From a virus, in IMG/VR virus record IMGVR_UViG_3300046516_000265, positions 1-26,994 of that record: a DNA stretch of 26,994 bases; one strand, given 5' to 3'. Each line of letters starts with the position of its first letter. The first letter of the stretch is position 1. Under the pieces are notes generated by a model. It ran no database searches and was not told the DNA's origin. It saw nothing but the letters and a program-made list of their open reading frames with translations. Position numbers and translations under genes: made by a program. This document shows positions 1-26,994 of the stretch, piece after piece.

Positions 1-47
1 GCGTGACGATCACGAAGGAACACCAGGAGATCGTGGGGGTCGACTGA
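1..47 (+). CDS. 3' end of an upstream gene (partial)
   Basis: Only the last codons are visible. The frame entering the window reads VTITKEHQEIVGVD and ends at a TGA at 45-47. That stop overlaps the ATG of the next gene (TGATG), which is the coupling used throughout this operon. A GTG at position 3 could in principle start a 14-residue peptide, but a truncated longer gene is more likely. No function can be assigned. Confidence 0.5.
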   Translation, partial: VTITKEHQEIVGVD

Positions 48-136
48 TGTTCGCTGATCTCACCCCCCGGCACTGGCTGCTCGCCGGTCTGCTGCTGGTC
101 CTGTTCGTCGTCGCCTGCTCCATCCAACTCGCATGA
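47..136 (+). CDS. 29-residue single-pass membrane peptide
   Basis: A short ORF starts at the ATG overlapping the previous stop and ends at a TGA that overlaps the next ATG (ATGA at 133-136). The product is MFADLTPRHW followed by an uninterrupted hydrophobic stretch (LLAGLLLVLFVVACSI), so it is a predicted membrane peptide with a short polar N-terminus. Support comes from the exact start/stop coupling on both sides and from the hydrophobic composition. Function is unknown. It could be a membrane-acting lysis or exclusion peptide, or a conserved linker gene. Confidence 0.55.
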   Translation: MFADLTPRHWLLAGLLLVLFVVACSIQLA

Positions 137-447
137 CCATCTACGTCCTTAAGCCGCACTATGTGGACGCCATCCGTTACGACGGGGAGAACGTCGACCA
201 GGTGAAAGCAGCCTGCCGTCTCGCCAACGTGGCCCTGCAACTCCCCAACGACCCAACCCTCAACCATCTCGCCACGTCGATCGCCATCTGGTCTGCGGAC
301 GGGATCTGGCACTACCTGGGGGTGGGCGACTGGCTCCTCCGTTTCGATGAGGGGCTGCGCGTGGTTGGGGATGACCTGTTCCGTGTCCGGTATGTGCGTC
401 GCGCTGACGCAGCCCGGATCAAGCCGACGATGAAAGAGATGCCATGA
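133..447 (+). CDS. phage hypothetical protein with GDW...GDDLF..RY motif
   Basis: A 104-residue protein starting at an ATG that overlaps the upstream stop. The C-terminal half reads GVGDWLLRFDEG..VVGDDLFRVRY. This resembles a small protein group common in phages in which a GDWIV/GDYIV stretch is followed by a short acidic turn and an F-x3-Y ending. The role of that group is not known to me. It sits immediately before the exonuclease and annealing-protein genes, so it belongs to the early nucleic-acid operon. It is soluble, with no signal or membrane segment. Confidence 0.75.
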   Translation: MTIYVLKPHYVDAIRYDGENVDQVKAACRLANVALQLPNDPTLNHLATSIAIWSADGIWHYLGVGDWLLRFDEGLRVVGDDLFRVRYVRRADAARIKPTMKEMP

Positions 448-1379
448 CCCTCACGTTGGAGCCGAAAGCGGCTCATGGTTCCCCGGATTGGTTGGCCGCC
501 CGCCACCGCGACGATCAGGGCCGTGCGCGCCTGACGGCCTCAGTGGCAGGCGTGCTGTTTGGTACCCACCCGTTCATCACACCAGCCGATCTCGCTGTCC
601 AGATGCTCAAGGACGAGGCACCGGATGAGCAGACGACGGCAGCGATGGAGCGGGGTACAGCGTTGGAGCCTGCCCTGGTCGACTACTGGGCTGCCAAACA
701 CTTCGTCCCGGTCGCCTGCCCGGAGGTGATGCACGTCAACGAACGTTGGGTCGCGAACCTGGATGGCGAGACCCCGGAGCGTCCGTTGGAGGCGAAGACC
801 TCAGCCACCCTGCGTTGGCGGGGTGAACTGCCGGACCATTGGCGGTGGCAGGGTGTGGCGCAACGTCACTGCTTCGCTGACGCCCCCGGCGCTGTCGAGT
901 GGGTGATTCTGGACGCCGATCTCCGCATCCAGTTCCACACGCAGACGGTGACCGCCGACGAGTTGCACGCCCTACGGATGGCTGGCGCTGACTGGTTGTC
1001 GTACATCGACATCGGGATGCCCCCGGCTGGCGTGTCGCTCGCCGCGAAGCATGTCGCCTCCCTCAACCCTGGCGGCGCCGGCCAGATCGAACTCCCCGCG
1101 GATGCGTCCCGGTGGGTGCGGCAGCTGCAGCAGGCGCGGGCGATGGCGAAGATGGCGAAGCTGGACGAAGACGAAGCGAAAGACGCTCTGGCCCGTGCCC
1201 TGGGTGGCGCTGATGAGGGAACCGTGGACGGCCAGACGGTCGTGACGTGGCGGGAGCAGTCGGGGAGGGCCGGGTTCGACAAGGCCGGGTTCGCCGCTGA
1301 CTACCCGGCACTGTTGGAGAAGTACACGACGGTCGGAAAGCCGTTCCGTGTGATGCGCCCGAAAGGGGACGTTGAATGA
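444..1379 (+). CDS. YqaJ/lambda-exonuclease-type viral recombinase nuclease
   Basis: A 311-residue protein with the YqaJ (PD-(D/E)xK) pattern in order: GSPDWLAAR near residues 12-20, TAS at 31-33, GTALEP at about 71-76 (metal-binding Glu), D107 in NLDGE, and the EAK triad at 116-118, followed by a Gln helix (WQGVAQ, about 135-140). Family members resect dsDNA 5'-3' to leave a 3' strand for a single-strand annealing protein. Here the ERF gene follows directly with an ATGA overlap, the classic exonuclease/annealase pair. The C-terminal 100 residues are helical and charged. Nuclease assignment is firm; exact polarity and partner contact are inferred. Confidence 0.9.
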   Translation: MTLTLEPKAAHGSPDWLAARHRDDQGRARLTASVAGVLFGTHPFITPADLAVQMLKDEAPDEQTTAAMERGTALEPALVDYWAAKHFVPVACPEVMHVNERWVANLDGETPERPLEAKTSATLRWRGELPDHWRWQGVAQRHCFADAPGAVEWVILDADLRIQFHTQTVTADELHALRMAGADWLSYIDIGMPPAGVSLAAKHVASLNPGGAGQIELPADASRWVRQLQQARAMAKMAKLDEDEAKDALARALGGADEGTVDGQTVVTWREQSGRAGFDKAGFAADYPALLEKYTTVGKPFRVMRPKGDVE

Positions 1380-2170
1380 CCGCTACAGCGTTGTACGAGG
1401 CCCAGCCCGCAAGGAACGCCGAACTGTTTGTCGCTGAGGAGAAGCCACCCCGCGACGTGGTTGAGGCTCTGGTGCGGGTGGTGCGTGACCTGCCGGCGAT
1501 CGGCAAGGACGAGAAGATGGCGGGCGAGTCCGGCGGGTACAAGTACCGGGGCATCGAGCAGATGACCGCCGCGGCGCAACCTCTGTTCGGCCGTCACGGC
1601 ATCATCGCCTGTCCCCGTGTCTTGGAGTCGGTGACCACCCCGATCACGAAGGGCAACAAGCCGTGGGTGCACCGCGAGATGCGGGTGGAGTACGTGCTGC
1701 GCGGCGTGAACGGCCCCGATGACTTCGTGGTGATGGGTCCGTTCGTGGTGGAGGCCGACGACAACTCCGACAAGTCAGCGAACAAGTGCATGACGCAGGC
1801 GTTCAAGCAGATGTTGTTGCAGGTGCTCATGATCTCGGACCGGAAGGACGATCCGGACGAGGCCAACGTCGGGCGTGATGCGGCCCCAGAAGTCTCGGAG
1901 ACGGTCGGAAACGATCTGGCGACCCCCACGTACCGGAAAGCCCAACAGGACGGTTACACGGCCGCAGAGCTTGACATGGTGGCGTCCGAAGTGGTGGGTC
2001 GTGCCGTGGTCCTGGCTGATGTGCTGCGGACTGAGTGGGCTGCGGTGCGTGACGCGTGGATCGTGTACCGCCAGGAGAACCCGAAGGACGCGACCCCACC
2101 TGCCGAGGCATCTGTCCCCGACATGCAACCCGGCGAGCCGTTCATCCGTGAAGCGAAGGCCAAGAAGTGA
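1376..2170 (+). CDS. erf: ERF-family single-strand DNA annealing protein
   Basis: A 264-residue protein whose residues about 25-165 match the ERF superfamily. The signature is a VVRDLPAIGKDEK region, then GGYKYRGIEQM, then PLFGRHGI, and later an S-A-N-K-C-M-T-Q-A-F-K-type block (DNSDKSANKCMTQAFKQMLLQ) before an acidic DDPDE segment. ERF proteins anneal complementary single strands during phage recombination, replication restart and circularisation. It starts at an ATG overlapping the YqaJ stop. The C-terminal tail is acidic and Pro-containing, as expected of a ssDNA-binding partner tail. No alternative assignment seems likely. Confidence 0.9.
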   Translation: MTATALYEAQPARNAELFVAEEKPPRDVVEALVRVVRDLPAIGKDEKMAGESGGYKYRGIEQMTAAAQPLFGRHGIIACPRVLESVTTPITKGNKPWVHREMRVEYVLRGVNGPDDFVVMGPFVVEADDNSDKSANKCMTQAFKQMLLQVLMISDRKDDPDEANVGRDAAPEVSETVGNDLATPTYRKAQQDGYTAAELDMVASEVVGRAVVLADVLRTEWAAVRDAWIVYRQENPKDATPPAEASVPDMQPGEPFIREAKAKK

Positions 2171-2523
2171 CGGACATGCTCACGATGGCCGAGGTGGAGC
2201 AGGAGATCATGCGCCTGTCCGGTCTGTGCGAGAAAGCCACCCACGCCGTCAAGGAACGGGGCCAAGCCTTCGCTGAGGCTGACAGCGCGTTCGACAAGCT
2301 GTTCTACCAAGAGCTGCTGCGTGCCCGGATGGCTGACGGGAAGACCCCTGAGTGGGAGGCGAAAGCCCACGCGATGGACGTGGCCGACGAGTGGAACACG
2401 GCCCGCAAGGTGACTGAGGTTGCTTATGAGACGGCGCGTGAGGCTGGCCGCAACTACCGGGCGCAGTTGGATGCGCTCCGCACGATCGCCGCGAATCTCC
2501 GGCCGCTGGTGACGGACCGATGA
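2167..2523 (+). CDS. small helical protein of the recombination operon
   Basis: A 118-residue, almost entirely helical, charged protein, with long heptad-like stretches around residues 8-45 and 65-115. The likely start is the GTG overlapping the ERF stop (GTGA); an ATG three codons later is an alternative. Similar Ala/Glu/Arg-rich proteins of about 110-130 residues often lie beside phage annealing proteins, but I know of no demonstrated function. A structural or accessory role in recombination is an inference from position. It overlaps the next gene by ATGA. Confidence 0.75.
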   Translation: MTDMLTMAEVEQEIMRLSGLCEKATHAVKERGQAFAEADSAFDKLFYQELLRARMADGKTPEWEAKAHAMDVADEWNTARKVTEVAYETAREAGRNYRAQLDALRTIAANLRPLVTDR

Positions 2524-3017
2524 ACGAGACGCTGTTCAACGTCCCCATCCAAGGCCTCGAGTCCGACGAGAGGTATACCCCGAAGTGGATATTCGACGGG
2601 CTAGGCCTGACGTTCGATCTTGATCCTGCTGCACCCGTTGGAGGGGGGGACTGTGTGCCCGCTCGCCACCGATACACGTCAGAGGACGACGGCCTGGCGC
2701 AAGAGTGGTTCGGGCTGGTCTGGCTCAACCCGCCCTTCTCGCTCTCTACCCCCTGGGCCGATCGGTTCCGGGCACACCGCAACGGGGTGTTCCTCGGCCC
2801 TGTGGCGAATGGCCGCTGGTGGTGCGACCTACTCCGCGTGGCGGATGTCGTGTGGCATTGTCGTGACTTCGCCTTTAGCCACCCCCTCCACGCCGGCAAG
2901 AGATCGTCTATGCCTCTCGCGATGGTCGCCTGCGGGGAGATCGCTGCGGAGGCCGTCCGGAGGCTGGGGCGGTCAGGCGTGCAGGATGGCGTGCTTGTCA
3001 CTCCGGAGCACCCATGA
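2520..3017 (+). CDS. phage DNA N6-adenine methyltransferase (Dam-like)
   Basis: A 165-residue protein. YTPKWIF at about 19-25 and FDLDPAAP at 32-39 form the N-terminal signature of phage Dam-type methyltransferases, and WLNPPFS around 68-74 is the catalytic (D/N)PP(Y/F) motif. It probably transfers a methyl group from S-adenosylmethionine to adenine N6. No restriction partner is visible, so it is an orphan. Likely roles are protection from host restriction or regulation of phage promoters or packaging. The length is typical of this compact family. It is coupled by ATGA overlaps on both sides. Confidence 0.85.
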   Translation: MNETLFNVPIQGLESDERYTPKWIFDGLGLTFDLDPAAPVGGGDCVPARHRYTSEDDGLAQEWFGLVWLNPPFSLSTPWADRFRAHRNGVFLGPVANGRWWCDLLRVADVVWHCRDFAFSHPLHAGKRSSMPLAMVACGEIAAEAVRRLGRSGVQDGVLVTPEHP

Positions 3018-3172
3018 CCCGTTCCGTGATCGCGACGAAGGTGAAGCGCCGCAAGCTCGAGGCTGAGAACGCCCGTCTGCTCGAGGCCATCGACCAGCAC
3101 CGGTTGTGGACGGTGGATCACGTCTCGTACATCTCGCCGGCCGACCGTGAGCTGTGGGGGAACCTCTGGTGA
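3014..3172 (+). CDS. 52-residue basic helical protein
   Basis: This small ORF starts at the ATG overlapping the methyltransferase stop and ends at a TGA overlapping the next GTG (GTGA). The product begins MTRSVIATKVKRRKLEAENARLLEAI, a basic helix with a leucine/alanine heptad, and continues DQHRLWTVDHVSYISPADRELW. It could bind nucleic acid or dimerise, but no family is recognised. The gene is supported mainly by the precise overlaps in an otherwise gapless operon. Confidence 0.6.
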   Translation: MTRSVIATKVKRRKLEAENARLLEAIDQHRLWTVDHVSYISPADRELWGNLW

Positions 3173-3612
3173 CCCTCCAAGGTCCGGTGAAAGCCGACTG
3201 CGTGTGTGGCTGCGGCCTGTTCGGCACTCCGTCCAAGACGGGGCACATCAAGGCCCGTTGCAAGTGCCCGTCGTGCACCGGCCGCAAGAACCGTGCGAAA
3301 GGCCACCGCAAGCAGGCGGTAGCGCAACGTGCCCTGGGTGTGGAGTCCGGCAAGTTCGCTCACACTCATGAGGAGAACTGGTCCGACGAACTGTTCGCCA
3401 CAGAGGTGAAAGCCGGAGGCCAGACCCGCACGGTGGAGACGTTCTGGCACAGGCATGAGGCGCAGATCATCGCCAACCGCCCCGACTTCGGTGCCCGTCA
3501 CCGGGCGTCTCGGATCGTGGCGATGCCTGATGGCTGGAACGACGGGATCGTCATGGTCCGTCTCAGCGATTGGAACACGATCATCCGACCAGCTTTGGAG
3601 GCTGCCACATGA
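3169..3612 (+). CDS. zinc-finger plus candidate Holliday-junction-resolvase-like nuclease
   Basis: About 147 residues from the GTG overlapping the previous stop; an upstream GTG at 3154 would overlap the preceding gene by 19 nt and is less likely. The N-terminus holds a Cys cluster (CVCGCG...CKCPSC) followed by a basic stretch (GRKNRAKGHRKQAVAQRALGV). Then comes HEENWSDELFATEVKAGGQ, where a Glu and E-V-K resemble the PD-(D/E)xK core of resolvase-like phage nucleases. The C-terminus MPDGWNDGIVMVRLSDW fits the same actinophage family. The nuclease role is inferred from this pattern and from the recombination-operon context. A DNA-binding protein without activity is possible. Confidence 0.6.
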   Translation: MTLQGPVKADCVCGCGLFGTPSKTGHIKARCKCPSCTGRKNRAKGHRKQAVAQRALGVESGKFAHTHEENWSDELFATEVKAGGQTRTVETFWHRHEAQIIANRPDFGARHRASRIVAMPDGWNDGIVMVRLSDWNTIIRPALEAAT

Positions 3613-3782
3613 GAACCGTCGCCGTCATCGTGCTCAGCGTGGTAGCGGCCGGGGCAACCCTGTCGCTGGTCGCGTACATCGGTACCGCGTGGGTGGTGTC
3701 CGGCCGGGTGATTGAACAGTCGGCCCGTGTACCCCGTGTCGTCTACAAGGGCGGGCCGTGGCCTGCCGAACGGAGAAACTGA
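3609..3782 (+). CDS. 57-residue membrane protein
   Basis: Starts at the ATG overlapping the nuclease stop. Residues about 4-32 (VAVIVLSVVAAGATLSLVAYIGTAWVV) form one long hydrophobic segment, followed by a polar, basic tail ending PWPAERRN. It is a predicted single-pass membrane protein or a protein with an uncleaved signal anchor. The stop forms TGATG with the next gene. Function is unknown. Confidence 0.65.
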   Translation: MRTVAVIVLSVVAAGATLSLVAYIGTAWVVSGRVIEQSARVPRVVYKGGPWPAERRN

Positions 3783-4000
3783 TGCTCAACTGCACCCACT
3801 GCAACGACCTGCGCGCCAGGCTCAAGCCGATCCCGTGGGCGGAACGCGACCCGCGTGGCCGGTTCACGATCGACGGCGTAGGCCATGCCGGCGGCCACAC
3901 CGCGCTCAACGTCCCAGCCGCCGAGATCATGGCGTGCGGCTGTGGCTGTCATGACACCTGGAAGATGTGGAACGTGGCGAAGGTCGGCCAGCTCTCGTGA
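3782..4000 (+). CDS. 72-residue Cys-rich protein, possible zinc binder
   Basis: The start is the ATG that overlaps the preceding stop, giving MLNCTHCNDLRARLKPIPW. CxxC at residues 4-7 and CGCGCH near 52-57 could coordinate one zinc ion. A central GxxGGHTALNVP segment lies between them. No family is recognised with certainty. It lies between a membrane protein and an exported nuclease gene and overlaps the latter by GTGA. Confidence 0.6.
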   Translation: MLNCTHCNDLRARLKPIPWAERDPRGRFTIDGVGHAGGHTALNVPAAEIMACGCGCHDTWKMWNVAKVGQLS

Positions 4001-4455
4001 GACGCCTCCTGGTGGCCGTCCTGCTCCTCGCAGCCTGCCACGGTGGCACGTCACCCGCCCCAGCCCCGTTGGACGTGTCTGCGAGCCACGGAGCCACCGA
4101 TCCGGCCGTCACACAGGCCAACATCCACCAGACGATCTGCGTCAAGGGCTACACGGCCACCGTCCGACCCCCACTGTCGTACACGGCACCGATCAAGCGG
4201 GCGCAGATCGCCAAGCTGCCGGCGTCAGTCAGCCACAAGTCCTCCGACTACGAACTGGACCATTGGGTGCCGCTCGAGGTGGGCGGCGCACCTTCCAACC
4301 GTGCGAACCTTGTCCTCCAAGCGTGGGCCGGTCCCCAGGGCGCACACGCGAAAGACCAGGTTGAGAACCGGGTCCACGCTGAGGTGTGCTCAGGCAAGGT
4401 GACGCTCGCGGTCGGGCAGGAATGTTTCCTCGTGAACTGGCAGAGGTGCCCATGA
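3997..4455 (+). CDS. exported HNH-type nuclease lipoprotein
   Basis: From the GTG overlapping the previous stop the protein has 152 residues. It begins with a basic N-terminus (RRLL), a hydrophobic core and a lipobox LAAC with Cys14, so it is a predicted lipoprotein on the outer face of the cytoplasmic membrane. After a Thr/Pro linker comes a domain seen in actinobacterial secreted HNH proteins: ICVKGYTATVRPP, then YELDHWVPLEVGG (catalytic His), an Asn in NRANL, and AHAKDQVEN followed by HAEVCSGKVTL...W. The longer ATG start at 3967 would overlap the upstream gene by 34 nt and weaken the signal peptide. DNase activity is inferred from the motif. Degrading incoming or external DNA is a plausible role. 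Confidence 0.75.
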   Translation: MRRLLVAVLLLAACHGGTSPAPAPLDVSASHGATDPAVTQANIHQTICVKGYTATVRPPLSYTAPIKRAQIAKLPASVSHKSSDYELDHWVPLEVGGAPSNRANLVLQAWAGPQGAHAKDQVENRVHAEVCSGKVTLAVGQECFLVNWQRCP

Positions 4456-5048
4456 CCGTGCTCGCGGCGTACCCGTGGAAGACGAACGCTCACCTGATCG
4501 AAGACGTGGCGAAGCTGGGCTACCTGGATGGCCTGGTGCTTGACGCCACGTACGGTCTCGGCACCTGGTGGAAGCGTTGGCAACCGCCGCTGGGCTGGCT
4601 GGTGAAGAACGACCTGCGCGCCCGTGGCGAGGCCCTGTCCTACGACTTTCGCGGCTTCCCCGTCAACTGGGCAGACCGCTACGACGTGGTGGCATTCGAC
4701 CCGCCCTACAAGCTGAATGGCACCCCCGACCCCAGCATCGACAGCCGCTACGGGGTGCATGTGGCGACGACATGGGTGCAACGCCACCATCTGATCCGTG
4801 AGGGGATCAAGGAATGCTGGCGGGTGCTCAAGCCTGGCGGCTACCTGCTGCTCAAGTGCCAAGACCAGGTGTGCTCCGGCCAGATCCGTTGGCAGACAGA
4901 CACGTTCACCGAGTACGCGTGGGCGCAAGGGCTGGTCAAGGTCGATCGCTTCGACATGCTGGGCACCGGCAGGCCGCAACCAGAAGGGCGCCGGCAGGTT
5001 CATGCCCACCAGCGCCCCTCTACGTTGCTTGTCTTCCAGAAGTCGTGA
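4452..5048 (+). CDS. SAM-dependent DNA methyltransferase with DPPY motif
   Basis: 198 residues from the ATG overlapping the lipoprotein stop. LVLDATYGLGTWW (about 29-40) resembles the SAM-binding motif I. VVAFDPPYKLNG (about 79-90) is the catalytic DPPY motif of N6-adenine/N4-cytosine amino-methyltransferases. CWRVLKPGGYLLLKCQD is the usual strand-turn-strand after the catalytic motif. It differs clearly from the Dam-like enzyme at 2520-3017, so the operon has two unrelated modification enzymes and no visible restriction gene. It is the last gene of the rightward operon. Target base and recognition sequence cannot be read from sequence. Confidence 0.85.
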   Translation: MTVLAAYPWKTNAHLIEDVAKLGYLDGLVLDATYGLGTWWKRWQPPLGWLVKNDLRARGEALSYDFRGFPVNWADRYDVVAFDPPYKLNGTPDPSIDSRYGVHVATTWVQRHHLIREGIKECWRVLKPGGYLLLKCQDQVCSGQIRWQTDTFTEYAWAQGLVKVDRFDMLGTGRPQPEGRRQVHAHQRPSTLLVFQKS

Positions 5049-5056
5049 TTCTCGCG

Positions 5057-5076
5057 TGCGCCCCAGAAAGGACGCT
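5057..5076. repeat. 20-bp box, copy 1 (downstream of both convergent operons)
   Basis: TGCGCCCCAGAAAGGACGCT here recurs at 6519-6538 with one mismatch (19/20). In both places it is followed within 6-8 nt by an A6/A7 tract and GC. Copy 1 lies between the end of the methyltransferase gene and the end of the recombinase gene. Confidence 0.75.
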
Positions 5077-5080
5077 GGGC

Positions 5081-5112
5081 CGAAAAAAGCTAGACGGCCG
5101 GACAGTCCGGCC
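5081..5112 (-). terminator. candidate terminator of the leftward (recombinase) operon
   Basis: The perfect inverted repeat GGCCGGAC-A-GTCCGGCC lies at 5096-5112. Read on the minus strand the 8-bp stem is followed, 7 nt later, by a T6 run (5088-5083). It sits about 120 bp past the recombinase stop at 5233 and could also act as a hairpin behind the plus-strand methyltransferase gene, although it has no T run in that direction. Confidence 0.5.
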
Positions 5113-5123
5113 CGCAGGGTCGG

Positions 5124-5179
5124 TGCCCTGGCTCCGGCGCATCGTCCCATGCCCACACCCCGGAGCCGAGATCCCTGGC
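5124..5179. other. nested inverted repeat near the recombinase gene, candidate attachment site
   Basis: GGCTCCGG (5130-5137) and CCGGAGCC (5160-5167) form a perfect 8-bp inverted repeat with a 22-nt centre. TGCC (5124-5127) and GGCA (5176-5179) extend the symmetry at the edges. Serine recombinases commonly act on 40-60 bp imperfectly symmetric sites beside their gene, and the recombinase stop is about 55 bp away. It could also be just a terminator-like hairpin; the long centre argues against that. Nothing else is seen in 5180-5232. Confidence 0.3.
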
Positions 5180-5232
5180 AGGTATGAAACGCTCGTGTCC
5201 CGCGTCGTCGGTGTAGCGGGTTCCCGGGTTCA

Positions 5233-6051
5233 TCAGACGGCCTGCTCCGGTAGGGGCATGTCCAGGTACTTACGTGCCAGGTTGGTTAGCTTCGCCGGCC
5301 GTGGCGTCCCACTCAGCAGCGCACGGTCTAGGACCACCTTGATCGTGGATGGATGCCAGCTCGAGCCTTTGCGGAGTCTCATACCATGACCAGCGAAGAA
5401 CTCTCCAATGACACGGTACGGGACACCCATCTCCCGCATCGTCAACGCCTGCCCGATCGCGGACATCTCGTTAGCGTCCTCCACCAGCAGGCCACCCTCA
5501 GCCTTGAATCCGTACGGTGTGGATCCACCGCCGTAGCCACCGGCCGCCATCTTGCGCCGCCGACCATTCACGCAGCGGACCCGGATCATCTTGCGTTCAT
5601 ACTCTGCGAACGCCCACAGAATCTTCCGGAACAGCACGCGGGTGGGGTCGTCGTCGCCGGCCTCTAGGGCGTCGTTCTCCCCCTCATCGCATGATGCGAG
5701 GGTGCCCTCATTCTGCTGGATCTCGTAGTACACGGACTCTTGCAGCATGGTCTCACGGCCGATCCGGTCCAGCTTGTAGACCACGATCCCATCGGCGCGG
5801 CCGTCCTTGACCATCTGCAACGCTTCGCCCAGGGCGATGCGTTCCGATAGGTGCTTCATCGTTCCGGGGATGCCCTCATCCGCCAGGACCGTGACCAGCT
5901 TGTCGCCGCGTTGGCGAACCCACCGTCTGATCGCATCCCGTTGCGTTTCGAGGCCGTCCCCGTCGGTGACCTGTCCGGGGGACGAGACGCGCAGAAGGCC
6001 CACCCATCGGGTAGGCGCATCCTGCAAACTGACAGCGGACCGTTTGCTCAT
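5233..6051 (-). CDS. short serine recombinase (integrase/resolvase family)
   Basis: A 272-residue protein. The N-terminal resolvase domain (about 15-155) shows LLRVSSPGQ with the likely nucleophile Ser23 and VVYKLDRIGRE at about 91-100. A recombinase domain follows (GGGSTPYGF...GVPYRVIGEFFAGHG...SWHPSTIKVVLDRALLSGTPR). The protein ends there: the zinc-ribbon and coiled-coil domain of large serine integrases (usually 450-600 residues) is missing. It may be a natural short form, a resolvase-like enzyme, or a truncated integrase. It is the last gene of the leftward operon and overlaps its upstream neighbour by ATGA. Integration of the phage is plausible but not proven. Confidence 0.85.
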   Translation of the reverse strand: MSKRSAVSLQDAPTRWVGLLRVSSPGQVTDGDGLETQRDAIRRWVRQRGDKLVTVLADEGIPGTMKHLSERIALGEALQMVKDGRADGIVVYKLDRIGRETMLQESVYYEIQQNEGTLASCDEGENDALEAGDDDPTRVLFRKILWAFAEYERKMIRVRCVNGRRRKMAAGGYGGGSTPYGFKAEGGLLVEDANEMSAIGQALTMREMGVPYRVIGEFFAGHGMRLRKGSSWHPSTIKVVLDRALLSGTPRPAKLTNLARKYLDMPLPEQAV

Positions 6052-6485
6052 GAGTGGTAGTCCACCCCGACGGCGATCGCGTCCCGATTCGCCAGGAACA
6101 ATCGGCCGCTGGTCTCATCCCAGTGCTCATCCGTTACGAACTCCTCACCCGTCCACTCCTCGCGATGATGCGCGGCCCCGTCTGGCGTCACGATCGTGTA
6201 GGGCCGGACCTCGCCCATCTGCCGAACGGGTACAGCGTTGTGAGCCATCTGCTCATGCTCGCCGCTGTAGTGGCAGTCGTGGTCGTTCGCCTGGCACCGG
6301 GCGCACTCCTTGGCACGGTTGACGCCAGCGATGATGCCGTCCCACCGGCCCCCCACGCGGTACCAGTCCCAGAATCCGCACCGCTCCTCGCCGTGGTACT
6401 CCTCCACATGCGGCGCGAGCAGTCGCTCAACCTCAGCGGCTATGTCGTCGCAATCCTTGACTAGCACTACTGCGAACATATGCAT
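6048..6485 (-). CDS. phage hypothetical protein with WYRVGGRW motif
   Basis: 145 residues, starting MHMFAVVLV after a strong Shine-Dalgarno (AGGAGG five bases before the ATG). It contains CGFWDWYRVGGRWDG near residues 36-50, a motif of an uncharacterised protein family found in phages and bacteria, then CARCQ and CHYSGEH, which might bind metal. It is translationally coupled to the recombinase gene (ATGA). The strong ribosome site suggests this gene begins its own translational unit after the terminator-like region at 6547-6623. Function is unknown; co-expression with the recombinase hints at an accessory role. Confidence 0.8.
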   Translation of the reverse strand: MHMFAVVLVKDCDDIAAEVERLLAPHVEEYHGEERCGFWDWYRVGGRWDGIIAGVNRAKECARCQANDHDCHYSGEHEQMAHNAVPVRQMGEVRPYTIVTPDGAAHHREEWTGEEFVTDEHWDETSGRLFLANRDAIAVGVDYHS

Positions 6486-6518
6486 GACTGCCTCCTAAGC
6501 GGGTTGGAAAGTCTGGTG

Positions 6519-6538
6519 TGCGCTCCAGAAAGGACGCT
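6519..6538. repeat. 20-bp box, copy 2 (before the 6048-6485 gene)
   Basis: TGCGCTCCAGAAAGGACGCT matches copy 1 at 5057-5076 with one difference. It lies in the leader of the minus-strand gene that starts at 6485 and is directly followed (plus strand) by the A7 run at 6547-6553. Together the two copies bracket the recombinase gene and its upstream neighbour. Confidence 0.75.
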
Positions 6539-6546
6539 TCCTCACG

Positions 6547-6623
6547 AAAAAAAGCGTGCTGACCTGGTATTCTTCGGTCTGGTCAGTCGTACTGAGCCGC
6601 CCACCGGGGATACCGATGGGCGG
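6547..6623 (-). terminator. double-hairpin terminator-like region after the 6651-7055 gene
   Basis: Read on the minus strand, the stop at 6651 is followed first by a strong hairpin (TGGGCGG/CCGCCCA at 6617-6623 and 6597-6603, with an inner CCG/CGG pair). A second stem follows (CTGACC/GGTCAG, 6581-6586 with 6559-6564), then a T7 run at 6553-6547. This looks like an intrinsic terminator or attenuator inside the leftward operon. The rest of 6486-6650 contains only the 20-bp box and a ribosome site. Confidence 0.5.
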
Positions 6624-6650
6624 GGCACTACGGCCGGCGTCCCTTGACAA

Positions 6651-7055
6651 TCAGACCGTGGCCGTGCGCTCTACCAGCTCCAGGCCGTCGATGGCACCGC
6701 GGAGCATGGTGTAGATCTCGCGTGCGCTGCGGTAGCCACCGCCGAACGGGGTACGAACTCCAGTGCACGGCAGGCCATCGCGGTTGGGGTCCGTCCCGTC
6801 CAGGCCGATGATCTGATGGACCTGCCAGCCGCCATAGGCACCGGACAGGGCCAAGCCACCAGTGATGACGTAGAAGCTGTCGACCTCGCGGCGGTGGAGC
6901 AAGTGGGCGGGGAAGACGCTCCCCGACTGCTTTACGTAGGTGATGGGTGGAGCGTCCGGCCCACCAGTCGTGTAGTGGCCATACGGCAGGCCGGCCCGCT
7001 CACAGTAGACACGTAGGGCCTGCTCAGCATCCTTGCGCGTGATTCGATCGCTCAT
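6651..7055 (-). CDS. phage hypothetical protein, YGGW...PFGG..RSAREIY family
   Basis: 134 residues from the ATG at 7055, which has a good ribosome site (AGGAAAGGA five bases upstream). A GTG ten codons earlier (7085) would run into the structured leader and is less likely. The product has an N-terminal helix (ITRKDAEQALRVYCERAG), a central Gly-rich part with SGAYGGWQVHQI, and a C-terminal PFGGGYRSAREIYTML. This layout (YGG-x-hydrophobic, then PFG, then SAREMY/L) is shared by a small-protein family frequent in mycobacteriophages. Its role is unknown. Confidence 0.75.
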   Translation of the reverse strand: MSDRITRKDAEQALRVYCERAGLPYGHYTTGGPDAPPITYVKQSGSVFPAHLLHRREVDSFYVITGGLALSGAYGGWQVHQIIGLDGTDPNRDGLPCTGVRTPFGGGYRSAREIYTMLRGAIDGLELVERTATV

Positions 7056-7074
7056 GTCTTCCTTTCCTGGTAGT

Positions 7075-7127
7075 GGACCATCCACACCGTGCGACCCCGC
7101 TCACGCGGGATCGTGGCGCTATGGACG
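7075..7127 (-). promoter_or_regulatory. 53-nt structured leader element, copy A
   Basis: Conserved ends GGACCATCCACACCGTG (7075-7091) and GGCGCTATGGACG (7115-7127, plus-strand reading) enclose a hairpin (CCCGC-TCAC-GCGGG core, 7096-7109). Copy B at 7322-7374 has the same ends, the same total length and a stem at the same positions with different bases. Copy A ends 19 bp before the start codon of the minus-strand gene at 7055. It could be a transcribed regulatory leader, a protein-binding RNA or DNA element, or a terminator/attenuator between genes. Confidence 0.6.
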
Positions 7128-7129
7128 CT

Positions 7130-7300
7130 CTAACGCCCCGTAATGGCTGCGTAGGCCATCCCGCGGGCATCGGCCACGGACTCCCCATCGGGAGGGAATC
7201 CGCCACGCTGTAGCCAGTCCAGAAGCGCGGCGCCTAGTTCCTTGCGCTCGTCATCATCCGTGGTCGTGCACATCGCCCGGAAGCATGCTGTAGGGTCCAT
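7130..7300 (-). CDS. 56-residue phage protein (LLDWL.RGGFPP)
   Basis: Starts at the ATG at 7300, preceded by GAAAGGG six bases upstream; the upstream in-frame ATG at 7315 would leave that ribosome site inside the gene. The product MDPTACFRAMCTTTDDDERKELGAALLDWLQRGGFPP resembles small helical actinophage proteins whose helix ends in DWLxRGGFxP. Function is unknown. Structured elements lie on both sides of it, so it may be translated as a separately controlled cistron. Confidence 0.65.
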   Translation of the reverse strand: MDPTACFRAMCTTTDDDERKELGAALLDWLQRGGFPPDGESVADARGMAYAAITGR

Positions 7301-7321
7301 GACCTGCCCTTTCATATGGTG

Positions 7322-7374
7322 GGACCATCCACACCGTGTGAGCCTGCCTAGACAGGCTCAAGGCGCTATGGACG
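7322..7374 (-). promoter_or_regulatory. 53-nt structured leader element, copy B
   Basis: Same conserved ends as copy A, with a different stem: TGAGCCTG (7339-7346) pairs with CAGGCTCA (7353-7360). It ends 21 bp before the start codon of the minus-strand gene at 7300. Its first nine minus-strand bases (CGTCCATAG) also encode the last two codons and the stop of the zinc-finger gene at 7366-7542. Confidence 0.6.
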
Positions 7375-7542
7375 TTCAGTGATTCCTTCGATCACCTCAG
7401 CCATGACAGGCCAGATGGTCTGGAGCACACCGTCATGCCAGCGCCCCTCATGGTTGCGAAGTGACTGCAGAGACGTAGACGGTGGGAAGGTGGCGCCGCA
7501 GTCACAGCACTGGTACCGAGTGATGACCTGCTTGGCATCCAT
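7366..7542 (-). CDS. 58-residue C2H2-like zinc-finger protein
   Basis: Read directly on the minus strand from the ATG at 7542, which overlaps the stop of the upstream membrane peptide (TGATG). The product contains CCDCGATFPPSTSLQSLRNH followed by EGRWH: Cys12-x2-Cys15, then 15 residues, then His31-x4-His36. The Phe and Leu positions are those of a C2H2 finger. The C-terminus is a hydrophobic helix (VLQTIWPVMAEVIEGI). It ends at a TAG inside structured element B. A nucleic-acid-binding or protein-binding regulator is the natural inference; the target is unknown. Confidence 0.65.
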   Translation of the reverse strand: MDAKQVITRYQCCDCGATFPPSTSLQSLRNHEGRWHDGVLQTIWPVMAEVIEGITERP

Positions 7543-7628
7543 CAGGACACCAGCCAGGCCAGAAGGGTGACCAGGGCCACCGCACCAGCGACACGTGCGA
7601 CTAGCAGGCTCACAGCGCGCCTAGTCAT
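7542..7628 (-). CDS. 28-residue hydrophobic membrane peptide
   Basis: A tiny ORF coupled at both ends: its ATG overlaps the stop of the upstream gene (ATGA at 7625-7628) and its TGA overlaps the next ATG. The sequence is MTRRAVSLLVARVAGAVALV then TLLAWLVS, an N-terminal basic pair followed by one membrane-spanning segment with N-in orientation expected. Small membrane peptides of this form are often missed. Function is unknown. Confidence 0.55.
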   Translation of the reverse strand: MTRRAVSLLVARVAGAVALVTLLAWLVS

Positions 7629-7978
7629 GAGTCATCCCCATCGGGATCGCCGTACGCGGATGGGATGGGCTGGTTGCAGTGATCGCACACCAGCTCCGGC
7701 CCTTCCCAGTGCACATCGGCGTCGTCCACCAGCCAACCATCGTGGTCCCCGGTGAAATGGACTTCTGCCTGGGTGTTCATGCACTGAGCGCACAACGTCC
7801 CCGAGTCATCCATCAGGTAGAAGATGGGATACCCACCAGGCCACGCGTAGGCAGGCCACGCCCCGTCTTCTTTGCCAACCTTGCGTGCGATGGCGTCACG
7901 TGCCAGCACTTCATCCGCGCTCTCCTGGTCATGAGCTGCGCAAGCATCCCCGTATTCGACCCACTCGGCCCCGGTCAT
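7625..7978 (-). CDS. phage protein with two CxxC pairs, candidate zinc binder
   Basis: 117 residues. After an N-terminal helical region there is GGYPIFYLMDDSGTLCAQCMN, then an acidic segment (DADVHWEGPE), then LVCDHCNQPIPSAYGD. The two CxxC pairs probably share a zinc ion. This arrangement (YP-[IL]-x-Y, CxxC, W-E, CDxC, IPSAY) matches small proteins I recognise from actinophages, none with a proven role. Its start overlaps the upstream stop by ATGA. Soluble, acidic C-terminus. Confidence 0.75.
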   Translation of the reverse strand: MTGAEWVEYGDACAAHDQESADEVLARDAIARKVGKEDGAWPAYAWPGGYPIFYLMDDSGTLCAQCMNTQAEVHFTGDHDGWLVDDADVHWEGPELVCDHCNQPIPSAYGDPDGDDS

Positions 7979-8157
7979 GACTGCACCAGCTCAGGCCAGC
8001 AGGTAGCGCAGTAGACCGCGTTCGGCTCTAGGAACAGGAAGGAGCGCACCCATCCACCATCGGCGCCGCACACGGTGCGTTCGTCGGATGTGCGCTCAGG
8101 ATGTGAATGCTGGTGAACAACACCAGACTCAGGATCGACAGGAACGTACCCGCTCAT
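7975..8157 (-). CDS. 60-residue small protein with CATC pair
   Basis: ATG at 8157 with a good ribosome site (GAGAGGAG, 6-7 nt upstream). The product has VHQHSHPERTSDERTVCG, then VRSFLFLEPNAVYCATCWPELV. One Cys at about residue 30 plus CATC, with His residues, could coordinate zinc. No family is identified. The leader contains two consecutive hairpins. It ends in an ATGA overlap with the next gene. Confidence 0.65.
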   Translation of the reverse strand: MSGYVPVDPESGVVHQHSHPERTSDERTVCGADGGWVRSFLFLEPNAVYCATCWPELVQS

Positions 8158-8174
8158 GACATTCTCCTCTCAGA

Positions 8175-8214
8175 GCAGCACAAACGCTGCGAGACCAGCA
8201 CCCGGAGATGCTGG
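8175..8214 (-). other. two tandem hairpins in the leader of the 7975-8157 gene
   Basis: CCAGCA/TGCTGG (8195-8200 with 8209-8214) and GCAGC/GCTGC (8175-8179 with 8186-8190) are short perfect inverted repeats just upstream of the ribosome site on the minus strand. They could form an attenuator-like or stabilising leader structure. No T run follows, so a simple terminator is unlikely. Confidence 0.4.
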
Positions 8215-8225
8215 CGGCGCAACGT

Positions 8226-8411
8226 TCAGGCTGGGAGCAGATTGTGAGGCGAGAAACGCAGCCGGCGGCCGGAACGATCCAGGTGGACAGTTACCTTCGA
8301 CCTTCCCACCAGCACAACAGTCCCGAAACGATCCCCAAAGATCCAAGCATCCGTCGCCGGATGAGTCTCCACACGCTGTCCAACTGCGAAATCTGCGAGC
8401 TGGTAGTCCAT
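8226..8411 (-). CDS. 61-residue phage protein (VG.RV..HPATD.W..GDR.GTV family)
   Basis: Start chosen at the ATG at 8411 (GGGGAAC about five bases upstream); an in-frame ATG at 8441 would add ten residues. The product is a small beta-rich protein: FAVGQRVETHPATDAWIFGD, then RFGTVVLVGRSKVTVHLDRSG, then RRLRFSPHNLLPA. This KOW/SH3-like pattern (VGDRV, HP-x-T-D, GDR-x-G-x-V, H-x-D-R-S-G) is typical of a small family widespread in actinophages. Function is unknown. It is the first confident gene behind the leftward promoter at 8460-8489. Confidence 0.75.
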   Translation of the reverse strand: MDYQLADFAVGQRVETHPATDAWIFGDRFGTVVLVGRSKVTVHLDRSGRRLRFSPHNLLPA

Positions 8412-8459
8412 CACCGTTCCCCATCCTGGCCAGCACCCCATGCGCCTGCCGATATAGCA

Positions 8460-8489
8460 ATGCTACGGCAACTAGCAAGCCTGCGTCAA
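8460..8489 (-). promoter_or_regulatory. leftward promoter (TTGACG - 18 - TAGCAT) with operator-like palindrome
   Basis: On the minus strand TTGACG (8489-8484) is followed by an 18-nt spacer and TAGCAT (8465-8460), close to the sigma70/SigA consensus. The predicted start is near 8452, about 40 nt upstream of the first gene start at 8411. The -10 box overlaps a perfect 11-bp palindrome TAGCAATGCTA (8455-8465), a natural place for a repressor to bind. Confidence 0.6.
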
Positions 8490-8577
8490 GCCCGTTTCAC
8501 TGTAAATCCGCACTCATTTGCGCCCGTTCACCACCAGCACGCTGCGGATACACCAGGCTAGAGCGGATAAGAAACAC

Positions 8578-8732
8578 CAGGTCACAGCGTTCTGGTGGTG
8601 TGGGCCGTTAGAGCATGACCATGGGCACGATGGTCGTAAACGTGCAGGTCACAGCGTTGCACGTGCTCGAGCGCTGGCACACAGCACACGCAGGCCAGCA
8701 GCTCACGACCTGGGCGAACGTGCAGGCCACAG
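8578..8732. repeat. direct repeats in the divergent control region
   Basis: CAGGTCACAGCGTT occurs at 8578-8591 and 8645-8658. AACGTGCAGG(T/C)CACAG occurs at 8639-8654 and 8717-8732. CACCAGG also occurs at 8551-8557 and 8575-8581, each just after GCGGATA. The repeats lie between the leftward promoter and the rightward operators, in a stretch (8490-8810) with no confident gene. They could be protein-binding sites or the trace of a local duplication. Confidence 0.5.
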
Positions 8733-8788
8733 GTCTGACCGGGGCATGTGCCGAGGCCGCCCCCCCAAAGCCGAAGGCTTAGTCCCAC
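8582..8788 (-). CDS. doubtful 68-residue Cys/His-rich ORF
   Basis: A minus-strand ORF from a GTG at 8788 with a weak ribosome-like GGAAAG upstream. It encodes two related Cys/His blocks (CGLHVRPGRELLACVCC and CDLHVYDHRAHGHAL), which correspond to the direct repeats in the DNA. Metal binding would be possible. There is no coupling to another gene, no recognised family and no ATG start, and the region may simply be regulatory. Listed because no better gene occupies it. Confidence 0.22.
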   Translation of the reverse strand: MGLSLRLWGGGLGTCPGQTCGLHVRPGRELLACVCCVPALEHVQRCDLHVYDHRAHGHALTAHTTRTL

Positions 8789-8811
8789 AGGGGTTCTTTC
8801 CGGTTTGGTAG

Positions 8812-8859
8812 ATACACCGCTGTACTACCCTTGACATACATCGCTGTATCTGCCAGTGT
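8812..8859 (+). promoter_or_regulatory. rightward promoter with two TACA-N4-TGTA operators
   Basis: TTGACA at 8831-8836, a 17-nt spacer and CAGTGT at 8854-8859 place the transcription start at about 8866, the A of the start codon, so the mRNA is probably leaderless; no Shine-Dalgarno is visible. Two inverted repeats of one design flank or overlap the -35 box: ATACA-CCGC-TGTAC (8812-8825) and ATACA-TCGC-TGTAT (8836-8849), with centres 24 bp apart. A degenerate third site (TGTAGCGGTA) covers 8857-8866. The ribbon-helix-helix product of the first gene is the obvious candidate ligand. Confidence 0.6.
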
Positions 8860-8865
8860 AGCGGT

Positions 8866-9309
8866 ATGGCCGAGCAGATGACTCAGATCATTGTGCGTGT
8901 TCCGAGGGGGGTGCGGGAGTGGTTGGAGGCCGTTCTGGTGGAGTCGGGGGTTCCGATGTCGGTGACGGTTCGTCGGTGCCTCGAGGCGGAGATGGAACGG
9001 TCGTTGGGGTCCAGGATGTCGGGTCCGGGGGGGTCGACCAGTGGTTCGTCTTCTACGTCGGAGAGTGGATCGAGTTCGACAAGGGGACCGCGTTCGAGTT
9101 CAAGCGCCGGTTCGGGTCCGAGTCGTTCATCTGCGACGGACTTCCAGCGCCCTGCGCCGGGGAGAGAGTCGACGCCTCGTGCAGCCTCCGTACCTGCCTC
9201 GAGCACGCGCCCCTCGCACGTCCACAAGCCGAAGTCTCAGGCGGGGAACTTCTCGATCTGCGATTGCGGGGCGACGAAGACTACGGCCGGCGAGTGGAGG
9301 CTGCCGTGA
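8866..9309 (+). CDS. ribbon-helix-helix regulator with Ser-rich linker and CxC tail
   Basis: 147 residues. The N-terminus has the Arc/CopG/MetJ layout: a strand (TQIIVRVP), a first helix (GVREWLEAVLVESG), a turn, and a second helix (SVTVRRCLEAEMERSLG). Residues about 50-110 are an unusual Ser/Gly/Arg-rich linker. The last 30 residues contain HKPKS..N..ICDCGATKTTAGEWR, a CxCG...GEWR ending seen in other actinobacterial and phage proteins. It is predicted to dimerise and bind the TACA-N4-TGTA sites in front of it, repressing its own operon. Translation is probably leaderless. Another frame stays open across the linker, but the conserved ends support this frame. Confidence 0.8.
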   Translation: MAEQMTQIIVRVPRGVREWLEAVLVESGVPMSVTVRRCLEAEMERSLGSRMSGPGGSTSGSSSTSESGSSSTRGPRSSSSAGSGPSRSSATDFQRPAPGRESTPRAASVPASSTRPSHVHKPKSQAGNFSICDCGATKTTAGEWRLP

Positions 9310-9500
9310 ACCCGGACGAAGGCCAGGGCGAGGATCTGTTCCCCGCTCCGGATCGTGAGCCGGCTGTGTCGCTGGTGGTTGCCCTGTCGGCGCCGCAGTG
9401 GGCGACCCTCCGTTTCTTGGCTTCCGCGGCCGGGTGCACGGAGACGGAGATGTTGCGCAAGTTGATCGAAGACGCCCCGCTACGGAAGGCCCGGACATGA
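9306..9500 (+). CDS. second small ribbon-helix-helix-like protein
   Basis: 64 residues from a GTG overlapping the previous stop (GTGA). After an acidic N-terminal tail the sequence is AVSLVVALSAPQWATLRFLA then a turn (SAAGC) then TETEMLRKLIED. This is strand-helix-helix, as in ribbon-helix-helix or antitoxin-like DNA-binding domains. It may form homodimers or mixed dimers with the preceding regulator. No toxin gene follows that I can recognise. The frame is open upstream to about 8919, but that part is a shadow of the first gene. Confidence 0.65.
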   Translation: MNPDEGQGEDLFPAPDREPAVSLVVALSAPQWATLRFLASAAGCTETEMLRKLIEDAPLRKART

Positions 9501-9715
9501 ACAAGGCCGACCAGGAGTACGTGGACCGGTTGCTCCGGATGATCGACGGCTTGGAACGCAACGTCGCCGGTCTCCTCGCAGAGAACCGCGACAAACGGCA
9601 GGAGCGGCGCTTGGAGATCCTGCGGCTCCTCATCCCCGTCTACGCCACCGACCCAGCCCCCACGATCGTCGCGACCGCACAAACCCTTACCGCCTGGTTG
9701 GAGACCACCCCATGA
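9497..9715 (+). CDS. 72-residue coiled-coil protein
   Basis: Starts at the ATG overlapping the previous stop. Residues about 4-45 form a strongly charged amphipathic helix (EYVDRLLRMIDGLERNVAGL continuing AENRDKRQERRLEILRLL). A shorter C-terminal helix (APTIVATAQTLTAWLE) follows. It is probably an oligomer or a partner protein. No family is recognised. It overlaps the start of the surface protein gene by ATGA. Confidence 0.65.
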   Translation: MNKADQEYVDRLLRMIDGLERNVAGLLAENRDKRQERRLEILRLLIPVYATDPAPTIVATAQTLTAWLETTP

Positions 9716-10389
9716 AGAAGCTCCTCGCCCTCATCCCTCTCACCCTGCTGGGTGTGTTCGTCATGGCTGGGGTGGCTTCCGCTCACACCGCCCAGGTGTC
9801 CGTGTCTCCGGCCACTTGCATCTCGACCACGGCGTGGAAGTTCACGTTGACGGTGGTGCCCACCGATCTCGACAAGGCCCCGGTGGCGACTGTCTCCAAC
9901 TCGGCCGGCCCGTACACGGTCCACACGTTCCCCTACTCCACGGTGTTCACGGAACAGTCAGCCCATGCCACCGTGTCCGTGGCGATCCAGTGGAACGACG
10001 GGGTGGCGTACAACTCCGGACCGCTCACCGTCAACGCCCCCCCAGGCGGATGCAGCCCCACGTCCACGACGGCGCCGACACCTACTACTACGACGTGTGA
10101 TCGGGCGGTCCCACCCCGAACCGACTGCGGTGCCCCTGTCCCGCCGACCGTCCCCACCACGATCACCCCCATCGTTGAGCCGACGTCGATCGCGCCGCCG
10201 GACACAACGACGACGGTCCCCCCGGTAGCCACCACCATCCGGCGGGGACCGTCAACCACCCGCCCCGTCTCAGCAGCTCTCCCCGTCACCGGGGCTGGTG
10301 ACACCGCCGGCATGGTGGTCGCCGCCCTGTTCGCCATCAGCCTCGGCTCCGTCCTGGTGTACAGCGTCAAGCGTCGGACGGTGCGGTGA
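9712..10389 (+). CDS. LPXTG cell-wall-anchored surface protein
   Basis: 225 residues with all parts of a sortase substrate. A signal peptide (MKKLLALIPL...VASA, cleavage expected after residue 24) precedes a beta-rich, Ig-like domain with two Cys (about 25-112). A Thr/Pro-rich stalk follows (about 113-188). Then come LPVTG at 190-194, a hydrophobic segment (MVVAALFAISLGSVLVYSV) and a basic end (KRRTVR). Host sortase would link it to peptidoglycan. It is encoded in an early/accessory operon, not with virion genes, so it is likely displayed on infected or lysogenic cells. Possible roles are receptor masking, superinfection exclusion or altered adhesion. A decoration of the virion is less likely. 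Confidence 0.85.
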   Translation: MKKLLALIPLTLLGVFVMAGVASAHTAQVSVSPATCISTTAWKFTLTVVPTDLDKAPVATVSNSAGPYTVHTFPYSTVFTEQSAHATVSVAIQWNDGVAYNSGPLTVNAPPGGCSPTSTTAPTPTTTTCDRAVPPRTDCGAPVPPTVPTTITPIVEPTSIAPPDTTTTVPPVATTIRRGPSTTRPVSAALPVTGAGDTAGMVVAALFAISLGSVLVYSVKRRTVR

Positions 10390-10640
10390 TGGGGAAGCGA
10401 CGCATCACCATCCTCGTGGACGAAGAACGGCGGCATGTAGGCGGCCTTCAGCAATACCTAGAGGACGCCTGGGGCATCACCGTCGAGTCGGTTCAGGACA
10501 TTCCCCAACCGGTCACCCAAAAGTTCGAGGTGACCATCATCAGCCCGCCCGAACTCCGCACGGGCGCTTCGCAAATCCGGAGCTGGCTAAGTCAAGCCGG
10601 CAACTACCGGGACATAACGGTCGCCGAGGTCACCCCGTGA
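10389..10640 (+). CDS. 83-residue hypothetical protein
   Basis: ATG at 10389 overlapping the previous TGA (TGATG); a GTG one codon earlier is an alternative. The sequence alternates strands and helices: RRITILVDEERRHVGGLQQY, VESVQDIP, FEVTIISPPE, ASQIRSWLSQAG, DITVAEVTP. This is a compact alpha/beta fold with no catalytic motif I can name. The gene is coupled to the LPXTG gene upstream and to a short ORF downstream by GTGA. Confidence 0.65.
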   Translation: MGKRRITILVDEERRHVGGLQQYLEDAWGITVESVQDIPQPVTQKFEVTIISPPELRTGASQIRSWLSQAGNYRDITVAEVTP

Positions 10641-10762
10641 CCGCCGCCGACGACACACCCCGCCGGCCACCCGTCACCCCGCACACGGATGGCAACCCGT
10701 GGCCGTGGGCGGCACGCACCACCGACGCCCGCCGTGAAGCACTCGACGAGACGGTGCTGTGA
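10637..10762 (+). CDS. 41-residue Pro/Arg-rich mini-protein
   Basis: GTG start overlapping the previous stop. The product is VTAADDTPRRPPVTPHTDGN then PWPWAARTTDARREALDETVL. It is disordered at first, with a short C-terminal helix. It ends with a TGA overlapping the GTG of the next gene. No similarity is recognised. Support is limited to exact coupling and codon bias like its neighbours. Confidence 0.5.
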   Translation: MTAADDTPRRPPVTPHTDGNPWPWAARTTDARREALDETVL

Positions 10763-11109
10763 CCCCGGAACGGCTCGCTGAGATCCGGGACATATACGTC
10801 GATGACGGTCCGATAGCAGGCGACGACCACGGCGCGGCAGTAGTCGAGGAACTTCTCAACGCCCTGGACGCCGCGAACGCCGAGAAGGCTGAACTGGAAC
10901 GGTTGCTCCACGTCCAAGAGGAAGCGTTCGACGCCGACACGAAGCTCGCTGTCGCCGCCCTGGACGCTGCGAACGCCGAGAAGGACCGACTGCAAGCATT
11001 CGCTGATGGTGAGCGTCAGGCGCTCATCGAGACGTGCAGGCGGGAGGCGCAACCGGCCGACGAGGACGATCCTCGCGCCGCCGACTGGCTAAACGAGCAC
11101 CAGTCGTGA
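10759..11109 (+). CDS. MTPERLAEIR-type coiled-coil protein, paralogue 1
   Basis: 116 residues from a GTG. It opens with VTPERLAEIRDIYVDDGPIA, the head of a small-protein family common in actinophages and actinobacteria in which an xTxERLAEIR helix is followed by an ALLxExxRL coiled coil. Two copies of LDAANAEK (about residues 36-43 and 68-75) are encoded by nearly identical DNA. The C-terminus is acidic and ends NEHQS. A second paralogue lies at 11153-11401. Function is unknown. Confidence 0.7.
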   Translation: MTPERLAEIRDIYVDDGPIAGDDHGAAVVEELLNALDAANAEKAELERLLHVQEEAFDADTKLAVAALDAANAEKDRLQAFADGERQALIETCRREAQPADEDDPRAADWLNEHQS

Positions 11110-11277
11110 CCCCCGTCGACTGCACCTGCGACGCCCGTATCGAGGCGCGACCGTGACCCCGGAACGGTTGGCTGAGATTCGGGCGTACATCGGCACCGAC
11201 GAAGACGCCCGTTACCGCGGCAAGGCCAGCGAGATGATTGCCGACTGTCTCGCCGCCCTGGACGCTGCGAACGCCGA
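10860..11277 (+). repeat. three copies of a 24-28-bp coding repeat (LDAANA)
   Basis: CGCCCTGGACGC(C/T)GCGAACGC followed by CGA recurs at 10860-10887, 10956-10983 and 11254-11277. The first two lie in one gene and the third in its paralogue. The gene heads GTGACCCCGGAACGG at 10759 and 11153 are likewise nearly identical. This marks recent tandem duplication. Confidence 0.7.
11106..11156 (+). pseudogene. 16-codon chimeric remnant of two neighbouring genes
   Basis: The ORF VTPVDCTCDARIEARP uses GTGA overlaps at both ends like a real gene, but its DNA is a join. Bases 11107-11135 are identical (29/29) to the head of the gene at 11541. Bases 11133-11164 match 11378-11409 at 29 of 32 positions, the tail of the 11153 gene plus the head of the next. 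The two matches share the three bases GCC, the likely recombination point. It is probably a deletion scar that stays in frame with the coupled operon; translation is possible. Confidence 0.6.
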
Positions 11278-11401
11278 CGCCGCACGGTTGGCAGCGTCGG
11301 TAGCGGTCATCCCCCGCGGCGAATCGATCACCGGCATGGTGGAGATCGAAGCGGCGCTGGCTCTCGCCGCTCACCGTGCCCGCATCGAGACGCAACCGTG
11401 A
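11153..11401 (+). CDS. MTPERLAEIR-type protein, paralogue 2
   Basis: 82 residues from a GTG overlapping the previous stop. VTPERLAEIRAYIGTDEDAR is followed by a helix EMIADCLAALDAANADAARLAASVAV, then IPRGESITGMVEIEAALALAAHRARIETQP. It shares the head and the LDAANA repeat with the gene at 10759-11109 but has a different, shorter C-terminus. Unknown function. Its last bases recur at 11133-11164, showing that this segment has been copied or recombined. Confidence 0.7.
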   Translation: MTPERLAEIRAYIGTDEDARYRGKASEMIADCLAALDAANADAARLAASVAVIPRGESITGMVEIEAALALAAHRARIETQP

Positions 11402-11544
11402 CCCCGGAAGGGTGCCCTAGTCGCATGACCGTTGACGGCGGTGTGTTTCACTGCGAACTACCCGCCGGTCACGACGGACGCCACCAGGAAAGCGACCCCG
11501 ACGGGTACTGGTCGTGCAAGTGGACCACAGGCGATGACACATGA
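11398..11544 (+). CDS. 48-residue CELPAGHDG zinc-ribbon-like mini-protein
   Basis: GTG start overlapping the upstream stop. It retains the VTPE head seen in the two paralogues, then gives GCPSRM...FHCELPAGHDGRHQ...WSCKW. The pattern C...CxLPAGHxGxH...W is a small metal-binding family found in actinobacteria and their phages. The first Cys lies before the internal ATG at 11425, so the GTG start is preferred. The stop overlaps the next ATG (ATGA). Function is unknown. Confidence 0.65.
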   Translation: MTPEGCPSRMTVDGGVFHCELPAGHDGRHQESDPDGYWSCKWTTGDDT

Positions 11545-11672
11545 CCCCCGTCGACTGCACCTGCGACGCCGGCGCGACAGACGGCGGCATCTGCCCCACC
11601 TGCCTCGGCTGGGGCTGGTACCTCACCCTCACCACCGACGACGAACGGCTGCTTGCCGCCGGGAGGAACTGA
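11541..11672 (+). CDS. 43-residue Cys-rich mini-protein
   Basis: ATG overlapping the preceding stop. The product is MTPVDCTCDAGATDGGICPTC followed by LGWGWYLTLTTDDERLLAAGRN. CxC and CPTC would give four ligands for one zinc ion, followed by a hydrophobic strand and a helix. The first 29 bp after the A of the start codon are duplicated at 11107-11135. The gene carries at its 3' end the GGAGG ribosome site for the next gene. Confidence 0.6.
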   Translation: MTPVDCTCDAGATDGGICPTCLGWGWYLTLTTDDERLLAAGRN

Positions 11673-11863
11673 TGGTGAGCGACTACTACCCAGACTGGAT
11701 CTCCGGTCCCGCAATCTGCCAGATGGAGGGCTGCGACTTCGGCTACGACCGCGGCTCGTGCCGTCGATGTGGGAAGCGGCTCCGCTGTTCATGTGGACGG
11801 TTCATCCGCGCCGACCGCTGCGATCAGTGCCCCTGCCTCGCCGGGATCACGGAGGAGCCGTGA
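11672..11863 (+). CDS. 63-residue Cys-rich zinc-ribbon protein
   Basis: ATG at 11672 overlapping the previous TGA, with GGGAGG just upstream. It has ten Cys in 63 residues: ICQMEGC, SCRRCG, LRCSCG, RCDQCPC. The spacing suggests at least two zinc sites, like a double zinc ribbon. Basic residues between the Cys pairs (CRRCGKRLRC) suggest nucleic-acid binding. The exact family is not recognised. It ends with a GTGA overlap. Confidence 0.65.
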   Translation: MVSDYYPDWISGPAICQMEGCDFGYDRGSCRRCGKRLRCSCGRFIRADRCDQCPCLAGITEEP

Positions 11864-12165
11864 ACCTCCTGACCGGCCCGTTGCGTCCCCCGGCACGCCA
11901 CCGCAAACACGGCTGGCCCGCACGACACCTCGCTCTCCCCGCCTACGAGGGTGTGCGCTTCGTGGCCCGGTCCTACGAGGACATCATCGGGTCGCTCGAG
12001 CGGCAGCACGCGACCGGGTTGGAGACCGCCCACGAGTTCGTGTCCGGCAAGGACATGGAGACACTGGTGCCGGTCCTGCTCGCGGAGGGGTTCACGAAGA
12101 TCACCGCCCCCCCGTGGGGGTTCGGGTCCGGTCACCGCATCGAAGTTGGAAGAAGGGAGCAGTGA
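11860..12165 (+). CDS. 101-residue hypothetical protein
   Basis: GTG start overlapping the upstream stop. A basic N-terminus (RPPARHRKHGWPARHLALP) precedes a helical part (YEDIIGSLERQHATGLETAH) and FVSGKDMETLVPVLLAEGFTKI, then a Pro/Gly-rich end. No motif with a known function. The stop and the ATG of the next gene form TGATG. Confidence 0.6.
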   Translation: MNLLTGPLRPPARHRKHGWPARHLALPAYEGVRFVARSYEDIIGSLERQHATGLETAHEFVSGKDMETLVPVLLAEGFTKITAPPWGFGSGHRIEVGRREQ

Positions 12166-12815
12166 TGCCCAAGTTTCCGTGCACTGAGGATGGTTGCGAC
12201 CGGGTGTTCGACAAGAAGCAAGGTTTGGTGATGCACAAACGGGTGAAGCACCCCATCCCGTATGTGGAACCGACGTTCACCGATGAGGAGCTGTCGGCGG
12301 CGGAGGGGATCGACGTGACCTCCAACGTGATCGAAGCGGACGACGGGTTCATCGCCCCCACCTTGTCGATCGTCCCGGAGCCGGAGATGGAGGTCATCAT
12401 CGACCAGCCGGACGGTTCCCAGCGACGTGACCCTCTCGACATCGACGCTCAGGCGTGGAATCCGGATGCTGCTGCCCGTCGGGCGAAGGCTGCGAGACTG
12501 GAAACCATGACCGTCGTGCCTGACGCCCCTGCCCACCCATCCAACCCGGAGTGGGAGCCGACGCCGGAGGATCAGGCTATGGCCGCTCACGGTGCCGCTA
12601 TCACAGAAGTGGTCAAGGAGATGCACCAGGCGGCAACCGGGATCGAACTCACCCGCCGCCATTACGGCTTCGTCCAGTCCCGTTGCCGGGAAGGGTTCCC
12701 CGACGCGATGGATGTCCGTTACCTCCTGTCCCTGGTGGACATGGCCGACGGGATGTTGCAGATCCTCGCCCAGCCCCACGTCTTAGGTCTGTGGGAGAAG
12801 GCGCTGCACGAGTAA
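12165..12815 (+). CDS. C2H2 zinc-finger protein next to terminase
   Basis: 216 residues from the ATG at 12165, with GGGAGC ribosome-like bases upstream. The N-terminus is a canonical C2H2 finger: Cys6-x4-Cys11-x12-His24-x4-His29, with Phe and Leu at the expected core positions (CDRVFDKKQGLVMH). A disordered acidic middle (about 35-130) leads to a helical C-terminal domain (AAITEVVKEMHQAATGIEL...HYGFVQSRC...LSLVDMADGMLQILA). It occupies the place where phages usually encode the small terminase subunit, so a packaging-site DNA-binding role is conceivable. A transcription factor for late genes is the main alternative. Confidence 0.75.
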   Translation: MPKFPCTEDGCDRVFDKKQGLVMHKRVKHPIPYVEPTFTDEELSAAEGIDVTSNVIEADDGFIAPTLSIVPEPEMEVIIDQPDGSQRRDPLDIDAQAWNPDAAARRAKAARLETMTVVPDAPAHPSNPEWEPTPEDQAMAAHGAAITEVVKEMHQAATGIELTRRHYGFVQSRCREGFPDAMDVRYLLSLVDMADGMLQILAQPHVLGLWEKALHE

Positions 12816-12845
12816 TACTGCTGGTTAGCGAGTTTGCAGTATCAT
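12815..12845 (+). promoter_or_regulatory. inverted repeat and possible late promoter before terminase
   Basis: ATACTGC (12815-12821) and GCAGTAT (12836-12842) form a perfect 7-bp inverted repeat with a 14-nt loop, starting on the stop codon of the upstream gene. TATCAT at 12840-12845 could be a -10 box that would start transcription at about 12852, exactly the terminase GTG, again leaderless. No good -35 is present, so activation or read-through would be needed. The half-sites resemble the ATAC/GTAT arms of the operators near 8820. Confidence 0.35.
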
Positions 12846-12851
12846 GCGAGC

Positions 12852-14798
12852 GTGACGCGAGCGGTCTCGCCGGCCACCTGGCAACGGTACGTCGACCTGC
12901 GTTTCACCGGCATGTCCCGCACGCAAGCCTGCTCCCAAGCGAACCTGTCGTACGGGTCGGCGCAGGCTTTCGATCGTGGCGATCCGAAGTCGTCGGGGCA
13001 TGTGATCTGGCGGCGCATCTGCCGCGGTCAGGAGCCTTTCGCTACTGAGGCCCGCATGTATGCGCAGCATGTGATGCCGTTGGGGCGGGAACGCAACGAG
13101 GCCATCCATGAGGCGGTTCGGGGTTCTATCTCCACGAAGCCGGCGAACGAGTTGGCCCGTTTGGCGTTGGAAGACTTCTCCCTGTTCCGTCCCCGCTACC
13201 TGGGGCGTGAAGCCTCCGCAACGCAGGCGTACGCAGCGGAGCGCATCGTGGAACTTCTCCAAGACGCTGAGGACTCCTTTGCGGTGATGAACTGCCCCCC
13301 AGGGTGGGGTAAGTCCACTCTGATCCACGACATCGAAGCGTGGATTACGGCCCGTAGACGGTCCCTGCGAGGCATCAACGGCTCCCGTGGGGAGAAGATC
13401 GCAGCGCAGAACACGGCCAGGTTGAAGCGCACGCTCGAGCGGACCACCCCGTTGACGGGTGCAGCAGCGGCGATGTCGGTTGACTTCGGTATTTTCAAGC
13501 CTCCGGTCAGGGACAAGTGGCGGGATGACGAGTTCATCGTGTACCAGGATGACGGTCAGCCGACGGAGGAGAAGGAACCAACCTGGCAGTCGTTGGGGAT
13601 GGACTCCACCCAGCTCGGCAACCGGGCGAACTTCATCTCCTGGGACGATCTGGTGGACCCTCACAAGGATCTCCGCACTGAGAACTCGGTGAACCGGCAA
13701 CGTGACTTCCTGGATGATGTGGCTGAAACCCGGTTGGAGCCACACGGTCTGTTCATGCTCACGATGCAGCGGTTGGGGCCGGAGGATCTGTCCCGTTACT
13801 GCCTGGACATGCGCCTCCCCATTGACGACATGGATCTGATCGAGACGGGTGAGGATGATCCCCGCCCCCGGAAGTACACGCACATCTGTTTCCAAGCTCA
13901 CGACGACAAGAAGTGCGCGGAGCTGGGGGATGATCCGACGAAGCATTTGGAGACCGCCCACGCGCAACCGGTCGGTTGCTTGTTGGACCCTCGCCGTCTG
14001 TCATGGCGGAAGTTGCGGACCATCCAGGAGCACAAGGAGCAGAAGTACCAGGTGCAGTACCAGCAGGAGGATCTGGACCCCGACTCGGTGCTGGTGCAAC
14101 GCTCCTGGCTCAACTTCGACCCGGATCGAGGCCTTTGGTCGCCGCTCCCGGTCAACGAGCCTGGCATCTCGTACGTGACGGTGGACCCGTCAGGAACCCG
14201 CTACTGGGGTGTCCAAGCCTGGTCGTATGTCCCCGACGGCGATGAGGGTATGACCGGCCGCCAATACCTGCTGGATCTGCGGGATCAGGCGATGGAAGCC
14301 CCCGACCTGTTGGACTGGGATGTGTTCACCCAATCCCATGTGGGGCTGCTCGAGGAGTGGCGGCAGCAGTTCAAGGCGATCGGCCGGCCTCTCAAGTGCG
14401 TGGTGGTGGAGTTCAACGCGTTCGGTCGGTGGCTGGTGCAGTACCGGGCGGCTCAACTGTGGGCGCAGAAGAACGGCATCCACTTCATCCCGCACACCAC
14501 CGGCGCTCTCAAGACGGACAGGGACTTCGGGATCTGGTCGCATCAGTCGGACTGGAAGTTCAAGCGGATCATCCTGCCCGGTCGCACCCCTGCGGATGTG
14601 TTCGCGATCAAGCCGTTGACGGATCAGGTGTGCCGGTGGCCCACCCAGTCCCGTCAGGATCAGGTGACCTCGTACTGGTTCGGGGCGCATAAGCGGAGGG
14701 ACATCATGAACCTTGGCACATCACAGATGTTCCGTGGCTGGCGCGAGGAGCGCCCGTCGTGGATGCGCAACCCCGGCCTGCTGGTGACCGCCCGATGA
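12852..14798 (+). CDS. terL: terminase large subunit with N-terminal HTH-like segment
   Basis: 648 residues from the GTG at 12852; a TTG at 12834 lies inside the inverted repeat and is less likely. Residues about 6-45 (WQRYVDLRFTGMSRTQACSQ, then NLSYGSAQAF) look like a helix-turn-helix of small-terminase type. The ATPase has the P-loop CPPGWGKST (about 148-156) and an acidic FISWDDLVDP that may be Walker B. The RNase-H-like nuclease follows: YVTVDPSGT (Asp near 445), VVVEFNAFG (Glu near 520) and a late acidic QSRQDQV. It cuts and pumps phage DNA into the procapsid. No separate small subunit is evident. Confidence 0.9.
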   Translation: MTRAVSPATWQRYVDLRFTGMSRTQACSQANLSYGSAQAFDRGDPKSSGHVIWRRICRGQEPFATEARMYAQHVMPLGRERNEAIHEAVRGSISTKPANELARLALEDFSLFRPRYLGREASATQAYAAERIVELLQDAEDSFAVMNCPPGWGKSTLIHDIEAWITARRRSLRGINGSRGEKIAAQNTARLKRTLERTTPLTGAAAAMSVDFGIFKPPVRDKWRDDEFIVYQDDGQPTEEKEPTWQSLGMDSTQLGNRANFISWDDLVDPHKDLRTENSVNRQRDFLDDVAETRLEPHGLFMLTMQRLGPEDLSRYCLDMRLPIDDMDLIETGEDDPRPRKYTHICFQAHDDKKCAELGDDPTKHLETAHAQPVGCLLDPRRLSWRKLRTIQEHKEQKYQVQYQQEDLDPDSVLVQRSWLNFDPDRGLWSPLPVNEPGISYVTVDPSGTRYWGVQAWSYVPDGDEGMTGRQYLLDLRDQAMEAPDLLDWDVFTQSHVGLLEEWRQQFKAIGRPLKCVVVEFNAFGRWLVQYRAAQLWAQKNGIHFIPHTTGALKTDRDFGIWSHQSDWKFKRIILPGRTPADVFAIKPLTDQVCRWPTQSRQDQVTSYWFGAHKRRDIMNLGTSQMFRGWREERPSWMRNPGLLVTAR

Positions 14799-14959
14799 GG
14801 TTCGTGCGCTGGCACTCATGGATCGTGTGCAGCTACCACCTCCACGAATGGGAGGAGATCGAGTTGGGCAGGCGCGCCTACGAAGCGGGGTTGTCTGAGG
14901 GCATCTTCGACATTGAGGACCGCTGCGAAGAAGCGGGCCACCTGGTGGGGGCGATCTGA
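14795..14959 (+). CDS. 54-residue acidic small protein between terminase and portal
   Basis: ATG overlapping the terminase stop (ATGA). The product is MRFVRWHSWIVCSYHLHEWE followed by EIELGRRAYEAGLSEGIFDIEDRCEEAGHLVGAI. It is aromatic at the N-terminus and acidic-helical afterwards. Its stop overlaps the portal ATG (TGATG). The position between two packaging-motor genes suggests a virion or packaging accessory role, but nothing identifies it. Confidence 0.6.
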   Translation: MRFVRWHSWIVCSYHLHEWEEIELGRRAYEAGLSEGIFDIEDRCEEAGHLVGAI

Positions 14960-16800
14960 TGGGCAAGACCAACGACGAGATCGAGTCTCTGTACGAAGAC
15001 CTCCGCAAGATGCGCGCCCCGTACATGATCGCGGCGCAGCAGGTCGCCAACGTGTACGACGGCGACATCCGCCTGCCGATGCCGGAGATCGACAAGATCG
15101 ACATGCCCGCGGTGGCGAACCTGGTGGTGCAGGGGGTGGATGCGTACGGGCAGCGGATCGCGTCCACGATGCCGTTCCCGGAGTTCGACATCCAGACGAA
15201 CACGAACGTCGGGCGTGAACGGGCACGGCAACGCAACGACCTGATGGAGAAGTGGTGGGACGACAACATGCTGGACGTGCGATTGGGCACGGTCGGCAGG
15301 CACTTCGTGGCGTACGGCTCAACGATGATGGTCATCAAGCCGCACATGAAGAAGAAGGTTCCGGAGTTCGTTGTCTTGGATCCGATCGACACGTTCCCCG
15401 TGGGGGACGACGTACACACGGAGGCTGGTATCCATGTCCACCGAAAGTCCCGACGCTGGTGTCAGCAGCGTTACGGGGACGCCTCCAAGCTCCTCTCCCG
15501 CAACCCCCGTCCCCAGGACGAGATCGAACTCATCGAATACTGCGACGACATGGAGTGGGTCGTTCTCGGACGACAGGTCGCACACGACCAATCGAACGTT
15601 CGGGACCAGTCGTTTGGGGTCGTCCGTCTCGCCACCATTCAGAACTACGCAGGTACTTGCCCTCTCGTGGCGATTGGACGACCCGGCCTGACCAAACCCA
15701 TGTCCCAGTTCGCCGGCTCCCTCGGCATGTACGTGCAGCGGGCCATGTTGCAGGCGTACGACCTGATCGGCGTCCGCATGTCGGTGATGCCGAAAACCTG
15801 GATCGTCGGCCGTGCCAACGAGACGCCCGCTGTGTTGCAGATGCCGGACGCGTTGAACGGTCAGCCTGGGATCGTGACCGGTGGCTCTGTGGAGCAACTG
15901 TTCCCCCAACCGTCGCAGCAGCTCCCCGTCGCCATCGACCGGCTCGAGCGGGGGGAGCGCATCCAGTCCGGTGTCATGGCTGAGATGGGTGGTGAGGCTG
16001 CGTCCAACATCCGCACTGGCCGCCGCGGCGATCAGGTCATGTCTGCGACCGTCGACTTTCCAGTGCAGGAAGCGCAGAAGTGGATCGCCCGCATGTTGCG
16101 CGAGGTCGACAAGATCGCGATCGCCACCGACGCCGGGTACTGGGGTGGCTCCTCCAAGTCGTTCTACGTGTCCCGGCAAGGGTCTGAGGAGAAGATCACC
16201 TACGACCCGGACAAGCTGTGGAAGGACGCCGACGGCGAGTTGATCGACCGGCACACCGTCTCGTACGCCCATCCCGGCGCTGACGTGAACGGCCTGATCG
16301 TCGGGATCGGCCAGTCGATCGGCTTGGACATCATGTCCCACCGCACCGGCATGAGGCAGCACCCGCAGATCGAAGATCCAGAGTTCGAGCACGACCAGAT
16401 CGTCTACGAGAAGTTGGAGACGCTGGGTCTGAACGTGCTCGAGCAGCAGGCGTCGCAAGGCCAGGTGGAGTGGTCGGATCTGGTCGGCATCATGAAGGCG
16501 GTCCGGATGGACAAGACCGAACTGGTCGACGCTCTCGTGGCGCAGCAGAAGGCGGCGCAGCAGCGGCAGGCGGAACAGGCAGCGCAGCAGGCGGCACAAG
16601 CCGCTCAGGCAGCCCCAGGGCCGCCAGGAGCGGAGCAAATGCCGGGGATGGGTGCTGGTGGCGGCCCGACCCCCACGGAGGAAGTACCGGGCGGCGGCCC
16701 GTCTCTCGGCCCGTTGGGGAAGCTGCTCCAAACCGTGAAGCTCCCATCGTCGGCGCAAGCCCCAGGTATCCCTAACAGCCCAGCCATGTCAGGAGCATGA
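14959..16800 (+). CDS. phage portal protein
   Basis: 613 residues, following terminase as expected. The N-terminal third (SLYEDLRKMRAPYMIAAQQV, NVYDGD, VANLVVQGVDAYGQRIASTM) and the block KWWDDNMLDVRLGTVGRHFVAYGSTMMVI followed by VLDPIDTFPV are typical of SPP1-gp6-like portals. The clip/stem-like helices lie near residues 240-400 (GSLGMYVQRAMLQAYDLIGV, EMGGEAASNIRTGRRGDQV). The C-terminal 85 residues are Gln/Ala-rich and then Gly/Pro-rich, probably disordered inside the capsid. Twelve copies would form the vertex ring that docks the terminase and the tail. Confidence 0.85.
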   Translation: MGKTNDEIESLYEDLRKMRAPYMIAAQQVANVYDGDIRLPMPEIDKIDMPAVANLVVQGVDAYGQRIASTMPFPEFDIQTNTNVGRERARQRNDLMEKWWDDNMLDVRLGTVGRHFVAYGSTMMVIKPHMKKKVPEFVVLDPIDTFPVGDDVHTEAGIHVHRKSRRWCQQRYGDASKLLSRNPRPQDEIELIEYCDDMEWVVLGRQVAHDQSNVRDQSFGVVRLATIQNYAGTCPLVAIGRPGLTKPMSQFAGSLGMYVQRAMLQAYDLIGVRMSVMPKTWIVGRANETPAVLQMPDALNGQPGIVTGGSVEQLFPQPSQQLPVAIDRLERGERIQSGVMAEMGGEAASNIRTGRRGDQVMSATVDFPVQEAQKWIARMLREVDKIAIATDAGYWGGSSKSFYVSRQGSEEKITYDPDKLWKDADGELIDRHTVSYAHPGADVNGLIVGIGQSIGLDIMSHRTGMRQHPQIEDPEFEHDQIVYEKLETLGLNVLEQQASQGQVEWSDLVGIMKAVRMDKTELVDALVAQQKAAQQRQAEQAAQQAAQAAQAAPGPPGAEQMPGMGAGGGPTPTEEVPGGGPSLGPLGKLLQTVKLPSSAQAPGIPNSPAMSGA

Positions 16801-16801
16801 A

Positions 16802-16900
16802 ATGCCCCCCACCCCCAGTTGGCTTTGGTTCCTCGTAGCCCTCCTCGTGATCCTCGCCATCCTGTTCCTGGTTGGCATACGCGTCCACGTGGGCGCCTAG
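16802..16900 (+). CDS. 32-residue membrane peptide in the virion operon
   Basis: An ATG one base after the portal stop region encodes MPPTPSWLWFLVALLVILAI followed by LFLVGIRVHVGA, a single strong transmembrane segment. The TAG at 16898-16900 is immediately followed by the ATG of the next gene. Exact packing between two genes and composition support it. Holin-like, entry-related or virion-membrane roles are possible; one segment of this size cannot decide. Confidence 0.6.
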   Translation: MPPTPSWLWFLVALLVILAILFLVGIRVHVGA

Positions 16901-17359
16901 ATGCCTGGGGGCCGGCGTGGTGGGGCACGACAGGGCACCCCTGGCACTGCCTATCCGGAACGCACCGATCTGAACCAGTCGATCCGCACCGCCCCCGGTC
17001 AGCCGTACGGGGTGGCGGGGCAGCAGGCCGCGGCCATGCGCGCCGTCCCACTCCCCGCAGCGCAGCCCCCGCCACCGATCGTCGGCCCGCATGAGCCGTC
17101 GCAGATGCCGGGACAGCATGTGATGACCGGTGTGCCGCAAGGTCCGGGCGCCGGTCCGGAGGCGGTCACCCCGCCCCCGGTGAACATGGCCCCGCAGGCC
17201 AGCAACGGGGATGTCCTGTCCCAGTTGCAGGCACTCCTCGCTGTCTCCTCGAGGCAGCCTGCCGGGGCGAACCCGGGCCTCATCAACCTGATCGACTCCA
17301 TCAAGTCGGGGGATTACACCCGTGGTGGCGTGTACGGCAAAGCGTTGGGTCAGCCGTAG
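16901..17359 (+). CDS. Pro/Gly-rich virion-region protein
   Basis: 152 residues. MPGGRRGGARQGTPGTAYPE and TDLNQSIRTAPGQPYGV begin a low-complexity Pro/Gln/Ala-rich region. A short ordered C-terminus follows (DVLSQLQALLAVSS, INLIDSIKSGDYTRGGVYGKAL). Similar basic, Pro-rich proteins with an RQGTPG...YP.RTDL head occur next to portals in actinophage-like genomes. Function is unknown; an internal-capsid, connector or scaffold role is possible. The TAG stop overlaps the GTG of the giant gene. Confidence 0.7.
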   Translation: MPGGRRGGARQGTPGTAYPERTDLNQSIRTAPGQPYGVAGQQAAAMRAVPLPAAQPPPPIVGPHEPSQMPGQHVMTGVPQGPGAGPEAVTPPPVNMAPQASNGDVLSQLQALLAVSSRQPAGANPGLINLIDSIKSGDYTRGGVYGKALGQP

Positions 17360-20300
17360 TGGCGAACCCGCTGACGTTCTCCCAAACCCCGGAGGAGCAG
17401 TCCGCGTTCTGGGCGCAGCTCCGCGAGGGGGAGGCGCAACGGGCGTCGTACATGGCGCAGGCGAACGCCAACGTCGCGGACGCGGTGGGCAACTTCCACA
17501 CCCGCGCCCCGTACGCCGATCCTGGTGTCACCCTCTCCGTCGGGACTGGGGTGGCGAACGGGCAGATCGACCAGGAGACGGCAGCCCAAGCGGTCGACCA
17601 GCAGGTGGCGCAGGGGAACCGGCCGGCGTGGACTCCGGTGGAGTCGGCTGGCCTGTTGGACACGGTGCGGCAGCAGGCGTTGCTTCGTAGGCCTCAGTCT
17701 GAGATCGACGCGATGCAGATGGCTTCGATCGAGAAGAAGGCTGCGGCGAACATGGACCCGGCGATCCGGGACGCGAGCGGGAACCTGGACGCGACGAAGA
17801 CGCTGGCTGCTGCCGGTGTGCAGGCTCACGCCCCGACGACGGATTGGACTTCCCCTGGCGATCTGTTGGGTGAGGTGGGGTCGGGGATCAAGGGCGGCAT
17901 CCGGTCGGCGCTGTCGGTGGCTCAGTCGGGCTGGGAGGAGGTGCAGAACCGGGGGGCACAAGCCGCGCACACCGTCGGTGAAGGTGTGTCCGACCTGTCG
18001 TCTGGGGATGTCTCGGGGGCGCTCGGGGCGTACGGGAAGACGTTGGCGATGGCTAACCCGTTCGGTGTGGCTGAGATGGCGGCCACCGGGGGTGAGTCGG
18101 CCGGTCAGGCGTTGGAGTCCACGAAGGCGACCAGCCTGTACCAGCAGATGAACCAGGCGCACCTCACCGGCTCCATCGACCTCGGCTCCGGGTTCTTCCC
18201 CGCCGGCACGGTCACGAAGGTGTGGCAGCCGGCGGCGGCCCGTCAGGTGCGTGGCACGATCCCTGGGACGAACACGGCGTGGACGTTCGGCCGGCAGATC
18301 GCATCGGTGTTGGCGCAGCCAGGGACGAAGCAGTACGACATCATGTCCGGCTTCATCGACGGTGCCGCCCAGTTCGCGTTCGATCCGTCGATCGCGTTGC
18401 AGGACGCTGCGATGGTGCCCCGTGCTGCCACCCTGTTCGAGCCTGCCGCCAAGGCGCTCGAGGGTGCGCCGGAGGCTGAGAAGACTCTGGTGGGTGCCAC
18501 TGCGGAGGCGGCGAAGGCGGGGCGCACGTACACGCCGATGCAGTTGGCGATGAACTCCGACGAAGGCAAGTCGGTCATCTTGGATCTCAAGAATGCCAAG
18601 TCCCCGGAGGCTGTGGCGGGGGTCATCGGTTCCGATCTTGGCCTGCCGACGTTGCAGAAGATCGCGGACACGGAGAACTGGGGGAAGATCCGGGGCATCC
18701 TCGGTGCTGCCGCCCGCGAGAATCCGGCGTGGGGTGAGCAGTTCGCCCAGATCGGTGGGGACGCTGCCGCTCATGTGGCTGACACTGGCGGGGCACGGCC
18801 GTTGGCAGAGACTTGGATGGGCCAGGTATCGGCGTTGAAAGATCAGGCGTCTGCACCGTTGCGCCGTCAGATAGGAGACTACGAACGGCTAGCTAGCAAC
18901 TACGCGGCGGGGGTCGGGACCGAACCGGGCTTCCGGGTGCAACAACACCTGGATCAGTTGGAAGACCCAGAAGCGGCGCTGCACCGTTTGGAATCGGGCG
19001 CGACAGGCGAACCCGGCGATCACTTCGTCCGACGTCTGGAAACAGAGGCGGGCGTTCTGTACGAGAATATCAAACGCGAGTTCCCCGGCTTTGAGTTGGC
19101 CAACCCGTCTACTGCTCACGCTGACGCGGTGCGGGAAGCGGCGAAGGGTGTCCTGATCGACGCTGAACGCCCGTCGGTCAACGCTTCCAACACCGACGCC
19201 TTCCTGGACCACTCGGCGCAGAGGGGCTTCATCAACAGGTTGGCTAAGACCACTGACCCGATCGAGGTGGCGAAGCGGCTGGGTCCGAAAGCCCCTCCGT
19301 CGCTGGTCTCAGCGGTGACGAAGGCGACAGACGCCGACGGTGTGAAGGCTGCCCTGCGGGGAGAGTTGGGCCTGTCGATCGCTTCCACGGACGATCTGCC
19401 CGGTCTGGGCTTCGGCTACGAGTTCAAGCGTGGCGTGGTCCGTGCCATCCCCGGTCTGGACCCGACGGGTGGCGGCATCCTCGGCCGTGAAGCGGCACGC
19501 CAGTTCTCCCGTGTCCCCGATCAGTTCTTCGAGGGGTATCTGCCGAACGCCACCGATGCGATGCAGCGGGCGACGTTGAACTCGATGGACGACTACATGA
19601 AGACGGCACGGGTTGACTACGCCTCCCGGTCGAAGGCGTTCGGGATCGTGGCTGACGGCTTCGCCTCCGGGTCCGCGGAGGGCCGGTATCAGGCGCTCAA
19701 CGGGTTCACCGACGTGATGCGCAAGGCGCTCATCAACCAGGGCGTCCCGGAGGATGCCGCGGGCAACTGGATGAACTTGTTCAAGGACCGGTTCACGTCC
19801 GTGTACGGGGCTGACGCGATGGGTCGCCCCTCCGACTTCAACTACATCTCCACCGCTACCGGCAACGCCGACCTGTCGATGGCCTCCCCGGCCCTTCTCT
19901 CTCAGGAGATGGGGTCGCTGGTGCAGATGCCCGACCCTCGTGAGCTGCGCCGGGTCACCTCCAACTTCGGCCGGTTGGTCTCCAACGTGGAGTACGACCC
20001 GGTGAACGGCATCCAACGGGCCGGCAACCTCAAGTTCCCCCTGTCGATGGTGCAGAAGTTGGGGGAGGACGTGTTTCCCCGCCTCGCGATCACCCGTGCC
20101 GCCACCGCCATCCGGGTGATGATGGATGAGCAGTTGCGTCTCGCCGCCGCCGGTCTCCCCTCTGCGATCTCCCACCCCATCCATTGGATGGCGCTGGTGG
20201 CTGGGTCGAACACCGACCTCGAGCGGTTGGGCCTGGGCACTGAAGACGCGCAGAAGATGATCGACTCGGTGGCCGGTTCGGTCGCTGGCGGTGGTTCGTC

Positions 20301-22821
20301 GGATGCGGTGCTGCGGTCCACCAGGGCGACGGGTGGGATGACGGATGTGGCGAAGGGCGAGAAGTGGATCATCGGGCACAGCGAGACCGCCCGCCAGTTC
20401 GCGACCGACCCGATCGCTTCCCGTGTCCTGCAAGGGCAGACCACCGATCAGATCATGGAATACCTCCACTCCGGTGAAGGCGCCAAAGACTTCGACCGGT
20501 ACAAGGAGTTGGCGGCGAACACCCGGTCGGTGTCTGCGACGACGGGTGCGGTGGTCCCCACCCCGATTGATCTGGCCGACGATCAGACGCTCCGCACGTT
20601 CATCGACACCCGCATCCGCGGGCATGTGGATGCGCTGACGAAGGGCAACACGGAGATGCGTGCAGCCCTGGGTGGCGGCATCCTCCCCGACCATTACGCC
20701 GCCCTCAACGGGGACCAGGGCGCAGCACCGTTCGCGTTCGACTCCGGCGAGGCCACCCCCGGCTACCGGAAGATGACCGAAGACTGGATGAACCATCCGG
20801 ATTCCCCGGAGCGGGTGCAGTACAACCAGCGGCTCACCGACTACGCCGACCCTGCCACCGTCAAGGATCAGTGGGATAAGGCGTCGCGGTGGATGATGGG
20901 CAAGCTGTTCAACGTCCCCGTGCGCACCCTCACCCGTTCCCCCGTCTTCCGGTCAGCGTTCTACGAGCGGGTAGCGGAGCTGGCCGACCAGTTGCATCCG
21001 GATGAGGCGAATAAGCTCCTCAAGTCGATCGAATCCACCGCAGGGGAGCAGGGGTTCACCGGCAAGGTGGCTGACTTCCTGGGTGGCGACAAGCAGTTGC
21101 AGTCGATCATCGACGGGGCGTCCAACGCTCACGGCAACCTCAACCTTGAGGATGTGTTCGACTACGCCAAAGGCCACGCCATCGACACGGTGCACGACAC
21201 CCTCTACGACGTGTCGTCCAAGACGAACCTTGAGCAGTCGATGCGGATGATCGCCCCGTTCGCCCAGGCGTGGCGCACCATCCTCACCGACTGGACGAAG
21301 ATCCTGGCCCGCAACCCCGGCTTCGTGCGCCGCACCCAGATGGCCGTGCAAGGTGCACGGGACGCCGGCTTCTTCTACACGGACCCGGTGACCGGCAAGG
21401 AGATGTTCAACTACCCGATGTCGGACTGGGTGGTGAAAGCTCTCACCGGGGGCGGTGTCGGCTCTGCGATCAGGGCGGCCACCACCGGCACCCTGTCACA
21501 CGTCCCGATCGTGGGTGCCCCCGCGGCTGGTGCGATCAACTCGGCGCTGGGGGCGATTCCCGGTGTCGGTGAAGCCATGTCCGCGTCCGGTGGTGTGCCT
21601 GGTGTCGACCCGTTGCGAGGCGAGGTCGCCGGCCTGAACATGGTGTCGTCGTCGTTCCTGCCCGGTCTCGGCCCTGTCGCTCAGATCCCGCTCGCCCACC
21701 TGTTGAAGAACAAGCCGTGGGCTGACGACATCCGCGGATTCCTCATGCCGTACGGGGTGCCCACCGATGAGAACTCCCCGATGCTGGGAGAGTTGGGTGC
21801 CTATCTGCTGCCGTCATGGTCACAGAAAGTCATCTCCGCTATCTCCACGTCGCCGGACTCCACGTCGTCCTACGGGAACACGTATTCGCAGATGCTCCAA
21901 CAGTTGGCCTCGAGCGGCAAGTACGGGACCAGCATGGATGAGCGGCGCCGGCTGATCGCTGATGCCACATCGAAGGCGAGGCTCCTCACGATGCTGCGCG
22001 GCTTCGGCCAGTTCGTGGACCCCGCGTCACCTTCGTACGCCCCTGAGATCAAGACTCAGGAGGGCGACCAGTTGATGACGGCGTTGGCGCAGGACGCCCA
22101 CCAGTACCAGTCGGAGGACTACAACACCTGGGTGCAGCGGTTCATGTCCACCTACGGGGAGGGGCCGTTCATCGCTGCCCAATCGAAGACCCGTTCCCAG
22201 CAGGGCGGGTTGGACGCGTCGCACGCCTTCGGCCAGTGGGAGGCCGATCATGCGGGGGAGATGAACAACTACCCGGCGGTGGCCGGCTACTTCGGGTCGA
22301 TCGGTTCCGACTTCGATCAGGAGGTCTACAACCGGCAGCTCGCCACTGGGGAACGGGCCAAGCTGTCCGCTGACGACATGCTGAACGCGTCGCAGGCGAC
22401 GGTGGCGAAGTGGAAGTACGACCAGGCGAAGCAGGCGCTCGGTGCGCACCCGACCCCGGCGCAGCAGGAGTGGTTGGCGAACGTGAAGGCGAAGTTGCAG
22501 GACCAGTACCCCGGCTACGCGGTGGAGCCGTCCGTGTCGATCGCTGACCTGCCGGCGAAGATCCAACAGTTGCAGCGGGCCGCTGTCGATCCCGGCCTCA
22601 AGGGTGATGTGCAGACGGCGACGGCTACGTACCTTGCTCTGCGGGATCAGGCGCTCTCCGTCGCCAAGTCGCGTGGATCGAAGGGGGCCGGGTCGTTGGC
22701 TGGGACCAACAACGCCGATCTGCGGGCGTGGCTGGCGGGGGCTGCGACGAAGATCATCCAGAAGTACCCCACGTTCTCGAGGCTGTTCGACTCGGTGCTG
22801 TCTAGCGAGGTGGATTCATGA
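17359..22821 (+). CDS. giant 1820-residue virion protein (candidate ejection/internal protein)
   Basis: One uninterrupted ORF of 1820 residues from a GTG overlapping the previous stop, occupying a fifth of the window. It is mostly helical and Ala/Gly-rich. The N-terminus (about 1-130) is charged and helical. Amphipathic Gly-Ala segments around 190-250 and 1360-1480 (ALTGGGVGSAIRAATTGTLS, GAPAAGAINSALGAIPGVG) could insert in membranes. A conserved-looking block near 1290-1330 (NLEQSMRMIAPFAQAWRTIL) precedes them. No protease, nuclease or ADP-ribosyltransferase motif is evident. It lacks the long heptad coiled coil of a typical tape measure. Size and position favour an internal virion protein ejected with DNA; a tape measure is the alternative. 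Confidence 0.7.
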   Translation: MANPLTFSQTPEEQSAFWAQLREGEAQRASYMAQANANVADAVGNFHTRAPYADPGVTLSVGTGVANGQIDQETAAQAVDQQVAQGNRPAWTPVESAGLLDTVRQQALLRRPQSEIDAMQMASIEKKAAANMDPAIRDASGNLDATKTLAAAGVQAHAPTTDWTSPGDLLGEVGSGIKGGIRSALSVAQSGWEEVQNRGAQAAHTVGEGVSDLSSGDVSGALGAYGKTLAMANPFGVAEMAATGGESAGQALESTKATSLYQQMNQAHLTGSIDLGSGFFPAGTVTKVWQPAAARQVRGTIPGTNTAWTFGRQIASVLAQPGTKQYDIMSGFIDGAAQFAFDPSIALQDAAMVPRAATLFEPAAKALEGAPEAEKTLVGATAEAAKAGRTYTPMQLAMNSDEGKSVILDLKNAKSPEAVAGVIGSDLGLPTLQKIADTENWGKIRGILGAAARENPAWGEQFAQIGGDAAAHVADTGGARPLAETWMGQVSALKDQASAPLRRQIGDYERLASNYAAGVGTEPGFRVQQHLDQLEDPEAALHRLESGATGEPGDHFVRRLETEAGVLYENIKREFPGFELANPSTAHADAVREAAKGVLIDAERPSVNASNTDAFLDHSAQRGFINRLAKTTDPIEVAKRLGPKAPPSLVSAVTKATDADGVKAALRGELGLSIASTDDLPGLGFGYEFKRGVVRAIPGLDPTGGGILGREAARQFSRVPDQFFEGYLPNATDAMQRATLNSMDDYMKTARVDYASRSKAFGIVADGFASGSAEGRYQALNGFTDVMRKALINQGVPEDAAGNWMNLFKDRFTSVYGADAMGRPSDFNYISTATGNADLSMASPALLSQEMGSLVQMPDPRELRRVTSNFGRLVSNVEYDPVNGIQRAGNLKFPLSMVQKLGEDVFPRLAITRAATAIRVMMDEQLRLAAAGLPSAISHPIHWMALVAGSNTDLERLGLGTEDAQKMIDSVAGSVAGGGSSDAVLRSTRATGGMTDVAKGEKWIIGHSETARQFATDPIASRVLQGQTTDQIMEYLHSGEGAKDFDRYKELAANTRSVSATTGAVVPTPIDLADDQTLRTFIDTRIRGHVDALTKGNTEMRAALGGGILPDHYAALNGDQGAAPFAFDSGEATPGYRKMTEDWMNHPDSPERVQYNQRLTDYADPATVKDQWDKASRWMMGKLFNVPVRTLTRSPVFRSAFYERVAELADQLHPDEANKLLKSIESTAGEQGFTGKVADFLGGDKQLQSIIDGASNAHGNLNLEDVFDYAKGHAIDTVHDTLYDVSSKTNLEQSMRMIAPFAQAWRTILTDWTKILARNPGFVRRTQMAVQGARDAGFFYTDPVTGKEMFNYPMSDWVVKALTGGGVGSAIRAATTGTLSHVPIVGAPAAGAINSALGAIPGVGEAMSASGGVPGVDPLRGEVAGLNMVSSSFLPGLGPVAQIPLAHLLKNKPWADDIRGFLMPYGVPTDENSPMLGELGAYLLPSWSQKVISAISTSPDSTSSYGNTYSQMLQQLASSGKYGTSMDERRRLIADATSKARLLTMLRGFGQFVDPASPSYAPEIKTQEGDQLMTALAQDAHQYQSEDYNTWVQRFMSTYGEGPFIAAQSKTRSQQGGLDASHAFGQWEADHAGEMNNYPAVAGYFGSIGSDFDQEVYNRQLATGERAKLSADDMLNASQATVAKWKYDQAKQALGAHPTPAQQEWLANVKAKLQDQYPGYAVEPSVSIADLPAKIQQLQRAAVDPGLKGDVQTATATYLALRDQALSVAKSRGSKGAGSLAGTNNADLRAWLAGAATKIIQKYPTFSRLFDSVLSSEVDS

Positions 22822-24002
22822 GCGGCCAGGACACGACCACCCCGACTATCGACCCGACCCTAGGGATCGGCGCACCACCCCCGACGGGCACGGTGGGCGG
22901 TGTCATCCCCGACCCCACGGCGATCGGTGTCCCCAAGTATCAGACGATCGGCGGGGCGTTCGTCTTCGAGGGGACGAAGTACAAGCGGGTCATCCAAGGC
23001 GGCGACGGCAAGTACTACGCAGTCGATGCTTCCGGGGCGGTGATGACCGATGACAAGGGTCAGCCGCTACAGGATCAGCCGACCACGGACCGGTCAGGCA
23101 CCCCGATCAGGGTGCAAGCCCAGTACGGTCCTGCGCCGCCAGGGTCGAACGTCAACACGCCTGCCGGTGTCACCTCCCGGATTGAGCCTGGTTCGCCGGC
23201 CGCACAGTTGGGGATGGCCGGTCCCGCCCGTTACGACGAGGGGGCTGAGTGGTCGCTGTTCGCTCAGATGCCTGCGGAGCAGCGGGTGCAGGTGCAGCAG
23301 GCAATGATCGACCGTGGGATCGCCCCGTCGACTGGTGTGGCTAACGGGGCGTTCACCACGGACTGGTTGTCGTCGTTCAAGACGATCCTCGGCTACGCGA
23401 ACGCGAACAACCAGAACTGGGAGGATGCTCTCGCTTCGATGCCGCAGGTTGACCGCACGAAGACGGTCACCGTGCAGCCGAACCAGTACGAGGTCCATCT
23501 GGCCTCCCCGCAGGATCTCGCCGCTGTGTACCGCAAAGCGATCGCTGACACGATCGGCGGGGGCGCTGTGCCTCAGTCGGAGGTGGATTCGTTCGTCCGG
23601 GCGTACCAGGAGATGCAGCGCACCGATCAGGAGACGGCGAACGCAGCGAAGGAGAAGGCGATCGCTGACGCCGGCCTCGGCCAGCAGGTGGCGATCGGTC
23701 CTGACGGGAAGCCTCTGCCGACTGGCACCCCGCCGGGTACCGACATCGCCCCTGGTGTTCTCCCGGACAGTGCCGCTACCGCAGCAGGGCCGGTGGGTAC
23801 CGGGTTGCCGACTCCGGGTGTGACGACGACGACAGCCACAGAGTCGCCACAGCAGTTCGCGTTGGACCAGGTGAAGCAGAAGTACGCCGGCCGGTACGCA
23901 GCGACGAACATGGCTAACGCGTACGGATTGTTCGTCAACTCGATGGCAGGGTTGGGCGCGACCGGTGGGGCTGCCCCGTCCACGGTGGGCACGGCGACCT
24001 GA
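22818..24002 (+). CDS. modular virion protein, Pro-rich ends
   Basis: 394 residues, ATG overlapping the giant gene's stop. An N-terminal Pro/Thr-rich tail leads to a beta section (FVFEGTKYKRVIQGGDGKYY). A helical module follows (WSLFAQMPAEQRVQVQQAMI, DWLSSFKTILGYANANNQNW), then a second block (HLASPQDLAAVYRKAIADTI, EVDSFVRAYQEMQ). The last block resembles a repeated domain I associate with internal or structural proteins of uncultured phages and actinophages. It probably belongs to the same virion assembly as its neighbours. No enzyme motif is visible. Confidence 0.7.
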   Translation: MSGQDTTTPTIDPTLGIGAPPPTGTVGGVIPDPTAIGVPKYQTIGGAFVFEGTKYKRVIQGGDGKYYAVDASGAVMTDDKGQPLQDQPTTDRSGTPIRVQAQYGPAPPGSNVNTPAGVTSRIEPGSPAAQLGMAGPARYDEGAEWSLFAQMPAEQRVQVQQAMIDRGIAPSTGVANGAFTTDWLSSFKTILGYANANNQNWEDALASMPQVDRTKTVTVQPNQYEVHLASPQDLAAVYRKAIADTIGGGAVPQSEVDSFVRAYQEMQRTDQETANAAKEKAIADAGLGQQVAIGPDGKPLPTGTPPGTDIAPGVLPDSAATAAGPVGTGLPTPGVTTTTATESPQQFALDQVKQKYAGRYAATNMANAYGLFVNSMAGLGATGGAAPSTVGTAT

Positions 24003-25162
24003 TGCCCCCCGCACCGGTCGGTTCGTCCCGTCTCGGCTTCGATGACATCGCCCGCTACGCGTACCAGGCCGGGTTCCGAGGTCAGGCATTGCAATGGATC
24101 ACCGCCATTGCCATGCGCGAGTCGGGGGGCAACCCAGCCGCGTACAACCCGAACGTCCACACCGGGGATCAGTCATGGGGGCTGCTACAGGTCAACACTC
24201 TCGGCTCGCTCGCCGCAGGCCGTCGGGCGCAGTTGCAGTCGTTGGGCTACTCCGGCGACTTCCACGATCTCCTGGACCCGGCGGTCAACATGAAGATGGC
24301 GTACAAGCTGTCGAACGGTGGAACCAACTTCGAGCCGTGGCGGTCAGCGTCCCCCGGTTGGGGCGGCCCGCAAGGGTTCCTGACGAACGCCACCCAGTAC
24401 CTCTCCGCTGCCGGTCAGGCCGCCTCGAGGGTGCAGTTGGGGAACGCCAACTCGAACGGGCAGATGGGTCAGGCGATCACGATGGCGCAGTCCGGTGGCG
24501 GCAGCGCGCAGACGCGGATGGTCTCCTGGTTGCAGCAGCAGGTGGGCAAGGACTACGTGGCGTTCACGAAAGGCCCCAACACGTTCGACTGCTCCGGGTT
24601 GACGTCCGCGATGCTGGACCAGTTGGGGGTCCACACCCCCGCGTTCACGCTGTCGCAAGCGCAGATGGGGATGCAGGTGTCCACCACCGACCTGCAACCT
24701 GGCGACCTGGTGTTCTTCCACGGGGCGCCGATGGCCGGTCACCCGGACGGCAACCTGGGCCATGTCGGCGTCTACATCGGTGGCGGGCAGTACATCCAAG
24801 CCCCGCACACCGGAGCGAAGGTGATGATCTCCACGTTGGACCCGAACCGGGTGCAGATGGCCCGCCGGCTGGTGGACGGTCAGGGCCGCTACATCACCGG
24901 GGGTGGGCCGGGGATGCCGCAGTTGGACTCCAACGTGCAGACGGTCCCCATCGGGCAGGCTGCCGGGGTGAACGCCACCCTCATGTCGTCCACGTCCTCG
25001 CAACCGCAAGGCAACTTCAACGTCCCCGGCCTCAACCTGGGCGGCACCGGCACCGGGGGGCCGTCGGACACGTCTACCCCCACCGACGCGTTCACACTCC
25101 CCACCCACGACTTCGCGAACATCCTCCCCGGTCTCGGATCGAAAGTTGAATCGCTGGTATGA
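24002..25162 (+). CDS. virion peptidoglycan hydrolase: SLT-type lysozyme plus NlpC/P60 peptidase
   Basis: 386 residues, ATG overlapping the previous stop. Residues about 15-125 form a transglycosylase-like domain: AIAMRESGGNP with Glu40, then SWGLLQVN and LDPAVNMKMAY. Residues about 165-285 form an NlpC/P60 domain: FDCSGLTSAM with nucleophile Cys197, LQPGDLVFF, GHVGVYIGGG with His254, and QAPHTG with His269. The combination cuts glycan strands and stem peptides. Its place among virion genes, with no holin beside it, indicates a tail- or capsid-borne enzyme that opens the wall during entry. The C-terminal 90 residues are Gly/Thr/Pro-rich. Confidence 0.88.
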   Translation: MPPAPVGSSRLGFDDIARYAYQAGFRGQALQWITAIAMRESGGNPAAYNPNVHTGDQSWGLLQVNTLGSLAAGRRAQLQSLGYSGDFHDLLDPAVNMKMAYKLSNGGTNFEPWRSASPGWGGPQGFLTNATQYLSAAGQAASRVQLGNANSNGQMGQAITMAQSGGGSAQTRMVSWLQQQVGKDYVAFTKGPNTFDCSGLTSAMLDQLGVHTPAFTLSQAQMGMQVSTTDLQPGDLVFFHGAPMAGHPDGNLGHVGVYIGGGQYIQAPHTGAKVMISTLDPNRVQMARRLVDGQGRYITGGGPGMPQLDSNVQTVPIGQAAGVNATLMSSTSSQPQGNFNVPGLNLGGTGTGGPSDTSTPTDAFTLPTHDFANILPGLGSKVESLV

Positions 25163-26139
25163 GCAACGTCGACACCTCCTCCCCGTCCTCAGCACTCGGT
25201 ATCACCGGCACCAACCCCGACGACGTTGTAGGCCAGCTCTACGGCTATCTCGGCTGGGCGCTCAACATCCCGGAGGTGGCAGCCATCCTCAAGCAAGCGG
25301 CCGCCGCCGCCACTGCCGGGGTGGGCTGGTCGCAGGCGCAGATGGACTCTGCGTTGCAGAAGACCGACTGGTGGAAGACCACCTCCGACACGAAGCGACA
25401 GTGGATCGAGAAGACGTCCAACGACCCGGCCTCCGCTCAGCAGCAGGTGTCCGACAAGGCCGCCACGATCAACTCGCAACTGGTGCAGCAGGGTGTCCGG
25501 TTGGACCCGTCACGGGTGCAGGACATCGCCACCCAGGCGCTCGAGTTCGGCTGGAACGACGTGGAGACGAAGGCCGCTCTGGACTCGGAGCTGATGCGGT
25601 CCCCGTCGGTGCTGGCATCCCAGGTGGGTACCAACTACAAGGCGCTCGCAGACCAGTACGGGGTGGGCATGTCGGATGAGCGGGTCCAGCAGTGGGCTGC
25701 CCATTCAATCTCCGGGGTGCGTTCGGATGAGGAGTTCCGCCAGTACCTCGTGACGCAGGCGAAAGGCATGTTCCAGAACAACGCGGACGTGCAGAAGTTC
25801 TTGGACGACGGCGGCACCACCGACCAATACTTCGACCCGTACAAGCAGGACGCCGCGACGGTGCTGGGGGTCAACCCGGACTCCATCCACCTGTCCGATC
25901 CGAAGTGGTCTGCGGCGATCAACGCCCAACACCTGGATGCGAGCGGGAAGCCGATCGGGCAGATCGGTTCGATGACCCGGCAGGAATGGATTCAGAAGCT
26001 CAAGTCGGACCCGCAGTACGGGTACTCGTCTACGACGAATGGGATCAATGACGGAGCCGCGATCGGGGCGACGATCACCTCCCTGTTCGGTGGTCTGCCC
26101 GGTGCTGGCACTACGACACCGGCTACGGCGGGAGGCTGA
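25159..26139 (+). CDS. modular helical virion protein with TDWWKTTS module
   Basis: 326 residues, ATGA overlap with the hydrolase gene. Residues about 20-95 contain YLGWALNIPEVAAILKQAA, GWSQAQMDSALQ and TDWWKTTSDTKRQW, a module known to me from large structural proteins of uncultured phages. A second helical part follows (AATINSQLVQQGVRLDPSRV, ALEFGWNDVETKAAL), then ISGVRSDEEFRQYLVTQAKG and YFDPYKQDAATVLGV, which suggests repeats. The tail is Gly/Thr-rich. A related module recurs in the next gene. Likely a virion or injected structural protein; no catalytic signature. Confidence 0.7.
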   Translation: MSNVDTSSPSSALGITGTNPDDVVGQLYGYLGWALNIPEVAAILKQAAAAATAGVGWSQAQMDSALQKTDWWKTTSDTKRQWIEKTSNDPASAQQQVSDKAATINSQLVQQGVRLDPSRVQDIATQALEFGWNDVETKAALDSELMRSPSVLASQVGTNYKALADQYGVGMSDERVQQWAAHSISGVRSDEEFRQYLVTQAKGMFQNNADVQKFLDDGGTTDQYFDPYKQDAATVLGVNPDSIHLSDPKWSAAINAQHLDASGKPIGQIGSMTRQEWIQKLKSDPQYGYSSTTNGINDGAAIGATITSLFGGLPGAGTTTPATAGG

Positions 26140-26141
26140 CA

Positions 26142-26994
26142 ATGGGCGCTTGGGCTAACCAGACGATTGCACAGTCCACGTTCCTCGGCTGGATGTCGAA
26201 CGCCGACGGTTTCAACTACTTCGTGAACACCGTCCTGCCGGACATCATCGCCAACGGCGCGAAGGTTGAGAACCCGGACGACTCCAACCTGCCGCACATC
26301 GCAGACCTCAACACGATCCTGCTCGCCACCGGATCGGCTGGTTCCAACCTTGGCCTCTCCATTCCCCAGTCGGTGCTCGAGACGGCCGCCAACCCACCCA
26401 AGCCGGCTCCGGTGGCGACGGTGGCTGCGCCGACGGTCACCGACGGGAAGGCTGCCCTCAAGGCGGAACTGGACGCCTGGGGTTTGGGTGGCCTGACGGA
26501 CATGGCGTGGAACATGCAGGCGCAAGGTCTGTCCGGGGATGCGATCACCGCTGCGATCCGTGGGACTGACGAGTGGAAGTCACGGTTCTCTGGGATCGTG
26601 CAGCGGCAGAAGGCTGGGCTGCCGGCCGGGTCGGAGTCGGATGCGCTCGCCTACGAACAGTCGATGCACGAGATGCTCCACCAGTACGGCATCACCGGCT
26701 ACACGCAGCAGGACTACCAGAAGTGGTACGGCGGGGACACGTCCGTCGCTGAGATGTCCACTCGAGCGCAGGCGGCGGCGAAGGAGGCGTACTCGACGGC
26801 ACCGGAAGCGTTGGCGGCGGTGCAACGCCTGTACGGGATCAACGCCGGAGACCTCACCCACTACATCCTGGACACCGACCACGCGTTGCCGCAGATCCAG
26901 CAGAAGTTGGACGCCGGGGCTATCGCCGGTTCCGCAGCAGCGGCCGGGGTGGGGCAGCTCACCGCGCAGCAGGCGCAGTTGATCGGCCAGTACA
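26142..26994 (+). CDS. modular virion protein, 3' end outside the window
   Basis: At least 284 residues from the ATG at 26142, open to the window edge. The central part reads LKAELDAWGLGGLTDMAWNM, DAITAAIRGTDEWKSRF, IVQRQKAGLPA, LAYEQSMHEMLHQYGITGY. Then come a WYGGDTSVAEM block, LYGINAGDLTHYILDTDHAL, IQQKLDAGAIAG and GVGQLTAQQAQLI. This order matches a structural protein type abundant in actinophage and metagenomic phage genomes, always near the portal or internal proteins. The TDEWKS piece parallels TDWWKT in the preceding protein. Function is inferred as virion structure or ejection. Confidence 0.75.
   Translation, partial: MGAWANQTIAQSTFLGWMSNADGFNYFVNTVLPDIIANGAKVENPDDSNLPHIADLNTILLATGSAGSNLGLSIPQSVLETAANPPKPAPVATVAAPTVTDGKAALKAELDAWGLGGLTDMAWNMQAQGLSGDAITAAIRGTDEWKSRFSGIVQRQKAGLPAGSESDALAYEQSMHEMLHQYGITGYTQQDYQKWYGGDTSVAEMSTRAQAAAKEAYSTAPEALAAVQRLYGINAGDLTHYILDTDHALPQIQQKLDAGAIAGSAAAAGVGQLTAQQAQLIGQY

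Follow-up and report, generated by a model that had tools for sequence, protein, structure and literature searches.

Covarying RNA hairpins predicted at the cistron borders of a leftward phage operon

The RNase III signals of phage T7 are hairpins placed between the cistrons of polycistronic phage mRNA, and their sequence is partly free. One such site, R1.1, is 60 nt long, has an asymmetric 4/5 internal loop and lies between genes 1.0 and 1.1 (PMC6121014). A second group of intercistronic elements comes from actinobacteriophages and is associated with start codons. The ESAS/SAS repeats of cluster K mycobacteriophages are intergenic elements of about 50 bp with two conserved arms and a variable centre, found upstream of some non-structural genes; they contain SigA-like promoters and imperfect inverted repeats (PMC11373665), and the authors of the original description found little support for mRNA hairpins (PMC3203893). 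In Microbacterium phages of clusters EC, EF, EG and EI, similarly oriented motifs of 18 bp (30 bp in EI) lie in short gaps, 14–30 bp upstream of starts, and the accessible text of that account describes no covarying RNA fold for them (PMC7302621). Here we describe a set of elements that resembles both groups of actinobacteriophage repeats in layout (PMC3203893, PMC7302621, PMC11373665, PMC12699233) and that its sequence shows to be a family of structured RNAs of about 50–65 nt, lying in sense orientation within a phage operon that runs leftward.

The DNA analysed, referred to below as the window, is a 26,994-base stretch of an IMG/VR viral record with 65% GC. No DNA relatives of the window were found among 50,697 phage records, named phages gave neither a DNA match nor a close protein match, and the relatives of its terminase and portal proteins are only distant (about 35–39% identity for the portal). 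Its minus-strand operon (Table 1) has nine junctions between genes, comprising five overlaps of 1–4 nt and four gaps, and each of the four gaps holds one copy of the hairpin. The chance of four copies all falling in gaps is (372 gap nt/26,994)^4 = 4e-8. The copies start between 9 nt before and 14 nt after the end of the upstream ORF. Judged from sequence, each element is flanked by the stop codon of the preceding cistron and the predicted Shine-Dalgarno (SD) sequence of the following one.

Table 1. Coordinates of the minus-strand operon and of the four hairpin copies (c1–c4) in the window.
Feature	Position	Strand	Description	Basis
Promoter	8460–8489	-	sigma-70-like, TTGACG-18-TAGCAT, before the operon	sole such match in 4900–9000; shuffle expectation 0.7, weak call
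ORF, 71 aa	8226–8441	-	first gene of the operon, upstream of c3	
c3 (diverged)	8181–8228	-	outer helix UGAACGUUGCG/CGCAGCGUUUG, 9-bp inner stem, UCCG (UNCG) loop; layout UGAACGUUGCG-CC-(9 bp, UCCG loop)-CU-CGCAGCGUUUG	R1 match, descriptor scan, fold
ORF, 60 aa	7975–8157	-	downstream of c3	
ORF, 117 aa	7625–7978	-	related to phrog_18452	E 5e-20
ORF, 58 aa	7366–7542	-	Cys/His-rich, upstream of c2	
c2	7326–7374	-	outer helix as in c1, inner stem UGAGCCUGU/GCAGGCUCA, loop CUAG	fold
ORF, 56 aa	7130–7300	-	between c2 and c1	
c1	7079–7127	-	outer helix CGUCCAUAGCG/CGGUGUGGAUG with G·G mismatch, inner 9-bp stem, GUGA (GNRA) loop	fold, covariance model
ORF, 134 aa	6651–7055	-	between c1 and c4, without family match	
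c4 (diverged)	6584–6636	-	outer helix CGGCCGUAGUG/CAGUACGACUG with G·G mismatch, 11-bp inner stem; layout CGGCCGUAGUG-CC-(11 bp)-CU-CAGUACGACUG	R1 match, descriptor scan, fold
ORF, 145 aa	6048–6485	-	downstream of c4	
Serine recombinase	5233–6051	-	resolvase N-terminal domain, integrase-like; near the operon end	

Several features of the surroundings were recorded separately. The serine recombinase is just 272 aa long, below typical large serine integrases, yet it matches the phage integrases of phrog_95 (E 8e-43). A block containing its gene (6485–5090) is flanked by a 27-nt direct repeat at 5050–5076 and 6512–6538 (minus-strand sequence AGCGTCCTTTCTGG[G/A]GCGCAC) with a CTTTTTT(T)CG tract in front of it; the repeat may be a recombination site or delimit an inserted cassette. 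The strongest minus-strand hairpin of the window (4975–5034, -42.4 kcal/mol, z -6.7) lies at the convergent end of the operon and a plus-strand methyltransferase-like gene at 4386–5048. Beside the operon, and divergent from it, a small gene at 8866–9309 encodes a protein whose N-terminus resembles ribbon-helix-helix proteins; directly upstream, at 8797–8866, the plus strand has a promoter-like TTGACA accompanied by inverted repeats (TACACCGCTGTACTA, TACATCGCTGTATC), and the arrangement looks like an autoregulated switch. Tandem small genes starting VTPERLAEIR at 10739–11570, whose start regions are repeated and which contain an exact 29-nt repeat (11107, 11542), point to local gene duplication.

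The two most similar copies, c1 and c2, had been noticed in an initial annotation as 53-nt repeats of equal length with identical ends, and direct reading and a repeat search (family D3) both recover them at 7075–7127 and 7322–7374. The 17-nt end GGACCATCCACACCGTG is common to 7075–7091 and 7322–7338, and the 13-nt end GGCGCTATGGACG to 7115–7127 and 7362–7374. The two compensatory changes listed at the same time are also present: CG at 7092/7113 becomes TA at 7339/7360, and CG at 7098/7107 becomes TA at 7345/7354. We found a third on the minus strand, where U·G at 7110/7095 is replaced by G-C at 7357/7342. Altogether seven bases differ between the two inner stems (four on one arm, three on the other), amounting to three double changes and one single-sided change that still pairs, and all nine pairs are kept. 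With the changes placed at random, all nine pairs survive with P = 0.0017 (about 0.002), and with P = 0.001 when at least three double changes are demanded as well. The alignment of c1 with c2 needs no structural guidance, and the pair thus shows the preservation of pairing by compensatory change expected of a covarying structured RNA element (P about 0.001). The spacing to the genes also agrees with the annotation, the minus-strand starts at 7055 and 7300 lying 19 and 21 nt past the 53-nt units.

This earlier description is correct, yet it covers half of the feature. It missed that the conserved ends of c1 and c2 base-pair with each other on the minus strand, G·U pairs included, that two further, diverged copies occupy the remaining two gaps of the operon, and that every copy adjoins or contains the upstream stop codon or sits within 14 nt of one. 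Thus c1 begins 2 nt past the stop TAG at 7132–7130 and ends 23 nt before its downstream start, c2 contains the stop TAG of the upstream ORF (7368–7366) and ends 25 nt before the next start, c3 opens with the upstream TGA and ends 23 nt before the start at 8157, and c4 lies 14 nt past the TGA at 6653–6651 and 98 nt before the start at 6485. The term leader, used for the repeats in the annotation, is therefore misleading: the elements are intercistronic, and their link to the downstream start is no closer than that to the upstream stop. They are also not coding, since the copies lie in gaps and their overlap with genes is limited to stop codons and the final few codons.

The neighbouring genes have the minus strand as their sense strand, and on it the whole element folds as a single hairpin. 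An outer helix of 11 positions is followed by a 2–3/2 internal loop, an inner stem of at least nine pairs and a short loop. The internal loop is 3/2 in c1 (CCA/CA) and c2, and 2/2 in c3 and c4. Near it, the sequence C-R-U-W-G-Y-G-C-C is common to all four copies, while the inner stem is free to vary, and a G·G mismatch usually occupies the ninth position of the outer helix. The GNRA and UNCG classes to which the loops of c1 and c3 belong are typical of stable RNA hairpins. Minimum free energies are -35.8 kcal/mol for c1 and -30.1 kcal/mol for c2. Minus-strand folds of c1–c4 have z-scores of -4.9, -3.8, -4.5 and -2.6, far better than shuffles, and the plus-strand folds are unremarkable (-1.0, -1.3, -0.4 and -1.7).

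The diverged copies were reached by two routes. A covariance model built from c1 and c2 only (R1) was scored over the whole window, and once c1, c2 and their antisense images are set aside its leading non-self sites on the minus strand were 23315–23355, inside a coding region, followed by 6579–6639 (c4) in second and 8175–8232 (c3) in third place; both are weak matches, at 12.9 and 12.3 bits. A descriptor specifying the 11-position outer helix, the 2–3/2 loop and an inner stem of at least 8 bp gave exactly four minus-strand matches in 27 kb, namely c1–c4, against 0.48 per shuffled window on both strands; the descriptor had been loosened to admit c3 and c4, so that this count is partly circular and the placement of the two copies in gaps is not.

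Four further copies were found in three other phage contigs, one each in L153 and L219 and two in L158 (L158a and L158b), giving eight copies in four contigs. Those of L153 and L158 came from scanning portal-related contigs, and each of them immediately follows a stop codon in a leftward operon made up of small genes. All four relative copies follow a stop and precede a start on the sense strand, at 24 nt (L158a), 35 nt (L153), 38 nt (L219) and 46 nt (L158b) from the next start. The core A(G)CG..CG(G)U is common to the window copies, L153 and L158 (alignment A5), and, once L219 is counted in, the G·G mismatch is kept in seven of the eight copies. The centre stays paired in these relatives; an unpaired centre in homologous phages had been named in the annotation as evidence against the fold. 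R1 by itself is marginal on them (11.6 bits for L158, 10.5 for L153), and the putative homology with L153 and L158 rests instead on the combination of position, core, mismatch and a second model, R2, built from seven copies (c1–c4, L153 and both of L158). Over 1.04 Mb, R2 returned only its seven training copies at E <0.4. It also finds the eighth copy, outside the training set, at L219:4490–4556 (E 6e-7), in a contig that had been fetched by a pattern taken from the 5′ arm.

Operon genes are common to L153, L158 and L219 (alignments A7 and A8). What the window has in common with L153 and L158 is confined to genes of the plus-strand block (terminase, portal and others), and tblastn found no operon protein common to the window and L153, L158 or L219.

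Weaker candidates form a fringe around this set. A ninth candidate, marginal at E 0.04, has the same core and lies in L161 ahead of a gene that starts MDIPCTRCSEPG and resembles the MDIYC family. A weak R2 match at L009:10272–10328 (22.7 bits, E 0.0065) directly follows the stop of a 322-aa DUF932-like gene and precedes a promoter-like TTGACA...TACTAT. Hairpins of other sequence (GACUGAUUGACAG.../...GGGCUAAUCAGUC) in the distant relatives L131 (4587–4644), L139 (5269–5324) and L130 have the same stop-hairpin-start layout, 21–24 nt from the start; those of L131 and L139 differ by at least one compensatory change. Other searches yielded only matches that we set aside. The exact-arm pattern CATCCACACCN{15,45}GGCGCTATGGA had no match in IMG/VR and five in bacterial genomes, where inspection revealed no such hairpin and the matches were taken as chance, as were those to CCATCCACACCGTG alone (L009 being one of the contigs concerned). 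Searching with the element alone by blastn gave short matches, the best being 26 nt inside portal genes, or a chance match of an end. R2 found no element in two mycobacteriophages that carry the family of L153's large neighbouring gene. A generic screen of gaps for the stop-hairpin-start layout proved unspecific, a control set giving equal numbers of matches, mostly coding-like, and we claim no general enrichment.

Covariation extends across the copies. A structural alignment of the four window copies has 98.7% standard pair cells, with double changes at 12 of 19 pairs; for seven copies the values are 96.2% and 16 of 19, and sliding the partners by one base lowers pairing to 32–40%. Rows other than c1 and c2 were aligned with the structure, so that these counts lean towards the fold; nor are copies from the same genome independent of one another. 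The eight copies contain 24 G·U pairs against a single A·C mismatch, an asymmetry of the kind expected of RNA, in which G·U is tolerated and A·C is not. The difference between minus- and plus-strand folding arises because of the G·U pairs, and the excess of G·U over A·C indicates that the sense RNA is selected and not a DNA cruciform. The annotation had proposed selection for a folded RNA or a cruciform; its first half is upheld by the minus-strand folds and the G·U count, and its second is disfavoured. We regard the RNA element as well supported by these comparisons, with a predicted fold that is fixed and a sequence much of which is free.

Searches for known element types returned little. 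Rfam gave no match in the window at the gathering score, and a relaxed threshold produced only chance-level miRNA matches. The 13-bp SAS GGGATAGGAGCCC (or GGGAAAGGACCCC) had 6 and 14 matches at up to three mismatches, which is not above chance, and none at these starts. No SigA-like -35/-10 pair lies inside the repeats, the promoter of Table 1 being the sole promoter-like site in 4900–9000. Unlike ESAS/SAS, therefore, the elements have neither the 13-bp SAS nor an internal SigA promoter, and their arms form an RNA helix with compensatory changes; the Microbacterium phage repeats have other consensus sequences and shorter motifs. The annotation's statement that no phage leader of this form had been described thus needs qualifying: intergenic start-associated repeats are known in actinobacteriophages (PMC3203893, PMC7302621), but the accounts of them speak of DNA repeats and promoters, not of covarying RNA. 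The layout shared with known repeats, together with the lack of an SAS, an internal promoter or an Rfam match, suggests an intercistronic phage mRNA hairpin that is new as a family and whose function is putative.

The elements would act in polycistronic mRNA at cistron borders. No U-tract directly follows the stem in any of the eight copies, and the operons of L153 and L158 end with simple hairpin-plus-T terminators separate from the elements; with the position at cistron borders and the lack of an internal promoter, this argues for a border function at the level of mRNA. Our best guess at the most likely action, offered as a leading candidate that falls somewhat short of even odds, is an RNase III-type processing signal and 3′-end-stabilising hairpin. 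If a double-strand RNase of the host cut in or close to the internal loop, upstream messages would keep a protective 3′ stem and downstream messages would receive a clean ribosome-binding site 23–25 nt away, so that the phage would control how stable the products of adjacent small genes' transcription are and in what stoichiometry those genes are expressed. Like the T7 signals, the elements are about 60 nt long and intercistronic, with two helices of about one turn and a small internal loop, and they match R1.1 in size, position and shape. The absence of any operon protein common to the window and L153, L158 or L219 points to a host factor and not to a dedicated phage partner, which also favours processing. 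Against it, the 2–3/2 internal loop is smaller than the 4/5 loop of R1.1 and lacks its asymmetric 4/5 form. An enzyme that needs little sequence also leaves unexplained why the AUAGCG/CGGU core and the G·G mismatch are conserved; these features set the elements of this uncultured high-GC phage apart from the T7 signals and look more like a protein-binding determinant. The constant 23–25 nt to the start in c1–c3 suggests that translation matters too.

A rival candidate is a role as a spacer between translation units, which we consider possible at roughly one chance in four. The hairpin would bring the stop codon and the next SD sequence close together for re-initiation, or would insulate the next ribosome-binding site and keep it open, and ribosomes terminating at the stop codon would open its outer 5′ arm. 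The stop codon of each window copy is in that arm or 0–14 nt away from it, elements occur only where genes do not overlap, and the base of the hairpin is 23, 25 and 23 nt from the start in c1–c3, 24 nt in L158a and 21–24 nt in the hairpins of unrelated sequence in L130, L131 and L139. The distances in c4, L153, L158b and L219 (98, 35, 46 and 38 nt) are longer, however, the downstream genes have SD-like sequences of their own so that coupling is not needed, and the G·G core is left unexplained here too.

The core would be accounted for if the hairpin were the site of a phage or host RNA-binding protein recognising AUAGCG..CGGU with its G·G, for example in antitermination or in coordinated translational control of an early/lysogeny operon. 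Retention of the mismatch in nearly every copy, conservation next to the internal loop beside a free inner stem, and one site common to several genes, as in a regulon, all fit such a site. We nevertheless think it rather unlikely, as the element lies upstream of the SD/start region, unlike classical translational operators, and no candidate partner protein common to the operons was found.

A leaky transcription terminator or attenuator without a U-tract is improbable. A GC-rich hairpin directly past a stop codon is what many intrinsic terminators look like, but no T run follows any of the eight copies and a terminator scan finds none there, T-tract hairpins close the L153 and L158 operons separately, and the long two-tier stem with its outer-helix mismatch pattern, set at a fixed distance from the next start (23–25 nt in three of the four window copies), is not required by a terminator. 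Finally, a DNA-level element (a cruciform, a repressor operator or an ESAS-like promoter) in which the repeat acts as double-stranded DNA has the precedent of cluster K ESAS, intergenic repeats with SigA-like promoters and imperfect inverted repeats (PMC11373665, PMC3203893), but is very improbable given the G·U excess, the poor plus-strand folding, the lack of an internal promoter or of SAS motifs above chance, and an inner sequence free to change.

A common RNA shape thus seems to be the phage's mark for gene borders, and it may serve in cutting or protecting the mRNA. A bolder reading, to which we give about the same modest weight as to the translational spacer, is that the elements represent a new class of structurally conserved RNA hairpin with a G·G-mismatch recognition core. 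Such hairpins would stand at each border between translational units in the early/lysogeny operon of a lineage of uncultured phages, where either the ribosome or a dedicated protein would read them; if so, the element would stay where it is as the genes around it are swapped. Since 2011 no function has been agreed for the start-associated intergenic repeats of actinobacteriophages, and for those of cluster K RNA hairpins were judged unlikely. The present set is of similar layout and selection acts on its RNA fold itself; with eight copies in four contigs, a role in mRNA processing, mRNA stability or translation at cistron borders becomes testable. R2 provides a compact model for finding such elements, and the case carries a warning that repeat finders detect only the most recent copies of an older and more widespread fold.
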